64,000 bases of DNA from Ruegeria sp. TM1040 (GTDB lineage: Bacteria > Pseudomonadota > Alphaproteobacteria > Rhodobacterales > Rhodobacteraceae), in assembly GCF_000014065.1 (NCBI RefSeq), contig NC_008044.1:1387501-1451500 (forward strand), read 5' to 3'. A model generated the notes under the pieces. The model was given only the letters and a program-made list of their open reading frames with translations. It was not told the DNA's origin and made no database searches. Shown here one piece after another: positions 1 to 64,000 of the stretch. Position 1 is the first letter of the stretch. Each line of letters opens with the position of its first letter. The translations under genes were made by a program, and so were the position numbers.

Positions 1-183
1 TGCCATCATATCTAGTCGAGTTGCGTCATTCATTGGCGCATCAACCAAGCGGTAAAGGCGACTTCCATAGTCGCGGCGCATCACACGGGTGCCAATCGGC
101 GTTGTCAGGATGTCACGCACCGACTGACGCAGATGCGCCAGATCAGACATGTGTTTGCCAGTGGATGCGTCTATTCCAATCAT
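1..183 (-). CDS. Baseplate assembly protein W (gpW/gp25-like), 3' end outside window
   Basis: Structural protein of the contractile-tail baseplate wedge, related to P2 gpW and T4 gp25. Reading the minus strand from the ATG at 183 gives 61 residues up to the window edge. They include LRQSVRDILTTPIGTRVMRR followed by DYGSRLYRLVD, the characteristic N-terminal signature of the gpW/gp25 family. It lies downstream of the PAAR and gpV genes, the usual order of a P2/Mu-type baseplate operon. The carboxyl end is cut off by the window. The motif match makes the family call firm; the rest of the protein cannot be judged. Confidence 0.85.
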   Translation of the reverse strand, partial: MIGIDASTGKHMSDLAHLRQSVRDILTTPIGTRVMRRDYGSRLYRLVDAPMNDATRLDMMA

Positions 184-231
184 GGGCCGATCATTGCCGT
201 GATCAGCTCCACTAGGCCTCTGGCGGTTTTC

Positions 232-522
232 CTATCCACCCGCGAACACGTTCCCGGAGCCGCTCGCGACGGAGGAACCGCAATCGACGGGATCACCGAT
301 GCGCCCAATCTGTTTGCCCTCAACGAACACGGTGCTCGACCCGGTGGCAAGGATGCCGCCATGGCAAATCGGTACTGGATTGCAATGAACCGACCAGCCA
401 TCTCCCTGTCTGTGGACAGGCTTGCCGTTTGTATAGACGGAACCGCTACCGCCAGTGCTCGAGCGGGAAGGATAGTTGCCGTGGCCCGTGCAGGTGTCGC
501 CTTTTCTGGTAACAGCCGGCAT
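232..522 (-). CDS. PAAR-domain baseplate spike tip protein
   Basis: A 96-residue protein made of PAAR-type repeats. It starts MPAVTRKGDTCTGHGNYP and carries several Gly/Pro/Ser-rich turns with conserved His and Cys (for example DGWSVHCNPVPICHGG and GDPVDCGSSVASGS). PAAR proteins form the zinc-binding cone that sharpens the membrane-piercing spike of contractile phage tails. Its start overlaps the end of the gpV gene by one base, and gpW follows. The context therefore fits a spike-tip role in a P2-like baseplate rather than a secreted toxin. No extra toxin domain is present; the protein has the length of a bare PAAR domain. Confidence 0.85.
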   Translation of the reverse strand: MPAVTRKGDTCTGHGNYPSRSSTGGSGSVYTNGKPVHRQGDGWSVHCNPVPICHGGILATGSSTVFVEGKQIGRIGDPVDCGSSVASGSGNVFAGG

Positions 523-899
523 CAGTTCAGGTCGATCCTGGGTGCGCTAATCCGGATCCCGTTTTCATCGATCTCAATCGAGGAATCGCCGACTTGGATC
601 TTGAACAACCCACCCGCTCCGGCTGTTGGAGGGTTAGAACTGCTGAAGGCCGAGCCGATGATTACGCCTTGCGCGGTGTCACCAGATTCCGACAAGACCA
701 TGACCTGCTCGCCCTCCGACGGTGGAGCCCAGACGCTGATTGCCCCGGCGCGAAGCGGAAACCATGACAGCCAAGCGCTTTCGCTCTCGCCGCCGAAACT
801 AACCTTCGCGCGAGCGGCGCCCGGGTCAACGGCGGTAATCACACCAAACCGCACGATCCCCTCGCGCACTTGTTCGTTTCTTGCCGCGCCATAGCTCAT
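522..899 (-). CDS. Baseplate assembly protein V (gpV-like spike)
   Basis: A 125-residue protein with the gpV/gp45 central-spike layout: an N-terminal OB-fold-like region (IVRFGVITAVDPGAARAKV), the loop WLSWFPLRAGAISVWAPPSEGEQV, then a short beta-helix-like end (IQVGDSSIEIDENGIRISAP). In P2-like phages the gpV trimer is the spike shaft that carries the PAAR tip encoded next. The gene overlaps its upstream neighbour by 4 bases (ATGA type), indicating translational coupling in the tail operon. It is shorter than P2 gpV, which is normal for alphaproteobacterial prophages of this type. Confidence 0.85.
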   Translation of the reverse strand: MSYGAARNEQVREGIVRFGVITAVDPGAARAKVSFGGESESAWLSWFPLRAGAISVWAPPSEGEQVMVLSESGDTAQGVIIGSAFSSSNPPTAGAGGLFKIQVGDSSIEIDENGIRISAPRIDLN

Positions 900-1432
900 A
901 GCGGTGCCTCCACGGTTTCGGAATATTCATCCTCATTGCCTGGCCCGATATCTGGTGCCCAGCCTACATTTACCACCTCTGGAACGACGCCCTCGCCGGT
1001 CCACACGCTTTCGCCCAGATCGATCTGTTGATCCCATTCGACGGACCAGACCTCGAACTTGTCAAATTCAGGGTCGAAAGCATCAGGCCCGATATACGTC
1101 ACCTGTGCCGGACCAACCCTTTGCCCCCATCTCTGGCGATGAACTTTGGCGGCGAGCGCGGCCGTCAATTGGCGAACCTCACGTTTGACGCCCTCTGTGC
1201 GAAAGCCGAGGATAACGCGGGCGACCCATTTTGAAACGAAAGGCACCTGTTCGGTGCCGGGGTCTGCATCCGGATCGCCTTCTAGGTCGATCAGTTCGAC
1301 CAGTACCGCAGGCACCGGCAGGGCCTTTTTATCGAGGTCATAGTCACCGACAGTGGCGAGGTCAGGAAAGTCGGCCCTGATCTGGGCGAGTATTGCGTCG
1401 TGCATCGCGATCAGATCAACGTTTCTGGACAT
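896..1432 (-). CDS. Phage tail-region protein of unknown function (gp37/DUF1834-like position)
   Basis: A 178-residue acidic protein not confidently assigned to a family. Its N-terminal half (MHDAILAQIRADFPDLATVG, then VPAVLVELIDLE) and the segment KWVARVILGF resemble tail-terminator or Mu gp37-type proteins, which sit between head-tail joining and baseplate genes. The C-terminal 40 residues are acidic and low in complexity. It overlaps the minor tail protein gene by one base and gpV by four, so it is part of the same cotranscribed morphogenesis block. The tail-completion role is inferred from position. Confidence 0.55.
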   Translation of the reverse strand: MSRNVDLIAMHDAILAQIRADFPDLATVGDYDLDKKALPVPAVLVELIDLEGDPDADPGTEQVPFVSKWVARVILGFRTEGVKREVRQLTAALAAKVHRQRWGQRVGPAQVTYIGPDAFDPEFDKFEVWSVEWDQQIDLGESVWTGEGVVPEVVNVGWAPDIGPGNEDEYSETVEAPL

Positions 1433-1980
1433 CAGCTACCCACTCCATAGATCGTACGGGCGCGCACCTCGGCCCGAAAATAGTGAAAGAATACCTCTTC
1501 GATCTCGTCAAAAACTTCGTCCTCGATAAAGGTTTGGGCCTCATCGTCGATAGGCATCCTCGCCTCTTTGATCGGATAGGCACGAGATCCGGCCCGCTGT
1601 TTGATCGTAGGGCGGCCCTTTGCATTTCTGCCAATGAACCCGCCCGGGAAATCGTGCCCGGCATAGCTGGCTCCTGTCGCCGTCCTGGACGCGCGGCCCT
1701 TGAAGGCTGACACCCGCATATCATTCAGGCCGAACCACATGCGAACGCTCCCCATGGCGCCATTCCGCTTGAACCGAAACCCTTGCAGGCGTCGGCGTAG
1801 CTCCGCAGCGGTGCGCAATTGCAGCTTGGTTCGCAGTCCCTTGCGCGAGCGAGTTTTCATGGTTTGCGCGGTTCGACGCAAGGCGCGGGAATAGGCGTTG
1901 CGCAGATCCTTTTCGCTGGCGTCAAACTCTTCGGCGATGCGCCTCAGTTCGCCTTGATCAAAATCGAAGGCAGCAAACAC
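1432..1980 (-). CDS. Prophage minor tail protein Z-like (GPZ family)
   Basis: A 182-residue basic protein. The N-terminal half is helical and Arg-rich (LRNAYSRALRRTAQTMKTRS, then RKGLRTKLQLRTAAELRRRL), followed by a glycine-rich middle (AGHDFPGGFIGR) and an acidic C-terminus (FIEDEVFDEIEEVFFHYF). This pattern of a basic helix, a conserved FPGGF-type loop and an end-of-protein helix is that of lambda gpZ/minor tail Z proteins, which take part in head-tail connection. It lies directly after the head-tail joiner gene, as expected. Assignment is from overall pattern rather than a catalytic motif. Confidence 0.7.
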   Translation of the reverse strand: MFAAFDFDQGELRRIAEEFDASEKDLRNAYSRALRRTAQTMKTRSRKGLRTKLQLRTAAELRRRLQGFRFKRNGAMGSVRMWFGLNDMRVSAFKGRASRTATGASYAGHDFPGGFIGRNAKGRPTIKQRAGSRAYPIKEARMPIDDEAQTFIEDEVFDEIEEVFFHYFRAEVRARTIYGVGS

Positions 1981-1984
1981 GCGA

Positions 1985-2296
1985 TCACTCCGTCGCCATG
2001 TGCAGCACCGCGAAACCGGTTCCGTCAGGCTGCGGATTTGTCAGCAGGTAATAGGTCCGCCCCTCGATCACGACGGGATCCTTGTCGCGCAGGTCGGCGA
2101 CATCGGACGCCTTGCAAGTCAGGCGCGGATCGGAGCTGTCAGCCTCATACTCACCAATCTGGGCGTTCATGTAAGGCTCGTCGAAGATCCCGCGGATGGT
2201 ACGAGAAACGCCTCCCCGTGGCGTGACGGTTACCTCAAGGGCAAAGTCGTCCGTCGACAGGAAGGCGTCGGGATTATCCCAGCTCGGCGCTGGCAT
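1985..2296 (-). CDS. Head-tail joining protein (lambda gpFII-like)
   Basis: A 103-residue protein with the features of the Phage_attach/gpFII family: an N-terminal region giving DFALEVTVTPRGG, a central IRGIFDEPY segment, and a C-terminal GRTYYLLTNPQPDGTG beta-strand pair. In lambda, gpFII sits at the neck and provides the surface to which the tail attaches. The stop is 4 bases before the minor tail gene, and the start is flush with the small upstream gene (2296). The position between the capsid and tail genes supports the call. Confidence 0.7.
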   Translation of the reverse strand: MPAPSWDNPDAFLSTDDFALEVTVTPRGGVSRTIRGIFDEPYMNAQIGEYEADSSDPRLTCKASDVADLRDKDPVVIEGRTYYLLTNPQPDGTGFAVLHMATE

Positions 2297-2553
2297 CAGG
2301 TGGGCGCTTTGGCCGTGGCTGCCGGATCAGTTTTGGCCGGGTCGGTCGCTGCCGCCTTCTTCGCGCCCGTCTCAGCAGCTTTCTTGCTGGCAGGTTTCTC
2401 CGGCGGTTCTTCGATCTTGCCCCGCTCTTTCAGCCCGTGAGCCTCTGCGGCAGTCAACGCGACGGTATCGCCTGGCTTCTTGATCGCCTTATCCCAGACA
2501 AAAGCACTGGTGACGGCGAAAATCTTTTTCTGCGGTTTCTTGGTATCAGCCAC
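2296..2553 (-). CDS. Small Ala/Lys-rich phage protein, unknown
   Basis: An 85-residue protein. The N-terminal half (KIFAVTSAFVWDKAIKKPGD) looks folded and resembles short proteins found next to capsid genes. The C-terminal half is a low-complexity Lys/Ala/Pro/Glu tail. It lies between the capsid and head-tail joiner genes and overlaps the latter by one base, so it is probably a head-associated or head-completion protein. No family can be named from sequence alone. The tail resembles flexible nucleic-acid-contacting tails of virion proteins, which is only a compositional observation. Confidence 0.6.
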   Translation of the reverse strand: MADTKKPQKKIFAVTSAFVWDKAIKKPGDTVALTAAEAHGLKERGKIEEPPEKPASKKAAETGAKKAAATDPAKTDPAATAKAPT

Positions 2554-2619
2554 GTTTTCGATCCTTTTTCAGGGGGTGTCTCTGGCCTGATCAGGCCAGA
2601 GATTTAATGCGTGCTCGGG

Positions 2620-4701
2620 TTAGCTGGCGTCAGTGCCGAAGCAGAGGCCCGCCGGGTGACGCAGAACATAATCCGCGTCCTGCATCGTCACGATGCGCAG
2701 GCGCCCGCGGCGGCTGTGGGTGTACGGGTCCACCGTAATATCCAGACCACCCCACATGCCAACCAGGACGTTCGCGAAATCACCGTGGAACACGTCACCA
2801 TCTTTAATCTGGTTGGTAACTTCGCCGCGATATCCGTTCACGGTGTTGTCGCTCTCCCAGATGGGCGCACCGTTTGTGCCGCTGAATTTCTGCGTGCTCT
2901 TGAAGTGACCACGCATCTTGGCGTTCTGCACATACGCCATGCTATTCACATCGGCATTTGCAGCAGAAATCTCGCTCTCCATCTGGATCACTTCGGCCCA
3001 GGTCGGGAGGGCGGATCCGCCACCAGACGCTGCGCCGCCAAAGTCGACCACATTCACGCCGCTCGTATTCGCGATACCCAGCGGCTGATCGTTGGCGCCG
3101 GTGCCATAGAAACCCGCAAAATCCAGCGAGGTTGCCAATGCGAGCGCAAGGTCACTACGCACCAGCGCCTCGATATCCAAACTGGATTGCTTGAGAGTGC
3201 GGCGCGTGATCTCCGAATAGGCCGCAACAGTTTTCGGAGAAAACTGGCGCTGACCCAGAGACAGCAGATCCTCTGTCGCCTCGATATCCTCACCGATCCA
3301 GTAGCCGGTCGCACCACCTTCCTGCGTCGGGATATCAGGGTTGCCCACCAGACCCATCAGCGGAGTCGCGAGCTGCAAAAGGATCGTACGGTTGCGCAGC
3401 ATCTGAATAAAGCTCTGCGTCAGCAACGGGTTTGCGATGGTGTTGCCGCCGGTATCGGCAGCGGTCGCGCCACCGGAACCCGTGTTCAGCGGCGCACGCA
3501 TCAGCACGTCCATCGGCACCATTACGCCCTGCGCATCGCGCCCCTGCGCCTCGGCGGCAGCATCGGAGACCTCGAACTCGAAAGCAGCCGCTTCCTGGGC
3601 GCTGCGGTCTGTCGGATTTGCCAGCGCCCGGATCGCGCGCAGGAACGAAAACTGCTCTGTTTCGCTGTCGGTCAGGCCAATGCTGGAACGCTCAGAAATT
3701 TGGCGACTTTCATTGCTGCGCTGGTGTAGGTGATCAAGCAGGCGTTCGCGCATGTCGGTCACGCCATGACGCCCGGCAATCATTTCTGTTGCGAGCTCCG
3801 GCGCGTCGTATTCGCGACCCAACTCGGTCAGTTCGCGCACGCGGGCCGCTTCCTGCTCCTGCAGACGCGACAGCATGGCAGTTTCCGCTGCGCCTGCACG
3901 TTCGAGCACCTCGATCACTTCGATGATCTGATCGTTTTCGTCGACCTTGGCCCGGACAAGATTGCCCTCGGCGTCGCGGGTGATGATGGTTTTCATCTGT
4001 GTTTCCCTTTGTCCTGTATCGTTGGGCTCGGCCACCGCGCCCGCATTCTCTTCGCCAGTTTGGCCACGATCCGCCCCGCCCGCCTCTGGCGGATTTTCCA
4101 GCGCGCGACCGATGCCGACTGTCGGATCAGCTGGCACCGGTACGACCGAAATCTCGAACGGCTCCCAGCGCGTGACCGTGATAAGGTTCGGCTGACCTTC
4201 CCGTATTTCCTCGCTGATCGTGATCACCCGGTAGCCAACCGAGACGTGCTGCCGAATGCCGTCGACGATGTCCTGAAAGATCTCGCTCGCGCGGGCGCTC
4301 TTGCCGAACCGCACAACAGCGCGCCCGACGCCGTCGGAATCGACGCGCGCACTTTGCACAACGCCGACCTGATCGTCCCAATTGTGCCCGACCAATACTG
4401 CCCCGCCGTCGAGCAGACGGTCCAGAACCACGGCCTCGGCGTCATGGGAAAGCACCTCATCGCCAAACCAGCGCCGCACCGGGGTCGTGCTCGAGAAGGC
4501 AAGCTCGACAGTGCGCGCCTCGACGTTGATTTCGCGCACCTCTCCCATGCGGCGCATCGCACCGCCCTCGCCGCGCGCGTTGATCTGCTCCGCTGTGACT
4601 TCGCGGGTCAACGACCGCCCGATAATGTCATTCGCTTTTGTCGGGGTCTGGGTCGGCGTCTGGGTCGGTTTCTCCGGTGCCGGTTTTGGCTGGCTGTCCA
4701 C
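2620..4701 (-). CDS. Fused HK97-type prohead protease and major capsid protein
   Basis: A 693-residue two-domain protein. Residues about 45-200 are an HK97-type (S78) prohead protease with the candidate catalytic His in LVGHNWDDQV and Ser in RQHVSVGYRV. Residues about 235-693 are an HK97-fold major capsid protein with a delta/scaffold-like helical stretch, then VPMDVLMRAPLNTGSGG and the body. The two are separate genes in many phages. An in-frame ATG at 3996 (residue 236, MKTIITRDAEGN) follows a purine-rich AAAGGGAAAC and could start capsid alone. The fusion's own start overlaps the portal gene by 74 bases; a later in-frame ATG (residue 49) is an alternative start. The domain calls are firm; how the subunits are produced is inferred. 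Confidence 0.9.
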   Translation of the reverse strand: MDSQPKPAPEKPTQTPTQTPTKANDIIGRSLTREVTAEQINARGEGGAMRRMGEVREINVEARTVELAFSSTTPVRRWFGDEVLSHDAEAVVLDRLLDGGAVLVGHNWDDQVGVVQSARVDSDGVGRAVVRFGKSARASEIFQDIVDGIRQHVSVGYRVITISEEIREGQPNLITVTRWEPFEISVVPVPADPTVGIGRALENPPEAGGADRGQTGEENAGAVAEPNDTGQRETQMKTIITRDAEGNLVRAKVDENDQIIEVIEVLERAGAAETAMLSRLQEQEAARVRELTELGREYDAPELATEMIAGRHGVTDMRERLLDHLHQRSNESRQISERSSIGLTDSETEQFSFLRAIRALANPTDRSAQEAAAFEFEVSDAAAEAQGRDAQGVMVPMDVLMRAPLNTGSGGATAADTGGNTIANPLLTQSFIQMLRNRTILLQLATPLMGLVGNPDIPTQEGGATGYWIGEDIEATEDLLSLGQRQFSPKTVAAYSEITRRTLKQSSLDIEALVRSDLALALATSLDFAGFYGTGANDQPLGIANTSGVNVVDFGGAASGGGSALPTWAEVIQMESEISAANADVNSMAYVQNAKMRGHFKSTQKFSGTNGAPIWESDNTVNGYRGEVTNQIKDGDVFHGDFANVLVGMWGGLDITVDPYTHSRRGRLRIVTMQDADYVLRHPAGLCFGTDAS

Positions 4702-6241
4702 TGCCCTGCCCTCCTTTTGATTTGGCTGTGATCAAGGCCTCGATCACGTTGTCGGGGATTTTCGCCTCGCGCATCGCTGCGATATCTTCTGCGACCTCGG
4801 CATAGACCTCGCGCGGGTCGCGCCCGCGCTCGCGGATCACCTGACCGCGCGACTTGAACAGGTTGTCGACGGCGTCGGCGTCGGCCGTCACGTCTTTTGC
4901 AGGATCAATCCACTGCCAGCGCCGTGCCTGGAAGGTCACCGCCATGAACTTCGACCGCTTGCTCGCTGGCAGCGGCGATCCGTTGTCGAGGGTGATTTTC
5001 TGTTTCAGCAGCGAGTATTCGAGCCAACGCTCATAGATCGGCAAGGCAAAGGCCTCGATCAGGCTCTCTTGCAACTCAATCCACTGGTCCCGCTCACTCA
5101 AAACGCCGTGGCGGATGCTCGATAGATTCACGCCCTCAAGGTCATTGGCAAGATCGTTGTAGGCAACGCCCAAGCCTGTCGCGACCCCGCGCAGCATGTG
5201 CTTTGAAAACACCGCCATTTCGCCGTTTGGATATCCGGTTTCGACCCGCTTTAGACGCGCACCCATCGGGAGCTGATGATAAACTCCCATTTCACTATCG
5301 AGTTCGATGTCCTCAAAGCCTAGATCATCGTCGCTCTTGGTGGCGTCGTCCTCTTCTGGCTCAGGGCCGAACCCTTCGTCCCATTCGATCACGCCGACCT
5401 TGTTCGCGCCTTCACGAGCGTTGTTCAGAGCGCTTTTCTCGAACTCGCCAAGTTGGCGCATACGCAAGAGCGCGGTCGCCATCCACGGCAGCCCGCGTTT
5501 CTGCCCGACAAAATCCTCTTCAAACCAGTGGATAATTTCATCCGCCGGAACCCGGATGAACGCCCGCCCGGAATAGTGATAATCGGCCTGCGATTGATCG
5601 AGGGTGGTGAAATAATAGGCCACGGGTCGGCCCATCTTCGTATATTCGATCCCTGCCCGAATGAACCCACCACCGGGGCGACGATCCTCATCAAAATCGA
5701 CCGGGCACAACACCGGGTCGAGGATCTGCAATGCAAATCCCCACGGGCCCGCATCCCGCCCAACCACCATGCGCACCATAAACTCGCCATCGGTGCAAAG
5801 GCCGTTCACAATCGTTTTCTGGATCTGCCGTAAGGTGCGACGCCCTTTGACGTCGCAATTCATCGCCTTGCACCAGGCGCGCCATGCGCGTTCGATGGCC
5901 TTGTTTGCCTGTGCGTCCAGCTTGTCACCGTCAAACGCCTGCGCCTGCAGTGTGAACCCCTTCTGTCCAATCAGGTTTCGCCGTGCGCTGGCCTTGAACG
6001 CCTTTGCATAGTCGTTGTTCGCCGACTGCTCGCGCGAACGTGCCACCAGCACGCGCCAATTGCGGCGGATGATTTGATCCGCTGGCATTGGTGAATTGGT
6101 CCAACCGCTTGTCATGCGATCTGTCTCTGCGGCGGCAAACATGCGCTGGCCACGCCTTCGGGGTGCCGTCAGCATTGGAGGGGGCTTGCGATCCGGCTCC
6201 GGCGCAACAGGATCTTCGCGTCTGAACAGTCGCCAGATCAT
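4628..6241 (-). CDS. Phage portal protein, lambda gpB family
   Basis: A 537-residue protein close in length to lambda gpB (533). It begins MIWRLFRRED and contains the family-typical DQIIRRNWRVLVARSREQ and NNDYAKAFKASARRNLIG segments, a central DEIIHWFEEDFVGQKRGLPW, and the clip/stem-like ANKVGVIEWDEG. Twelve copies form the channel for DNA packaging and tail attachment. Downstream it runs 74 bases into the protease-capsid gene, and upstream it overlaps the gpW-like gene by 4 bases, so translation is coupled. The C-terminus is Asp/Pro rich (DPDADPDPDK). Confidence 0.92.
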   Translation of the reverse strand: MIWRLFRREDPVAPEPDRKPPPMLTAPRRRGQRMFAAAETDRMTSGWTNSPMPADQIIRRNWRVLVARSREQSANNDYAKAFKASARRNLIGQKGFTLQAQAFDGDKLDAQANKAIERAWRAWCKAMNCDVKGRRTLRQIQKTIVNGLCTDGEFMVRMVVGRDAGPWGFALQILDPVLCPVDFDEDRRPGGGFIRAGIEYTKMGRPVAYYFTTLDQSQADYHYSGRAFIRVPADEIIHWFEEDFVGQKRGLPWMATALLRMRQLGEFEKSALNNAREGANKVGVIEWDEGFGPEPEEDDATKSDDDLGFEDIELDSEMGVYHQLPMGARLKRVETGYPNGEMAVFSKHMLRGVATGLGVAYNDLANDLEGVNLSSIRHGVLSERDQWIELQESLIEAFALPIYERWLEYSLLKQKITLDNGSPLPASKRSKFMAVTFQARRWQWIDPAKDVTADADAVDNLFKSRGQVIRERGRDPREVYAEVAEDIAAMREAKIPDNVIEALITAKSKGGQGSGQPAKTGTGETDPDADPDPDKSE

Positions 6242-6765
6242 GTCAAGCGCACCTTGATCGCGCGCCCGAAGCCGCCGCGCCGCCGCGCTTTCTTAGCCGC
6301 CAGCTCGGCACGATATTGATGGCGCAGTTTCATCAGCTCCGACAACGGCGTGCGCTGCAGTGATCGGTTGTTGATGGTGTAACTTTGCTGATCAATGGTC
6401 GCGCGGTTTTCGATCACCGCCTCGATGGCATCCAGCACCTTGCGCACATGATCGCGTCCGTCGAAATTCTCACCTTGCGCAGCAAGATCCGGCGCGATCA
6501 GAACTTCGCCGCGCTCGACCGGATGCACATCAGCGCCGTCGCTGGCACGGATCACGTAGGCATACCGCCCGGGCTGCCAAGAGGCCGTGACCAACGCAGA
6601 TGCCTCAAAAATATGATCCACACCACTCGCAGCGCTAATCAAGTCAATCGAGCTCTTGCCGCGCAGGAAGAGAGAAAGCCCCCACTCCGGCGCCGGAAAA
6701 ATCGGTTGCTCGACCACTGCCCGAAACGTCAACCCTGCCCCGATTTCAGTTGGAATTGCGCCCAC
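6238..6765 (-). CDS. gpW-like head-completion protein with an extra N-terminal domain
   Basis: A 175-residue protein lying exactly where lambda has gpW, between the large terminase and portal genes. The C-terminal 60 residues (SYTINNRSLQRTPLSELMKL, then a basic end) resemble the short gpW helix-hairpin-helix protein: a tyrosine/threonine-containing beta hairpin followed by an amphipathic SDL/SEL helix. The N-terminal 110 residues (LTFRAVVEQPIFPAPEWGLS, SWQPGRYAYVIRASDG) form a beta-rich domain that lambda gpW lacks. gpW plugs the head before tail joining. The domain split is inferred from pattern and position. Confidence 0.6.
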   Translation of the reverse strand: MGAIPTEIGAGLTFRAVVEQPIFPAPEWGLSLFLRGKSSIDLISAASGVDHIFEASALVTASWQPGRYAYVIRASDGADVHPVERGEVLIAPDLAAQGENFDGRDHVRKVLDAIEAVIENRATIDQQSYTINNRSLQRTPLSELMKLRHQYRAELAAKKARRRGGFGRAIKVRLT

Positions 6766-6778
6766 GTCCTAACCCTGC

Positions 6779-8731
6779 TCAATACCTGCGACGGCGTCGG
6801 CGCTTCTTCGCCCCCCAGCCAGTCTTTTTCGGAGCTTGGCTGTTTGGGGCTTCCGGTTCCTCTGGCGGTTTTACCAAAGCTCGCTCAGCGTCTGGTGAAA
6901 TCTCGACGGCCTCGTCCTCGGTCTCCTGCCCCTGAACATCCAGTGACGCGACCAGGCGTTTGATATTCGGGCGCAGGATGCGCAGCGCTGCGTAGGCATA
7001 GACGCGGCAGTCAAATGCTTCGTTGCGTGGGCGTACATTGTGCCATTCTCGGACTGCGAACCCCTTCACATACCGGGTGCGCAGCGCCTCGGCGGTGAAC
7101 ATATCGAACCACGCCGGATCCCGATCTGCCGGGAAATGGCAATGGCCCGGCCCCGCGTCGCTAATCCGCGCCCGCTGGGCGACTACGGCTTTCGCCTCAT
7201 CGACGCCGATGGAGTGCAAGTAGACGGGGCGCACGCCCTTTTGTTTGACCTTCGAGGGCTGCGTAACGATGGGTCTGCCCCAGCCACCGACGCCCTTGAT
7301 CGCCCAGACCTTGCGGCCCAAACGCTTGCGGGCATAGTCATAGGCTGCTTGCGTGCGCCCACCTTCACCCCCGGTATCGAGGCAGGCGGCAGAGACCCGC
7401 AACTCCGCTCCGCTCTCGTGCTCCCATGTTTCCGACAGCAAGGCGTCTAGTTCGTCCCAGACGTCCTGTTGCAGCGGATCGCCCCACAAAACCCGATAAT
7501 CGACAGACCAGGATTCCTCCCCCAAGCCCCAGCCAACTATTTCGACCTCGAGGCGGTCGTTTTGCATATCAATACCAGCCGTCAGGACGCCTGCCCCCAA
7601 CGGGACCGGTGCTGCGAACTTAGCAGCCCGTGCCATCAGCACGGACGCCTCGAGCTTGTCGCCTTCCTCTTCCCATGTCTCAGCGAGCGACACGTTCACA
7701 AAGGTTTGCAAATCCCCCGCGGCCTTTTTGTCGAGGAAGGACTGCACGATATCCTCGAGCCGCCGAAAGCAGGAATACAGCTCCGACAAATGATAGGACG
7801 CGTGACCTCGGAACGGCTTGCTGGCGATCCAGCCGCCGCCGTCGCGTTCGGCGTTGCGGATCGCTGCCACTCGCTCGCCATCGCTCCAAACGGTTCCGCA
7901 TCCCTCACCCACGCACAGATAGCCTGCTGTTTCGGCGAGGTGCAGCCCGTCGGCGTCTTTGGACCAGGTCACCTGCGACCAGTTCAGCCGTTGCAGGTGG
8001 CCGCAATGCGGACACCGCACGTAAAAATAGCGCTGGTCTCCTGCCTCAAAGGACTTTTCAATCCAGCTGCCGCCCTTGATCGTCGGCGTGCTGATTTCCA
8101 ACAAGAGCCGCTGATCACCAAAGGTCGCCGCCCGTTGCCACAGCAGGCCGACCGGGTGGCCTTCGTTTGTCCGGTCGTAGCCGTCGGTTTCATCGCAAAC
8201 AATGAACGGCGCCGAACGTCCGCGCATGGTCTTCGGAGAACCCGACCAACTGAACATGAGAAACCCGCCCGGGTAACTCTTCATGCGCTGATTATTGACG
8301 CCTTGGCGCCCGCGCGGCTTCGCGATCAGCTCGGCGAGGTCTTCGTTCTCTTCAACAAGCGGGTTGAATTTGGTCTCGAGCCACGTCGTCAAATCGCCTT
8401 GGCTCGGCTGCATCATCATCTGAGACACAGGATTGAAGCCGATGCGATAGGCCTGCGCCGCAAGCGCGGTCTGCGTCTTGCCGACCTGCGCGCCCCACAT
8501 GAGCGAGATCCGGTTGCACCGCGGATCTGCGGTCATATCGATCACTTCGCGCTGATAGGGCGCGTTGTCGAACCGCATTTTGCCCGGCACAGCGTTTCCG
8601 ACGGGGATCTTGATATTTTCCTCGGCCCACTCCGACGGCTTTAGGTTCGGCGGCGGGCGCAGAAATGCCCGGGCGCGCCGAGCAATGCGGACAACAGCCC
8701 GCGCATTCGAGAAATCAGCCCGGGCGTTCAC
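6779..8731 (-). CDS. Terminase large subunit, lambda GpA family
   Basis: The 650-residue DNA-packaging motor (lambda gpA is 641). The opening PPPNLKPSEWAEENIKIP and the following PGKMRFDNAPYQREVIDMTA are hallmark GpA sequences. The ATPase Walker A is GAQVGKT at residues 80-86, and the Walker B is FIVCDETDGYD. A zinc-ribbon-like CPHCGHLQRLNW with a second Cys pair follows, and the C-terminal half carries the nuclease region (CLDTGGEGGRTQ and a late FDCRVYAYAALRIL). It overlaps the small subunit by 4 bases. The Arg-rich last residues may aid DNA binding. Confidence 0.95.
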   Translation of the reverse strand: MNARADFSNARAVVRIARRARAFLRPPPNLKPSEWAEENIKIPVGNAVPGKMRFDNAPYQREVIDMTADPRCNRISLMWGAQVGKTQTALAAQAYRIGFNPVSQMMMQPSQGDLTTWLETKFNPLVEENEDLAELIAKPRGRQGVNNQRMKSYPGGFLMFSWSGSPKTMRGRSAPFIVCDETDGYDRTNEGHPVGLLWQRAATFGDQRLLLEISTPTIKGGSWIEKSFEAGDQRYFYVRCPHCGHLQRLNWSQVTWSKDADGLHLAETAGYLCVGEGCGTVWSDGERVAAIRNAERDGGGWIASKPFRGHASYHLSELYSCFRRLEDIVQSFLDKKAAGDLQTFVNVSLAETWEEEGDKLEASVLMARAAKFAAPVPLGAGVLTAGIDMQNDRLEVEIVGWGLGEESWSVDYRVLWGDPLQQDVWDELDALLSETWEHESGAELRVSAACLDTGGEGGRTQAAYDYARKRLGRKVWAIKGVGGWGRPIVTQPSKVKQKGVRPVYLHSIGVDEAKAVVAQRARISDAGPGHCHFPADRDPAWFDMFTAEALRTRYVKGFAVREWHNVRPRNEAFDCRVYAYAALRILRPNIKRLVASLDVQGQETEDEAVEISPDAERALVKPPEEPEAPNSQAPKKTGWGAKKRRRRRRY

Positions 8732-9282
8732 GCACTGTCGGCCCCCTCTTCGGCCTCTTCGTCGTCCTCGTCGAGATCCGCCTCGGTAATTAGGTCCGTA
8801 TCTGCCAGCGCCTCAAGCACCTGGTCGACCTCATCCAGCAAAACCGCCTTGATCTGCGTTTCATCGCTTTCACCGATCAGGCGCCGCGCTGCACGGCTGG
8901 GCAGGACGTTGCGGATACCCGCGCGCACCTCGCCAAAGGCTTTCGCAAGGGCGCGGTCGAACTGCTCCACCGGCACCAACTCTTCCTTGGCCCGCGCGAG
9001 ATCAAGCTCTGCTTGTTCCGTTTCCGCTGCGAGCTTGCGCAATGTCAGTTCGTCTTTGGTCGCCATTCCGGTGTGGCTCGCCTGCGCCCGGATATCATCA
9101 TCGCGCCAGCTCCGAACCTCAGCTGTGTTGAATTTCCAAGCCCGGCCGCGCCCGCCACGCTGAACCACCGGGCAGCCGCGCCGAACCCACTCATCGACGG
9201 TCGGCAGCGACACGCCGTTGATATTGGCGAGTTCGGCCCGGTTTACTTCCTGACCCTTGCTTTTCTTATTTTTCTCAGCCAC
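8728..9282 (-). CDS. Terminase small subunit, Nu1-like
   Basis: A 184-residue protein of the Nu1 family (lambda Nu1 is 181). An N-terminal winged-helix/MerR-like HTH is clear (NRAELANINGVSLPTVDEWV, then GCPVVQRGGRGRAWKF), followed by a helical ELTLRKLAAETEQAELDLAR oligomerisation/terminase-interaction segment and a very acidic C-terminus (DLDEDDEEAEEGADSA). It recognises the packaging site and loads the large subunit. It ends 4 bases inside the large-subunit gene. The untranslated stretch upstream (9283-9454) is where a cos-type site would be expected, but no such site can be proved by reading. Confidence 0.9.
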   Translation of the reverse strand: MAEKNKKSKGQEVNRAELANINGVSLPTVDEWVRRGCPVVQRGGRGRAWKFNTAEVRSWRDDDIRAQASHTGMATKDELTLRKLAAETEQAELDLARAKEELVPVEQFDRALAKAFGEVRAGIRNVLPSRAARRLIGESDETQIKAVLLDEVDQVLEALADTDLITEADLDEDDEEAEEGADSA

Positions 9283-9454
9283 TTGCGCCCCCTAGTGACG
9301 ATTTTCAAACCCTGCCCGGCAACGCGTGCATTTTTACCTCCCCAAACCGCTTTATTGAAATTCATCAGGGAGTTGCGCGATCTATATAATAAACAACCCC
9401 TTCGCCCGGCGGCACGCACACATAAATTTCGGCGCATAGGCACACCCACAGACG

Positions 9455-9838
9455 TCACCCCCCGGGGAAGGACCCGCGAAAAGGCCTGGCGATAATGCCG
9501 AACAGCGCTCCGCCCATCTGCTGCGGTGTTGGCAGCAGCCAGCCGACAAGGGCCACCAGAAGCAACCATGCAGGCGGATCTTCGCGAACGATCACCGTCT
9601 CGACGTTCTCACTCCTGACCCGCGTATCGCCTGCGCTCAGTTCTACGCTGCGCGCCTGCACGTCCTCGATCCTCTGATCGCTGAACGTCGCCTGCCCGAC
9701 GGTCTGGGCATTGTTACGGCCTGCCTGGACGTTCGCCGCCACGCTGGGCCCGCCACCCAGCGCCCCGCCGACGAGACCCGCAACCTTCGCGCAGGACGCC
9801 AAAGCCGCACAGATCAGCAGGAGAGGCAGCAGCGGCAT
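9455..9838 (-). CDS. Predicted unimolecular spanin (lipobox plus C-terminal membrane helix)
   Basis: A 127-residue lysis protein if started at the ATG at 9838, which overlaps the endolysin stop as ATGA. A start 7 codons further up is possible but gives a worse signal peptide. It has a lipoprotein signal with lipobox LASC (Cys16), a periplasmic Ala/Gln/Arg/Glu segment, and a hydrophobic helix at about 89-104 (PAWLLLVALVGWLLP) followed by a short basic tail. An outer-membrane lipid anchor plus an inner-membrane C-terminal helix is the architecture of one-piece spanins such as T1 gp11, which fuse the two host membranes in lysis. Position right after the endolysin supports this. The function is predicted from architecture only. 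Confidence 0.65.
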   Translation of the reverse strand: MPLLPLLLICAALASCAKVAGLVGGALGGGPSVAANVQAGRNNAQTVGQATFSDQRIEDVQARSVELSAGDTRVRSENVETVIVREDPPAWLLLVALVGWLLPTPQQMGGALFGIIARPFRGSFPGG

Positions 9839-10566
9839 CAGGTCAGCCCCTTGAGGCACAGCGTTCGCTTGCTATCGGCCCGGCGATTGGCTAGCCCGCG
9901 CACCCGTTTGCCACCCGCGATCACCCAGCGGCGCAGTTCATCGCACGCGGCCCGGTGCTTACCAGCGTTTGCAAGGCGCATCATCGTCGACCGACAAACC
10001 GGGCCAGACCCAACATTGTATGCAAGCTCTAGCATGGAGGCCTGAACACCTGCCGGAATATTCGGGTTCGTCATGCAAGGACGGATCTCGGAATAAAATG
10101 CACGCACATCTTTCTCGAGCCGGTCGACGCATTCAGCCATAGTCGCAGTGTCACCGATCTGAACGCCGTGAGTATCGCCGAAACAGATCGTCGGCACACC
10201 CACGATATCGCGGTAGGCCTCAAGCCGCACACCTTCCCACTTGGCCACAAATGGCGATGCTAGAGCAATCACAAGCGCACCAGCGCCGACGCCCTTTACA
10301 AACCTCGTACTGGCCGCACCCGATGTGTCTTGCCAGAACTCGGACAATAGCTTGGACAGGCCCACTTGTGCGATCAGGCGCGCAGGAATAGCCAATGCGT
10401 TCACCGCTGCGGCCAACCCGGCAAAGATAAGGGGGTCGACACGAAGCAATCCGGGCGACACCAGCGACACAAATATGGGGAAAGCCGAGATCAAGCACGC
10501 AAGCGCAATGAGACGGATAGACCATGCACCCTTGAGCGTTTCTTTCCAATTTTGAATGAGTTGCAT
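9838..10566 (-). CDS. Endolysin (GH24 lysozyme) fused to an N-terminal multi-helix membrane domain
   Basis: A 242-residue peptidoglycan hydrolase. Residues 105-242 are a T4/P21-type lysozyme whose catalytic triad reads E111, D120 and T126 (KWEGVRLEAYRDIVGVPT), exactly the 9 and 15 residue spacing of T4 E11-D20-T26. Residues 15-67 carry two hydrophobic segments (IRLIALACLISAFPIFVSLV; PLIFAGLAAAVNALAIPARL) resembling small holin-like phage proteins, and residues 91-108 form a weakly hydrophobic Gly/Ala-rich helix like a SAR domain. The usual stand-alone membrane protein therefore appears fused to the enzyme. The spanin gene follows in ATGA overlap. Confidence 0.88.
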   Translation of the reverse strand: MQLIQNWKETLKGAWSIRLIALACLISAFPIFVSLVSPGLLRVDPLIFAGLAAAVNALAIPARLIAQVGLSKLLSEFWQDTSGAASTRFVKGVGAGALVIALASPFVAKWEGVRLEAYRDIVGVPTICFGDTHGVQIGDTATMAECVDRLEKDVRAFYSEIRPCMTNPNIPAGVQASMLELAYNVGSGPVCRSTMMRLANAGKHRAACDELRRWVIAGGKRVRGLANRRADSKRTLCLKGLT

Positions 10567-10608
10567 TGCAAAGCTCTCCTTTCGCCCCAGAACAGGGCAT
10601 TGCCCCTG

Positions 10609-10845
10609 TTATCTACGGTGAAGGATCTCGCGGATCTCGCGAACGTCTTTACGGACCTCCGAAAAGGCCTCGCGATCCTCGTCGCGCTGCTTGTCACGCG
10701 CCTCGAGTGACTGCTGCAGCATTTCGATCTGTTTCTGATTGGTGAAGATCCTACGCACCAACCAAACACCGCCCGAAGCCGCTCCGGTGATCGCAGTCAC
10801 AAATAGCCCGGTGGATGCCTGTTCAATGCGTTCGATAAGCGACAT
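10609..10845 (-). CDS. Small membrane protein with coiled coil, possible holin or antiholin
   Basis: A 78-residue protein with one predicted transmembrane segment near the N-terminus (about 12-32, GLFVTAITGAASGGVWLVRR) and a charged coiled-coil tail (QKQIEMLQQSLEARDKQRDE). It is the first gene of the leftward lysis/packaging transcript and lies 42 bases before the endolysin fusion. Many phages keep a holin or pinholin in this slot, but the single helix and long cytoplasmic coiled coil do not identify a specific holin class. The lysis role is inferred from location. Confidence 0.55.
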   Translation of the reverse strand: MSLIERIEQASTGLFVTAITGAASGGVWLVRRIFTNQKQIEMLQQSLEARDKQRDEDREAFSEVRKDVREIREILHRR

Positions 10846-10957
10846 GCGCGCGACCCTCAGCCCGTTTTCGGCAAGGTCGCGCGTTTAGGGCGCGGGTTCC
10901 TCTGGCGGTTTTGCCATCAACACTTCTCGGCAGTCCTGTCAGTGAGTCCCGCCTGCA

Positions 10958-10985
10958 TTGACGCGATATCGGCTCACAATAGAAT
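10958..10985 (+). promoter_or_regulatory. Candidate sigma70-type promoter for the rightward cargo genes
   Basis: A TTGACG -35 element at 10958-10963 is separated by 16 bases from TAGAAT at 10980-10985, about 100 bases upstream of the gene at 11093 and pointing at it. The surrounding 10986-11090 is markedly AT-rich compared with the phage structural genes. This is the only obvious promoter in the 247-base divergent gap between the leftward lysis genes and the rightward cargo pair. Confidence 0.45.
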
Positions 10986-11092
10986 TTGCTTCTAAACAAT
11001 AATAGCGTGGAGTTTGGAGGTTTTATTCCCTAACATAAAACTCCCCAATAGAATGTCGCAACCGGTGTGATTGGTGTGAATGAGGATTTCGT

Positions 11093-11695
11093 GTGAGCAA
11101 AGAGATTATTAATATAAGTAACTTAGCATCCGTTGACGAAACAGAGCTAGTCCTCGTGCAGAGTATGGTTGCTGAGCTATTCGGTGAACCGCATCAACTT
11201 GTAAATCTTCAGGGAGCTTATTTCGGGCCTCGTCGATATCCACACACGGTCTATCTATCTGAGGCGGATCGATTTTGTGTGGCGATTTTAATTCCTAGTC
11301 ACCAAGCTGATAAGCTTGCTTTCCGCGTCGCGCATCTCTCGCACGAACTAGTACACTGCTTGAACCCTAATGGATGGCCCTCCAAGGCGACAATACTCGA
11401 AGAAGGGCTCGCAGAGCACGCGAAAGTCTATATATCGCGTGTGATGTACGAGGGCTTTCCTCAACTCGGTGCTAACATACAGACGTATGGTGCATACCAA
11501 GAAGCATTTGATCGGATCGAGGATCTAATCAAATACGAAGGTCTTAAAGGTTTTTATAGTGGAATTAGAAAACTGAGAGAAGACACATGCCGTCCGTTCG
11601 CGGAGATCAAAGCAGAAGATTTGAAGAAGGTGTTCTTGAACACACCTGTCGAACTCTTGGAACTTCTAAGTCAGCCATTTCGCGAGTTAGATTAG
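11093..11695 (+). CDS. Putative zinc metalloprotease-like cargo protein (HExxH)
   Basis: A 200-residue protein starting at a GTG preceded by GAGGA. It has an HELVH zinc-binding motif at residues 84-88 and an EEGLAEH segment at 103-109. The latter resembles the NEGLA-type third-ligand glutamate of HExxH-plus-Glu metallopeptidases. No signal peptide or membrane helix is visible, so it is probably cytoplasmic. The gene is AT-rich and points opposite to the flanking phage operons, as expected of lysogenic cargo (a moron). The gene at 11740 follows on the same strand. Protease activity is predicted from the motif; the family could not be named. Confidence 0.6.
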   Translation: MSKEIINISNLASVDETELVLVQSMVAELFGEPHQLVNLQGAYFGPRRYPHTVYLSEADRFCVAILIPSHQADKLAFRVAHLSHELVHCLNPNGWPSKATILEEGLAEHAKVYISRVMYEGFPQLGANIQTYGAYQEAFDRIEDLIKYEGLKGFYSGIRKLREDTCRPFAEIKAEDLKKVFLNTPVELLELLSQPFRELD

Positions 11696-11739
11696 TCTCC
11701 TTTATCCCCGCCCCGGTTCTGCTGATGTGAGAATAAAAA

Positions 11740-12093
11740 ATGAAGCGTGACGACGACTACATTAGAAGAATGTTGTTAGCTTTAGAGCTCGCTGACGACC
11801 CCTACCTTGCAGCCAGTCAAGAGACCAACAGCATGTCTGCAAGCGAGGTGAAGAAAAACTATCATATCGCTCTTTTGTGTGATGCTGGTTTCATGAAACG
11901 TCACTCTGAAACACGTTTTCGAATGACAAACCAAGGGCACGATTATGTTTTATCCATCGAAGACGATGGCGTTTGGGATCAAACCAAGAAGAGTGCTGCC
12001 CAGGTTGGGGGTGTTGCTCTTGGCCTGATGAAAGATATAGCGCTTGGCTATGTAAAGCAGAAGTTAGTTGGGCTAGGGATACCTGTTGAGTAG
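11740..12093 (+). CDS. DUF2513-like protein
   Basis: A 117-residue protein beginning MKRDDDYIRRMLLALE, the typical opening of the DUF2513 family. It continues through a winged-helix-like region (YHIALLCDAGFM, then RFRMTNQGHDYVLSI). DUF2513 proteins are small, common in phages and mobile elements, and without established function. Here the C-terminal 30 residues (QVGGVALGLMKDIALGYVKQ) form an amphipathic or weakly hydrophobic helix. It lies 44 bases after the metalloprotease-like gene, has the same low GC, and may share its transcript. Confidence 0.65.
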   Translation: MKRDDDYIRRMLLALELADDPYLAASQETNSMSASEVKKNYHIALLCDAGFMKRHSETRFRMTNQGHDYVLSIEDDGVWDQTKKSAAQVGGVALGLMKDIALGYVKQKLVGLGIPVE

Positions 12094-12174
12094 GGACTAA
12101 ACGGCCCCCAAAGTCTGGGATACAAATCTGGTTTCAGTTAGAGAAATCATAAAAGAGTACAGGCACTACCGCCT

Positions 12175-12723
12175 TCAACTGCAGTTTACTCGCGATGTGA
12201 TGCTGCTCCCACGTTCTAGGTCAATGAACTCGAAGCGACAGCTCTCGTTGCCAAACTCGATATCGATATGTTGGCCGATTGTCGGCCAAGCATTGACTTC
12301 AGCGGGCGCGCCATCGACCTGTACGAACATCGCACTCCCGGAGTTCGTATCCTCGAAAACTAGAAGGCGGCTGACACCATTAGGAGCGATAAAGTCGTAA
12401 GCTACGTTTTGCTCAAAGGTTCTAAGCCCTTGGAAGCTACGTGGCACAAAGGGAAGCTGATCGTTGTCACCTGTTGTAATCGTTCGTGCGATTTGCGTTT
12501 CCAGTGACTGAAGCCGTTGCTTGAGTGCCTCGCTTTCATCTTCCGTCAACGCTAGGCTCAGTCCGTCAAGTGCGGATGAAAGACTTCCAACACTTTCGAT
12601 CAAGTCGGGTGGGGATTCGATTGCAAGCTTACCCGGATAGAAAAGAGAATACGCTCCAATACTTGCTGCTACAGCTGTTCCGACACCACCCAAAAAAGAG
12701 CCGAAGTTTTTAATACGCGACAT
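12175..12723 (-). CDS. Membrane-anchored phage cargo protein, unknown
   Basis: A 182-residue protein with an N-terminal membrane anchor (GSFLGGVGTAVAASIGAYSL), a short helical region (ALDGLSLALTEDESEALKQR) and a C-terminal beta-rich domain ending in SSITSRVNCS. It converges with the DUF2513 gene and has similar low GC, so it belongs to the same cargo patch. The topology (anchor in the inner membrane, soluble domain probably outside) would suit a superinfection-exclusion or envelope-modifying protein. That is a guess from topology; no family is recognised. Confidence 0.5.
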   Translation of the reverse strand: MSRIKNFGSFLGGVGTAVAASIGAYSLFYPGKLAIESPPDLIESVGSLSSALDGLSLALTEDESEALKQRLQSLETQIARTITTGDNDQLPFVPRSFQGLRTFEQNVAYDFIAPNGVSRLLVFEDTNSGSAMFVQVDGAPAEVNAWPTIGQHIDIEFGNESCRFEFIDLERGSSITSRVNCS

Positions 12724-12905
12724 ACGGAGCTCCTAGAAAATACGAAAAGGCCGACTTATCAAGTTTTTCAATCTTTGATGTACGCAAAAACCAACTCACG
12801 CAGGCTCGCACGTCCACCACAGTGCCGATCTCAATGCCTTCTGTAAAGTACCAGATAGGGCTCGAACTCGCTGCAGTCCAAGGCGAATAGTGCTTGTTTT
12901 GATAG

Positions 12906-13466
12906 CTACCCTAGCCTCTTGCGCCAGTACTCGCCCTGATCTAACAGCCCCTGCGCGGTCTTGATCTCGACGCCCATTTCTTGCGCGATCTCGGCAATGG
13001 ATGCGCCTGCGTCCCACTGGCGCAACGCATGGTCAGCCATGTACGCCTTGCGAAGCCCGTGGCAGCTCGGAAGCTCGAGGATACAGTTCGCATGGCTGTG
13101 ACTGAGCTTTTGCGCCGCCTCGATGCCGATCATGGTGGCGATCCGGTGGTCCTCGGGGATGCTGCCCGGGACGTAAAGCTGTCGCCGCCATTTCCGCGCG
13201 CCTGTCGCCCGGGTGCCCTCTACCAGACGCACCGCATTGCGCCGGCCGATTACCTCCGCGATCTCCTGGACGCTCTCGGGCAGCGGCACGTTGCGGCCCC
13301 GGCCTGCGGCAAACTCCGCCAGCGGATAGCGCACGACTGCGGGTAGATCGGGCTGATAGAGCGCAGGAACCGAGGCCGAGGCTTTGCGCTGCCCGGAGCG
13401 CTGCGCCTGATCGAGCAGTTTGCGCAGGTTCGCCACCTCGTGTTTCAGGTCCTCGACTACGCCCAT
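12906..13466 (-). CDS. Mor-like transcriptional regulator
   Basis: A 186-residue protein. A short coiled coil (LKHEVANLRKLLDQAQ) is followed by two units that resemble the Mor/C activator fold: IAEVIGRRNAVRLVEG with RRQLYVPGSIPEDHR, then IGIEAAQKLSHSH with CILELPSCHGLRK. A C-terminal helix-turn-helix follows (WDAGASIAEIAQEMGVEIKT). Mor-family proteins activate middle/late phage promoters in Mu-like phages. It is the last gene of the leftward early block, a typical site for a late-gene activator. Similarity is by pattern only. Confidence 0.55.
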   Translation of the reverse strand: MGVVEDLKHEVANLRKLLDQAQRSGQRKASASVPALYQPDLPAVVRYPLAEFAAGRGRNVPLPESVQEIAEVIGRRNAVRLVEGTRATGARKWRRQLYVPGSIPEDHRIATMIGIEAAQKLSHSHANCILELPSCHGLRKAYMADHALRQWDAGASIAEIAQEMGVEIKTAQGLLDQGEYWRKRLG

Positions 13467-13469
13467 GAC

Positions 13470-13883
13470 TTAGCCCTTTGCTCGCGTGACTAGGATCTCC
13501 ATGCCTTGTGCGGCCAAAATCGCTTTCTTAAGCTTGAACGCTTCCGTTTCATGGCCTTTGCGATCCTCGATCACAGTCACGCCGAGGCGATTGTCGACAT
13601 AAACAAAATCTGCGCGATAGACGCGCTGCTTGGCCCCGCCGTCGGTCATGATCGGCCCGTCTCGCCCGATCAGCCCGATCTCGACCTGACGCCGCAAGCC
13701 GCAGATCTCGCCCGCCGCCTGTAGCAGCTTCAATTCTTCCCAACGCTCAGCCTCGGTCTTGCTGTCGTGAGTGATCCCGTCGGCGGTAGTCGTGCGCTTC
13801 GTGCCGCGCACCCGGCGCCGGTCCTCGACGGTGGTGGCCTGATGGGCGTCCCGATATTCCTCGGCTGTCATGCGTTCTGTCAC
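13470..13883 (-). CDS. DUF1064-type phage endonuclease-like protein
   Basis: A 137-residue protein from the GTG at 13883, which overlaps the upstream stop as GTGA and follows AAGGGGG. An ATG four codons later is the alternative start. The core has the PD-(D/E)XK-like layout of DUF1064: a helix with DSKTEAERWEELKLLQAAGE, the strand-turn YRADFVYVDNRLGVTVIEDR containing the D...E pair, and KGHETEAFKLKKAI. Such proteins are probable Holliday-junction or recombination nucleases of phage replication modules. An open frame extends further upstream but lies inside the neighbouring gene. Confidence 0.7.
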   Translation of the reverse strand: MTERMTAEEYRDAHQATTVEDRRRVRGTKRTTTADGITHDSKTEAERWEELKLLQAAGEICGLRRQVEIGLIGRDGPIMTDGGAKQRVYRADFVYVDNRLGVTVIEDRKGHETEAFKLKKAILAAQGMEILVTRAKG

Positions 13884-14308
13884 TGCGTCCCCCTTCTCTC
13901 TTTGGCTTCTGCCTCCATCCGCTCTCGCAGATCTTGTTCGAAGAACTGCGCGAGAGAGATCGTCTGAACCCACCCGCCTGTTTTGCCCGTGTCGGTACAG
14001 CCTGACCGGCGCGGCAAGCCCATCACCCCTGCACGCGTCCCAATCGCTGAGCGGTGAGAATATCCGAAGTGTTCTGCCATTTCCGTCGAGTTGACACCGG
14101 CGAGCCACATCCGGCGAAACGTCTCGTTATCACAGAGCTGTTTGCGCACTTTCGCGCGGCTCGGCAGCCCAAGTGTTCGGGCTTTGTAGCTGACGGCCTG
14201 ACGCGTCACGCCCAGCGCCTGAGCGATGCGCTCTGTTGGAATATCCTTGCGAGCCCAAAGCGGCGCAAGAGATTCACGGGTGATGTTCTTTAGTGGGCGC
14301 TCCGTCAT
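13880..14308 (-). CDS. Tandem helix-turn-helix DNA-binding phage protein
   Basis: A 142-residue protein from the ATG at 14308, preceded by GGGGTGA. An ATG 8 codons upstream would overlap the previous gene by 19 bases. It carries two similar HTH units: IPTERIAQALGVTRQAVSYK followed by ARTLGLPSR, and NSTEMAEHFGYSHRSAIGTR followed by AGVMGLPRR. The GLPxR endings recall GcrA-type DNA-binding repeats. A charged helix closes the protein. It lies in the leftward replication operon with overlaps at both ends. A regulator role is inferred; its target is unknown. Confidence 0.6.
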   Translation of the reverse strand: MTERPLKNITRESLAPLWARKDIPTERIAQALGVTRQAVSYKARTLGLPSRAKVRKQLCDNETFRRMWLAGVNSTEMAEHFGYSHRSAIGTRAGVMGLPRRSGCTDTGKTGGWVQTISLAQFFEQDLRERMEAEAKERRGTQ

Positions 14309-14313
14309 AGTTG

Positions 14314-14898
14314 TCACCCCATTCCCAAGCATTCTTTATAGAGTGCGAGAACGGCCTCTTCCTCGGCGATGTCATCGGCGTCGCGTTTGCGCAGGGCGAT
14401 CAGCTTTCTCAATACCTTGACGTCATATCCCCGGCCTTTGGCCTCGGCCATGACCTCTTTCTGTTGCTCAGCAATGGCCTTCTTCTCTTCTTCCAGGCGC
14501 TCGAAGCGTTCCACAAACTGCCGGAGCTCGCTCGCTGTGGCGCGATATGCGGCACTCTCTGCCCCCTCCCGGACGGCCCTATCCGCCTCGGTCTCCCGCA
14601 TCGGAAGGGAACTCACCTTCGAGGCTTGGGTCGCAGCCATTTCAAACAACCGCTCTGGTACCTCTGTCGCGACTATCTCACGGCGTCCGACGTGATCATG
14701 GACAGTCACAACGCCCAGCGCTTCCAATGCCTCAAGCAACCGCGCTGCCTTGTTGTATCCGATGGCCAGGGAGCGCTGCACATAGGAGGTGCTGGCCTTC
14801 TGGTCCTCAATGAGGATCTGTGCGGCCTTGGCGAGCAATGGGAAGTCGACTGGCGTCTTGCTGAGTTCCGCGCAAACGTCAGAGGCTTGATCAACCAC
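14314..14898 (-). CDS. Fusion of FtsK-gamma winged helix and GapR-like (DUF2312) domain
   Basis: A 194-residue protein with two recognisable DNA-binding modules. Residues about 18-65 (LLAKAAQILIEDQKASTSYV, then QRSLAIGYNKAARLLEALEA) match the gamma winged-helix domain that lets FtsK/SpoIIIE read oriented chromosomal motifs. Residues about 122-192 (ASELRQFVERFERLEEEKKA, AEAKGRGYDVKVLRKLIALR, EEEAVLALYKECLG) match GapR/DUF2312, the alphaproteobacterial protein that clamps overtwisted DNA ahead of replication forks. A linker of about 55 residues joins them. It lies in the phage replication operon, 130 bases downstream of the predicted initiator's end. Each domain call is strong; the combined function is inferred. 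Confidence 0.85.
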   Translation of the reverse strand: MVDQASDVCAELSKTPVDFPLLAKAAQILIEDQKASTSYVQRSLAIGYNKAARLLEALEALGVVTVHDHVGRREIVATEVPERLFEMAATQASKVSSLPMRETEADRAVREGAESAAYRATASELRQFVERFERLEEEKKAIAEQQKEVMAEAKGRGYDVKVLRKLIALRKRDADDIAEEEAVLALYKECLGMG

Positions 14899-15190
14899 GG
14901 CGTTTCCTTTCCTGTTCAGCCTTGAGGCGCTGTCCTGCGAATTTGAGGGCGCTTGCCATGTCTCCGGCGTGCGGGTGCTGTTGAGGTTTCCGGCTAAGCC
15001 AGTTTTGAGTTCGATAGGCTTCGCGGATCTCGTCGAGAGAGTTGAACCGCGTTTGCCGGTCGATAGTCTGCAACGGTCCCTTGCTGGGTTGCGGGGCGCG
15101 GATCACGCAATCGCCCAGTGCGAGATCGACGGTCACGACCACAGCTCCAAAGCGGTGGCCATGGGTGTCGGGGTCAGCATGGTTGCTCAT
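14891..15190 (-). CDS. Small phage protein, unknown
   Basis: A 99-residue protein in the replication operon, overlapping the initiator gene by 4 bases upstream and the FtsK-gamma/GapR gene by 8 bases downstream. It has a beta-rich N-terminal half (RFGAVVVTVDLALGDCVIRA) and a basic helical end (LKFAGQRLKAEQERKRRG). No family is recognised. The tight overlaps on both sides make it very likely to be expressed and to belong to the replication or genome-handling module. Confidence 0.6.
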   Translation of the reverse strand: MSNHADPDTHGHRFGAVVVTVDLALGDCVIRAPQPSKGPLQTIDRQTRFNSLDEIREAYRTQNWLSRKPQQHPHAGDMASALKFAGQRLKAEQERKRRG

Positions 15191-16185
15191 TGCGCCACCT
15201 CAAGCATGGCTTGCGCCTCTGCGTCGGTGATGCGAAGTCCAGCCCTACGGCAGTCCGCAGCGGTCACCTTCCCGGCACGGATGCACTTCGCTGCGGTGTC
15301 AGGGCTGATCTTGCCGAACATGAAATGGCCCATTTCGACGCTGCGTATCGTCTTTGCCCAGTGTTCGACGAAATCAGTTTCGGATGCGCTGGGCGTGGCA
15401 GGCTGGGCTGGAACGTAGGTTTGCCAGAAACCATCCTCGAAAAACCGATCTGCGCGGCGGATATAGCGCGGGGCGTTTCCCTGCTGCTCAGCCGCATAGG
15501 CCTCGGCTGCGCCGATGATCTGCTCGGCAGTAGCCCCGGACTCCAAGGCTCTGCTGATCGCTCGAAGGGTTGCCTTCGCTGTCGCCAGCTTCGGAAACAC
15601 CCGCTCGAAGTCTTTCAACAAATTATCCGAACAAACATCCGTTGTGGGCGCGGATTGGTCCGCGCAACTTGTTTGTTTTTCTTTTTGTTTGTTGTTCTTT
15701 CTTATGGGGCCGGTTTTTCCGGCGGGCGGGTTCAACCGGCGGGCGGGTTTTTCCGGCTCACGGTGAGAGGGTTCGACCGGCTGCGCACCGGTAGCCGGTT
15801 TTTCCGGCTCACGGTGATTGCCGTTTTCCCCCGCATCTTGTGGCTCGCTACCCCCTGATGACACTGCATCTGGTGCCTGCGGTTCGTCGAACACTTCCCA
15901 GATATATCCCTCCAGGCGCCCGTTTTCGCCGTTCTTGGCGTGGACGCGTAGATAGCCCGCTTCGATCACCTCGCGGCGGATCCGCTGCCACTTGTCTTTT
16001 TTGCAGCCGAGGATGCGCTGACATTCGGAAACGTAGAACGTCCAACTATCGCTGCATGACATGATGTAGCAAAGCAGGAGCCGCGCCTCTGGCGAGATCT
16101 CCACATCGCGGATCAAAGCGTTCGGGATTGTCGAGAATGCAGTACGGCGGCGAATGCTGACCGATGCCTCTTTCTTGGCCGTCAT
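15187..16185 (-). CDS. Phage replication initiator-like protein (winged-helix N-terminus)
   Basis: A 332-residue protein. Residues 15-80 form the winged-helix domain of phage replication proteins (RTAFSTIPNALIRDVEISPE, ARLLLCYIMSCSDSWTFYVS). A Pro/Glu/Gly-rich linker (about 105-165) contains the repeated HREPEKPA and a Lys/Gln-rich stretch (RKNNKQKEKQ). The C-terminal half is helical (LLKDFERVFPKLATAKATLR; IRRADRFFEDGFWQTYV), as in O-like or DnaD-like initiators that recruit the helicase loader. The linker DNA holds an iteron-like array, as in lambda O. It overlaps genes on both sides in ATGA fashion. Confidence 0.75.
   Translation of the reverse strand: MTAKKEASVSIRRRTAFSTIPNALIRDVEISPEARLLLCYIMSCSDSWTFYVSECQRILGCKKDKWQRIRREVIEAGYLRVHAKNGENGRLEGYIWEVFDEPQAPDAVSSGGSEPQDAGENGNHREPEKPATGAQPVEPSHREPEKPARRLNPPAGKTGPIRKNNKQKEKQTSCADQSAPTTDVCSDNLLKDFERVFPKLATAKATLRAISRALESGATAEQIIGAAEAYAAEQQGNAPRYIRRADRFFEDGFWQTYVPAQPATPSASETDFVEHWAKTIRSVEMGHFMFGKISPDTAAKCIRAGKVTAADCRRAGLRITDAEAQAMLEVAQ
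15667..15807. repeat. Iteron array and AT-rich tract inside the initiator gene: candidate origin of replication
   Basis: Five copies of GGTTnnnCCGG lie at 15712-15722, 15729-15739, 15746-15756, 15770-15780 and 15797-15807. The first three are spaced exactly 17 bases apart, which shifts the protein reading frame between copies. The repetition is therefore in the DNA, not only in the protein. The last part also carries two perfect 21-base repeats (15746-15766 and 15797-15817). Directly beside the array, 15667-15704 is a strand-biased, T-rich tract (almost no A or C on the plus strand). Iterons next to a purine/pyrimidine-biased melting region within the initiator gene is the layout of the lambda origin in gene O. 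Confidence 0.6.
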
Positions 16186-16385
16186 GACCGCCCCCTTAGC
16201 TGCGCCAAGGCTTGCGAGAATAGCTTTCCGCCGAGCGACGCGGCTGGAACCGTCGATGCGACCGCAGGGCCCAAGATCTTGTGCGTGACCCGACAGGCCT
16301 CGGCGGCAGCCTTGGCCAGGGCGCGGGTGTCGCGCCTTTCCTGCGCATGCCTGACGGCTGCACAGGCCTGCTCTCTGGGATTCAT
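16182..16385 (-). CDS. Small phage protein (67 aa), unknown
   Basis: Starts at the ATG at 16385 (MNPREQACAAVRHAQERRDT) and ends in ATGA overlap with the initiator gene. A longer open frame upstream is antisense-like and lies inside the methyltransferase gene in another frame, so it is not used. The product is a short, basic, helical protein (ALAKAAAEACRVTHKILGPA). The overlap with the initiator start suggests translational coupling. No function is recognised. Confidence 0.55.
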   Translation of the reverse strand: MNPREQACAAVRHAQERRDTRALAKAAAEACRVTHKILGPAVASTVPAASLGGKLFSQALAQLRGRS

Positions 16386-16387
16386 GG

Positions 16388-16921
16388 TTAGACCCTCCCT
16401 ATGAACTCGGTGCGCCCGTGGTCCTCTGCTGTGAACAGATGCCAGGCGCAGTTGTCTTTTCCGGTGTGCTTGCTGCCCTCGATCCACTTGACCCGCCCGA
16501 CCGATACGATCTTGCGGCAGTGGCGCAGGTACGGGCGCGCCTGCAGGGTGTAGGACCAATCCGCATCGAACAGCAGCCACGTCGGGCAGACCTGAATGCA
16601 GTGCGCAATCAGCGGGTGCAGGATCACGCGCGACCACGGCGGGTTGGTAATGATGAAATCCAGCGGGCGCTGCGGGCGCTGCAGCGGTTGCCAATTCAGG
16701 GCGTCGCCCTGTACTACGTCGCCGCGCCCGGGATTGATATCGACCGCCTCGGCGCACGTCCCACCGATCCGGCGCAGGTGGTCGATCAGTTTACCGTTTC
16801 CGGCGCAAGGCTCAGAGAACCGAAACTGCGCTGGCAGATGTGGCGCCAATATCGGCACCGGCCCCCAGGGCGTGCGGTACAGATCATTCTTGCGGCGTTT
16901 GAAGGAGCTGCGCTTACCCAT
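16388..16921 (-). CDS. Phage DNA methyltransferase (amino-group type, NPPW)
   Basis: A 177-residue protein started at the ATG at 16921, chosen because AGGAGG lies 8 bases before it; a GTG three codons upstream is also open. It has the SAM-binding motif SEPCAGNGKLIDHLRRIG with acidic motif II (EAVDINPG) and the catalytic motif ITNPPWSR. NPPW marks methylation of an exocyclic amino group (N6-adenine or N4-cytosine). It lacks an obvious separate target-recognition domain, like other small phage methyltransferases. It probably modifies phage DNA against host restriction; specificity cannot be read. Confidence 0.75.
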   Translation of the reverse strand: MGKRSSFKRRKNDLYRTPWGPVPILAPHLPAQFRFSEPCAGNGKLIDHLRRIGGTCAEAVDINPGRGDVVQGDALNWQPLQRPQRPLDFIITNPPWSRVILHPLIAHCIQVCPTWLLFDADWSYTLQARPYLRHCRKIVSVGRVKWIEGSKHTGKDNCAWHLFTAEDHGRTEFIGRV

Positions 16922-17197
16922 GGGTGGCACCTCCTAAGAATAGCTGACGGTGACGGGATTGCCCGCCTCTGGCGCCCGCCCGCGCCCCGGTGATCAAGCT
17001 TTTCAGGCTCCATTGCTCTCTCAGGCCGCGCCGGGTCCTGATGCCAGCATGATCTTGGTGTTCCGCTGTCCCGTGATGTCCAGCGGGGAAGTATTCCGGC
17101 GCGTGTTCGTTGCGCGGTGGGTTTGCAGCCCCACCGAGCGCCTTCATCCCGCTAACCAGATAGGAGGCAGCAGAATGAAATTCTCTGTGACGACACT

Positions 17198-17380
17198 TCA
17201 TTCGGTCGCCTTGTCTTGGCGAAACTCGTAGCGCCGTTTCACTTCACGGTTGCTAGAGAGGTGACGAACGGTAATCTCAAAAGTGGAGAGCTTGCTTCCA
17301 AATTTGGCGACAATCGACTGCTCCACCGAGTTGCCATCATCAACAGAAGGTATCCCGCCCTTGGTTTCGGTATCAGACAT
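17198..17380 (-). CDS. Small phage protein (60 aa), unknown
   Basis: Starts at the ATG at 17380 (MSDTETKGGIPSVDDGNSVE), which has AAGGA 9 bases upstream, and encodes a short protein with a beta-rich centre (SKLSTFEITVRHLSSNREVK). A few more codons are open upstream without a better start. Its first bases abut the start region of a rightward gene whose possible upstream extension would overlap it on the opposite strand. The good ribosome site is the main support; function is unknown. Confidence 0.45.
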   Translation of the reverse strand: MSDTETKGGIPSVDDGNSVEQSIVAKFGSKLSTFEITVRHLSSNREVKRRYEFRQDKATE

Positions 17381-17381
17381 T

Positions 17382-17648
17382 TTGAAAATCCTTGATAAAG
17401 CGCCCATCTGGAAGCGGCTCAAAGAGCTGCCCGGACGGATTGAAGCGCTTGAAGCGCGAGTTGCGGAGTTGGAGGGTCAACCGGCACAAGCGTCGCACCT
17501 GCATACCTGCGCACAATGCGGGAAGCCTGCGAGTGTCACAAAAATTTCGGATCACCCGGAATTTGGCTTTGCTGGCGTGAAAATCCGCACGATCACATGT
17601 GAGGATGGTCACGCGCTCAACTATGATTGGGACCCAAGTAAGGACTAG
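17382..17648 (+). CDS. Small zinc-ribbon-like phage protein with coiled coil
   Basis: A rightward protein: a helix LKILDKAPIWKRLKELPGRI, then a coiled coil (EALEARVAELEGQ), then a Cys-containing end (HTCAQCGKPASV, then TITCEDGHAL). The CxxC...C pattern suggests a small zinc ribbon. This helix-coil-ribbon layout recurs in alphaproteobacterial prophages. The start is uncertain: the frame is open from a GTG at 17283, but the recognisable protein begins at a TTG at 17382. The longer form would overlap the leftward gene at 17198-17380 in antisense. Confidence 0.5.
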   Translation: MKILDKAPIWKRLKELPGRIEALEARVAELEGQPAQASHLHTCAQCGKPASVTKISDHPEFGFAGVKIRTITCEDGHALNYDWDPSKD

Positions 17649-17683
17649 TGGGTGCTGATTTCTCTTGCTTTTGTGAGCCATAT

Positions 17684-18007
17684 TCACGCCGCTACCTCCA
17701 ACGCCTGACCGAAAAACTCAGGCGCGCCGGGGTCGGTCAGCATGACGAGCAAAGCGATATGGCTGGCTGGCGCTGTGACGGCGCCCCACCAGTTCAGCGC
17801 GGTCTGAAACGATACATCGCAGAACAGCGCGACCTCGCGCGGGCTGTGGAACCGGGTACGGAAGTATGACGACCAAAGATCAGGCGCGCTGACCTTTAGG
17901 GCGTGCGGGTCAAACTGATTTGACCAAGACTTTTGCCCAGCGCCACGCGCATCATGACCGCATGGTAGATCATTGTTCACAATCAGGGTTAGACGCTGGC
18001 GGCTCAT
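17684..18007 (-). CDS. HTH-like phage protein downstream of the Cro-like gene
   Basis: A 107-residue protein from the ATG at 18007, which overlaps the stop of the Cro-like gene as ATGA. The central part (DLWSSYFRTRFHSPREVALF, then CDVSFQTALNWWGAVTAP) has the spacing of a helix-turn-helix in which the recognition helix reads TALNWWGAV. Being second in the leftward early operon it may be a regulator like CII or an Roi-type protein. The fold is inferred from pattern; the translational coupling to the upstream gene is seen directly. Confidence 0.6.
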   Translation of the reverse strand: MSRQRLTLIVNNDLPCGHDARGAGQKSWSNQFDPHALKVSAPDLWSSYFRTRFHSPREVALFCDVSFQTALNWWGAVTAPASHIALLVMLTDPGAPEFFGQALEVAA

Positions 18008-18216
18008 GCGGCTGCCTCCGGCGAGTCCGCAGGTGCGGGATTGTCGGCCATATAGCGGCGGATCTTGTCCACGGTGTGCAGCGTCGGGCTGGACCGTCCT
18101 GCCTTCCAGGCTTTCCACTGGCGCCAATTGGCACCGATGGCTTGACGCAAGATATGCTGCGGGCTTCGGCCAACAGCAGCCGCATAGGTTGTGATCTCTT
18201 CGAGAAACTGTTCCAT
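18004..18216 (-). CDS. Cro-like small HTH repressor
   Basis: A 70-residue protein, the first gene of the leftward early operon and divergent from the CI-like gene. Its body (ITTYAAAVGRSPQHILRQAI, then GANWRQWKAWKAGRSSPTLH) is a compact helix-turn-helix with a YdaS/Cro-like layout. It is separated from the repressor gene by an 86-base region that contains operator palindromes. Position, size and HTH support a Cro/antirepressor role in the lysis-lysogeny switch. GGGG lies just before the ATG. Confidence 0.65.
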   Translation of the reverse strand: MEQFLEEITTYAAAVGRSPQHILRQAIGANWRQWKAWKAGRSSPTLHTVDKIRRYMADNPAPADSPEAAA

Positions 18217-18225
18217 GCCCCTTAA

Positions 18226-18301
18226 TGGGGTTTATTTACCCCATCGGTCAAGGGTCATTTTACGCCATGCGCGACGCTCAACAATGGGGTAATTTACCCC
18301 T
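18226..18301. promoter_or_regulatory. Operator cluster of the CI-like repressor (three sites)
   Basis: Two clear palindromes lie between the divergent Cro-like and CI-like genes: TGGGGTTTATTTACCCCA at 18226-18243 and TGGGGTAATTTACCCCT at 18285-18301. A weaker copy on the opposite strand (18251-18266, 12 of 16 positions matching GGGGTAATATTACCCC) lies between them. The same palindrome recurs twice at 25171-25216. A three-site cluster between divergent regulators resembles the right operator of lambda. The rightmost site ends one base before the repressor ATG, so it could also set autorepression. Confidence 0.75.
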
Positions 18302-18302
18302 C

Positions 18303-18938
18303 ATGCAACAGACTTTTCGGGACGCATTTCTTGCGGCTATCAAAACCACCGGCAAATCTATGCGACAGGTCGCTCTGGACGCAGGCGTTTCCTATGAGCA
18401 ACTCAAAAATCTTTCGCAGGGCAAGAGTAAGTCGACAAACGTTGACGATGCCATCCGCATAGCTGCATCTTTCGGGACCAACCTCGAAAACTTCTTGGAA
18501 GGGAATACCGCACCCTCTGTGCGCCCGACTATCTCGATCGCGGGCACAGTTGGCGCGGGGGCGCAGGTTCCGGTGTTCGATGCCTACCCGAAAGGCGGTG
18601 GCCCGCAGGTGGAGTGCCCTCCGGGCCTGTCTCCGCATGGCATCGTTGCTGTTGAGGTTGAGGGAGACAGTATGGAGCCCGTTTATTCGGACAGGGACTT
18701 GTTGTTTTACAGCCGAAACGGTCACGACAGCGTTCCATCGGACATCATCGGGCATCGCTGTGTCTGCGAAGACGAGGACGGCATGGGGTGGGTCAAACAA
18801 GTAAAGGCCGGGGACGAACCCGGCCTATTTCATCTTATTTCATTGAATCCCGGCGCGAACAACATCTGGAACGTGCGTCTGAAGTGGGCGGCTCGGGTCC
18901 AACTGCACTGGCCAGCCGACTTGGCGAAAAAGGCATGA
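18303..18938 (+). CDS. CI-like repressor with S24/LexA-type C-terminal domain
   Basis: A 211-residue protein from the ATG at 18303; the frame is open earlier, but that would run through the operators. The N-terminal XRE-type HTH reads MRQVALDAGVSYEQLKNLSQ. The C-terminal S24 peptidase-like domain has the nucleophile Ser in GDSMEP and the Lys in GWVKQVK, 42 residues on, with a hinge Ala-Gly (SIAGTVGAGAQ) as candidate cleavage site. This is the layout of RecA-triggered autocleaving repressors, so the prophage is probably SOS-inducible. It should bind the GGGGT...ACCCC operators on both arms. Confidence 0.88.
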   Translation: MQQTFRDAFLAAIKTTGKSMRQVALDAGVSYEQLKNLSQGKSKSTNVDDAIRIAASFGTNLENFLEGNTAPSVRPTISIAGTVGAGAQVPVFDAYPKGGGPQVECPPGLSPHGIVAVEVEGDSMEPVYSDRDLLFYSRNGHDSVPSDIIGHRCVCEDEDGMGWVKQVKAGDEPGLFHLISLNPGANNIWNVRLKWAARVQLHWPADLAKKA

Positions 18939-19298
18939 CATATCGCTTCATGCGTCAAGTCTAGATAGACCTGCTTGGCGGCTATGCGCAGTTAGCGACA
19001 TTTGCAAAGTCTTAGGATCTGCCACCTGGGCAATGGCCCCATGCTGCACGAGCAATCGAGGGAGCAGACCTTCGCTGCAGATGCAGCCATAAACCACTGT
19101 CGAACGGAAGGGAGGCGGACATATCAGCCGCTCGCCTGCCGAGGAGCAATGAGCGCTTTGAAGTTTTTGTGGGCATTCGTGAGAGCATTGGAATCGGTAA
19201 CATAGCCGTCACAGAAGGCAGGAAATAGACAGGCATTTCCAAACCAATGCCATCGGTGCGCGGCGACATCCTCGAAGCCTCGCCGGTCGCTCAATAAG
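18939..19298. other. Gene-free stretch after the repressor gene
   Basis: No convincing gene in 360 bases. It contains one copy of a 35-base dispersed repeat (18977-19011) and sequence rich in short GC/AT alternations like decayed intergenic DNA. It marks the border between the immunity region and the cargo island. The cargo genes on the far side point toward it, so it probably receives the end of their transcript; no strong terminator hairpin was seen. Confidence 0.5.
18977..19011 (+). repeat. 35-base direct repeat, copy 1
   Basis: Matches 22204-22238 at 32 of 35 positions in the same orientation; the shared part includes GCGCAG, TAGCGAC and TTTGCAAAGTC. The two copies bracket the coiled-coil and ankyrin genes and the small gene at 21654. 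They could be ends of an inserted segment or members of a dispersed intergenic repeat of this bacterial group. Confidence 0.6.
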
Positions 19299-20216
19299 TC
19301 ATTCGCCTGGGCGCCTTACATTCTCGAACTCAGGCGCACCATCAAAACTCGGCGATGCAGATTCGCCAGGGCGCAGGATAGTTGAGCAGTCGAACCGAAG
19401 TTCGGCTGGCACATCTGCACTCAGATCGCGGCACGAAGTCACGTCAGGACCACCTGCCAAAATATCCCAAAACTCCGCTGGCGAATAGCCACAGGCAGGA
19501 ACTTCCGCTTCAGGCTCACCCGATAGCAGCTCCGACATCTCGCGGGTATCTGCTAGGGTTAAGCAGGCATCGCGCACCTCCATGAAGGTAACACCGACAA
19601 TCGCGGCGACGCCGACATATGGCACCGCTTCGATCGCCATTGAGGACGTATTAGTGGAGATCATTCGCGAAGTTCGTCGAGCAAGCCGTTCGTTGATCGC
19701 ACTGACACGCTCGCGAAGTGGTCCATCAAGCTCCTCGACTTGAATTTCGAGATTAGCAAGCCGACGACTAAGGCGAACGCGTTCGGCGGTGAGTTCCGCG
19801 GTTTCGCTGGACAAGTTTGTTAGCTCCCGCCGAGCGCGTCTAAGATTTTGATCGAGCTCCGCCTTCTCGTCCGCGAGACGGGCAGCACGCCGATTCAACG
19901 TCTCATTGTCAGCACTGAGTTCGACCACTTCGTTTCGTGCGCGCCGCAACTCGGCATCAAGCCGCTGCGCCTCGGCCTCGAACACTTCAGTCTGCGCAGT
20001 CAGTCTGACCACGGCTTCGCGGTTTCCGCGATGAGTTGTCGGGGTGCCGACATCTGCCACAACGCTGGCTAAACTCCAGAGACCTCGTTTTGTGGCGTCG
20101 TAAACTGCGTCAGCGGTCAGCAAAAGGATATTGCTGCCGAGGATCAACACTACGAAAACAAGTAAGAAAGCGGTACGCCTGAGAACGCGAAGAACGAAGC
20201 TTACTATCCGTCGCAT
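19299..20216 (-). CDS. Inner-membrane protein with long coiled coil, unknown cargo
   Basis: A 305-residue protein. One membrane segment lies near the N-terminus (TAFLLVFVVLILGSNILLLT, about residues 15-35). A coiled coil follows at about 70-190 (heptads rich in Arg, Glu, Leu, for example LRRARNEVVELSADNETLNR). A weakly hydrophobic patch (VPYVGVAAIVGVTFMEV) and a Cys-containing C-terminal region (PACGYSPAEFWDILAGGPDV; DVTSCRDLS) complete it. It lies 6 bases after the ankyrin gene on the same strand, so the two are almost certainly co-expressed. It is not a known phage structural protein. The Cys pairs suggest the C-terminal part is outside the cytoplasm. Confidence 0.6.
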   Translation of the reverse strand: MRRIVSFVLRVLRRTAFLLVFVVLILGSNILLLTADAVYDATKRGLWSLASVVADVGTPTTHRGNREAVVRLTAQTEVFEAEAQRLDAELRRARNEVVELSADNETLNRRAARLADEKAELDQNLRRARRELTNLSSETAELTAERVRLSRRLANLEIQVEELDGPLRERVSAINERLARRTSRMISTNTSSMAIEAVPYVGVAAIVGVTFMEVRDACLTLADTREMSELLSGEPEAEVPACGYSPAEFWDILAGGPDVTSCRDLSADVPAELRFDCSTILRPGESASPSFDGAPEFENVRRPGE

Positions 20217-20222
20217 ATTGTC

Positions 20223-21215
20223 TCAATTCCCTTCGACGCAGATCTCATGAAACCGGAGATCTAGCGCATGGTCCCCGGCGATAGCCTCATTCACTTTAAG
20301 CAACTCGCGTGCGGTACGCTCCTTTGTGTCTGCGGCGCACGGGTCGTCCATAGCTTCGAGGAGGCTCGCCACAGTTTCCGGTTTGGATGAGTAACGAGCA
20401 GCGAGATGCAGAGGTGTCTGACCTTCATTGTTAGTCGCGTTGGCATCTACTCCCTTTTCAAGGAGAAAACGGATCACGCCACTCGGCCGGTCCCAGCCCG
20501 CCGCAACATGCAGCGCATTGTTGTCATCGTTTGAAACAACACTCAGGTCCCCTCCACCGGCCGCGAAGGCAGTCAGGACCCGCAGGTCCTCGGCATGACG
20601 GCTCGCGACCAGGAAAGCAGGCCAATAGTATTTGTCTGCATTCGACTCGATCGGGCGAGCTATCGACGGATCAGCACCACCTGCCATTAGTGCCGAGACA
20701 ACATCCGCGCTGTTGGGGCGCATTACGGCTAAGTGGAGTGGCGTAATTCCGTAGTCCGAGGACAAGGGATTCCACCGATTTTCGACCGCATACCTCGCAT
20801 TTGGATCCGCACCCCAAGCCAAAAGCCAGCGGACGGTTTCGGCGGTTTCACCAGTCTCGGTAGCAATGTGCAGTGCCGTGCGCCCGGCATTATCCAAGCG
20901 GTCTCGTAAGTTCTGCCAGCCCTCCTCGCCTGCGGCTCGACGTATTGCATCAAGCACGAGGTGGTTCTTCTCTGTTTCGACGGCTAAATGCAAAACGGTA
21001 GCGAGTTCGGAGTTTCGTCCATTCAGAAACTCATCACTCTCCGATCCTTCCAGGCAGGCGATCAGCGTTTCGCTGTTACTCTCTCTCACAAATTCAGCAT
21101 CGACTTCGCAGGCGGATGCACTGGCTGAAAAAGCACAGGATAAAAATAGGCCCAAGTATGTTTTCTGCACAGCTGCACTTTCCCAGGAATTTATCACAAC
21201 GGCACAATTAGACAT
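20223..21215 (-). CDS. Secreted ankyrin-repeat protein, cargo
   Basis: A 330-residue protein with a hydrophobic N-terminal signal (TYLGLFLSCAFSASASACEV) and five or more ankyrin-type repeats: GRTALHIATETGETAETVRW with LLAWGADPNA, GITPLHLAVMRPNSADVVSA with LMAGGADPS, NNALHVAAGWDRPSGVIRFL with LEKGVDANA, and GQTPLHLAARYSSKPETVAS. Ankyrin repeats bind other proteins. With the signal it probably works in the periplasm or outside the cell. It is cotranscribed with the coiled-coil membrane protein that follows, a possible partner. It is not needed for a phage particle, so it is likely lysogenic-conversion cargo. Confidence 0.8.
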   Translation of the reverse strand: MSNCAVVINSWESAAVQKTYLGLFLSCAFSASASACEVDAEFVRESNSETLIACLEGSESDEFLNGRNSELATVLHLAVETEKNHLVLDAIRRAAGEEGWQNLRDRLDNAGRTALHIATETGETAETVRWLLAWGADPNARYAVENRWNPLSSDYGITPLHLAVMRPNSADVVSALMAGGADPSIARPIESNADKYYWPAFLVASRHAEDLRVLTAFAAGGGDLSVVSNDDNNALHVAAGWDRPSGVIRFLLEKGVDANATNNEGQTPLHLAARYSSKPETVASLLEAMDDPCAADTKERTARELLKVNEAIAGDHALDLRFHEICVEGN

Positions 21216-21653
21216 TCCTCAGCATCCCGCAAGGCTGCAGGCTTTTCAACAGCGACGACCTTTGGCCTTATCGCGCGTTCGCTTCCAACGATCCTGTGAC
21301 TGGATGAAGTCGGCTTGCTGTGCATTTCAGTCATTGGACGTTGTCGCAGCATCGGTCAATGTGGGCTCAAACCGGACATGCGGCGTCGCGGCAGCAGTGT
21401 TGCAGCAAAATCGCATGCCAGCCCTGCTGCGGGGTGACAGCTGTCAGGAAGCCTTTCGCGCTCGCAGCAGCCCTTTCGTTGCGCCTTGCATGAATGTCGT
21501 GGTTGGGCTGAGTACCGGTCATTCACTGCGCAGGCGCGAAGGTCCGGAGAGGGCCGACGGTTTTGAAATGCGCCATTCGATGGATATCGAAGGCGAGCGC
21601 GAATAGGAGGTCGAGAAGGATCGCGACATCGACCGGGGACCGGATCACAGCCA
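21216..21653. other. Gene-free stretch upstream of the ankyrin gene
   Basis: No supported gene in 438 bases. Open frames exist on both strands but have poor composition (Arg/Ser/Cys-rich) and no ribosome sites. The text looks like degenerate non-coding DNA and must hold the promoter of the leftward ankyrin operon near 21220-21300; no clear -35/-10 pair was recognised. Confidence 0.5.
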
Positions 21654-21992
21654 CTAGCCGTTGAGTAGCTTGTGCAGGGTCGTTTCACCTTCTCGGAGCG
21701 GGATGTCTGCGTGATCGAACCCAATGCCAATCAAGAAGGAAATCACACCTGTCGCTGTTTTGAACTCTCGCACCTTGATCGAATTCTGCGTCAAGCGAGT
21801 CCTTGCAGTTACAAGGAGCTTTTCCTTACCGTCAGCCCCTATAGTCCGCATAATCCAACGGCCATACCAGCTTGGTCCTTTGCGTTCCGGGACGGTCTGA
21901 CACAACACTTCGACCCCATGCCCCTTCTCAGCAAGCTCGCGTAGGCCCTGTTCAGTGATCACGTTTGGTTCAAGTTGGGTTGGTCTGGTCAT
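21654..21992 (-). CDS. Small protein of unknown function in cargo island
   Basis: A 112-residue protein (start MTRPTQLEPNVITEQGLREL). It has a mixed alpha-beta look: an N-terminal helix ending GHGVEVLCQT, strands WYGRWIMRTIGADGKEKLLV, and a C-terminal region GVISFLIGIGFDHADIPL ending in the helix ETTLHKLLNG. The composition and even hydrophobic spacing suggest a real folded protein. It stands alone between two non-coding stretches and was not assigned to a family. It lies about 400 bases downstream of the SIR2-STAND gene on the same strand. Confidence 0.5.
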   Translation of the reverse strand: MTRPTQLEPNVITEQGLRELAEKGHGVEVLCQTVPERKGPSWYGRWIMRTIGADGKEKLLVTARTRLTQNSIKVREFKTATGVISFLIGIGFDHADIPLREGETTLHKLLNG

Positions 21993-22389
21993 CGGATGAT
22001 CTTCACATAACGGGACTTACATCCCTATGCTAGAATGTACCCCAGTTATCAATAGTATATAATTGGTTTTGTCTCTCCGAATATATCCTCGCGAGAATGC
22101 TCGCAAGGCTGGCGGGAGACAGACCCTCCACTCGGAGAGATGCTGCAGAAGATCTCACGACAGGAAAATGCTCATAGTCCATAATGCTGCATCAGCTATG
22201 AGCGGCGGCTTTGCGCAGATAGCGACCTTTGCAAAGTCGCAGCGGCCAGCCAAGCACAAAGACGTGACCGACTCACAGCCGCCATTCGTGTTAGTTACAG
22301 CTGATGATCGGTACACGCTTTTAAGAGATGATCGTATCGGACGCAGCCCGGCACGGACTGAATTCCTACCTCATTACCTTCAAGATATT
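21993..22389. other. Gene-free stretch between the small gene and SIR2-STAND
   Basis: About 400 bases without a supported gene. The part at 22026-22072 is AT-rich and could hold the promoter of the leftward gene at 21654-21992. The second copy of the 35-base repeat lies at 22204-22238. A rightward open frame through this stretch has no ribosome site and runs into the antisense strand of the SIR2 gene. Confidence 0.5.
22204..22238 (+). repeat. 35-base direct repeat, copy 2
   Basis: Same orientation as 18977-19011, with 3 differences in 35 bases. It lies in non-coding DNA about 150 bases beyond the stop of the SIR2-STAND gene. Together the two copies enclose 3.2 kb of cargo. Confidence 0.6.
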
Positions 22390-24798
22390 TCAGAGTTCGG
22401 CCTCAGAGCCTGCTGCGCGACGTTCGAAGCGACTGATCATAGCCGTAATATCTGGGTCGCCGAGTCGGCCTTCCGCAGCCTTCAACTCATCCATAGAGGC
22501 ATCGAAAAAGCTGTATGACCCGGTTCGACGAAGATACTCCAAACCTAGCTCTGCATATGCGGACAGAATACTCTTATTGTTCGGAAACCTGGCGATACCC
22601 GTCGAAGCAAGTTCTTGGGCTTGCTCAAGAATAACAATTCTATCCTCATCGAGCAAACCAGGCGCACGAGCTGCTCGAGCAACCATCAACTTAATTTTAT
22701 AGCGATGGACGGGGCCGTCTGAGCCGAAGTCAAAGTTGAAGACGCGAATCTCCGTTTCCGCTTTCTCAAACTCACCTTGGTCGATGAGGTTCCTGATCAG
22801 CCGATGTCGCGGAACCCTCTCGCCTGGGGCCATGGATATCATTCGCCTCAATAGACGATTCTGCTCTTTCTTTTCGGGAATTCGTGAAATTCCGCCGTCG
22901 AGATTGCAAAGCTCGCGCAGGGTTCTAACCTCAATATCGTAGGACGGAGAAATGTTATCTATGACGTGATCAAGGAGGGATATTATCTGTTCGAGATCCC
23001 CAAATTTGTATCTAGTGACAATTTCTGAAATGACACCATGCCTGCACTTCCACCCATATATTCCTTTGCGTCGATCAACCGGATATTCTTCGACGATATC
23101 ATCCAAGGAAGTCAAAATATTTGAGATATTGCTCGCTTCAACGTTAAGCATGCGAACGGCAAGTTGGCGGTGGACGCGTACTCCGAGTGTCTCCATAGCT
23201 GCGACGTGTTTATAAATGTCCTGAGGGATGGCGTCCAAGCCAGCAAATTCTCGAAGGATGATATCGTCGAACGACTCAGACGCAAAAATGTTCTTCAGAC
23301 AAACAAACATGTCTGCTTCGCATCTATGCACCAACCGCCTTCTGCGCTCGCCTTTGTTGAATCCGCTAAAAGACTCCTCGACAAGCTCACGGATGCGCGG
23401 CTGTCGTTCAATTAAATTCAAGAGCCGGTCGATCTCATCTACAGACAGTTTTGAAAGCCAAAAATCCTTCCCACAACGATTGAAGTTTGGTGTTTTGCTT
23501 CGAGGTATCCAATTGCTTTTTGTTGAAACAGCAAGAATTTTCAGGTGCGGATTGTCATCTGCGACAAGCAGGTCCATCAGCTCATTAAGTTGGTGCAAAT
23601 GAGAATGTGCTTCGTCTACAAGCAGGACACCTAAGAGCTCACTTTCCTTGAGGTTTCCGGCAATCTTTCTCCAGTTGGCGACGCTAAGAGTATGTTCATT
23701 CACATGCTCCCAGGCCCTGAAGCCTGCGCGGCGGAGGAGTTGTAATGTCTGTCTGGCAGCGGTTGACTTGCCTACTCCGGCAGCCCCTAGAATAACCCCA
23801 GAAAGGGTACAAGGATCTTCAAAGTGTTTAGCAACCTCACGTGAGATATCGCGTTCGAATGTTAGGCCCGCTTCGACCTCTCGGTGAGTTGCAGGCCAGC
23901 CGTTGAACATCGAACTGACGTCGGCTTCGGCTCCATTGGAAACTTCCGACACTTCGACAATAGAGTTTGATATATGCGTGCCGATTAGCGCCTCGTCGTC
24001 TTTCGAAATCATGACGGGTGCGATCTTTGGCGGTCTTTTGTCGAGTCGCGTGAAGAACTCGTCAATTCCGCCGAAGACTACACGCAACCCTTTGCGTTCT
24101 TGAAGGAGCGCACGACTTTGGTTTTCAGAGTAGATCAGAAGTGTGATCTGACCAGGGGATAGCGCTTTTTCATTGATCTTTACAGCCCGCCTCACCAGAG
24201 TATCCATGTCTGGATCGGACAGTGATTGCCCAATTATCACAAGATCGGCACCTGCCAGATCGCCGCGCATCCGATCATAAAGCTGTTCTCGAAACTCTTC
24301 AGTATGATCGTAGTCATCCACAGTCAGGATAATTCTGCTATGATGGCCGGTTGAAATATCTTTTTCAATTGTCCCATGAATCTTAAATAGCTCGCAATCG
24401 TATTCTTCCTCATCTATATGGAAGTCAAAGTTAGAAGAATATACTCGACACCTCTTTTTGGCACTATCGAACGATTGTTCTACGAGAGTGTCATAGTTTG
24501 TAGTATAGATACTCTTCCACCTCCAGCGAGGGATTTTCATGAGTCCACCCTTCGGCTTCACATGTGGGAAAAATTTGCGCAAGTCATTAATGACCTGCCG
24601 ACGGCTTGACTTTTTTTCGGCCAAGAAGGTGATTTCGGACAGCTCAAGATCTTTTTCCAGGCTGTACTTTTCGGAGTAATGACTGATCAGTGAATCAACG
24701 CCTGGAGCCCCCGACGGGATTGATGCGCCTGCACCAAACAGAAGCACAGTTTTTTCAGGATCCACTTGGCCAATAAATTCATCCATTGAAACCGGCAA
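22390..24798 (-). CDS. SIR2-STAND protein, probable antiphage NADase with P-loop NTPase
   Basis: An 802-residue three-part protein. The N-terminal SIR2-like NAD-binding domain has LLFGAGASIPSGAP (residues 19-32), TTNYDTL with N101 and D103, and the catalytic His141 in FKIHGTI. A P-loop NTPase follows, with Walker A GAAGVGKST (338-346) and Walker B LLVDEAH (392-398), in the manner of STAND ATPases. The C-terminal 350 residues are helical and repeat-like, a sensor region in such proteins. SIR2-STAND proteins are known antiphage systems that destroy NAD on sensing a phage component. Here it is prophage cargo of lower GC than the phage genes. A defence role is inferred; the motifs are seen directly. 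Confidence 0.85.
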   Translation of the reverse strand: MPVSMDEFIGQVDPEKTVLLFGAGASIPSGAPGVDSLISHYSEKYSLEKDLELSEITFLAEKKSSRRQVINDLRKFFPHVKPKGGLMKIPRWRWKSIYTTNYDTLVEQSFDSAKKRCRVYSSNFDFHIDEEEYDCELFKIHGTIEKDISTGHHSRIILTVDDYDHTEEFREQLYDRMRGDLAGADLVIIGQSLSDPDMDTLVRRAVKINEKALSPGQITLLIYSENQSRALLQERKGLRVVFGGIDEFFTRLDKRPPKIAPVMISKDDEALIGTHISNSIVEVSEVSNGAEADVSSMFNGWPATHREVEAGLTFERDISREVAKHFEDPCTLSGVILGAAGVGKSTAARQTLQLLRRAGFRAWEHVNEHTLSVANWRKIAGNLKESELLGVLLVDEAHSHLHQLNELMDLLVADDNPHLKILAVSTKSNWIPRSKTPNFNRCGKDFWLSKLSVDEIDRLLNLIERQPRIRELVEESFSGFNKGERRRRLVHRCEADMFVCLKNIFASESFDDIILREFAGLDAIPQDIYKHVAAMETLGVRVHRQLAVRMLNVEASNISNILTSLDDIVEEYPVDRRKGIYGWKCRHGVISEIVTRYKFGDLEQIISLLDHVIDNISPSYDIEVRTLRELCNLDGGISRIPEKKEQNRLLRRMISMAPGERVPRHRLIRNLIDQGEFEKAETEIRVFNFDFGSDGPVHRYKIKLMVARAARAPGLLDEDRIVILEQAQELASTGIARFPNNKSILSAYAELGLEYLRRTGSYSFFDASMDELKAAEGRLGDPDITAMISRFERRAAGSEAEL

Positions 24799-25249
24799 TG
24801 CTCTACACCTCGCTTAAATTCTGATCCGAGAAGGATCCACCGCAAGACAACTAGAAAGGGAGAAGAGTTTCAAGCTCAGATGGCCAGCGCCTCTTAGGAA
24901 AACGCATCTCCAGAGCAAAACTGACTTTCACGTACACACGTTTCTGCACAACCTGTGGTGACAGGGATCAGGCAAAATAACGCGGGAGCTTGGTGCAACC
25001 CTCGACTCTGCCTTGCGTACTTCGCTCAGTGCGTGTCCGAAATCTGCGCACTGCTGCCGTTCGTGACAAGCGCAGCGAAGGTCGGCCCTCCGCCCGAGGT
25101 GTAGATCGATCATGTCTGCTTGGGGCTGGGACCCGCCCCTCCCGACCATGATGAGTCTCCAAGCATCGAATGGGGTTTTTTTACCCCACTTACCTTGACG
25201 GGGTAATATTACCCCACTACAGTCAATTCATCAACCGATGGAGGATTGA
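24799..25249. other. Long non-coding region carrying the integration-arm promoter
   Basis: About 450 bases without a supported gene between the leftward SIR2-STAND gene and the rightward early arm. Its right end (25171-25223) is the operator/promoter described separately. The left part (24800-25170) is moderately AT-rich near 24820-24860 and presumably contains the SIR2-STAND promoter; no clear pair of boxes was recognised. Confidence 0.5.
25171..25223 (+). promoter_or_regulatory. Repressor-controlled promoter of the rightward arm
   Basis: A sigma70-type promoter TTGACG (25195-25200), 17-base spacer, TACAGT (25218-25223) points to the gene at 25250. The spacer is filled by the perfect palindrome GGGGTAATATTACCCC (25200-25215). 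A second operator, TGGGGTTTTTTTACCCCA, lies upstream at 25171-25188. These match the operators beside the CI-like gene 7 kb away, so binding there would shut this promoter directly. Confidence 0.8.
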
Positions 25250-25519
25250 ATGCAAGACCTTACCCAAGCCGCTCGGCAAATCGCCGGTTCGCCCGAGGAG
25301 CACCTCGACGAAATCCACCTGTTTACATCCGCATGGGCAACAATGAAGGCCGCGCGCGGCCAGGGCTTCAACCCTGCGCGCTTGCGCCCTCAGCATCTGA
25401 TTGATCGCCCAGCGCCAACACCGGAGCCGACCGATATGGCTCTGGATCGTGTCGGGCAGAAGGTCCGCGCGATCATGGATGAACGGGGGATCCAGCCGCA
25501 CCGCCGCCATGCGGCGTAA
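25250..25519 (+). CDS. Small early phage protein, first gene of the repressor-controlled arm
   Basis: An 89-residue protein whose ATG follows GGAGGATTGA, an ideal ribosome site 27 bases after the promoter's -10 box. The sequence (MQDLTQAARQIAGSPEEHLD, then EIHLFTSAWATMKAARGQGF) is helical, with a low-complexity Pro-rich middle and basic C-terminus (DERGIQPHRRHAA). No family is recognised. As the first gene expressed when the repressor is lost, it may have an early regulatory or host-takeover role; this is inference from position. Confidence 0.65.
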   Translation: MQDLTQAARQIAGSPEEHLDEIHLFTSAWATMKAARGQGFNPARLRPQHLIDRPAPTPEPTDMALDRVGQKVRAIMDERGIQPHRRHAA

Positions 25520-25747
25520 TGCCCGACGCAGCCGCAATGCCCCTCCGTTCTTCGCGGTAAGCGCGGCGCATATCGGGCAGCCCCCACGGGCTCCACCCGC
25601 CCCAATATGAACACCACGCGGCAAGGTTTTGAGGATTGGCTTTGCCGCGCATTCCAGAGGTTTCGCACCCGTCTTGCGGTGCGGATCGGGCGCGGGCGGT
25701 TCAATCCTCCAAATTGCACGCCGCCCGCGCATTTACCGAGAGAGAGC

Positions 25748-26050
25748 ATGACCCCCTATTCCGCTGCCCAGATCCTGAAAGCCACGCCCCTACTCAACCG
25801 CGCGCGCAAATTTCGTGAGCTCGGCGGCAACATCTGGCGTCCAGATCATGACCCATGGGTTTATGAAGAAATGCTTTGGATGGTTGATCTTCACGGCATC
25901 CGCGTCGACGCGCCTACCAGAGGCCAAGCGATTTCGCTTTGGATCGAGGCAGCAATCAGCCGCACGACCAAACGCGCGACCGACGGTCGCCCAGATTGCC
26001 CGTTCAACGGCCAAGAAAGCGCGCCGTCCAAGATCCCCGTCGAGGCCTGA
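25748..26050 (+). CDS. Small phage protein, unknown
   Basis: A 100-residue protein from the ATG at 25748, preceded by GAGAGAG. The open frame extends upstream for 47 codons, but that part has antisense-like composition. The body (YSAAQILKATPLLNRARKFR, WVYEEMLWMVDLHGIRVDAP) is helical with conserved-looking Trp and Arg residues; the C-terminal 25 residues appear disordered. It lies in the rightward arm between the first early gene and the methyltransferase-like gene. Function unknown. Confidence 0.5.
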   Translation: MTPYSAAQILKATPLLNRARKFRELGGNIWRPDHDPWVYEEMLWMVDLHGIRVDAPTRGQAISLWIEAAISRTTKRATDGRPDCPFNGQESAPSKIPVEA

Positions 26051-26192
26051 AACCTGCCTCTGACCAACTGGCAGGGGTGATCGCACCCCTGCCCTTTTCT
26101 CACACCCTGCGGATAGTGCCGCAGCGCCCGGGGCCACGTCCACCACTCACGCGAACCAAAGCGCCCCGGGCAAAATTCCAAAGGTGATCCAA

Positions 26193-26879
26193 ATGGCAAA
26201 GATACTGATCGGTTGTGAAACCAGCGGCATCGCCCGGCGCGCCTTTGAGGCCCTCGGCCATGACGTCTGGTCTTGCGACATTGAGGCCGCAGAGGATGGC
26301 TCCAACCGCCATATCCGCTGCGACATTCGCGACGGTATACTTGACGAGGGCTGGGATCTTTTGACCGTGATGCACCCGCCTTGCACACGCTTGTGTCGTT
26401 CCGGCCGTCGCTGGATGAGTGGCCCCGGCAAGTGGACCCGCCCCCGTCAACTCCCAAAGGGGAAGACCTGGCAAGACATGCGCGACGACTTTGAGGAAGG
26501 CGTCAGTATTTTTACTGCTTGCTGGCGCGCTCCGATTGATCGGGTCGCTATCGAAAACCCGGTGATGAACGACCTCGCCAAAGATCGAATGCCCGCAGAT
26601 TTGCCAGCACCGCACCTTGTGCAACCGTTCTGGTTTGGTGAGCCGACCTATAAAGCGACAGGATGGTATCTGCGCGGCCTTTCACCCTTGGTCGAGACCA
26701 ACCGGCTCAAGGAGCCGGAACGCGGATCCGATGAGTGGAAGAAATGGAACCGTATTCATCGGATGTCGCCCAGCGCGGAGCGCACCCGACTGCGCAGCCG
26801 ATCCTTCCCCGGAATGATGGAAGCCGCCGCTCTGCAATGGGGCGACCAAGCATCAAAGCAATATGCCGCCGCGGCTTAA
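26193..26879 (+). CDS. C5-cytosine-methyltransferase-like phage protein
   Basis: A 228-residue protein from the ATG at 26193 (an ATG three codons earlier is also open; AAAGGTGA precedes). It shows the order of C5-methyltransferase motifs: a nucleotide-binding N-terminus ILIGCETSGIARRAFEALGH, an acidic motif II-like WSCDIEAAE, DIRD, the catalytic-loop-like MHPPCTRLC with a PPC cysteine, and VAIENP in place of ENV. It is too short to hold a normal target-recognition domain and motifs IX-X. It may be a minimal methyltransferase or a relative acting on nucleotides. Chemistry is inferred. Confidence 0.6.
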   Translation: MAKILIGCETSGIARRAFEALGHDVWSCDIEAAEDGSNRHIRCDIRDGILDEGWDLLTVMHPPCTRLCRSGRRWMSGPGKWTRPRQLPKGKTWQDMRDDFEEGVSIFTACWRAPIDRVAIENPVMNDLAKDRMPADLPAPHLVQPFWFGEPTYKATGWYLRGLSPLVETNRLKEPERGSDEWKKWNRIHRMSPSAERTRLRSRSFPGMMEAAALQWGDQASKQYAAAA

Positions 26880-26906
26880 TCCACGAACCAACCGAAAGGC
26901 CTAAAG

Positions 26907-27086
26907 ATGAATGCTCATACTGAAATCAAATCCGATCACGCGATTGAGTCTTTGACGGTTGGTATTGGCGCCCAATGCACTTCCCGCGCTGCTTTCTTGG
27001 ATCAGATCGAAGAGGCGGAGCAATACCGCGCGGATCCGAAATTCGCACCAAACGAAGGGAAGCTCTCGGTGCTGCGCACGGAATAG
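26907..27086 (+). CDS. Short phage protein (59 aa), unknown
   Basis: A short open frame starting at the ATG at 26907 after AAGGCCTAAAG and ending TAG at 27084-27086. The product (MNAHTEIKSDHAIESLTVGI, then a helical AAFLDQIEEAEQYRADPKFA) is acidic and helical. It fills the otherwise empty gap between the methyltransferase-like and excisionase genes, with a fair ribosome site, so it is probably translated. No function can be proposed. Confidence 0.5.
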   Translation: MNAHTEIKSDHAIESLTVGIGAQCTSRAAFLDQIEEAEQYRADPKFAPNEGKLSVLRTE

Positions 27087-27132
27087 TGCCCGTACATCAA
27101 ATAGAGCAGACCGACCGTTTAAGGACTCCCCC

Positions 27133-27336
27133 ATGGGACGAATCGCACAGATAGCAGTTGCCGAACGCACAGCGGCAAAGATGATGGACATGGCTCCGTC
27201 AGACTTTCGCCGATTGGTGCAGGCCGGATCTCTCCCCTCTCCAGTTCGTATCTCTGGCTTTGAGCGCTGGCGGGTGTCCGACCTTGAGTCAGTTTTGAAC
27301 GGCAACGCTATGAGCGAAGATGAGTTCACATGGTAA
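27133..27336 (+). CDS. Excisionase/AlpA-like HTH protein
   Basis: A 67-residue protein from the ATG at 27133, with AAGGA upstream. It has the MerR-like winged-helix layout of AlpA/Xis proteins: AAKMMDMAPSDFRRLVQAGS, then LPSPVRISGFERWRVSDLES. Such proteins bend DNA at attachment sites and direct the integrase toward excision. The stop overlaps the integrase start by 7 bases, the usual xis-int arrangement. Earlier open codons belong to the neighbouring 59-residue gene's region in another frame and are not used. Confidence 0.75.
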   Translation: MGRIAQIAVAERTAAKMMDMAPSDFRRLVQAGSLPSPVRISGFERWRVSDLESVLNGNAMSEDEFTW

Positions 27337-28331
27337 AGAAGTTGGAGCGAAAGTATGTGACGACCAAGACCGTCAAGGGTCGTGTCTACTATTATTTTCG
27401 GCGCGGAGAGACGTATCAGCGTCTTCCAAATGACCCTGACAGCCAAGAATTTGATGATGCTTATTGGGCCATCCGATCAGGGCGCGCGAAAAAAAAGGCC
27501 AAAACGACATTCGAGGCCCTGATTGTCAGCTACTACCAGACGCCAGAGTTCAGAGATCGAAAGCCCAGAGTGCAGCAAGAGTACAGACGCACGCTTGAGC
27601 TGATCAGAGAAAAGAACGGCCCCAAGGATTTCACCAAGCTGCGCAGGCGCGACGTTATTGCCGCTCGCGATGCGTATGCCGATACATGGCGTAAAGCAAA
27701 TGCAATGGTCGAGATGATTTCCATCCTATCGCGTCACGCCATCGATCTTGAATGGATTACAGCAAATCCAGCAAGCGGGGTGAAGAAGCTGACGGGGGGT
27801 GAATATGAGCCTTGGCCTGACGCCAAGCTGCAAGCCTTCGAGGCATTTTGCAAGAAACATGATCTCGAATGGGAATTGACTGCCTACATGCTGGGTGTGG
27901 GAACCGGTCAGAGAATCGGTGACGTGGTAGGTATGGAGTGGGCGCACTATGACGGCCAGTTCATCGCTGTCGTTCAAGAGAAGACAGCAGCGCGTTTGTG
28001 GGTAGCTTGTCCTACGTTCTTGAAGCGATACCTCGACGGCTTGCCGCGTAGAGGGCGCTTCATCATCGCGCAGTCACTGCACAAAGGAGTCGCGAAGCGG
28101 ACTATTCAGCAGCGCGTCATGGCCGTGCGCGAGAAAATCGGTGCTGTTGGCTATGTAATTCACGGATGGCGATACACCGCTGCGGTCCACCTGGCAGAGG
28201 CCGGTGCGAGCGATAGCGAGATCCAAGCTGTGACCGGTCACAAGACGCTTGAGATGGTCAAGAAATATCGAAGTCAAGCCAATCAGAAGCGCCTTTCAAA
28301 GTCCGCACAAGCGCGACGGACCAGAACATGA
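27330..28331 (+). CDS. Tyrosine-family site-specific integrase
   Basis: A 333-residue phage integrase. An N-terminal arm-binding region (VKGRVYYYFRRGETYQRLP) and a core-binding helical domain precede the catalytic domain, with R195 (GTGQRIGD), K218 (VQEKTAA), H278 and R281 (IHGWRYTA), H304 (VTGHKTLE) and nucleophile Y313 (MVKKYRSQ) all present. It should integrate and, with the upstream Xis-like protein, excise the prophage. It ends 95 bases from tRNA-Leu, the likely attachment gene. The catalytic set is complete, so it appears functional. Confidence 0.95.
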   Translation: MVKKLERKYVTTKTVKGRVYYYFRRGETYQRLPNDPDSQEFDDAYWAIRSGRAKKKAKTTFEALIVSYYQTPEFRDRKPRVQQEYRRTLELIREKNGPKDFTKLRRRDVIAARDAYADTWRKANAMVEMISILSRHAIDLEWITANPASGVKKLTGGEYEPWPDAKLQAFEAFCKKHDLEWELTAYMLGVGTGQRIGDVVGMEWAHYDGQFIAVVQEKTAARLWVACPTFLKRYLDGLPRRGRFIIAQSLHKGVAKRTIQQRVMAVREKIGAVGYVIHGWRYTAAVHLAEAGASDSEIQAVTGHKTLEMVKKYRSQANQKRLSKSAQARRTRT

Positions 28332-28426
28332 ACAGAACGAGAAAGCGGGAAACTAAATGGGAAACTCGACAAACGCCGCAAAAGTTGGCTTTCCCTAGGG
28401 TCTAGATTTTTTGTTTGGAAACAATG

Positions 28427-28511
28427 TGGTGCGGGTGAAGGGACTTGAACCCCCACGCCTTGCGGCGCCAGAACCTAAATCTGGTGCGTCTACCAATTCC
28501 GCCACACCCGC
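28427..28511 (-). tRNA. tRNA-Leu (anticodon UAG), likely prophage attachment gene
   Basis: On the minus strand an 85-base cloverleaf: acceptor GCGGGTG (28505-28511) pairs with CACCCGC, the anticodon stem-loop CCAGATTTAGGTTCTGG gives TAG, a long class II variable arm follows, then the T-loop GGTTCAAGTCC. CCA is encoded at the 3' end (28427-28429). The 3' end faces the integrase gene, as expected if the phage attachment core overlaps the tRNA 3' part and restores it on integration. Confidence 0.93.
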
Positions 28512-28725
28512 AGTGAGAGGCTATTTGTCAGCCTCGCTTCGGAATGTAAAGAGCTTTTGGGGAGAACGCGACGTGAATTGCCTCGATAATCTTCTGCAAT
28601 CTGGGGTGGTTGCCTCACTGCATAGGTGTCCACCGCTAGCCTACTGAAAGCGGATGAGAAATCACCAGAACTGAGGATCAATTCGCTTGCCGAGGTCAGC
28701 CGGTCAGTGGTAATGAACCCCTGTC

Positions 28726-28799
28726 GCGGGTGTAGCTCAATGGTAGAGCAGCAGCTTCCCAAGCTGACGACGAGGGTTCGATTCCCTTCACCCGCTCCA
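28726..28799 (+). tRNA. tRNA-Gly (anticodon CCC)
   Basis: A 74-base cloverleaf with acceptor GCGGGTG/CACCCGC, D-arm GCTCAATGGTAGAGC, anticodon loop TTCCCAA (CCC), T-arm GAGGGTTCGATTCCCTT and an encoded CCA end. It lies 214 bases from tRNA-Leu on the opposite strand. The two share the same acceptor-stem sequence. Confidence 0.93.
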
Positions 28800-28882
28800 A
28801 ACTCCCCCTGACCTCTATCGTACCTCGTCTGCCGCCGCTGGAACGGCTTGCGTTTGCGTGGGTTTCGAAATAGGCCAGTGCC

Positions 28883-29356
28883 ATGGAACCTCGATTTCTC
28901 ACCCCGCTCACCGCCGAAGAACAACGCGCGTATGGCCTGTCAAATCCCGCGCCCATGGCAATGGCGGACCGGGTTCGGTTCTCTGAAATCGACATCCTGC
29001 AGCATGTAAACAACAAAGCCTATCTCGACTGGTTCGAGGCGCTTCGGGTGAACTACTACAACAGCCATTTTCGCCATCATTTCAATGGCGAAGAGCCACG
29101 TCATGTGGTGCGCAACGCGGATATTCACTATCTGCGCGAGATGGTGCTCGGGGAAACCTATATCACCACTGCTCGGGTTCTGTCGTTCCGGCGCACCTCT
29201 TATGTGCTGGAACAGCAGATATGGTCCGGCGATCTTCGCGCCAGCATGGTCGGGGTGATGGTGTTTAGAACCGCGGACGGCAGCGCCGGCTATCCGATCC
29301 CGGAGAGCCTGACGCAGCAGTTTGTCGACGTTGATGGGGCGACGCAGGCAGGCTGA
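28883..29356 (+). CDS. Acyl-CoA thioesterase, hotdog fold (4-hydroxybenzoyl-CoA thioesterase type)
   Basis: A 157-residue protein. The signature VRFSEIDILQHVNNKAYLDW holds the catalytic-type Asp and the HVNN motif of the 4HBT/YbgC hotdog family. It is followed by the helix FEALRVNYYNSHF and strands around YLREMVLGETYITTARVL. It should hydrolyse an acyl-CoA thioester in the cytoplasm; the substrate cannot be read. It is a chromosomal gene beyond the prophage attachment tRNA, pointing toward the convergent pgl gene. Confidence 0.8.
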   Translation: MEPRFLTPLTAEEQRAYGLSNPAPMAMADRVRFSEIDILQHVNNKAYLDWFEALRVNYYNSHFRHHFNGEEPRHVVRNADIHYLREMVLGETYITTARVLSFRRTSYVLEQQIWSGDLRASMVGVMVFRTADGSAGYPIPESLTQQFVDVDGATQAG

Positions 29357-29386
29357 GCACCTCCCTGCGGCAAGATCATCGAGGGC

Positions 29387-30058
29387 TCAGGCAGCCCAAT
29401 GGACCTCACATTCAGACAGGACAGCCTGAATCGGCGCTTCTTCTGGCGGCAGGCTTTGCGCGCGTTCCAGCGCCTCGCGTTTGTCCGCACCAAAAATCAC
29501 CAAGTGTTTTGCCATAGCGGCGTCCAGGACCCGTGCGGTCAGCGTGATACGCGGCTCGGGTTGGCTATCGGGACGCATTACGGCAAGCTCTGGCGCGTCT
29601 GCGGCCAGCGCGGCCTCGAGCCCGGAAACGCCCGGAAAGAGGCTGGCCGTGTGCATGTCCGTGCCCATGCCCAAGAGCGCAACTCCAAGGCCACCCTGCC
29701 CGCGCACCTCTTCGCAGAGCGGCGCGATCGCGTCGTTTGGCTCAAGCCCTGTTTTGTAAAACGGCAAGAACCGGGCCTCGGACGCACGGTTGGTCAAGAG
29801 CCGATTGCGGATCAGCTTTGCGTTCGAGCGATCGCTGTCCTCTGGAACCCAACGCTCGTCCGAAGCCATCACGCAGACATTGGCCCAATCGAGCTCAGCA
29901 GCGCAGAGGTCGTCGAATATCGGGCCCGGAGTGGTGCCGCCAGCGACGGCGATGGCGGCGTGCCCATCGTTCAAAAGCTGGGTTTTCAGATCCCCGGCAA
30001 TCCGATTGGCAACCGAGATCGAGAGCATCTCTCTATCCGGATATTCGTTGAAATACAT
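29387..30058 (-). CDS. pgl: 6-phosphogluconolactonase
   Basis: A 223-residue enzyme that hydrolyses 6-phosphogluconolactone in the pentose-phosphate/Entner-Doudoroff route. The family motifs are present: AIAVAGGTTPGPIFDDLCAA near the N-terminus, VMASDERWVPEDSDRSNAKL (catalytic-region D-E-R-W), and LLGMGTDMHTASLFPG. Length is typical. It converges with the thioesterase gene. The zwf partner often found beside it is not in view. A usg gene lies upstream on the same strand, separated by 100 bases. Confidence 0.92.
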   Translation of the reverse strand: MYFNEYPDREMLSISVANRIAGDLKTQLLNDGHAAIAVAGGTTPGPIFDDLCAAELDWANVCVMASDERWVPEDSDRSNAKLIRNRLLTNRASEARFLPFYKTGLEPNDAIAPLCEEVRGQGGLGVALLGMGTDMHTASLFPGVSGLEAALAADAPELAVMRPDSQPEPRITLTARVLDAAMAKHLVIFGADKREALERAQSLPPEEAPIQAVLSECEVHWAA

Positions 30059-30158
30059 GACACTGCTCCTGAAACTTGAGGTCGCATCCCGCAGGATGAA
30101 ATCGTCTGTTCAAAACAGTGTCACAGCTTGCCGCAAAGGCCAAGCCATCGAACCGGAT

Positions 30159-30428
30159 CTAGTTGATGTAGAATTCGCCGACGACGTTTCGCCATTCCCC
30201 GGCGGAAACCATCTTGCGATGCGCAAAGCGAACGTGATGAAGGGCTCCTTCTATCTCTTCCTGCCAGAACTCGATGAAGGAAAACAATCGTGGGTGGTCC
30301 GGGGCGAGATCATAGTCTTGCCAGACGAAGGTGTTCAAGACATGGGCGTAGTCGGGCATTCTGTAGGTCAATTCGGCCGTTGTGAGCCCATATCCCTTGA
30401 GCATCAATTCTGTCTCTGATGGCGCCAT
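30159..30428 (-). CDS. usg: Usg family protein
   Basis: An 89-residue protein beginning MAPSETELMLKGYGLTTAEL and carrying TYRMPDYAHVLNTFVWQDYD and IEFWQEEIEGALHHVRFAHR. These are the conserved blocks of the small Usg family of alphaproteobacteria, named for its position upstream of genes in pseudomonads. Its biochemical role is not established. It is divergent from gyrA. Confidence 0.85.
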   Translation of the reverse strand: MAPSETELMLKGYGLTTAELTYRMPDYAHVLNTFVWQDYDLAPDHPRLFSFIEFWQEEIEGALHHVRFAHRKMVSAGEWRNVVGEFYIN

Positions 30429-30618
30429 TTGTGTCCTCCGAAAAGTTTCGATACACCCAGCCTATTCATGATAGGTAAATTTTCAAATAAATCAGTTTGT
30501 TAGCAGTTATCCGTAGATGCTGCTAAGGTTTGCAGGGCTGCTTGCTTGCACGGTATATGCGCAGTCTGATAAGGTAGTCCCACAATATATAGATCCCAAA
30601 GAGAAGCGGGCAGCCAAC

Positions 30619-33357
30619 GTGAGCGATACGCCGGAAACCCCTGAAAACCCTGACGAAAACCTACCTCAGCGTCCATCATACGATGGTCCGACGGTCTCCA
30701 TCGAATCCGAGATGCGCAACTCGTATCTCGACTATGCGATGTCGGTCATCGTCAGTCGCGCCATCCCCGATCTTCGGGATGGTCTGAAGCCGGTCCACCG
30801 CCGGATCCTCTATGCGATGCATGAGACCGGAAACAGCCACGACAAGGCCTACCGCAAGTCGGCGCGTCCCGTTGGCGACGTGATGGGTAAGTACCACCCG
30901 CATGGCGACAGCGCGATCTATGACGCCCTTGTCCGTATGGCGCAGGACTTCTCCATGTCCCTGCCGCTGCTGGACGGCCAGGGCAACTTTGGCTCCATGG
31001 ACGGCGATAACCCGGCTGCGATGCGCTATACCGAAGTGCGCATGGACAAGCCTGCGGCCTTCATGCTCGCCGATATCGAAAAAGAAACGGTTGATTTTCA
31101 GGACAACTACGACGGCAAGGACAAGGAACCCACTGTTCTGCCAGCACGTTTCCCGAATATGCTGGTCAATGGCGCCGGGGGTATCGCGGTGGGGATGGCC
31201 ACCAATATTCCGCCGCACAACCTTGGCGAAGTGGTGGATGCGACGCTTGCGCTGATCGAAGATCCCGATCTGACATCCGAGCAGCTCATCGAATATGTGC
31301 CGGGACCGGATTTTCCGACCGGCGGCGTGATGCTGGGCCGATCGGGAGCGCGCAAAGCCTATCTTGAGGGGCGCGGCAGCGTCATCATTCGCGCAAAAAC
31401 CCGCGTCGAAGAGATCAGGAAAGATCGCTATGCTATTGTAGTTGATGAGATTCCCTATCAGGTCAACAAAGCGTCCATGATCGAGAAAATCGCCGAACAG
31501 GTGCGAGAGAAGCGCATCGAAGGCGTGGCACATGTGCAGGACGAGTCCGACCGCAACGGTGTGCGCGTGGTCGTCGAACTGAAGCGCGACGCGACACCCG
31601 AGGTGGTTCTGAACCAGCTTTATCGCTTTACGCCGATGCAGACCTCTTTTGGCTGCAACATGCTGGCGCTGAACGGCGGTCGCCCCGAGCAGCTGACCCT
31701 GCGCAAATTCCTTACATCTTTCATCGACTTCCGCGAGGATGTTGTCGCACGTCGCACCGCGTATAACCTGCGCAAGGCACGCGAGCGCAGCCACATCCTG
31801 TGTGGCTTGGCGGTGGCAGTGTCCAACGTCGATGAGGTCGTCGCCACCATCCGCTCCTCTGCGGATGCGGCCGAGGCCCGTCACAAGCTGATGACTCGTC
31901 GCTGGCCTGCGGCAGATATTGCCGGCTACATTCGCCTGATCGATGATCCGACCCACACGATGAACGACGACGGGACCTATAACCTCTCTGAGGTACAGGC
32001 CCGCGCGATCCTCGAACTCCGGCTGCAACGCCTCACCCAACTGGGGGTCAAGGAAGTCACCGACGAGCTTGAAGAACTGGCAGGTAAAATCAAGGAATAC
32101 CTTGAGATTCTATCGTCACGCGAACGTATCATGAGCATCATCGCCGATGAGCTTGCCGAGGTCCGCGAGAGCTTTGCCGTGCCGCGTCGCACCGAGATCG
32201 TCGACTGGTCCGGCGACATGGAGGACGAGGATCTGATCGAGCGCGAGGACATGGTCGTGACCGTGACCTCTGGTGGCTACATCAAGCGTACGCCGCTCGC
32301 CGATTTCCGCGCCCAGAAACGTGGCGGCAAAGGGCTGTCCGGGATGCAGACCAAAGAAGAGGATGTGGTGACCACGCTCTTTGTGGCGAATACCCACACG
32401 CAGCTTCTGTTCTTTACCACCGACGGGATGGTTTACAAGCTTAAGACCTGGCGCCTGCCGCAAGGGGGACGGACCTCCAAGGGCAAGGCGATCGTCAACA
32501 TTCTGCCAATCCCCACGGGCGTCTCCATCGCGGCGATCATGCCAGTCGATCGGGATGAAAAGGAATGGGATGATCTGCAGATCATGTTCGCGACCTCTGC
32601 TGGAACTGTGCGTCGTAACCGGTTGTCCGACTTCACAAATGTGATGCGCAACGGCAAGATCGCGATGAAGTTCGAGGATGAGAACCAAGGCACCAAGCTG
32701 ATCAATGCGCGCATCTGCTCGGAAGATGACGACATCATGCTGGTGACCAATACCGGTCGCGCGATCCGCTTCCCTACCACTGAGGTGCGCGTCTTCAACT
32801 CTCGCAACTCGGTCGGTGTACGCGGGATCAAGCTTGGCGAGGACGACGAGGTTGTCTCCATGTCGGTGATCCGTCACTCGAAATACACGCCCGAGCAGCG
32901 CTCCGCCTATCTCAAGATGCGTCGCGCCATGGCGGGTCTGACGGATGAGGATGCCTCTGACGAGGATGCGGTTGAGGATCCGAATTTCTCTACCGAGCTC
33001 TTTGCAGAGATGTCTGCGGCGGAAAACCTGATCCTGACCATTACTGCAGGCGGGTCCGGTAAGCTCTCGTCCAGTCACGATTATCCTGTGCGCGGGCGTG
33101 GCGGAATGGGCGTCACCGCGATGGACAAAGCCATGCGCGGCGGGGCATTGGTGGCCTCCTTCCCGGTAGAACTGGATGACCAGATCATGCTGGCAACATC
33201 CAAGGGGCAGTCGATCCGCGTGCCGGTTGATGGCATTTCCTTCCGGTCTCGTTCTGCGGGCGGCGTGCGGATCTTCAACACCGGTAAGGGTGAAGAGGTC
33301 GTCTCGGTCGCTTGGATTGCGGACAACGGTGACGACGAAGAAACCGTGGAAGAATAA
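30619..33357 (+). CDS. gyrA: DNA gyrase subunit A
   Basis: A 912-residue type II topoisomerase subunit started at the GTG at 30619 ([20 protein letters not shown]). The frame is open 34 codons further, but the extra residues are not gyrase-like. The catalytic-core openings [20 protein letters not shown] and [20 protein letters not shown] are present. The quinolone-resistance region reads [20 protein letters not shown], with Ser and Asp at the E. coli 83 and 87 positions, the sensitive state. The active-site Tyr lies in [12 protein letters not shown]. Six C-terminal pinwheel repeats follow, with the gyrase box QKRGGKG and an insertion rich in Asp/Glu near 32940-33000. Confidence 0.97.
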
Positions 33358-33383
33358 TCTCTTACCGCTAAAATCTCGCGAAT

Positions 33384-33413
33384 ACGCCGCTCCAGATTTG
33401 GGGCGGCGTTTTT
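33384..33413 (+). terminator. Rho-independent terminator of gyrA
   Basis: A GC-rich hairpin (ACGCCGCTCC with GGGGCGGCGT, 6-base loop, one G-T pair) followed by TTTTT, 27 bases after the gyrA stop. Confidence 0.75.
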
Positions 33414-33487
33414 CGTTTACGCTTCGCTCATGTTTTGGGCGCAAACTTGACCGTGATTTCCGCGTATTGAGTCGGGAGAAGCGGCGC

Positions 33488-33838
33488 ATGAATCTCTACC
33501 ATTGTCAGATTGACCTCCAACACGAAGCTAAGGCTTTGGCCTTTGCCAGCGCAGTGGAGCAATGGATGGAATATCTGAAAAGTCGCGGCGCGATCACCGG
33601 TTGGCGCCTACTTCGGCGCAAGCTGAACCTTGCAAACGATACCTGCAAGGATTTCCTGCTGGAGATCGAGTTTGAGAATATGACTCAGCTCGATCAGGCG
33701 TTTCGAATTCTGGGTGAACACGACGAGGAGGTCGCGCGCCTCTATGCAAACGTCAACGTTCTTATCGCGAGATCCGATTTTGGCCTCTATCGACCTTTCC
33801 CCGATCCCGAACGCGCGGAGCGGATGGCGTTGATCTAA
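33488..33838 (+). CDS. DUF6614-like conserved protein
   Basis: A 116-residue protein from the ATG at 33488, preceded by GGGAGAAG. It begins MNLYHCQIDLQHEAKALAFA, with SRGAITGWRLLRRKLNLAND and the end SDFGLYRPFPDPERAERMAL. This matches a small family of conserved alphaproteobacterial proteins (DUF6614), probably a ferredoxin-like alpha-beta dimer. No function is established. It stands as a single gene between two terminators. Confidence 0.7.
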   Translation: MNLYHCQIDLQHEAKALAFASAVEQWMEYLKSRGAITGWRLLRRKLNLANDTCKDFLLEIEFENMTQLDQAFRILGEHDEEVARLYANVNVLIARSDFGLYRPFPDPERAERMALI

Positions 33839-33840
33839 AA

Positions 33841-33868
33841 AAAGCCCGGGACATATTGCCCGGGCTTT
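33841..33868. terminator. Bidirectional rho-independent terminator
   Basis: A hairpin AAAGCCCGGG / CCCGGGCTTT with an 8-base loop, flanked by A-runs on the left and TTT on the right. It lies between convergent genes (33488 rightward, 33893 leftward) and can end both. Confidence 0.8.
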
Positions 33869-33892
33869 GATCTTTCTCCGACGTCACCTGTG

Positions 33893-35362
33893 TCAAAGAT
33901 CATAGATCTCTGAGAATTTTGCTTCGAGGTAGTGCATCAATGGGGCGTGGGTCGGCGCAGAGCCTGCAGCATGGGCAATGGTCTCTTGCGGCTCTCGCAG
34001 CCCGCCGAATTGCTGCAGGTTTTCCCGCAACCATTCGGTCGCACCAGAGGTGTTTCCTTCAGACAGTTGTGCATCCAGATCCGCGATGTCGCGGCGCAGC
34101 GCCTCATGTAGGCAGCCAGCGTAGACGTTGCCAAGCGAGTAAGTCGGGAAATACCCAAAGAGCCCAACGGACCAGTGAACGTCCTGGAGGCATCCGTTTG
34201 AGGGCTTGTCCACCGCATAGCCAAAATCGGCAAGGAAGCGATCATTCCAGGCGCTCTCGAGGTCCTGAACCTCCAGATCGCCCAGCATCAAGGCGCGTTC
34301 CAGGTCGAATCGGAGCATGATGTGCAGGTTGTACTGCAGCTCATCCGCCTCTGTCCGGATGTAGCCATTCTCCACGCGGTTTACCGCTTTGTAGAACTCC
34401 TCCGGAGAAGAAACGCCAACATCCCCAAAGGCTTCGGTCATTTCCTTGAAGAGCCATCCGGTGAAGGCGCGGCTGCGACCGATCTGATTTTCATAGATCC
34501 GGCTCTGGCTTTCATGCACCCCCATGGAGACGCCGCGGCCAAGCGAAGTCAGCAGATGAACCCGGTCTATATTCTGCTCATAGGCGCCGTGGCCGACTTC
34601 GTGAATGGTTGAGTAGATGCAGTTGAACGGATCTAGCGGGTTGGTTCGCGTTGTAATGCGCACATCCAGACCGCTACCCGAACTGAAAGGATGGACCGCT
34701 TTGTCGACGCGACCGTGGCTCATATCATAGCCAAAGGTCTTGGCGACCTTGCGCGCGAGCTTCATCTGGGTGTTCTCGTCAAAGGTGCCAGACAGCCCCG
34801 CCGGGGTCGGTTTTTCCAGCACGCGCGCACGTAGATCGACCAGGCCCGGACGCATCGCATCAAAAATTTCCGCAATTTCCGAAGAGGTTGTGCCCTGCTC
34901 GTAATCTGCAACCATTGCGTCGTAGAGGTTTCCACCCGCCGCCAATGCCTGACCTTCCTGCCGCTTCAGTGCGACTACTTCGCTGAGGACCGGCAGGAAT
35001 GCCGCGACATCTTCATCGGCGCGGGCCTGCGCCCACTTGCCTTGTGCCTCGGATGTGACTCGCGCGATCTGACTGGCCAGATCACCGGGGACCTTGACCG
35101 CCCGCTCGTAGGCGCGGCGAATTTCGCGCAATTGTGCCGCGCCGGTCTCATCCGGGGCCTGCGCAGTGTCGAGCCACTCTGCGACCCGAGGATCAGAGCG
35201 ACGCGCGTGCAGCACGGCTTCGATTGCCGCCATCTCCTCACCGCGCTGGGGGGCCGCGCCGCGAGGCATCATGGTCTCCTGATCCCAGCCCAACCGACCT
35301 GCGATTTGACCCAGAGCCTGCGTTTGGCGTTCAAAAGCAATCAGTTCTTCAAAAGAGCTCAT
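33893..35362 (-). CDS. Carboxypeptidase M32 (Taq family)
   Basis: A 489-residue cytoplasmic metallocarboxypeptidase. The zinc motif HEVGHGAYEQ is present, with the downstream GVHESQSRIYENQIGRS that supplies the third ligand Glu and the family's ESQS motif. The C-terminal DVHWSVGLFGYFPTYSLGN is a strong M32 signature, and the N-terminal LGWDQETMMPRGAAPQRGEE is typical. Length is normal. It lies 4 bases before the ctaA gene's end on the same strand (ctaA is upstream), so they may share a transcript. It trims C-terminal residues from peptides with broad specificity. Confidence 0.95.
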   Translation of the reverse strand: MSSFEELIAFERQTQALGQIAGRLGWDQETMMPRGAAPQRGEEMAAIEAVLHARRSDPRVAEWLDTAQAPDETGAAQLREIRRAYERAVKVPGDLASQIARVTSEAQGKWAQARADEDVAAFLPVLSEVVALKRQEGQALAAGGNLYDAMVADYEQGTTSSEIAEIFDAMRPGLVDLRARVLEKPTPAGLSGTFDENTQMKLARKVAKTFGYDMSHGRVDKAVHPFSSGSGLDVRITTRTNPLDPFNCIYSTIHEVGHGAYEQNIDRVHLLTSLGRGVSMGVHESQSRIYENQIGRSRAFTGWLFKEMTEAFGDVGVSSPEEFYKAVNRVENGYIRTEADELQYNLHIMLRFDLERALMLGDLEVQDLESAWNDRFLADFGYAVDKPSNGCLQDVHWSVGLFGYFPTYSLGNVYAGCLHEALRRDIADLDAQLSEGNTSGATEWLRENLQQFGGLREPQETIAHAAGSAPTHAPLMHYLEAKFSEIYDL

Positions 35363-35366
35363 GTCT

Positions 35367-36512
35367 TCAATGTCCTTTGATGGAAGTTGCGACAGGATAG
35401 GCAGAGAGGAAGCGCGCGCGCAAGATCAGCACCCAAACCAGCACGGCGACGGCTTGGTGAACGATTGCGATCTCGACCGGGGCTGCGGTCATGACTGTGA
35501 CGATGCCGATCACGAGTTGGAGGCTCAGTGCTGCGAACACGGCGTTGAAGGCAAATTGCGTCGCCTTGTGTGCGCTCCGGCGTCCCCGCAGCCAGACCAC
35601 AACGGCAAAGGCAAAAAGAAGATAGCCGGCAACCCGGTGAATGAACTGTACAAGCCCAGGATTTTCAAAGAAGTTTTTCCACAGAGGCTCAATCATGAAG
35701 GGGCGCGGTGGAAAGATCTGCCCCCCCATAAGCGGCCAATCGGTGTAGGATCGCCCTGCATCAATGCCAGCCACCAGCGCACCCAGCAGGATCTGCAGGA
35801 AGGCAAAGTGCAAAAGGCCGGTGCTCATGCCAAAGAGCTTTTCTTCCTTCAGGCGCCGCGCCTGCATCAGGTCGCGTTCTTCGCGCCCGAGGAGAAACAT
35901 GTACCAGGCCAGGAAACCGAGGATCACAAAGGCCAGGCCAAGGTGTGTCGCCAGCCGGTATGAGGCAACCGACGTCATCCCCTCACCAAGCGTCACACCG
36001 GAGGCAACCATCCACCAACCGATAGCGCCCTGAACACCGCCGAGAATACCCGGAAGAAGCAGACGCCCGGTCCAGCCAGTTGGGATGCTTCGGGTGACAA
36101 GAAAGCCGAAAAAGCCCAAGGCCCAGATCAATCCGATCACACGACCAAGCTGGCGATGGCCCCATTCCCACCAGTAAATAGTTTTAAAGTCAGAGAGTTC
36201 CATCCATGTGTTCATCAGATGGTACTGGTCGATCTGCTTGTATTTCTCGAATTCGGCCTGCCATTCGGCTTCGCTCATCGGCGGCACCGCGCCGGTCACG
36301 GGACGCCATTCCGTGATCGAAAGACCAGAGTCGGTGAGACGCGTCAGGCCGCCGACTGCAATCATGGCCACCACCAGTGCAAACAGCACCGCAAGCCAGA
36401 CACGGATCGCACCGCGCGCGCCCCGGCGCTTGCGATCAATCCCGCCCGGCGTTGGCGAGGACTGTTGTTTGCTGTCGGAGGAGACTTCCTCAAAAATCGT
36501 GCGATTGCTCAT
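35367..36512 (-). CDS. ctaA: Heme A synthase (COX15/CtaA)
   Basis: A 381-residue inner-membrane enzyme that oxidises the C8 methyl of heme O to make heme A for cytochrome oxidase. About eight hydrophobic helices are visible, with histidine ligands in YWWEWGHRQLGRVIGLIWAL, in ATHLGLAFVILGFLAW and near LVQFIHRVAGYLLFAFAV. The N-terminal GGLTRLTDSGLSITEWRPVT with GAVPP is the family signature of the Rhodobacter/Rhizobium (type 2) CtaA. The start context is unremarkable. It is immediately upstream of the M32 peptidase gene. Confidence 0.95.
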   Translation of the reverse strand: MSNRTIFEEVSSDSKQQSSPTPGGIDRKRRGARGAIRVWLAVLFALVVAMIAVGGLTRLTDSGLSITEWRPVTGAVPPMSEAEWQAEFEKYKQIDQYHLMNTWMELSDFKTIYWWEWGHRQLGRVIGLIWALGFFGFLVTRSIPTGWTGRLLLPGILGGVQGAIGWWMVASGVTLGEGMTSVASYRLATHLGLAFVILGFLAWYMFLLGREERDLMQARRLKEEKLFGMSTGLLHFAFLQILLGALVAGIDAGRSYTDWPLMGGQIFPPRPFMIEPLWKNFFENPGLVQFIHRVAGYLLFAFAVVVWLRGRRSAHKATQFAFNAVFAALSLQLVIGIVTVMTAAPVEIAIVHQAVAVLVWVLILRARFLSAYPVATSIKGH

Positions 36513-36575
36513 CTTGGCCTCACATCTTAATCTTGCAGGACGCTAGGGTCTGAGGGTGGAAAGGTCCAGCGAGAG

Positions 36576-37325
36576 TTAGTCCTCTTCGCGCTGCTTCCAA
36601 CGGACCATCTGTCGCATCACCCCATGTAGCATTTGCACATCAGCGCGCGTCAGTTGCATCCGGCTCCAGAGGTTGCGGAACACTGTCTTCATGCCGGGGG
36701 CCTTTTCGGGCGGGAAGAAATAGCCCGCTTCCGTCAGGCGCTCCTCATAGTGGTTCACAAGGGCTTCCACCTCTTGATTGGTTGCCCATTCGGATTTCCC
36801 GATTTCAAAGGTCTCATGCGCGACCTGCTCTTGCTGGCGGCGCCATTCATAGGCGGTCAGCAAGACACATTGCGCAAGGTTGAGCGAGGCAAACTCCGGG
36901 TTCACCGGCACGGTGATGATGGCGTTTGCCTTGGCAATGTCATCGTTTTCCAATCCGGCGCGTTCCGGACCAAAGAGAACGGCAACCTTCTCGCCCTGCA
37001 CCATCAGTTCTGCGGCCTTCTTCATTGCCCCTTCGGGGCTGAACACCGGTTTGGTCAGCTCGCGCGGGCGCGCCGTGGTGGCAAAGACATAGGTGCAATC
37101 CGCCAGCGCTTCGGGCAGGTCCTGTGCCAGTTGCGCTTCGTCGAGGAGGCGCCCCGCTCCGGAGGCCATGGCCACGGCCTTGGGATTTGGCCAGCCATCG
37201 CGCGGCGCAACGATACGCATGCGGTCGAGGCCAAAGTTCCACATGGCCCGCGCGGCCCCACCGATGTTTTCACCCATCTGAGGGCGCACGAGCACAAAGT
37301 CAGGTTGAGGACGGTCTGAGGGCAT
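36576..37325 (-). CDS. trmJ: tRNA/rRNA methyltransferase, TrmJ-like SPOUT family
   Basis: A 249-residue SPOUT-class methyltransferase, started at the ATG at 37325 (MPSDRPQPDFVLVRPQMGEN); upstream codons are open but unrelated. The knot motifs are clear: MGENIGGAARAMWNFGL, LFGPERAGLENDDIAKA and NPEFASLNLAQCVLLTAYEW. The extended C-terminal helical region (about 80 residues) matches TrmJ rather than shorter TrmL. TrmJ methylates the 2'-O of residue 32 in tRNA. A housekeeping gene, divergent from the ThiE-like gene. Confidence 0.85.
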   Translation of the reverse strand: MPSDRPQPDFVLVRPQMGENIGGAARAMWNFGLDRMRIVAPRDGWPNPKAVAMASGAGRLLDEAQLAQDLPEALADCTYVFATTARPRELTKPVFSPEGAMKKAAELMVQGEKVAVLFGPERAGLENDDIAKANAIITVPVNPEFASLNLAQCVLLTAYEWRRQQEQVAHETFEIGKSEWATNQEVEALVNHYEERLTEAGYFFPPEKAPGMKTVFRNLWSRMQLTRADVQMLHGVMRQMVRWKQREED

Positions 37326-37481
37326 CTTGGAACTCCGCAAAAATCGGCTCTGCCTTACTGTCTGCGCCGGGTTGGGGCAAGGCTTCGGGGTGGGAAAACC
37401 CACGCGATCCGTGCCCAAATCCTTGCGTTGCGCGTGAATTCGGGTAAATACCCGCCAATCACGCCAACAGGAGCCCTGACA

Positions 37482-38114
37482 ATGGACAGCGCAGAGCAGA
37501 CACCGGAGCAGCCGCAGATTTACCTGGTCACGCCGCCGAGCTTTGAGCTGGGGCAGTTTCCCGGCCAGTTGGCCCGCGTTCTGGACGAGATTGAAGTCGC
37601 CTGTGTCCGGCTCGATCTGGTGAGCCGCGATGAGGACACCCTGAGCCGCGCGGCCGACGCCCTACGCGAAGTCACCCATGCCCGCGACATCGCGCTGGTG
37701 ATCTCGGATCATCAGATCCTCGCTGAACGGCTGGGGCTCGACGGGGTGCATCTGACGGATTCGTCGAAATCCATCCGCAGCGCCCGCAAGGCTCTGGGCA
37801 CAGAAGCCATTGTCGGCTGTTTCTGCGGCGCCTCGCGTCATGAAGGCCTCACCGCCGGCGAAGCGGGTGCGGATTACGTCTGTTTTGGTCCGGTCGGGGC
37901 CTCCGGGCTTGGCGATGGGGCGATGGCAGAGGCGGATCTGTTCCAGTGGTGGTCCGAGATGATCGAAGTCCCGGTCGTGGCCGAAGGCGGTCTCACCGAC
38001 GATGTGGTGCGCAAGATCGCGCCCTTTACGGATTTCTTTGCCGTCGGCGAAGAAATCTGGCGCGAGGAGGATCCGGTCGCAGCGCTGAAGTCGCTTCAGG
38101 CCGCGATGGGCTAA
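37482..38114 (+). CDS. Divergent thiamine-phosphate synthase-like (ThiE family) protein
   Basis: A 210-residue TIM-barrel protein of the ThiE/TenI superfamily, from the ATG at 37482 after AGGAG. Barrel motifs LVISDHQILAERLGLDGVHL, GADYVCFGPVGASGL and VPVVAEGGLTDDVVRKI are recognisable. However, the residues that bind Mg-pyrophosphate and the pyrimidine in true ThiE are replaced. The GQED segment reads TDSS, the PTxTK loop reads GASGLGD, and the NDD pair reads SDH. It probably does not catalyse the normal coupling of thiazole and pyrimidine, or uses another substrate. It has no thiamine neighbours. Confidence 0.7.
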   Translation: MDSAEQTPEQPQIYLVTPPSFELGQFPGQLARVLDEIEVACVRLDLVSRDEDTLSRAADALREVTHARDIALVISDHQILAERLGLDGVHLTDSSKSIRSARKALGTEAIVGCFCGASRHEGLTAGEAGADYVCFGPVGASGLGDGAMAEADLFQWWSEMIEVPVVAEGGLTDDVVRKIAPFTDFFAVGEEIWREEDPVAALKSLQAAMG

Positions 38115-38253
38115 CCACCGCACAGACCATTTCAACCTTACCAATGATTGCGCGGCATCGCCCGGCCGTGCACAGTCATTCCTGTTGCGACAAGAGGCTT
38201 CCGGCACCGTAAATGGGCTTGCGGGGGCCAACGAAAGGCGTCATGAGATCCCT

Positions 38254-39162
38254 ATGACTGAAAGCGCTGATTTCTCCAAACCTGATATTCTCTGTGTCGG
38301 TTCCGTCCTTTGGGACATTATCGGCAGAAGCACCATGGAGATGCAGCGTGGCTCTGACATGCCCGGGCGCATCACCCGCCTGCCCGGCGGAGTTGCCATG
38401 AACATCGCGATGACGCTGGCGCGTTTTGGAATGAAACCCGCCGTGCTGAGCGCCATTGGGCGCGATCCCGAAGGGGATGAGCTGGTTTCGGCCTGTGGGC
38501 ATCTGGGGCTGATGACGGACTATCTATATCGCTCGGAGGATTTGCCGACCGATCGCTACATGGCGGTTGAGGGTGCCAATGGGCTGATCGCGGCGATTGC
38601 CGATGCCCATTCGCTCGAGGCAGCAGGCGACAAGATCCTGCGCCCCCTCGTCGAGGGGCCGCTGGGCACGGCCGATGCGCCGTTTGAAGGACCGGTAGCG
38701 CTTGATGGGAACCTGAAGCTGGCGCTTCTGGATGAGATCGCGACCCATCCTGCCTTTGCGCGCTCGGATTTGCGCGTCGCGCCCGCCTCGCCCGGCAAGG
38801 CGGAACGGCTGCGCCCGTTTCTGACCCATGCCCGCGGCACGCTTTACGTGAACCTCGAAGAGGCAGGCCTGCTGTGTCAGGACCAGTTTACCGACAGTGA
38901 AACCGCTGCACAGGCGCTGCTGGCGCGCGGGGCTGCCCGCGTTCTGGTTACCGATGGTGGCCAATCCGCCACCGAAGCCGATGCCAGCGGTCACCGCACC
39001 CAAGTTCCGCCACGCGTCACCGTCGCCCGGGTCACCGGCGCAGGCGATACGTTCATGGCCGCCCATATCGCTGCTGAGGCGCGGGGAGAAGACCGCGACA
39101 GCGCGCTCGCTTCTGCGCTTCATGCAGCCGCAACCTATGTTTCCGGAGAACCGCCCCTTTGA
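38254..39162 (+). CDS. psuK: Pseudouridine kinase (PfkB family)
   Basis: A 302-residue PfkB-type kinase started at the ATG at 38254 (MTESADFSKPDILCVGSVLW). Motifs include the N-terminal GG region GRITRLPGGVAMNIAMTLAR and the catalytic VTGAGDTFMAAHIA near the C-terminus, in which Asp is the base. The specific role comes from the neighbour: its TGA overlaps the TTG start of psuG, and the kinase-glycosidase pair is the known route that phosphorylates pseudouridine and splits it to uracil and ribose 5-phosphate. Confidence 0.88.
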   Translation: MTESADFSKPDILCVGSVLWDIIGRSTMEMQRGSDMPGRITRLPGGVAMNIAMTLARFGMKPAVLSAIGRDPEGDELVSACGHLGLMTDYLYRSEDLPTDRYMAVEGANGLIAAIADAHSLEAAGDKILRPLVEGPLGTADAPFEGPVALDGNLKLALLDEIATHPAFARSDLRVAPASPGKAERLRPFLTHARGTLYVNLEEAGLLCQDQFTDSETAAQALLARGAARVLVTDGGQSATEADASGHRTQVPPRVTVARVTGAGDTFMAAHIAAEARGEDRDSALASALHAAATYVSGEPPL

Positions 39163-40067
39163 TCGACATTACCTATTCCGCAGAAGTCGAAGCAGCCCGC
39201 GCCGCAGGCAAACCAATTGTTGCGCTTGAAAGCACCATCATTACCCACGGTATGCCTTACCCGCAGAATGTCGAGGTGGCCGCACAGGTCGAGGCTGACA
39301 TCCGCGCTGCAGGCGCTGTGCCCGCGACCATGGCTGTGATCAATGGTACACTGCATGTCGGGCTTGAGGCCGACACGCTGCAGTCGCTCGGTCAGGCAAA
39401 AGACGTTGCAAAAATCTCGCGCGCTGATTTTGCCGCCTGCATGGCGACGGGCGGCACCGGGGCAACCACGGTGGCTGCGACCATGATCGCGGCGCGGCTC
39501 GCCGGTATTTCCGTCTTTGCCACGGGCGGCATTGGCGGCGTTCACAAGGGCGCTGAGACGAGCTTTGATATTTCTGCCGATCTGCTGGAGCTGGCGCAGA
39601 CGCCTGTGACGGTTGTGGCCGCCGGCGCCAAGGCAATCCTCGATGTGCCCAAAACGCTGGAAGTGCTTGAAACACAGGGCGTTCCGGTCATCGCCTATGG
39701 TCAGGACAGCTTTCCTGCGTTCTGGTCCGCGACCTCGGATCTGAAGGCCCCCCTGCGCATGGACAGAGCCACCGAGATTGCTCGCGCGCATTTCCTGCGC
39801 GGCGCGATGGAGTTGCCCGGCGGTCAGCTGGTGGCAAACCCGATCCCTGTCCAGGACCAAATCGCAGCCACCGACCTGGCCCCGATCATTGCACAAGCGC
39901 AAAGCGAGGCAGATGCACAGGGTGTGACCGGCAAGGATGTGACCCCCTTCCTGCTGCAGCGCATTTTTGAGCTCACCGAAGGGCGGTCTTTGGAGGCCAA
40001 TATCGCACTTGTGCGCAACAACGCGCGCCTTGCGGCTGAAATTGCCAAAGAATTGGCCAAACTCTGA
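39159..40067 (+). CDS. psuG: Pseudouridine-5'-phosphate glycosidase
   Basis: A 302-residue enzyme that breaks the C-C glycosidic bond of pseudouridine 5'-phosphate. Family blocks are strongly kept: GKPIVALESTIITHGMPYPQ, ISRADFAACMATGGTGATTV, VFATGGIGGVHKGAE with the Lys of the active site, and ELPGGQLVANPIP. It begins with TTG at 39159, sharing bases with the psuK stop (TTGA). Translation is thus coupled to the kinase, and the rare start should keep its level low relative to the kinase. Length is standard. Confidence 0.95.
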   Translation: MIDITYSAEVEAARAAGKPIVALESTIITHGMPYPQNVEVAAQVEADIRAAGAVPATMAVINGTLHVGLEADTLQSLGQAKDVAKISRADFAACMATGGTGATTVAATMIAARLAGISVFATGGIGGVHKGAETSFDISADLLELAQTPVTVVAAGAKAILDVPKTLEVLETQGVPVIAYGQDSFPAFWSATSDLKAPLRMDRATEIARAHFLRGAMELPGGQLVANPIPVQDQIAATDLAPIIAQAQSEADAQGVTGKDVTPFLLQRIFELTEGRSLEANIALVRNNARLAAEIAKELAKL

Positions 40068-40080
40068 GACAATCTTAACC

Positions 40081-40138
40081 GGCTCGCATGCGAAACCATT
40101 GTAGCGCAGGGCGACAGTCCCTAATTTGCATGCGAGCC
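40081..40138. repeat. 11-base perfect inverted repeat with a 36-base loop
   Basis: GGCTCGCATGC at 40081-40091 and its exact inverse GCATGCGAGCC at 40128-40138 lie in the 87-base gap between psuG and the DUF502 gene. No T-run follows, so it is not a typical terminator. It could be a regulator site pair or an RNA hairpin between the two rightward genes. Confidence 0.6.
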
Positions 40139-40154
40139 AACTAGATAGCAGACC

Positions 40155-40862
40155 ATGAACACGCCATTCGACGAGACCCCGCCCCCGCCCCGCCGTCCCG
40201 GGCTCTTTGCCCGCCTTCGGTCGTCCTTTCTGACGGGGATTGTCGTCATTGCGCCAGTCGGTCTGACGATTTGGCTCCTTTGGACCGTGATGGGCTGGGT
40301 GGATGGCGTTGTTCTGCCGCTGGTGCCAAATACGTTTCAGCCGGAGCAGTATATCGGCATCAACCTGCGCGGTGTCGGGCTGATTATCTTCCTGCTCTTC
40401 ACCATTGTGGTGGGCTGGATCGCCAAGGGCATCATCGGGCGTTCGCTCATTGGGTATGCCGAAAGCCTAGTCAATCGGATGCCGGTAGTGCGATCAATCT
40501 ATTCCGGGATCAAACAGATCTCGGAAACGGTCTTTGCCCAGACCGAGCGCAGTTTTGAAAAGGCCTGCCTGATCCAGTATCCGCGTCGCGGCATCTGGGC
40601 GATTGGGTTCATCTCGACCACCGCCAAGGGTGAAATCGTCAAACACACGGAAACGAGCGGGCGTCTCGTAGGTGTTTTTGTGCCCACCACTCCGAACCCG
40701 ACCTCCGGTTTTCTTTTGTATTTTCCCGAAGAGGACGTGGTCGAGCTCGACATGACCGTCGAGGACGCGGCAAAGCTGGTGATTTCGGCGGGTCTGGTCT
40801 ACCCCAATGGCAAGGACGCAGCCGAGGCGCTTGAGGAAAAAGCCGCCAAAGAGCTTTCCTGA
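40155..40862 (+). CDS. DUF502 family inner-membrane protein
   Basis: A 235-residue protein with two N-terminal membrane helices (TGIVVIAPVGLTIWLLWTVM; GVGLIIFLLFTIVVGWIAKG) and a soluble domain bearing the DUF502 blocks VNRMPVVRSIYSGIKQISET, GRLVGVFVPTTPNPTSGFLL and YFPEEDVVELDMTVEDAAKL. The family is widely conserved and its function is not settled. The stop is directly followed by the convergent patatin stop, with no spacer at all. Confidence 0.9.
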   Translation: MNTPFDETPPPPRRPGLFARLRSSFLTGIVVIAPVGLTIWLLWTVMGWVDGVVLPLVPNTFQPEQYIGINLRGVGLIIFLLFTIVVGWIAKGIIGRSLIGYAESLVNRMPVVRSIYSGIKQISETVFAQTERSFEKACLIQYPRRGIWAIGFISTTAKGEIVKHTETSGRLVGVFVPTTPNPTSGFLLYFPEEDVVELDMTVEDAAKLVISAGLVYPNGKDAAEALEEKAAKELS

Positions 40863-41891
40863 TCAGCCAAACATCTCAACAAGATCAACGGTTTGCCGTT
40901 GATTGAGATCGTCTCTATGGGCTGCTAGAAACGCATCGGCTGCGTTGCGCCCCGCTTCTTTGAGCATGTGAAGGACCTGCGGGATCGGGATGAGCTTGGT
41001 TGTCACCGAAAGACGCGTCATCAAGGCATCATCGGCAATCATATGCACCAGAACCCGCTTCATCTGGCCTTCTTCAATATTGCCCTGCGAAATCAACCTT
41101 TGCACAAACGAGATCGCGCGGAGTTCGCGCAGCAAGGACGAGTTGAAGCTGATCTCATTGATCCGGTTTTGAATGTCATGAGCCGTCTTTGGCACTTCCT
41201 CACGCACCAGCGGATTGATGTTCACAACAATCAGGTCGTCCGGAAGGTCGTCGCGAAACAGCGGAAACAGCGCCGGATTCCCAGTATAGCCGCCGTCCCA
41301 ATAGGATTCGACATGCCCGGTCTCGGGATTATCAATCTCGATCGCCTGAAACAGATTGGGCAGGCAGGCCGAGGCCAAAATGGCGTCGGTTGAAACATCT
41401 GTTCCGGAGAACACCCGAACTTTGCCGGTTTGAACGGATGTGGCGCAAATAAAGAGATCAGGCCCCGCATCGGCGCAAACCTTGTCGAAGTCGAATTGTT
41501 CAACGACCGGCTGTAAAGGGTTTCGATAAAATGGACCGTAGGTATAGGGGGAGATCGCCTGGCTCATAGCCTCAATGGGAGAAAAAGGCGCAGCCACCTT
41601 GAGCGCGCCCAGGATTGGAGCGGCGTCAAAGCCGGCGATCCAATTGGCCATCCGCATGTCGCCCACAGCCCCCATGCGTGCCCAGAGCCGATCCAGGGAC
41701 GCCTTGGCGCCTGCACGCCCCTCTTTGGCCATGCCCGCCTTGAAAGCCGCACCGTTGAGCGCCCCCGCAGAGGTTCCCGTGATGGCTGCGACCTCGATGT
41801 CCGGATCTTCCAGGATGCGATCCAGCACCCCCCAGGTGAAGGCACCATGTGCGCCGCCGCCCTGCAGGGCCAGATTGATCTTTTTGACCAT
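40863..41891 (-). CDS. Patatin-like phospholipase/lipid acyl hydrolase
   Basis: A 342-residue enzyme with the patatin Ser-Asp dyad: oxyanion motif GGGAHGAFTWGVLD at the N-terminus, nucleophile in GTSAGALNG, and the Asp in DGGYTGNPALFPL. It has no signal peptide. It lies 94 bases downstream of the 3-hydroxybutyrate dehydrogenase gene on the same strand. This pairing suggests a role in short-chain hydroxyacid or lipid-store turnover, for example releasing 3-hydroxybutyrate esters; that link is inferred. Confidence 0.88.
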   Translation of the reverse strand: MVKKINLALQGGGAHGAFTWGVLDRILEDPDIEVAAITGTSAGALNGAAFKAGMAKEGRAGAKASLDRLWARMGAVGDMRMANWIAGFDAAPILGALKVAAPFSPIEAMSQAISPYTYGPFYRNPLQPVVEQFDFDKVCADAGPDLFICATSVQTGKVRVFSGTDVSTDAILASACLPNLFQAIEIDNPETGHVESYWDGGYTGNPALFPLFRDDLPDDLIVVNINPLVREEVPKTAHDIQNRINEISFNSSLLRELRAISFVQRLISQGNIEEGQMKRVLVHMIADDALMTRLSVTTKLIPIPQVLHMLKEAGRNAADAFLAAHRDDLNQRQTVDLVEMFG

Positions 41892-41985
41892 GGTTGCTGT
41901 TTCCCTCGCGTTCCGGTCCTGAACATTCAGGTCCCGGCACAGATGCGCGCTGCCGGTTCAGTGCCCCGGCCGCGCGCAGGCATCC

Positions 41986-42759
41986 TCAGAGTGCGGTCCA
42001 GCCGCCGTCGACGCTGATGGTGGTTCCGGTGATTTGCTTGGCCGCATCCGAGCAGAGGAAATTCACGGTCCCGCCCAGTTGTTCGACGGTGGCAAACTCT
42101 CGCGAGGGCTGGCGTTCGAGCATCACCTTCTTGATGACCTCTTCGCGCCCCATGTTGTATTTCTCCATGGTGTCAGGGATTTGCGCCTCCACCAATGGGG
42201 TCAGCACATAACCCGGACAGACCGCGTTGCAGGTGATAGGCTCTTCGGCGGTCTCAAGCGCAACGGTTTTTGTCATGCCCACAATCCCGTGTTTGGCCGC
42301 GACATAGGCCGATTTATAGGGAGAGGCCGTCAGCCCATGGGCCGAGGCGATGTTTACCACCCTGCCCCAACCGGCCGCGCGCATCATCGGCAGGGCCGCC
42401 GCCGTGGTGTGAAACGCAGAGGTGAGGTTGATCGCAATGATCGCGTCCCATTTTTCGGTGGGGAAGCTGTCAATCGGGGCAACATGCTGGATGCCGGCAT
42501 TGTTCACAAGAATATCGCATTGGCCCGCCGTCTCGATCAGCGCGCGGCATTGCTCCGCTTTGGACATATCCGCCTGAATATAACGCGCCTCCACTCCAAA
42601 TTCCTTGCCGATCTCGGCGGCGATGGCGTGGTCTTCATCGCGATCGGTGAAAGAGTTCAACACAACATTGGCGCCAGCCTTGGCCAATTCCCGGGCGACA
42701 CCCAGACCGATTCCGGAATTGGACCCGGTGATCACTGCGGTTTTACCTTTGACGGACAT
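41986..42759 (-). CDS. bdhA: 3-hydroxybutyrate dehydrogenase (SDR family)
   Basis: A 257-residue short-chain dehydrogenase. The start at 42759 is chosen because GAGGA lies 6 bases upstream; an ATG two codons earlier sits directly on that site. It has the cofactor motif ITGSNSGIGLGVARELAKAG, NNAGIQHVAPID, the catalytic Ser/Tyr/Lys in NIASAHGLTASPYKSAYVAA with KHG, and the end TTISVDGGWTAL. The sequence NAGIQHVAP with the GIVGMTK region matches bacterial 3-hydroxybutyrate dehydrogenase, the enzyme linking hydroxybutyrate to acetoacetate. It is followed by the patatin-like gene. Confidence 0.88.
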   Translation of the reverse strand: MSVKGKTAVITGSNSGIGLGVARELAKAGANVVLNSFTDRDEDHAIAAEIGKEFGVEARYIQADMSKAEQCRALIETAGQCDILVNNAGIQHVAPIDSFPTEKWDAIIAINLTSAFHTTAAALPMMRAAGWGRVVNIASAHGLTASPYKSAYVAAKHGIVGMTKTVALETAEEPITCNAVCPGYVLTPLVEAQIPDTMEKYNMGREEVIKKVMLERQPSREFATVEQLGGTVNFLCSDAAKQITGTTISVDGGWTAL

Positions 42760-42901
42760 GAGCATTCCTCTGCTAGCCTGCTTTCCTTTCGCTCAGCTTC
42801 GCATGCTGCAGGCGCAAAATAAACGCCCTTCGGATCGGAAATTTACATCACAGGAGTGCAACGCGGGAATTGGCTGCTGCACCGGGCGCGGTCACCACAA
42901 A

Positions 42902-42978
42902 AGAAAAAAACGCCGGCACGAAGCCGGCGTTCAGTTATTGAGGCAGGTTTCATACAGGCAAGAAACCTATCGAGCAGT
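42902..42978 (-). ncRNA. Predicted small RNA with own promoter and terminator
   Basis: On the minus strand, a near-consensus promoter (42985-43013) is followed by about 75 bases without a good reading frame. They contain a first stem (GGTTTC ... GAAACC) and a final GC-rich hairpin (AACGCCGGC/GCCGGCGTT, 42908-42931) with a run of seven Ts. The hairpin has its T-run only for leftward transcription, so it does not belong to the rightward binding-protein gene. It lies 150 bases upstream of bdhA, so it is not bdhA's terminator either. A short trans-acting RNA is the simplest reading; attenuation of bdhA is another. Confidence 0.5.
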
Positions 42979-42984
42979 GACACT

Positions 42985-43013
42985 GTTATAAGCAATTTCT
43001 GGCCTCGGTCCAA
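42985..43013 (-). promoter_or_regulatory. Sigma70-type promoter of the predicted small RNA
   Basis: Reading leftward: TTGGAC (43013-43008), a spacer of exactly 17 bases, and TATAAC (42990-42985). This is one of the closest matches to the sigma70 consensus in the window. The start of transcription would be near 42978. Confidence 0.6.
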
Positions 43014-43093
43014 GCTAAAAGTTTGAACTCTTCCCGTAGCCCAGATAGCGTCATGACTTATGAAAATAAGGGCAGCGCAGGATTGTTCTCAAA

Positions 43094-44923
43094 ATGAGAC
43101 CATTATTTTTCTCTTCTATCCGCTCAGCCGTGGCTGGAATCACGTTTCTCACCGGGGCGTCCTTTGCGGCCGCAGAATCAGCCCATGGCATCGCCATGTA
43201 TGGCGATCCCCAGCTTTCGCCGGGGTTTGAATCTCTGCCCTATGTGAACCCCGAAGCCCCAAAAGGCGGCGCGGTTGTATTTGGCAATCTGGGCGGTTTT
43301 GACTCCCTCAATCCATTTACCCAGAAAGGCAACCCGCCCTGGCAAATGCGGTTCTGGGGTTACGAGAGTTTGATGGGGCGCTCCTATGACGAGCCGTTTT
43401 CGCTCTATGGGTTGCTGGCCGAATCGATTGAAACGCCAGAGGACAGATCCTGGGTCGAATTCACGCTGCGCGAAGAGGCCAGGTTTTCGGACGGCACCCC
43501 GGTCACGATCGAGGATGTCATCTGGTCCTACGAGACCCTCGGCACCGAGGGAAACCTGCGCTATCGCGGTTTCTGGGCCAAGGTTGACAGCATTGAGCAG
43601 ACCGGCCCGCGGAGCCTGCGGCTGACGTTCAATGTCGAGGATCGCGAGCTCGCGTTGATCGCTGGGCTGCGACCCATCCTCAAGAAGTCACAGTGGGATG
43701 GGCGTGACTTTGCAGATGCTCCGCCGAATGAGGCCCCCATCGGCACGGCGCCCTATGTGGTGAGCGACTTTGAACTTGGTCGCTCTGTGACTTTCACCCG
43801 CAACGCTGACTATTGGGGCAAGGATCTGCCACTGCGCCGGGGCACCAATAATTTCGACGAAATGCGACTCGAGTTCTTTGGCGACCAAACGGTCCTCTTT
43901 GAAGCCTTCAAGGCAGGGGAACTCTCGGCGGTGCGTGAATTCAACGCTGCGAAGTGGGATAGCGATTACGGTTTTGCACGCGTGCAAAATGGGGATGTCA
44001 TCAAGACGGAAATTCCCAATCAGAAACCCTCGGGCATGACGGGGCTTGTGATGAATACAAGGCGCGCACCATTGGATGACTGGCGGGTGCGGCAGGCTCT
44101 TATCGAGGCGTTCAACTACGAGTTCATCAATGACACGCTGACCGGCGGGCGACTGCCGCGCATCACCTCTTATTTCTCGAACTCTTACCTGTCGATGCAG
44201 CCGGGAGAGGCAACAGGTCGTGTGGCAGAGCTGCTGGAGCCCTTTAAGGATGCGCTTCTTCCCGGCACGCTCGAAGGCTATGCGCTTCCGGTTTCTGATG
44301 GCAGCGAGCGCAACCGCGCCAATCTGCGCCGTGCCCGCGCCCTGTTGCAGGATGCCGGCTGGACCGTCGGAGACGACGGGATACTGCGCGACGCGAAGGG
44401 CGCCACGATGGCGCTCAAGGTTCTGCTCCAGAATGGCAACCTCGGCGAAGCTGAGATGCAAAAAGCCGTCGACATCTATGCCACCGCACTGGAACGTCTG
44501 GGGATCAGCCTGACCACAGACCTCGTTGACAGCGCACAATATGTCGAGCGCCAGGACGCCTATGAATTTGATCTGACCTTCTTTCGCCGCGCGCTTTCGC
44601 TCAGCCCCGGCAACGAACAGATGCTCTATTGGGGCAGCGCAGGGGCGGACACGCCCGGCTCTCGTAACCTGATGGGCATGAAAAGCCCCGCTGCCGAGGC
44701 GATGATCCAGCATATGCTGACGACCAAATCCTCGGAAGAGTTCATTGCCGCAGCCCGTGCTCTGGACCGGGTATTGACCGCAGGACGCTATGTGATTCCC
44801 ATCTGGCAGTACGCAAAAAGCCGCATCGCGCATGAGGCAAGCCTGCGCTACCCGATGCGCATCCCGATCTATGGCGACGGGATCTATTACATGCCCGAGG
44901 TCTGGTGGAACGCCTCCGAATAA
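43094..44923 (+). CDS. ABC transporter extracellular substrate-binding protein, family 5 (YejA-like)
   Basis: A 609-residue periplasmic binding protein. The signal peptide (SIRSAVAGITFLTGASFAAA) is followed by HGIAMYGDPQLSPGFESLPY and VNPEAPKGGAVVFGNLGGFD, typical of YejA-like oligopeptide/microcin-C-type receptors, and FTLREEARFSDGTPVTIEDV of SBP family 5. No permease or ATPase genes lie next to it; a strong terminator follows immediately, so it is a lone receptor that must use components encoded elsewhere. The ligand (peptide or glycosylated compound) is unknown. Confidence 0.9.
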   Translation: MRPLFFSSIRSAVAGITFLTGASFAAAESAHGIAMYGDPQLSPGFESLPYVNPEAPKGGAVVFGNLGGFDSLNPFTQKGNPPWQMRFWGYESLMGRSYDEPFSLYGLLAESIETPEDRSWVEFTLREEARFSDGTPVTIEDVIWSYETLGTEGNLRYRGFWAKVDSIEQTGPRSLRLTFNVEDRELALIAGLRPILKKSQWDGRDFADAPPNEAPIGTAPYVVSDFELGRSVTFTRNADYWGKDLPLRRGTNNFDEMRLEFFGDQTVLFEAFKAGELSAVREFNAAKWDSDYGFARVQNGDVIKTEIPNQKPSGMTGLVMNTRRAPLDDWRVRQALIEAFNYEFINDTLTGGRLPRITSYFSNSYLSMQPGEATGRVAELLEPFKDALLPGTLEGYALPVSDGSERNRANLRRARALLQDAGWTVGDDGILRDAKGATMALKVLLQNGNLGEAEMQKAVDIYATALERLGISLTTDLVDSAQYVERQDAYEFDLTFFRRALSLSPGNEQMLYWGSAGADTPGSRNLMGMKSPAAEAMIQHMLTTKSSEEFIAAARALDRVLTAGRYVIPIWQYAKSRIAHEASLRYPMRIPIYGDGIYYMPEVWWNASE

Positions 44924-44929
44924 ACCTCT

Positions 44930-44958
44930 AACCGGCCCTCTGGGCCGGTTTTTTTTCG
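44930..44958 (+). terminator. Rho-independent terminator after the binding-protein gene
   Basis: A perfect 9-base-pair stem AACCGGCCC/GGGCCGGTT with a 3-base loop and a run of eight further Ts, starting 6 bases after the stop codon. Confidence 0.92.
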
Positions 44959-45158
44959 CATCTGGCGAGGGGATTGAGTGGAAAATCATGCGCTGTTTTC
45001 TCACTGAAACGGCGCCTTTGAGCGAGGACACAGGCAGCACTGGCTCGGCCAAGATGAGCCTAATGTTTCAAATCCACTAAATTCTTATGACATTGTTGTT
45101 GTTTCTTGCTAGATTTGCGGCACAGAGTTCGAAATCTGTCTCAGACGCGAGTGATCCG

Positions 45159-45383
45159 ATGTTGAACTGCACTGAAGTCGATCTTGCTCAGAGTTTGCCA
45201 CGCCTGCGACAGCGGTTCCCGGGCTTTGTGGTCGATTCCAAATTCACTGCCAAGGCGCGTGGTGAGGATCTCGTCCGTGCGCTCGCCACCTCTCAAGGAA
45301 TATCGATGACAGAAGCCCGCGAAGAGATGCGGGATTTTCTTTATCTGGAAAGCCTCAGAGCGGAGCTCAGCCTGACGCGTTGA
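45159..45383 (+). CDS. Small conserved-looking hypothetical protein
   Basis: A 74-residue protein from the ATG at 45159, with a GAG-rich sequence upstream. The frame is open from an ATG at 45087, which would add 24 hydrophobic/Ser-rich residues. The body (LAQSLPRLRQRFPGFVVDSK, then EDLVRALATSQGISMTEARE) is helical and acidic-basic, like a small DNA- or protein-binding unit. It sits between a terminator and the convergent cupin regulator. Function unknown. Confidence 0.5.
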   Translation: MLNCTEVDLAQSLPRLRQRFPGFVVDSKFTAKARGEDLVRALATSQGISMTEAREEMRDFLYLESLRAELSLTR

Positions 45384-45441
45384 CCTCTACCGGCCCCGCC
45401 AGCAGGCAGGTCCGTGAAAGACTTCCGCTAGGATTGCCAGC

Positions 45442-46071
45442 TCACATCTGATTGAGCGATGTCACCCAGAGAATAGTCGCGTCTTCGGAACTGACCGAGA
45501 TCACATTGTGCCCCATGGCGCCGTCATAATAGGCGCTGTCGCCTCGGCGCATCTCCACGGGTTCGTAAAACTCTGTATAGAGTTTGACGACCCCCGTCAG
45601 GACATACATAAATTCCTCGCCGTCATGGCGCACCCAGCCATCAAATTCATCCATGGAGCGCGCGCGCACACGGGCGCGATAGGGCAGCATGTTCTTGCGT
45701 GTCAGCCCATCTGCCAGCAGTTCATGCTCGTAGGTTGCCGTGGCATGCGCAGAGCCCTCGCCGAATTTGGTCACGATCATGCGGCCATTGACCTGATCGC
45801 GCTGCGGCGGCGTAAACAGCTGCGGCACGGAAATCTGCAGGCCGACCGCCAGCTTCTTGAGCGCGTCATAGGTCGGCGACATCTGGCCGTTTTCGATCTT
45901 GGACAAAGTGGATCGCGCAAGTCCGGCCTGGCTGGCGGCATGTTCGAGTGTCCAGTCCCGCTGCTTGCGCAGCTCGCGCACACGCGCGCCCAGATCTAAT
46001 GCTTCGGGCGCGCTTTGATCGCCATTGGCGTGCGCGATAGAGATGAGTTTCTTCGGGTCGCGTTCCTGCAT
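45442..46071 (-). CDS. XRE-family transcriptional regulator with cupin sensor domain
   Basis: A 209-residue protein from the ATG at 46071. The N-terminal HTH reads RELRKQRDWTLEHAASQAGL with ARSTLSKIENGQMSPTYDAL. The C-terminal cupin (VRHDGEEFMYVLTGVVKLYT; GDSAYYDGAMGHNVISVS) is a small-molecule sensor of the type that controls amine, amino-acid or aromatic catabolism. It is divergent from the acyl-CoA synthetase gene with 78 bases between starts, so it probably controls that operon and itself. The effector cannot be read. Confidence 0.9.
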   Translation of the reverse strand: MQERDPKKLISIAHANGDQSAPEALDLGARVRELRKQRDWTLEHAASQAGLARSTLSKIENGQMSPTYDALKKLAVGLQISVPQLFTPPQRDQVNGRMIVTKFGEGSAHATATYEHELLADGLTRKNMLPYRARVRARSMDEFDGWVRHDGEEFMYVLTGVVKLYTEFYEPVEMRRGDSAYYDGAMGHNVISVSSEDATILWVTSLNQM

Positions 46072-46149
46072 AGCAACCCTATAAGTCTGCACGCAGGGCC
46101 TTGCAACGCCGACTTGCTCGAATGCGCACCTCAGGATAGGCATTTCACC

Positions 46150-47658
46150 ATGCTTTCCATTTTTGACACCGGCGCACCGCCTGCCTGCCCCCCAGCTTTC
46201 AATCTTGCGGCGCATGTCTTGCGCCACGCCGCGAACCGTGCCGGTCACCCCGCCCTGGTGATTGCAGGACCGGAGCAGGATCAGATCTGGACCTATGCTG
46301 CCTTTGAACGCGCGGTGCGGGGAACCGCACGGGGCTTTCTCGAATCCGGATTTGAGCCCGGCGATATCCTCTTGATGCGATTGGGAAATACCGTCGAATT
46401 CCCGATTACGTTTCTCGCCGCGATCCTGGTCGGTATTGTGCCAGTGCCGACATCTTCGCAGCTGACCAAACGCGAGGTCGCGCGGATGGTGGAGGATCTA
46501 TCCCCCGCAGGGATCGTCAGCGCGCCTGACATCGCCACCCATCCGCACTCGCGCGCGGTCTCTCTTGATAGGCTGCGCGCCATGCAGTCCTGCCCACCAG
46601 CCGACGCCGTGCTCGGTGATCCGGATCGGCTCGCCTATATCGTCTATACCTCTGGCACTGGCGGATCTCCGCGCGCGGTGCAACATGCCCATCGGGCTAT
46701 CTGGGCCCGGCAGATGATGATCCGCGACTGGTATGACCTGAGCCGAAATGATCGCCTGCTGCATGCAGGAGCCTTCAACTGGACCTTTACCCTTGGCACC
46801 GGGATCATGGATCCGCTGTCCGTCGGTGCAACCGCCATCATTCCATCTGCCGACACGGATCTTTTGGACCTGCCGCGGGTATTGACGCGCACTCAGGCGA
46901 CGATCTTTGCCGCCGTACCAGGTGTTTATAGAAAGATTCTGAAGTGCGACACCCTGCCCGTTCTGCCTGACCTCAGACATGGGCTTGCAGCGGGTGAGGC
47001 TCTGAGTGGCGATATCCGCGACGGCTGGAAAGATCGAATTGGCACCCCGATCTTTGAGGCCTTTGGCATGTCTGAATGCTCCACCTTTATCTCCTCGGCC
47101 CCGCATCGCCCTTCTGTCGCACAGAGCATGGGCGCGCCACAACGCGGCCGCAGAATTGCGATCATCGGCGAGGATGGCCCTGCTCCAATCGGCGAAGAAG
47201 GGATCATCGCGGTTCACCGATCTGATCCCGGTTTGATGCTCGGCTACCTCAATGCCCCCGAGGAGACTCGCGCGCGCTTTGACGGTGAGTGGTTTTTGAC
47301 CGGGGATCGTGGCATCATGCGGGCGGATGGCCAGATCATCTATTGCGGGCGCAACGACGATATGATGAATGCAGGGGGCTTTCGCGTCTCCCCGCTCGAG
47401 ATCGAAACAGTGTTTGCGACCCATCCCGGTCTGTCTCAATTTGCGGCGGCTGAGGTGGAGGTGAAACCCGGCGTCCACATCATCGTGGGCGTTTTCAAGG
47501 GTCGCGAGGATGTGACCGAAATGGCGCTACAGGCTTTTGCACAAGAGCGTCTGGCCGCGTACAAACGCCCAAAGACTTACAAGCGCCTGGCGGAGTTTCC
47601 AACCAACCCGAATGGAAAACTCTTGCGCCGCGCCCTGCCCGATCTGTTTAAGGACTGA
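46150..47658 (+). CDS. Acyl-CoA synthetase (benzoate-CoA-ligase-like, ANL superfamily)
   Basis: A 502-residue adenylate-forming ligase from the ATG at 46150. Motifs: the ATP loop IVYTSGTGGSPRAVQHAHRA, FEAFGMSECSTFI, the hinge YCGRNDDMMNAGGFRVSPLE with the following IE, and the C-terminal Lys in TNPNGKLLRRAL. The N-terminal part (AAHVLRHAANRAGHPALVIA) and VGAT...HAGAFNWTFTLGTG recall benzoate/aryl-CoA ligases. It activates a carboxylic acid with ATP and CoA. It is divergent from the cupin regulator and followed after 3 bases by a DsbA-like gene, forming a likely operon. Confidence 0.85.
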   Translation: MLSIFDTGAPPACPPAFNLAAHVLRHAANRAGHPALVIAGPEQDQIWTYAAFERAVRGTARGFLESGFEPGDILLMRLGNTVEFPITFLAAILVGIVPVPTSSQLTKREVARMVEDLSPAGIVSAPDIATHPHSRAVSLDRLRAMQSCPPADAVLGDPDRLAYIVYTSGTGGSPRAVQHAHRAIWARQMMIRDWYDLSRNDRLLHAGAFNWTFTLGTGIMDPLSVGATAIIPSADTDLLDLPRVLTRTQATIFAAVPGVYRKILKCDTLPVLPDLRHGLAAGEALSGDIRDGWKDRIGTPIFEAFGMSECSTFISSAPHRPSVAQSMGAPQRGRRIAIIGEDGPAPIGEEGIIAVHRSDPGLMLGYLNAPEETRARFDGEWFLTGDRGIMRADGQIIYCGRNDDMMNAGGFRVSPLEIETVFATHPGLSQFAAAEVEVKPGVHIIVGVFKGREDVTEMALQAFAQERLAAYKRPKTYKRLAEFPTNPNGKLLRRALPDLFKD

Positions 47659-47661
47659 CCC

Positions 47662-48363
47662 ATGACTGAACCGCTTGCGCAAGTGAAACTCGATATTCTG
47701 TCGGATCCGATCTGCCCCTGGTGCTATATCGGCAAGACCCATCTGGACCGCGCTCTGGCAGAGGCGCCGGATCATCCTTTTGTGATCGAGTGGCACCCGT
47801 TCCAGCTCAATCCTGATATGCCAGGCGATGGCATGGACCGCCGCACCTATCTGGAAACGAAATTTGGTGGCAAAGACAACGCGGTAAAGGTCTATGCTCA
47901 GATCGCGGAGCATGCGCAGGCCGCGGGTGTCGAGATCAACTTCGAAGCCATGCAGCGCACCCCGAACACGATCAACGCGCATCGTCTGATCCATTGGGCC
48001 GGATTGGAAGCCAAACAATCCGACGTCGTCGACGCTCTGTTCAAAGCCTATTTCGTCGAGGGCAAGGATATTGGCGATCCCGTGGTGCTCGCCGATCTGG
48101 CCGAACAAGCAGGCATGGAGCGCGCCGTAGTTGAGCGTCTTCTGAGTGGTGATAGCGATGCAGAGGACATCCGCGCACGCGACGCGCATTCGCGCAAGAT
48201 GGGTGTCAATTCGGTCCCGACATTTGTGATTGCCAATCAACATGTGGTGCCGGGTGCGCAACAGCCCGAGCTCTGGGCGCAGGTCATAGCGGATATTCGC
48301 GCTCAACTTGAACAATCGGCCGCCGCATCAGACTCGCCTGAAGAAGGTGATGCAGTGCATTAA
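47662..48363 (+). CDS. DsbA-family thioredoxin-like oxidoreductase (FrnE-like)
   Basis: A 233-residue cytoplasmic DsbA-fold protein. The active site is ILSDPICPWCYIGKTHLDRA (CPWC), and NTINAHRLIHWAGLEAKQSD and MGVNSVPTFVIANQHVVPGA (cis-Pro loop) are characteristic of the FrnE/polyketide-biosynthesis branch. No signal peptide is present. Together with the synthetase upstream it may act on CoA thioesters or glutathione adducts, as 2-hydroxychromene-2-carboxylate isomerase relatives do; this is inference. The C-terminus is acidic. Confidence 0.88.
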   Translation: MTEPLAQVKLDILSDPICPWCYIGKTHLDRALAEAPDHPFVIEWHPFQLNPDMPGDGMDRRTYLETKFGGKDNAVKVYAQIAEHAQAAGVEINFEAMQRTPNTINAHRLIHWAGLEAKQSDVVDALFKAYFVEGKDIGDPVVLADLAEQAGMERAVVERLLSGDSDAEDIRARDAHSRKMGVNSVPTFVIANQHVVPGAQQPELWAQVIADIRAQLEQSAAASDSPEEGDAVH

Positions 48364-48553
48364 TAACGCGCGTGTTTTGCGGATCTGGCTCGCCCAGGCC
48401 GCCGGACATCGCTCCAGAGCGCACAGGGATCTGTGCGCTCATTTAACACTTGAAGCACTTCCCGCCACATTCATATCGTGTTAGCGCCGTTGGGCTGGTG
48501 GCCGAACCTTTCGCAGAGTGCGCCTATGTTCATGTCACCGCGAGAGGTTACAC

Positions 48554-49777
48554 ATGATTGAAAAACGCAAAAAAGCCCTGCCACAGGGCGAATTCATTGC
48601 TCTGATCGCGATGATGTTTGCAACCATCGCGTTCTCGATCGACGCGATGCTGCCCGCACTTCCGGAAATCGGCGCAAGTCTAAGCCCTGACGATATAAAT
48701 CAGGCTCAACTTATTATTTCTTCCTTTGTTCTTGGCATGGGGGTTGGCACCTTTTTTACCGGCCCCCTGTCAGATGCCTTCGGGCGCAAGCCGGTGATCT
48801 TTGTTGGCAGCGGTCTCTATTGCCTTGGCGCTCTGGCTTCGTTTTTCAGCCAGTCTCTGGAGACGATTTTGATCTCGCGGCTGCTGATGGGGCTTGGGGC
48901 TGCTGGCCCACGGGTGGTCGCGATCGCGATTGTGCGCGACCTTTATGTCGGGCGCGACATGGCGCGCATCATATCGCTCGCGATGATGATTTTTACGCTG
49001 GTGCCCGCCTTTGCGCCCCTGCTCGGAAGCGGCATCATTGCTGTCTCCAGCTGGCGCGGAATCTTTGTCGCCTTTGCGGTGTTTTCGCTGATCACCGTGC
49101 TCTGGATGAGCATCCGTCTTGAGGAGCCCTTGCCCCGGGACAAGCGTCGGCCTTTCCGGTTGCCGCAGCTCATGGGCGCGCTTCGCGAGATGGTCAGCCA
49201 TCCAACCGTACGTCTCTCGATCATGGCGCAGACCTTTTGCATGTCGATGTTGTTCACTGTTATCATAATGGTACAGCCCGTTTATGATGTCGTGTTCGCA
49301 CGCAGCGAGAGCTTTCCCTTCTGGTTCATGATGGTCGCTCTGATGGCCGGTACCGCCAGCTTGTTGAATGCCTCTTTGGTGGGGCGCATTGGTATGCGGC
49401 GCATGGTGACCTGGGCCCTGGGAGTTCAGATCCTCATCAGCACAGGTGTCTTCGCCCTGACCCAGCTCTCACTTGGCGAGCCGACGAGCTTTTACATTTT
49501 TGTCTTCTGGCAGACGAGCGTATTCTTCATGGTAGGGCTCACCCTCGGAAATTTGAATGCCATCGCCATGGAGCCAATGGGGCATATCGCTGGCATGGCA
49601 GCGTCCGTCATGGGCGCCCTTTCCACCGTGGCGGCGGCAGTGATTGCCGCGCCGATTGGCCTTCTGTTTGACGGCACGATCATCCCGATGGTTGGCGGTG
49701 TTCTTGCAACCGCTGGGCTGGCGTTCATCGTAATGCTCTGGATGGGGCGCGTTGAGGCGGCAGCAACTCCCGCATAA
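48554..49777 (+). CDS. Bcr/CflA family multidrug MFS transporter
   Basis: A 407-residue, 12-helix inner-membrane exporter, started at the ATG at 48554 after GAGAGG. The first helix region GEFIALIAMMFATIAFSIDA with MLPALPEIG and the motif-A-like GPLSDAFGRKPVIFVG are diagnostic of drug:proton antiporter-1 (Bcr/CflA). It probably exports drugs or metabolites. A terminator follows closely. There is no adjacent regulator, and expression control is not evident. Confidence 0.93.
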   Translation: MIEKRKKALPQGEFIALIAMMFATIAFSIDAMLPALPEIGASLSPDDINQAQLIISSFVLGMGVGTFFTGPLSDAFGRKPVIFVGSGLYCLGALASFFSQSLETILISRLLMGLGAAGPRVVAIAIVRDLYVGRDMARIISLAMMIFTLVPAFAPLLGSGIIAVSSWRGIFVAFAVFSLITVLWMSIRLEEPLPRDKRRPFRLPQLMGALREMVSHPTVRLSIMAQTFCMSMLFTVIIMVQPVYDVVFARSESFPFWFMMVALMAGTASLLNASLVGRIGMRRMVTWALGVQILISTGVFALTQLSLGEPTSFYIFVFWQTSVFFMVGLTLGNLNAIAMEPMGHIAGMAASVMGALSTVAAAVIAAPIGLLFDGTIIPMVGGVLATAGLAFIVMLWMGRVEAAATPA

Positions 49778-49782
49778 AAGAA

Positions 49783-49817
49783 CAGTCCCTCTGTCAGGCA
49801 GAGGGACTGTTTTAAAT
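49783..49817 (+). terminator. Rho-independent terminator after the MFS gene
   Basis: A 13-base-pair stem AACAGTCCCTCTG/CAGAGGGACTGTT with a 5-base loop, followed by TTT. It starts about 5 bases after the MFS stop and lies 40 bases before the convergent mfd stop. Confidence 0.85.
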
Positions 49818-49857
49818 CAAAACCTTATGTAGATCAGTTGATGGAGCGGCCATCGCC

Positions 49858-52800
49858 CTAGCGGTTCTTCTTGCGCTCCGCGATGATCTTTTCAGCAAGG
49901 TCACGCGCGATGGCAAAGGCCCCTTTGATCTTGTCGCTGTCCTTGCGCCAGTCACGACGCACGACGATCTTGTTGTCCTTGACCTTCGCCAACCCATTTT
50001 GGGATTGAATGAACTCAACCAGACCTTGGGGCGAGGCAAACTTGTCGTTGTGAAACTGGATGGTCGCGCCCTTGGGGCCACCATCGAGCTTGGCAATCCC
50101 GGCCTTCTTGCACATGGCCTTGATCCGAACCACCAACATCAACGTGTTGACTTCTTTTGGTAATTTCCCAAATCGGTCGATCAGCTCGGCGGCAAAGCCC
50201 TCAAGTTCAACTTTGGTTGTGAGCGAGGACAAGCGGCGATATAGGCCCAGACGCACGTCGAGATCCGGCACATAGGCTTCTGGGATCAGAACCGGCACGC
50301 CAAGATTGATCTGCGGCGCCCATTGATCGTCGCCTTCAACCAGCCCCTCGACCTCACCGGATTTGATCTTGGCAATCGCCTCTTCCAGCATCGATTGATA
50401 GAGCTCATAGCCCACATCTCGCATCTGACCGGACTGTTCCTCGCCAAGAAGGTTCCCTGCACCGCGGATGTCAAGGTCCTGAGATGCAAGAGTAAAACCT
50501 GCCCCCAGAGTGTCGAGCGAACCCAACACACGTAGCCGCTTTTCTGCGCTATCGGTGAGTCTTTGTCGTGGCTTTGTGGTCAGATAGGCATAGGCGCGGG
50601 TTTTGGAGCGCCCCACACGTCCACGGATCTGATAGAGCTGCGCCAGTCCAAACATATCGGCGCGATGCACAACCATTGTGTTAGCGGTGGGAATATCCAG
50701 CCCGGACTCAACAATCGTGGTCGCCAGAAGAATATCGTACTTGCCGTCATAAAAGGCGTTCATCCGGTCATCGAGTTCACCGGCGGCCATCTGCCCATTC
50801 GCCACCACATAGGACAGCTCCGGCAGTTGCTCCTGAAGGAAGGCTTCGATCTCGGGCAGATCGGAAATCCGCGGCACCACATAAAAGCTCTGCCCGCCCC
50901 GGTAGTGCTCGCGTAGCAGTGCTTCGCGAATGGTGATCGCGTCAAACTCGGTCACATAGGTACGGATCGCGAGACGATCCACTGGTGGCGTGCCAATAAT
51001 CGAGAGATCCCGAACCCCTGTCAGGCTGAGTTGAAGTGTCCGCGGGATCGGGGTTGCGGTGAGCGTCAGCACATGGATGTCGGATCGCAGCTGTTTTAGG
51101 CGCTCTTTGTGGGCCACACCAAAATGCTGCTCCTCGTCGATGATCAACAGCCCAAGGTTCTGAAAGCGGATATTCTTGGCCAATAGCGCATGGGTCCCCA
51201 CAACGATGTCGACCGTGCCCTTGGCCATGCCTTCGCGTGTCTGGCTAGCCTCTTTTGAAGTCACAAAGCGCGACAACTGTCTGACTTCGAGAGGAAATCC
51301 ACGGAACCTCTCTTTGAAAGCCGCAGCGTGCTGACGGGCGAGCAATGTGGTCGGCGCAACAATCGCGACCTGAAGGCCGGACATTGCCGCCACGAATGCG
51401 GCGCGCATGGCCACTTCGGTCTTGCCAAAGCCAACATCGCCGCAGATCAGACGATCCATCGGCTGACCCGAGTTGAGGTCGCTAATTACATCTTCGATGG
51501 CGCGCAGCTGATCGTCGGTTTCCTGATAGGGGAAACGGGCGGAGAACTCTTCCCAGGCATGCGGCGGCGGATCCATCGCAGGCGCTTTGCGCAAGGCGCG
51601 CTCAGCGGCAATGCGGATCAAGCGATCCGCCATCTCGCGGATGCGCTCCTTGAGGCGGGCTTTCTTGGCCTGCCAGGCACCGCCTCCGAGCTTATCCAAG
51701 AGGCCTTCGTCATGGCCGTATTTGGACAGCAGTTCGATGTTTTCAACCGGAAGATAGAGCTTTGACTCTTCGGCATATTCCAGCAACAAACATTCATGTG
51801 CAGCGCCCGCGGCAGTCACGACCTCAAGTCCGATATAGCGGCCAATGCCGTGATCGACATGCACCACAAGATCCCCCGGAGAGAGGGATTGCGCCTCGGT
51901 GAGGAAATTCTCCGCCTTGCGGCGCCGCTTGGGCTTGCGGATCAGCCGATCCCCAAGCACGTCCTGTTCGGAGATCACCGTCATATCCGGTGCTTCAAAA
52001 CCGTGTTCCAGCGCCCAGACCGCGAGGTGGAGGCCAGACTTTCCGATCCGCCGTCCGTCCGAGACAGCGATCGTCTCGGCGAGGCCCTCATCCTCGATGA
52101 GGCCGCTCAGGCGTTCACGCGCACCCTCGGAATAGGAGGCAACAACCACTGGCCCCTTGGTCATCCGCGCTTTGATATGGTCGGCTAACGCACCAAAAAG
52201 ACTTATGTTTTCCTGCTGGCGCTCGGGCGAAAAATTGCGTCCGATGCGACCGCCCGCATCGACCACACCAGGGCCGGAGGCCTGAGGGAACGGATGGAAT
52301 TGAACCGCGCGATGGGCGTCAATCTGCGTCTCCCAGGTGGTGTCATCGAGATAGAGAAGCCGTGGCGGGGTCGGTTTATAGACCGAGTCCATGCGCCCCT
52401 TGGTGTCCATCGCGATTTTGCGGGTCTCATATTGATCGACGATGCTGTCCCATCGCGCCAAACGCGCCGGGGTCAGCTGATCGTCCAGCGTGACCGATGC
52501 ATCGGGCATATAGTCAAACAGGGTCTCAAGCCGCTCATGAAAAAACGGCAACCAATGCTCCATGCCTTGATGTTTGCGCCCTGCACTTACGGCCTCATAA
52601 AGCGGATCATCACTGCCGGCCGCGCCGAACTCTATGCGGTAATTCTGTCGAAACCGGGTGATCGCGGCCTCATCAAGGATCACCTCGGAAACCGGCGCAA
52701 GCTCGACCACCTCGAGCTTTTCGGTGGTGCGCTGGGTGGCGGGATCAAACCGGCGCGCGCCATCAAGCGTGTCGCCAAAGAGATCAAGCCGAACCGGCCC

Positions 52801-53307
52801 GCTTTCGCCGGGCGGAAAGATGTCGATGATGCCGCCGCGAATGGCGTAGTCGCCGGGTTCCATCACCGTTGGGCTTTGGGAGAACCCCATACGCACCAGG
52901 AACTTACGCAACGCATCTTCATCAATTCTGGAGTTCACCCGCGCGGAGAATGCGGCTTCTTTCAAAACCTCGCGCGCAGGGACGCGTTGCATGGCGGCAT
53001 TCAGCGTGGTGAGCAGGATGAACTGGTCCGGCAACCCGTGCACCAGCGCCGCAAGGGTCGCCATGCGCGCAGCGGAAATATCAGCATTGGGCGAGACACG
53101 GTCATAAGGCAGACAATCCCAGCCGGGGAAGATCACCACCGGAATCTCTGGGGCAAAGAACCGCAAAGCCGCGCGCATGGCTTCAAGCCGCTTGTCATCG
53201 CGGGCGATATGCAGCACCGGGCCGGCGCTTCGCGCCATTTCTTTCAGAACCAGGCGCGCGTCATACCCCTCGGGTGCGCCCCCCATTACGACGGATTGCT
53301 GTGACAT
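49858..53307 (-). CDS. mfd: Transcription-repair coupling factor Mfd
   Basis: An 1149-residue ATP-dependent DNA translocase that removes stalled RNA polymerase at lesions and recruits UvrA. Domains in order: the UvrB-homologous N-terminus ([38 protein letters not shown]), the RNA-polymerase-interacting CarD-like domain ([20 protein letters not shown]), and the RecG-type helicase with Walker [19 protein letters not shown] box [10 protein letters not shown] and motif [11 protein letters not shown]. The TRCF C-terminus ([20 protein letters not shown]) completes it. Length is standard. Confidence 0.97.
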
Positions 53308-53337
53308 AAGCGTTCCTTAGTAGATCCTGTTGGCTCT

Positions 53338-53859
53338 TTAGCCGAGCGCGCCAAAAGTGAGGTTCTGATACATTCCCCAAAGGGCGGTGACAAATATCGA
53401 GATAACGCCGACCAACTGTATCAGAACCCGCGCCCGTGTGAGCCGTTTGCGCAGCGCATCAATATCATGCGGCGTGCGCAGGGCCCGAGCGGCGCGCAGG
53501 TTAATTAGGCCGACGACATACATCGGTATCAGCATCAGCACCACGGCCTGTGCAAATTCGACGCGGTAGTAAAACCCCAAAAGCACCAAGGTGGTGATCA
53601 TAAAAAACGCAAAAGCAGTGAGGGCAAACCCCGAAACTTCAGAGATATAAAGAAGCCTGTTCACCTGAATGCGCACCGCATCCTGGAGATCTTGGGCCGC
53701 TGATCCACCGTGTTTTGCCGCGCGCGCGACCATGTCAAAGGGTACGCCAAGAACCCAGTGGCTCGCCGAGGACCACAGCACCGCCAGCGCGATCCAGTAC
53801 CAAAGGTTCGAAAACGACCTGAGGTCGATCAACTCGAAGATGAGACTAAAGAGATCCAA
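53338..53859 (-). CDS. Conserved inner-membrane protein downstream of hemB region
   Basis: A 173-residue protein with four predicted membrane segments (FSNLWYWIALAVLWSSASHW; FALTAFAFFMITTLVLLGFY; AVVLMLIPMYVVGLINL; LIQLVGVISIFVTALWGMYQ). A TTG at 53859 (DLFSLIFELIDLRSFSNLWY follows) is the best start. No ATG is available until well into the protein, and the codons further upstream lie opposite the hemB leader and look non-coding. It lies 30 bases before mfd on the same strand, so it may be cotranscribed with it. Function unknown. Confidence 0.7.
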   Translation of the reverse strand: MDLFSLIFELIDLRSFSNLWYWIALAVLWSSASHWVLGVPFDMVARAAKHGGSAAQDLQDAVRIQVNRLLYISEVSGFALTAFAFFMITTLVLLGFYYRVEFAQAVVLMLIPMYVVGLINLRAARALRTPHDIDALRKRLTRARVLIQLVGVISIFVTALWGMYQNLTFGALG

Positions 53860-54036
53860 GGTGTTTGGGTTCCCCAAGAGAGTAAACAAAAGACGCCCTG
53901 CGCGCTGCCTGCCCTGTATCCATCGCCACGCTCTGCGACACAAGTGCTGCTGCGTCAGAAATGCGCGGATCGGAGACTTGTGAAGCACCACTGTTCCATG
54001 CAACCCATGTGCACCGGAACAGAATACGAGACCGAG

Positions 54037-55035
54037 ATGCCCCATATCAGCGCTTCCTTTCCTGCCTCCCGCCCCCGTCGCCTGCGTGCCTCTGCCGCTT
54101 TGCGCGACCTCACGCGGGAGAACGAACTCTCGGTGAATGACCTGATCTGGCCGGTTTTTGTACGCGATGGGGAGGGGATCGAGGAGCCGGTTCCCTCGAT
54201 GCCAGGCGTGGTGCGGCGCTCTGTCGACAAGGTGGTTGAGGCCGCCGTCGAAGCGCAGGCACTCGGAATTCCGGCGATCTGCCTCTTTCCCTACACGGAT
54301 CCGTCTTTGAAAACAGAGGATTGTGCCGAGGCTTGGAACCCGGAGAACCTCTGCAATCGGGCCATCCGTGGGATCAAGGCCGCGGCGCCCGATCTCGCCG
54401 TGATGACCGATGTCGCGCTAGATCCCTATAATATCAACGGCCACGACGGCTTTGTGATTGATGGCGAAATTCGCAACGACGAAACCGTCGAGGCGCTGGT
54501 CAAGATGACCCTCGCACAGGCCGAGGCCGGGGCGGATATCATCGGCCCCTCTGACATGATGGACGGGCGCATCGGAGCCATGCGGTCTGCATTGGAAAGG
54601 AAGGGATTTCAGAATGTTACGATCCTGTCCTACTCTGCAAAATACGCGTCTGGATTTTATGGACCGTTTCGTGATGCGGTCGGCGCCTCGGGGGCCCTGA
54701 CCGGCGACAAGAAGACCTATCAGATGGACCCCGCCAACACCAATGAAGCCCTTCGCATGATTGAACGCGATCTGCGCGAGGGGGCGGATATGGTGATGGT
54801 GAAACCCGGATTGCCCTATCTCGACATCTGCCACCGCGTGAAAGAGACCTTCCAGGTCCCGACCTTTGCCTACCAGGTGTCAGGAGAATACGCGATGATC
54901 CAAGCGGCGGCTCTGAATGGTTGGATCGATGGGGAAAAAGTTATGCTAGAAAGCCTCATGGCCTTCCGTCGGGCTGGATGTGATGGTGTGCTTACCTATT
55001 TTGCGCCACAGGTCGCGAAACTGTTGAACGGCTAA
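54037..55035 (+). CDS. hemB: Porphobilinogen synthase (delta-aminolevulinic acid dehydratase)
   Basis: A 332-residue heme-pathway enzyme that condenses two aminolevulinate molecules, from the ATG at 54037. Both active-site lysines are present (ILSYSAKYASGFYGPFRDA and MVMVKPGLPYLDI). The metal loop reads TDVALDPYNINGHDG instead of the cysteine-rich zinc loop, so this is the magnesium/potassium-type enzyme usual in Rhodobacterales and pseudomonads. The N-terminal SRPRRLRASAALRDLTRENE is typical. The frame is open far upstream, but those codons are antisense to the membrane-protein gene. Confidence 0.97.
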   Translation: MPHISASFPASRPRRLRASAALRDLTRENELSVNDLIWPVFVRDGEGIEEPVPSMPGVVRRSVDKVVEAAVEAQALGIPAICLFPYTDPSLKTEDCAEAWNPENLCNRAIRGIKAAAPDLAVMTDVALDPYNINGHDGFVIDGEIRNDETVEALVKMTLAQAEAGADIIGPSDMMDGRIGAMRSALERKGFQNVTILSYSAKYASGFYGPFRDAVGASGALTGDKKTYQMDPANTNEALRMIERDLREGADMVMVKPGLPYLDICHRVKETFQVPTFAYQVSGEYAMIQAAALNGWIDGEKVMLESLMAFRRAGCDGVLTYFAPQVAKLLNG

Positions 55036-55164
55036 ACCTCTTTGCAAGACCCCGGCAGGAACCTGCTCAATCGGGCAGGCTTCAAAGTGACAGCTTTAGG
55101 GATTATGCATATAGTTGTGTCAAACAAAGCGCCAAAGCGCAGATTCACGAGCAGGTAACAGAAC

Positions 55165-55737
55165 ATGAGCACATCCAAATCCCGTCTTTCCCGTCGTGCG
55201 TTTACCGCCAGCGGACTCGCGGCCATTGGGGCCACCGCAGCATGCAGCAACGGGATCGGCAACACCAATGACGTGAAAATCGACGCCCGCGTCAATGCCA
55301 CCCTCAATCAGATGTATGACCGCTATCCCGGCACCCGCGATCTGGCACAGAAATCTGCCGGTATGCTGGTGATGCCCCTCGTCACCGAGGCGGGCTTTAT
55401 CTTTGGTGGCGCCTATGGGCGCGGCGCGCTGCGGATCAATGGCGCCACGGTTGACTATTATGCCGCCCTCAAGGGCAACGCCGGTCTGCAGCTGGGCGCG
55501 CAGCAATATTCCCATGTCTTGTTCTTTATGACCGACGCCGCGCTGGCGCGGTTCCGCCGCTCGTCGGGTTGGACGGCCGGTGCAGATCTTGAGTATGTGG
55601 TCATCGACGAAGGCGACGCACTGACGGCGGATACAAATACGCTGACGGCGCCTGTGGTTGCTGCAGTCTTTGGTCAGGCCGGGATTCGGATCGGAGCCAC
55701 CATCGAGGGCTCCAAATACACACGTATCATTCCCTGA
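55165..55737 (+). CDS. SYLF-domain (YSC84-like) lipid-binding lipoprotein
   Basis: A 190-residue exported protein. The N-terminus has a twin-arginine-like SRRAFTASGLAAIGATAAC that ends in a lipobox-like TAAC, suggesting Tat export and lipidation. The rest carries the SYLF blocks DLAQKSAGMLVMPLVTEAGF, IFGGAYGRGALRI, YYAALKGNAGLQLGAQQYSH and ADLEYVVIDEGDA. SYLF proteins bind phospholipids; bacterial ones are found in the envelope with unclear roles. It is a single gene between hemB and a terminator. Confidence 0.87.
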   Translation: MSTSKSRLSRRAFTASGLAAIGATAACSNGIGNTNDVKIDARVNATLNQMYDRYPGTRDLAQKSAGMLVMPLVTEAGFIFGGAYGRGALRINGATVDYYAALKGNAGLQLGAQQYSHVLFFMTDAALARFRRSSGWTAGADLEYVVIDEGDALTADTNTLTAPVVAAVFGQAGIRIGATIEGSKYTRIIP

Positions 55738-55764
55738 TTTTGTTTTATATCAAGGTGATGAAGA

Positions 55765-55794
55765 CCTCCCCTCATTCGAGGGGAGGCTTTTTTT
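55765..55794 (+). terminator. Rho-independent terminator after the SYLF gene
   Basis: A stem CCTCCCCT/AGGGGAGG with a 6-base loop, followed closely by a run of seven Ts (55788-55794). It reaches the last base of the convergent dehydrogenase gene. Confidence 0.88.
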
Positions 55795-56666
55795 CAGCCC
55801 AAGGCCCGCAGCCGTTTGATCAGGGATGAGGTGTCCCAACGCCCGCCGCCCAGTTTTTGAACGTCCTTGTAGAACTGATCGACCAAGGCCGTGACAGGCA
55901 GGCTTGCGCCAATGTCGTCGGCGGTATCAAGGCAGATTCCGAGATCCTTGCGCATCCAGTCCACGGCAAACCCGTGCTCGAACTCATCGTCGAGCATGGT
56001 CTCATAGCGATTTGCCATCTGCCAGCTGCCCGCTGCCCCCTGACTGATCACCTCGACCACCGCGCGCCCGTCGAGCCCGGCTTTCTCCGCAAAATGAAGC
56101 GCTTCGCTCAAACCTTGCACAAGGCCGGCAATGGCGATCTGGTTGCACATTTTGGTCATCTGGCCTGCGCCACTTTCACCGATGCGCCGGCAGATCCGTG
56201 CATAGGCTTCCATCACTGGCGCAGCTTTGTCGTAATCCGCAGCATCCCCGCCGCACATCACCGAAAGAACCCCATTCTCGGCCCCCGCCTGACCGCCCGA
56301 GATCGGAGCGTCGACAAACCCAAGCTGCGCGTCTTTGGCGCGGGCGTAGAGCTCTGCCGTGACCTCTGCTGATACCGTGGTGTGATCGACAAAGATCGCA
56401 CCCGGTTTCATTCCGGCAAAGGCACCGTCCTCACCTAGGCAAACAGAGCGCAAATCATCGTCATTGCCCACACAGGCCATGACAAAATCCGCGTTTTGTG
56501 CGGCCTCTCTGGGCGTTGGCGCAGACCGACCGCCCGTCGCTGCCGCCCAGCCTTCGGCCTTTGCAGTTGTGCGGTTGTAAACCGTGACCTCATGCCCGGC
56601 CTTTTGCAGATGCCCGGCCATCGGATACCCCATGACCCCGAGCCCAAGGAACGCAATTTTTGCCAT
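55794..56666 (-). CDS. Beta-hydroxyacid dehydrogenase (3-hydroxyisobutyrate/tartronate semialdehyde reductase type)
   Basis: A 290-residue NAD(P)-dependent enzyme from the ATG at 56666 (MAKIAFLGLGVMGYPMAGHL); upstream codons are not family-like. It has the Rossmann motif GLGVMG, the substrate motif VDAPISGGQAGAENGVLSVM, and the catalytic Lys in GAGQMTKMCNQI. It oxidises or reduces a 3-hydroxyacid. Close relatives act on 2-hydroxy-3-oxopropionate or 3-hydroxyisobutyrate, which cannot be told apart here. It is divergent from the acylase gene. Confidence 0.9.
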   Translation of the reverse strand: MAKIAFLGLGVMGYPMAGHLQKAGHEVTVYNRTTAKAEGWAAATGGRSAPTPREAAQNADFVMACVGNDDDLRSVCLGEDGAFAGMKPGAIFVDHTTVSAEVTAELYARAKDAQLGFVDAPISGGQAGAENGVLSVMCGGDAADYDKAAPVMEAYARICRRIGESGAGQMTKMCNQIAIAGLVQGLSEALHFAEKAGLDGRAVVEVISQGAAGSWQMANRYETMLDDEFEHGFAVDWMRKDLGICLDTADDIGASLPVTALVDQFYKDVQKLGGGRWDTSSLIKRLRALG

Positions 56667-56779
56667 GTCCTTTCCCCCTGTTCTGTCTTCGCATATGTTG
56701 GCGCCAACCCTAGCAGCACCCGCCCAAAGCGCAATGCGGCTTGGCAACAAACACAGAAATACCAAGGGAATAGAAAAGA

Positions 56780-59269
56780 ATGGCACGCCTCTTCCGCTGG
56801 CTCCTCCGCCTCACGGCTGGTACGATTCTGCTTGGTATTCTGGGGGCGATCCTGGTCTATTTCCTCGCGGCGCAGTCCTTGCCAGACTATGACAAGGAGA
56901 TCGCCCTGCCCGGCCCTACGGCTCCGGTCGAGATCGTGCGCGACAACGCGAATGTGCCGCATATCTTTGGCAGCTTTGGTGCCTCGGATGAGGACGTGTT
57001 TTTTGGGCTCGGGTATGCTCATGCGCAGGATCGACTGTGGCAGATGGCCGTGATGCGACGCACGGCGCAGGGTCGGCTTTCCGAGGTCTTTGGCCCCCGT
57101 ACCGTCCGCACAGACAGTTTTTTGCGGCGGCTTGATCTTTATGGGGCGGCGCGAAGTTCGGTTTCCGCCCAGAGCCCCGAAACGCTCCGGGCGCTGCAGG
57201 CCTATGCTGCGGGCGTGAATGCGCGCCTGCAAGAGATCAACGAAGACGCGCTGGGGCGTGGGGCACCGGAAATGTTCCTGTTCAACATGCCCATAGCGCC
57301 GTGGCAGCCCGCCGACAGCATCGCCATTATGAAACTGATGGCCGTGCAGCTCTCATCCAATATGCAAGAAGAGATCCTGCGCGCGCAGACTTCCATTGCC
57401 CTCGATGATCCCAAACGCCTTGAGGATATCCTGCCCGATGCTCCCGGCTCTGGGACGGCGACGCTTCCGGAATATACGGAGCTGTTTCCCGGCCTCCCGG
57501 GATTTCGTGGTCTCGAGGAACAGCGCCGGGCGCAAACGGCGCATGCTGCGTTGATGCCCCTGGCGCCACGTGGGCTTGGTGGGGCTTCGAATGCCTGGGC
57601 TGCGGCGCCCAATCGTTCGGCGGCGGGTGGCACGCTTCTTGCCAATGACCCGCATCTGAAGCTGACAGCGCCCGGAACCTGGTATCTGGCACGTCTTGAG
57701 CTTGGCACCGGCGGTGTGATTGGTGGCACAATCCCGGGCATCCCGGCTGTGCTCACCGGGCGTTCTCAGCAGTTGGGATGGGGGCTCACCTCTTCCTATC
57801 TGGATGATCAGGACCTCTTTATCGAGAAGATCAACCCGGACAACCCGCAGCAGTATCTGACCCCAAATGGCTACAAGGACTTCACATCGCGGCCTTCGAT
57901 CGTGCAGATAAAGGGCAATGCGCCGCTGACGCTGACCCTGCGCTGGACCGAAAACGGGCCGGTTCTGCCCGGCTCGCTGTTTGAGCTCAGCACCATTACG
58001 CCGCCCGGCCACGTTGTGAGCCTAGGGTGGACGGCATTGTCGCGCGAGGACACCTCGATGACTGCGGCGCTCGATCTGATGCGGGCAGAAAATGTCGCGC
58101 AGGCCATTGCCGCAGGCGAGAACTTCATCGCGCCTTCCCAAAATATCACGCTGGCGGATCATGACACCATCGCGCTCAAGACCGTGGGCGTCATGCCCGA
58201 CCGCGACCTGCGCAACCAAAGCCGGGGACGCCTGCCCAACCAGGGCTGGCGGCGCGAAAACCGCTGGCAAGGGCGCTTGCCCTATGCGGCGAACCCGGAG
58301 TTCATTGCGCCCAGCGGTGGGATTTTGGGAAATACAAACAACAAGTTGCTAGAGCGCCCCTTTCCCAACCACGTCAGTTATTCCTGGGGCGACACACAGC
58401 GGATCAATCGCTGGCGCCGTCTGATGCAGAGCCGCGAGGTGCATACCCGCGACAGTTTCATCGAAGCGCAGCTCGATACGGTTTCCTATAGCGCGCAAAC
58501 CCTCCTGCCTCTTATCGGGGCGGATCTGTGGTTCACCGGTGAAGCTGCGCCCAATGGCACGCCGGAACGCCAGCGCCAGATCGCATTGTCGCTCTTGGCG
58601 GAGTGGAACGGCGAGATGAACGAGCATTTGCCCGAGCCTCTGATCTACGCAAGTTGGGTGCGTGCTTTGCAAAAACGTCTGATCGAGGACGACCTAGGCC
58701 CCCTTGCGGATGCGTTTGACCGGGTTGAGCCGCTGTTCCTGGAACGGGTGTTCCGCAATATCGATGGCGCTGCAGCCTGGTGTGATGTCGCCCAGAGCGC
58801 CCCGACCGAGAGCTGCACCGACATGGCGCGCCTCGCGCTGGACGACGCGCTCGTCTACATCAGCGAAAACTACGGCAGTACATTGGAAAGCCTGCGCTGG
58901 GGGGATGCGCATCAGGCCACCCAGGATCACGAGGTCTTGGGCGAGGTGCCGTTCCTGCGCTATTTCGTCAACATCCGTCAATCCACCAGTGGTGGAGACA
59001 ATACGCTGCAGCGCGGCCTCACCTCGGGCGAGGAGCCGGCGCCCTTCAACAATGTGCATGGGGCGGGCTATCGCGGTGTCTATGATTTCGCCGATCCCGA
59101 AAGCTCTGTTTTCATTATAGCAACAGGCCAGTCCGGGCATTTCCTGTCGCGCTACTACGATGACATGGCACAGTACTGGCGGCGTGGGGAGTATATCCCG
59201 ATGTCTCTCGACGAAAAACTGGCGCGCGCCGCTTCCGTCGGCGTCACCCGTATCCTGCCGCGCAACTAA
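56780..59269 (+). CDS. Penicillin acylase family Ntn-hydrolase
   Basis: An 829-residue precursor. An N-terminal membrane/signal segment (LTAGTILLGILGAILVYFLA) leads to the alpha chain with IVRDNANVPHIFGSFGASDE and FFGLGYAHAQDRLWQMAVMR. Autoprocessing should occur before the nucleophile Ser in GLGGASNAWAAAPNRSAAGG, followed by TLLANDPHLKL and the beta-chain blocks. The family cleaves amide bonds of beta-lactams, acyl-homoserine lactones or lipopeptides. In a Roseobacter, quorum-signal acylase is a plausible but unproven role. The protein is expected in the periplasm, anchored or released. Confidence 0.9.
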   Translation: MARLFRWLLRLTAGTILLGILGAILVYFLAAQSLPDYDKEIALPGPTAPVEIVRDNANVPHIFGSFGASDEDVFFGLGYAHAQDRLWQMAVMRRTAQGRLSEVFGPRTVRTDSFLRRLDLYGAARSSVSAQSPETLRALQAYAAGVNARLQEINEDALGRGAPEMFLFNMPIAPWQPADSIAIMKLMAVQLSSNMQEEILRAQTSIALDDPKRLEDILPDAPGSGTATLPEYTELFPGLPGFRGLEEQRRAQTAHAALMPLAPRGLGGASNAWAAAPNRSAAGGTLLANDPHLKLTAPGTWYLARLELGTGGVIGGTIPGIPAVLTGRSQQLGWGLTSSYLDDQDLFIEKINPDNPQQYLTPNGYKDFTSRPSIVQIKGNAPLTLTLRWTENGPVLPGSLFELSTITPPGHVVSLGWTALSREDTSMTAALDLMRAENVAQAIAAGENFIAPSQNITLADHDTIALKTVGVMPDRDLRNQSRGRLPNQGWRRENRWQGRLPYAANPEFIAPSGGILGNTNNKLLERPFPNHVSYSWGDTQRINRWRRLMQSREVHTRDSFIEAQLDTVSYSAQTLLPLIGADLWFTGEAAPNGTPERQRQIALSLLAEWNGEMNEHLPEPLIYASWVRALQKRLIEDDLGPLADAFDRVEPLFLERVFRNIDGAAAWCDVAQSAPTESCTDMARLALDDALVYISENYGSTLESLRWGDAHQATQDHEVLGEVPFLRYFVNIRQSTSGGDNTLQRGLTSGEEPAPFNNVHGAGYRGVYDFADPESSVFIIATGQSGHFLSRYYDDMAQYWRRGEYIPMSLDEKLARAASVGVTRILPRN

Positions 59270-59271
59270 AG

Positions 59272-59299
59272 AAAAACGCAGCGCTCTAGAGCGCTGCGT
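59272..59299 (-). terminator. Terminator of the hfq-hflX operon overlapping the hflX stop
   Basis: A perfect 24-base palindrome (ACGCAGCGCTCT/AGAGCGCTGCGT, 59276-59299) includes the hflX stop codon, and for leftward transcripts is followed by TTTTT (complement of 59272-59276). Confidence 0.75.
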
Positions 59300-60560
59300 A
59301 TTGTGCTTTTTGCTTTTCGGTCCAGCGCACGGAAATCTCAAACCCGGTGTCGGTCTGGTTTTCCTCTTGCACAACGTCTTGTTTGAAGAGCCAGGCGCGC
59401 TGTTTTCCTTGGGAAAAGTCCAGCGTCAGTACCTCATCCACACGCACGCCCTGAAGCTTCATGGCAATGTCGTGCAACAGTTGAGGCAGCCCCTCGCCGG
59501 TTATCGCGGAAATCGCGTAGAGCGAGTCGTTGCGGTCTGCCCGTTGGCGGCAGGCATCCGCCTCTTCCTCGGAGAGCTGGTCGATCTTGTTCCAGACCTC
59601 GATGACCGTGCGGTCCTCGTCCACTCCAAGCGAGCTCAGGATCTGCTCCACGTCTTCGGCCTGATGTTCGGTGTCGCTGTGGCTGATGTCGCGCACATGT
59701 AGGATCACATCTGCGGCCAGCACCTCTTCGAGCGTCGCGCGAAACGAGGCAACCAGTTCGGTCGGAAGATCAGAGATGAATCCCACGGTGTCCGAGAGGA
59801 TGACTTCTGGCCCATCCGGCAGCTCAACGCGGCGCATGGTGGGGTCCAGCGTGGCAAAGAGCATGTCTTTCGCCATCACCTCTGCCCCGGTCAGACGATT
59901 GAACAGAGTGGATTTTCCAGCGTTGGTATATCCCACAAGCGCAACAATCGGATAAGGCACTTTGGCGCGCGCGGCGCGATGCAGCGTACGCGTTTTCACA
60001 ACCTTGTCGAGTTGTCGCCGCAGTCGGACAAGCTGTTCGTCGATGGCGCGGCGGTCCGCTTCGATCTGGGTTTCGCCGGGGCCGCCGACAAAGCCAAGAC
60101 CACCACGCTGACGCTCTAGGTGGGTCCAGGCACGCACCAGTCGCGTGCGCTGATAGCTGAGCGCTGCCATTTCAACCTGCAGCACGCCCTCACGGGTGCG
60201 CGCACGATCCGAGAAGATCTCGAGAATAAGCCCGGTTCGGTCAAGAATTTTGACCTTCCAGGCTTTTTCGAGGTTGCGCTGCTGGACCGGGCTTACGGGG
60301 CCGTCAATCAAGACCAGTTCGACCTCTTCGGCTTTGAACAGGGTCTTCAGCTCTTCGATCTTGCCGGAGCCAAACAGCATACCGGGATGCGCCTTGGGAA
60401 GGCCCACGACAGTTGAGCCGACCACTTCAAGGTCGGGCAGTGCGGCGGCGAGCGCCACACCTTCCTCTAGCGCCGGAACTGCGTCGCGACGATCCCTATC
60501 TGACTTGATATCCGGATGCAGAACCCAAGCCCGGGTCTGCTTCCTGTCATGCTCCATCAA
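59286..60560 (-). CDS. hflX: GTPase HflX
   Basis: A 424-residue ribosome-associated GTPase. The N-terminal HflX domain ([40 protein letters not shown]) and the linker [20 protein letters not shown] precede the G domain: G1 [17 protein letters not shown]3 [21 protein letters not shown]4 NKID. HflX splits stalled 70S ribosomes under stress. Its start overlaps the hfq stop as ATGA, an arrangement kept in many proteobacteria. Length is typical. Confidence 0.96.
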
Positions 60561-60796
60561 TTGGAGTCTTCACCTTCATATAGGCTGATGGGCTGGGCCG
60601 GCATGATGGTGGAAATCGCATGCTTGTAGACAAGCTGCGACTGGCCATCGCGGCGCAGCAACACACAGAAGTTGTCGAACCAGGTGATCACGCCCTGCAG
60701 TTTCACACCGTTGATCAAGAAAATTGTGACTGGAACTTTTGTTTTGCGAACGTGGTTCAGGAAAGCGTCCTGAAGATTCTGTCTGTCCGAAGCCAT
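60557..60796 (-). CDS. hfq: RNA chaperone Hfq
   Basis: A 79-residue Sm-like protein from the ATG at 60796 ([20 protein letters not shown]). The proximal-face and Sm1 residues ([20 protein letters not shown] with DNFCVLLRR) and the Sm2 motif [10 protein letters not shown] are intact. It forms hexamers that pair small RNAs with mRNAs. Coupled to hflX by ATGA overlap and preceded by trkH on the same strand. The short acidic C-terminus (YEGEDSN) is the alphaproteobacterial form. The predicted small RNA at 42.9 kb could be a client. Confidence 0.97.
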
Positions 60797-60928
60797 TTGC
60801 TTATTATCTCGCCTTTGTTCTTGCCACGCGCTGCGGCCCAACGCGTCCCTTATGGCGAGTATGGACGCAGATTTCGCGGGTTTCCACCCGAAAAACGTCA
60901 CTTTTTCGCATGACTTAGCCAGTATGTG

Positions 60929-62467
60929 TCAGTTGCGCCAAAGATTGGGCGACAGAAGCGCGATAATGGCCAGCGTTTCCAGACGCCCCAGAACCATCGC
61001 AAAACACAAGATCAGCTTTGCGGGGGCATCCAGCAGATTGAGCTCGATGGGAACCTGCCCTGCGGCCTCCACCAAAGGCCCCGTTGTGGAAAGCCCCGCA
61101 ACGGCGAGAATCATAGCCTGTTCAAACGGAATACCAAAGGCCGAGAGCGCCACCGAAATGAGCGTCAAGGACAGCGCAAAGAGCATGAAAAAGATCCAGG
61201 CCACAAAGGCACCATTGCTCTGCAGGCGTCGATTGCCCCGCCCCTCACCACTGACGGAGGACGGTAGGACCAGACGCTCCATTTCCCGAAGACCATTGAG
61301 ATATAGCGCATAGACACGCAGGAGCTTTACGCCGCCTGCAGTGGTCGCAACGCCACCGCCCATGACCGCCAGCCCGAGCAGGATCATACCCGGTGTCTCC
61401 AGTCCCGACCATTCCTGCGCGCTGAACCAATACGCGCTCTCAAATCCGTTGGTTGTGAGGAATGAGGCAACGGTGAAAATCGCACCCCAAAGAGAGGTCA
61501 GCGCCATGCCCCAATCGTCAGACGCATTCACCTCGAGCGAGGCTAGCCAATGCCGCAGAAACAAGAGCATCGGCACGCCGAGAATGATGAGAATGCCAGA
61601 GCGGAACTCGGGATCCTTGTCGAGACGCCCATGCCCCACAGCCACTGTATCGCTGGAAAACGTCAGGCGTGAGAGCGCAAACAGCAGAAAAAGGAACATG
61701 ATCATCTCGCCAGCGAGGCCCGCCTGTGCATCCTGAATGCCGCCAATCGGCGACAGACCGGAGGTCGCCATGATCGACATGGCATGGCTGACGGCGACAA
61801 GGCCGCTCTCGCCACACAGCATGAGCAAAAGAGCCAGCGCAAAGGTCAGGCCCGCATAAACCGGCGCAAGCGCACGGGTCACGATGATCAGCTTACGCCG
61901 CGGGTCGGGGCGCTGGCTTTCGCGCAGGATTGCATCGCTGCGACCGGGTTCTGCGCGCGTGGTGACCTCAAACCCGCCGAGCGACAGAGGCGCCAGCACG
62001 GCTGAGGCCGCAATCCACATGAACATGCCGCCAAGCCACGCCACCAGAACCCGCCACAGGTGCACCGAGTCCGGCACCCGTCCAGGACGGTCAAAAATAT
62101 CGGCCCCCGTGGTCGTTAGCGCCGAGACCATATCGAAATAGGCATTGAGATAGCTTGTGTTTTTCAACGCATCCTGCAGCGGAATGGCGAGGTAGAGCGG
62201 CAAAAGCACAAAAGTCGCGAGCAGGGTCATAAGCTGCCCTGGCATCCCGTAACGCGGCACGCGGTTCGAAACCGAAAGCCCCACAAAGGCCACCAACGTG
62301 AGCCCGACAATCCCGGAATAAAAGAAGCTCTGCGATGTCTGGTGGTCATCCACAATCACCGCATGTACGGCCGGGATCCACATCGCAATGGCAAACACCC
62401 CCCAGATGAGCAGCAGCAGCGGCAAGCGCAGCACACCGCGCACTTGTTTCAGGGGGCGGCGTATCAT
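60929..62467 (-). CDS. trkH: Potassium uptake protein TrkH
   Basis: A 512-residue integral membrane K+ channel subunit with the four-fold membrane-pore-membrane layout. Pore-like segments include SALTTTGADIFD, AMSIMATSGLSPIGG, FLTTNGFESAYW and AVAGLSTTGPLVEAAG. It works with the cytoplasmic TrkA encoded one base upstream (TrkA stop at 62469). The N-terminal basic residues MIRRPLKQVRGVLR precede the first helix. Hfq follows downstream after 132 bases. Confidence 0.93.
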   Translation of the reverse strand: MIRRPLKQVRGVLRLPLLLLIWGVFAIAMWIPAVHAVIVDDHQTSQSFFYSGIVGLTLVAFVGLSVSNRVPRYGMPGQLMTLLATFVLLPLYLAIPLQDALKNTSYLNAYFDMVSALTTTGADIFDRPGRVPDSVHLWRVLVAWLGGMFMWIAASAVLAPLSLGGFEVTTRAEPGRSDAILRESQRPDPRRKLIIVTRALAPVYAGLTFALALLLMLCGESGLVAVSHAMSIMATSGLSPIGGIQDAQAGLAGEMIMFLFLLFALSRLTFSSDTVAVGHGRLDKDPEFRSGILIILGVPMLLFLRHWLASLEVNASDDWGMALTSLWGAIFTVASFLTTNGFESAYWFSAQEWSGLETPGMILLGLAVMGGGVATTAGGVKLLRVYALYLNGLREMERLVLPSSVSGEGRGNRRLQSNGAFVAWIFFMLFALSLTLISVALSAFGIPFEQAMILAVAGLSTTGPLVEAAGQVPIELNLLDAPAKLILCFAMVLGRLETLAIIALLSPNLWRN

Positions 62468-62468
62468 C

Positions 62469-63845
62469 CTAGAAGTAGTCGATCGAGACTTGCATCAGGC
62501 GCTCGACCTCCCGCACATCAGCGGCCATCGCAAAGAGGGCAATCGTGTCCCCCGCCTCGATCCGAAGCCCGCCACTGGGGCGCATGACCTCGCCGTTCTT
62601 GGATACAGCGCCCACCAGCACACCTTCGGGGAAATCAATGTCCCGAATGGCCTGCCCCGCCATGGGAGAGGTAGAAAGCACTTCGGTTTCAATAACTTCC
62701 GCTTCGGCGTCGCCAATGGAATAAACCTGCCGGATACGGCCATAGCGGATGTGACGCAGGATAGAACTGACGGTGGTGGCGCGCGGATTGATATGCGCGT
62801 CAATCCCGAGGTGCGGCAGCAGCGGCAGCAGCGTCGGGTCGTTGATCAGGGCGATTGCAAACGGGCAGCCTTCGGTCTTGGCACGCACCGCTGCCAGCAT
62901 GTTGGTCTTGTCGTCATCGGTCACCGCCAGCATGGCATCGGCCTTGTCGATGCCCGCCTCGATCATCAGCCCCCGATCCAGACCATCGCCATTCAGAACG
63001 ATCGTGCGTTCCAGAGCCTCTGCGGCAACCTCGGCGTTTTTGCGGTTCTTTTCGATCATCTTGGCCCGCGTGCGCCGGGTGCGCGCCTCGAGCGCTTTGG
63101 CAACTTCAAGGCCGACATTGCCGCCGCCGACGATCACCACGCGCTCCTGACGTTTCTCAGTCTTTCCAAAGACTTCCATCGTGCGGCTCACGTCGTCTGC
63201 ATGGCAAAACACATAGGCCGCATCGCCCACAAACAGTTGATCCCCTGGCTCCGGCGCAAACAGCGATCCGTCGCGGCGAATGCCAACCACAATGGCACGC
63301 AACGTCGAGAAGAGCTCCGTCAACTGGCGCAGCGGCGTGTTTACAACGGGGCAGTCTGCCTCCACGTTGATGCCCAACAGCTGCGCACGTCCGTCCATGA
63401 ATACTTCGGTGTCAAAAGCTGCCGGCGCGCGCAGACGCTGCATAGCCGCCGCCGCAACTTCCCGCTCCGGGCTGATCACCACATCGATCGGCAGATGGTC
63501 CCGGCGATAGAGATCGGAATAAATCGCGTTCAGATAGCTCTTGGCCCGCAGACGCGCGATCTTGCGCTGGATGGCAAACACGGAATGCGCCACTTGGCAG
63601 GTGACCATGTTCACCTCGTCCGAGTGCGTGGCGGCGATGATCATATCCGCGTCCCGCGCCCCGGCCCGATCAAGAACATCCGGATATGAGGCAAAGCCCG
63701 CAATGCCTTGAACATCAAGCGTATCTGTCGCGCGGCGCACAAGGTCAGGATTGTTGTCGACAACCGTCACGTCGTTGTGTTCGCCGGACAAATGCCGTGC
63801 GATCTGCCAACCGACCTGCCCGGCTCCACAGATGATAACTTTCAT
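62469..63845 (-). CDS. trkA: Trk system potassium regulatory subunit TrkA
   Basis: A 458-residue cytoplasmic gating protein with two tandem RCK units. The first begins MKVIICGAGQVGWQIARHLS, with the nucleotide-binding acidic DVTVVDNNPDLV; the second has VVIVGGGNVGLEVAKALEAR and IVLNGDGLDRGLMIEAGIDK. C-terminal TrkA-C parts follow each. It binds NAD(H)/ATP and gates TrkH, encoded next. It follows ntrX, the conserved order in Rhodobacterales. Length is standard. Confidence 0.95.
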   Translation of the reverse strand: MKVIICGAGQVGWQIARHLSGEHNDVTVVDNNPDLVRRATDTLDVQGIAGFASYPDVLDRAGARDADMIIAATHSDEVNMVTCQVAHSVFAIQRKIARLRAKSYLNAIYSDLYRRDHLPIDVVISPEREVAAAAMQRLRAPAAFDTEVFMDGRAQLLGINVEADCPVVNTPLRQLTELFSTLRAIVVGIRRDGSLFAPEPGDQLFVGDAAYVFCHADDVSRTMEVFGKTEKRQERVVIVGGGNVGLEVAKALEARTRRTRAKMIEKNRKNAEVAAEALERTIVLNGDGLDRGLMIEAGIDKADAMLAVTDDDKTNMLAAVRAKTEGCPFAIALINDPTLLPLLPHLGIDAHINPRATTVSSILRHIRYGRIRQVYSIGDAEAEVIETEVLSTSPMAGQAIRDIDFPEGVLVGAVSKNGEVMRPSGGLRIEAGDTIALFAMAADVREVERLMQVSIDYF

Positions 63846-63944
63846 AGATCCGCTCTCCGGGCGCTGGACTGCCTGATTTGCATGCCAGATGGTGCGAAGG
63901 GGGTCAATTCAATTGTCCCGCCGCAGCCCTGGCCTACACCTGAT

Positions 63945-64000
63945 TTACGCTGTCTCTTCCGTGGCTTCCTCGCTCTCGACCCGCGCCACCCGCGCGCCCG
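63945..64000 (-). CDS. ntrX: C-terminal end of the nitrogen response regulator NtrX (partial)
   Basis: The last codons of a leftward gene entering from the right edge: translation of the minus strand gives GARVARVESEEATEETA and stops at 63945-63947. NtrX proteins of Rhodobacterales end in a GxRVARV motif followed by acidic residues, and ntrX commonly precedes trkA. Only 17 residues are visible, so the name depends mainly on the motif and gene order. Confidence 0.6.
   Translation of the reverse strand, partial: GARVARVESEEATEETA

What the first reader, a model, noticed from the sequence alone, without database searches (positions are those of the whole stretch)
22390..24798. Prophage-borne SIR2-STAND protein, probable antiphage NADase
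The 802-residue protein joins a complete SIR2-like NAD-binding site (GAGAS, N101, D103, H141) to a P-loop NTPase (Walker A K344, Walker B VDEAH) and a long helical C-terminus. Established knowledge: SIR2-STAND proteins sense phage components and deplete NAD. It is lysogen cargo, lower in GC than the phage genes, expressed from its own promoter region. The C-terminal sensor was not recognisable, so the trigger may be new.
Basis: partly seen in the sequence, partly recalled or inferred. Interest (0 to 1): 0.75.

Follow-up and report, generated by a model that had tools for sequence, protein, structure and literature searches.

The report
Prophage Avs5-like SIR2-STAND protein
A dormant virus in a bacterial chromosome carries an 802-residue protein built like known bacterial alarm proteins that destroy the cell's NAD when another virus attacks; unusually, the part expected to do the sensing is among the best-preserved parts of the protein.

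Summary
ORF 22390-24798 (-), 802 aa, has SIR2_2 (6e-22) and nSTAND_NTPase5 (1.5e-10) domains. N101, H141, K344 and D395 are invariant in 17 aligned proteins, window included. The whole model best matches the solved antiphage NADase EfAvs5 (Foldseek 1.8e-20). The gene lies inside a 39,427-bp prophage bounded by a 57-bp tRNA-Leu repeat. So: a standalone Avs5-like SIR2-STAND protein, very probably an abortive-infection NADase carried as lysogen cargo; no function was tested. It belongs to a compact clade (nSTAND5, not nSTAND3; 13-14% identity to EfAvs5), mostly from alphaproteobacteria. New here: conservation is inverted. Residues 640-700 average 70% pairwise identity against 52% for SIR2, whereas three longer siblings and published Avs5 vary most in the C-terminus. 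That suggests an invariant trigger, or an internal switch. The claimed 'own promoter' is not supported.

The parts
22390..24798 (-). SIR2-STAND gene, 802 aa, TTG start
24049..24786 (-). SIR2-like domain, residues 5-250 (GAGAS 22-26, N101, D103, H141)
23908..24048 (-). variable linker, residues 251-297 (mean pairwise identity 0.30)
23449..23907 (-). nSTAND_NTPase5 P-loop domain, residues 298-450
   Evidence: PF25199, 1.5e-10
23764..23787 (-). Walker A GAAGVGKS, residues 338-345
23605..23625 (-). Walker B LLVDEAH, residues 392-398
22999..23448 (-). helical region and winged helix (my reading of the predicted elements), residues 451-600
22393..22998 (-). TPR-like helical repeats, residues 601-802 (presumed sensor)
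22699..22962 (-). strongly conserved block, residues 613-700
18225..18938 (+). CI-type repressor (HTH + S24 peptidase), left anchor of the cargo slot
26184..26879 (+). conserved phage gene of unknown function, right anchor of the cargo slot
26959..27336 (+). possible excisionase next to the integrase (HTH_17 only at E 0.081)
27330..28331 (+). tyrosine integrase
28427..28511 (-). tRNA-Leu, the integration site
28426..28482 (.). right copy of the 57-bp att repeat; the left copy begins 39,427 bp to the left, 11,002 bp before window base 1
6779..8731 (-). terminase large subunit of the same prophage

Best explanation
A standalone Avs5-like SIR2-STAND immune protein carried as lysogen cargo. Inferred mechanism: in the resting lysogen the TPR-like C-terminus and winged helix hold the NTP-binding domain closed. 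When an infecting phage supplies the ligand, the protein opens, binds NTP at K344 and oligomerises (Avs5 forms filaments). The packed SIR2 domains then hydrolyse NAD+ using N101/H141, stalling or killing the cell before progeny are made and so protecting the population and the resident prophage. Shown here: domains, residues, predicted fold, prophage position, purifying selection. Inferred: oligomerisation, NAD hydrolysis, phage trigger.
Against: No activity data. pTM of the whole model is only 0.42. Identity to EfAvs5 is 13-14%. PADLOC hits are to the SIR2 part, apart from weak P-loop hits (PDC-S01, SspF); no system model covers the protein. No neighbour is shared by more than 5 of 21 loci, and the neighbours' listed Pfam families are mostly metabolic or regulatory (lists capped at 25). 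The cargo slot of related prophages holds mixed genes, not mainly defence genes.
Confidence: 0.72

Rival explanations
1. Prophage self-protection or lysogeny switch: the trigger is not an infecting phage but a state of the host or the resident prophage (for example loss of repressor or damage), and NAD cleavage stops rival prophages or kills cells that lose the element.
For: Shares the slot next to the CI repressor here and lies near a repressor-like gene in L002 (read from sequence). The C-terminus is constrained rather than diversifying, which fits a constant, possibly host-encoded signal.
Against: Relatives occur in other settings: beside type I restriction genes and on a plasmid. No antitoxin-like partner gene is conserved.
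Confidence: 0.12
2. The SIR2 domain acts by NAD-dependent protein modification or ADP-ribose signalling instead of bulk NAD depletion.
For: The motifs are shared by sirtuins in general; the fold also matches a Plasmodium Sir2A deacylase at lower Z (15.4).
Confidence: 0.08
3. Decayed or non-functional cargo drifting in the prophage.
For: Patchy: full-length in 2 of 398 phylum genomes, own included. A plasmid relative is annotated as two main ORFs.
Against: Open 802-codon frame, catalytic residues kept, pN 0.08 against saturated pS versus L012.
Confidence: 0.03

Closest known systems
Avs5 (AVAST type 5; EfAvs5 9jap, PaAvs5)
   Same: N-terminal SIR2_2 with GAGxS and TTNxD, central STAND NTPase, C-terminal helical repeats; best whole-length fold match
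   Different: Pfam calls nSTAND5 over its cut-off and nSTAND3 below it, while PaAvs5 is described with nSTAND3; 13-14% identity to EfAvs5; HG motif in 17 of 17 here, while NG is about as common as HG in Avs5 (PMC12931631, section 11); conserved rather than variable C-terminus
SIR2-nSTAND5-TPR siblings (L032, L033 on viral contigs; L004 on a Psychrobacter plasmid)
   Same: Profile alignment over columns 10-768 of 831, hhalign probability 100, E 2e-44; same SIR2 + nSTAND5 order
   Different: 1035-1063 aa; a cold-shock/OB domain at the end of L033 (9.5e-9) and weakly L004 (1.2e-4), none found in L032; C-terminus less conserved than SIR2; split from the window's clade with 100/100 support
Human SAMD9 (9zjs, 9zjw)
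   Different: No AlbA or SAM domain and no OB fold in the window protein; about 10% identity
ThsA of Thoeris, KomC, DSR2
   Same: SIR2 NADase domain
   Different: ThsA carries SLOG and works with ThsB (abstract of PMC11204291 in the listing); DSR2 without STAND NTPase and KomC as a separate SIR2 subunit are recalled

Membership tests
SIR2-STAND antiphage proteins (broad class) | N-terminal SIR2 domain with NAD-binding and catalytic motifs | tested here: met
SIR2-STAND antiphage proteins (broad class) | central STAND NTPase with Walker A and B | tested here: met
   (PF25199 41.5 bits, cut-off 34); K344 and D395 17 of 17
SIR2-STAND antiphage proteins (broad class) | C-terminal helical repeat sensor | tested here: met
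   helical repeats by predicted fold only; Pfam TPR_19 only 0.0058; that they sense is not tested
SIR2-STAND antiphage proteins (broad class) | phage-triggered NAD hydrolysis | not testable with these tools
   needs infection and LC-MS
Avs5 sensu stricto | nSTAND3 (PF20720) NTPase subtype | tested here: not met
   12.7 bits, E 0.1, cut-off 27.2; nSTAND5 passes instead. Relatives L023 and L024 also have sub-threshold nSTAND3 hits, so the subtypes look related
Avs5 sensu stricto | overall three-domain fold | tested here: met
Avs5 sensu stricto | poorly conserved C-terminal sensor | tested here: not met
   C-terminus as or more conserved than SIR2; the Avs5 statement is from PMC12931631 passages
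SAMD9 family | N-terminal AlbA domain | tested here: not met
   protein starts at SIR2; no such Pfam hit up to E 1
SAMD9 family | C-terminal OB fold | tested here: not met
   no CSD hit in the window protein or in L002's record; present in sibling L033
Thoeris ThsA | C-terminal SLOG domain and ThsB partner | tested here: not met
   PADLOC ThsA hit covers residues 2-200 only; no SLOG hit; no conserved partner
Dsr2 | full-length Dsr2 profile | tested here: not met
   13.3 bits against cut-off 1400
Prophage cargo | lies between att sites of an element with integrase and virion genes | tested here: met

The most novel reading that the evidence does not exclude
This compact SIR2-nSTAND5 clade senses an invariant signal (a universally shared phage feature or a host state) through a near-fixed C-terminal surface, unlike Avs5, whose sensor diversifies; with its cold-shock/OB-tailed mobile siblings it forms a bacterial SAMD9-like lineage that travels on phages and plasmids.
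Probability: 0.25. Interest if true: 0.65.

Novelty: new variant of a known kind. Interest (0 to 1): 0.45.

Why it matters
STAND immune receptors are expected to diversify the part that meets the virus. A family that keeps that part nearly fixed across alphaproteobacteria and some more distant genomes would point either to a trigger that phages cannot easily change or to an unrecognised switch element. The 613-700 block, four residues for loss-of-function tests (N101, H141, K344, D395) and a lysogen with exact boundaries make this directly testable, and the clade and its siblings extend the bacterial side of the SAMD9 comparison.

Tried and rejected

Led nowhere: phages collection, no match. 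Empty-site test: relative G016 has tRNA-Leu and right flank at 77%, but the left flank matched none of the 19 loci held (L165-L183) beyond the tRNA copy: inconclusive. PF25199 over 299 phylum genomes: 296 match at the loose limit, as do all 14 controls; 14 genomes and no control pass the curated cut-off. Of two large slot proteins in related prophages, L133's has no PDB relative and L129's is an alkylsulfatase. Literature: no held paper has 'nSTAND5' or 'PF25199'; 'SIR2-STAND', 'STAND-SIR2', 'SIR2-NACHT' gave one paper; the listings show no title on this clade. Only the held open-access library was searched.

Dropped before counts: of 21 non-redundant family loci (window, L002, L012-L030; L031 repeats L002), L013 and L030 (cut by contig ends) and L026 and L027 (frame broken) were left out of A2. 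L016 is kept although its frame starts about 18 residues late.

Full report
Observation. The ORF at 22390-24798 on the minus strand encodes 802 residues from a TTG start. The TTG is likely right: a possible start codon stands at the same place in 15 of 17 aligned proteins, in five of them by my choice among possible starts. Pfam finds SIR2_2 (78.7 bits, cut-off 24.5) and nSTAND_NTPase5 (41.5 bits, cut-off 34); nSTAND3 scores 12.7 bits, below its cut-off of 27.2 (coordinates there count from the second Met, four less). PADLOC matches the SIR2 part, best to ThsA, apart from weak P-loop hits; NCBIfam gives only sub-threshold matches.

Family. One scan of genome contigs gave 19 loci; viral contigs gave one full-length relative and twelve distant ones. 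Seventeen of 21 non-redundant loci, window included, hold an unbroken (nearly) full-length protein and make alignment A2, at 44-86% identity to the window protein. N101, H141, K344 and D395 are invariant, D103 is 16 of 17, and Walker B E396 is E in 7 and D in 10. Nearest are Sedimentitalea nanhaiensis (86%) and a cut copy in Shimia aestuarii (88%); others are Mesorhizobium, Devosia, Bradyrhizobium, Methylobacterium and MAGs, among them ones labelled Burkholderiales, Salinisphaera and Fimbriimonadaceae (labels may be binning errors). It is rare: of 293 relatives 7 had any match and only the own genome a full-length one; of 398 phylum genomes 4 matched at 1e-20, 2 of them full-length including the own. 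Plasmids: 12 records, 2 covering 90% of the query; in the one whose annotation I opened the gene is annotated as two main ORFs. Phages collection: none.

Location. Terminase, portal, head, endolysin, replication, CI repressor and integrase genes are found by PHROGs. A 57-bp exact repeat of the 3' part of tRNA-Leu at 28426-28482 recurs 39,427 bp to the left, 11,002 bp before the window; the right copy belongs to the intact tRNA. The gene is therefore inside a 39.4-kb prophage. In 12 related viral loci where both the repressor and the 26184-26879 gene are found (L085 left out as the same contig as L109), the space between them is 1.1-9.2 kb against 7.2 kb here. None of the 65 loci compared (13 by integrase, 47 by repressor, 5 from genomes) shows this SIR2 gene, as far as the held stretches reach. 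The slot is thus variable, but its contents are mixed.

Conservation. In A2 mean pairwise identity is 0.52 for SIR2 (5-250), 0.30 for the linker (251-297), 0.48 for the NTPase (298-450), 0.65 for 451-520, 0.57 for 521-600 and 0.57 for 601-797, with 0.70 for 640-700 but only 0.49 for 701-797. The C-terminus 601-797 exceeds SIR2 in 108 of 136 pairs, and 451-797 in 129; by column the difference is modest for 601-797 (p 0.023) and 451-797 (p 0.004) and clear for 640-700 (p 1.4e-5), a block chosen after looking. Pairs are not independent. Against L012, pN is 0.098 in SIR2, 0.033 in 601-802 and 0.007 in 640-700, with synonymous sites saturated. In three longer siblings the order is reversed: SIR2 0.39-0.49, C-terminus 0.22-0.36 (only three sequences). 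PaAvs5 homologues also have a poorly conserved C-terminus (PMC12931631, passages). Part of the conservation (481-520) falls in a helical region that also aligns with the siblings and is partly modelled at low confidence (494-508 under 50; 498-505), so it may be a general STAND element; 613-700 is the candidate for this clade's special constraint. Avs5 has a few fixed residues at the start of its repeats, read by its authors as a pivot (PMC12931631 section 13); that reading could apply here and competes with an invariant ligand.

Siblings. L032, L033 and L004 carry SIR2 and nSTAND5 far over cut-off, align with A2 at hhalign probability 100, E 2e-44, and split from it with full support. L033 ends in a cold-shock domain (9.5e-9) and L004 has a weak one (1.2e-4); none was found in L032. 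SIR2-STAND-TPR-OB is the SAMD9 core order after its AlbA domain (PMC5445408, passages). This is resemblance in order and fold, not a tested membership.

Mechanism and verdict. The best reading is an Avs5-like receptor: ligand binding by the C-terminal repeats, NTP-driven oligomerisation, NAD hydrolysis by packed SIR2 domains, abortive infection. The Avs5 facts are from PMC12931631 (abstract, sections 11 and 13, passages of others) and the filament statement from PMC12700824 (passages, citing a paper not held). STAND proteins with SIR2 in a phage-satellite hotspot were noted before (PMC9122126, passages). So the kind is known; the clade, its compact form and its conserved presumed sensor are the new part.

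Noticed in passing
L033:9980-13087 (+), L004:7836-10979 (+): Longer SIR2-nSTAND5-TPR proteins on a viral contig and a plasmid, L033 ending in a cold-shock/OB domain (L004 weakly): the SAMD9 core order without AlbA.
   Followed up: partly
window 19299-20216 and 20223-21215 (-): Two further genes in the same variable slot: a protein with an N-terminal hydrophobic stretch and a coiled coil, and an ankyrin-repeat protein.
   Followed up: no
window 11001-13000: Second low-GC patch of the prophage (45-50%) with two ORFs without Pfam match (11093-11695 +, 12175-12723 -); possibly more cargo.
   Followed up: no
L003:12013-14178: A plasmid relative in a Pseudomonas record is annotated as two adjacent ORFs, apparently an interrupted gene, next to a tyrosine recombinase; described only.
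   Followed up: no
window 23239-23358 (-), residues 481-520: One of the most conserved stretches of the family is partly modelled at low confidence (494-508 under pLDDT 50), as if its structure depended on a partner or another state.
   Followed up: partly
L026, L027: Two MAG relatives have the frame broken near residues 590-610; sequencing error or real loss cannot be told.
   Followed up: no
window 26184-26879 (+): A 231-aa protein without Pfam match, found in 16 of the 65 related loci compared, often close to the integrase.
   Followed up: no
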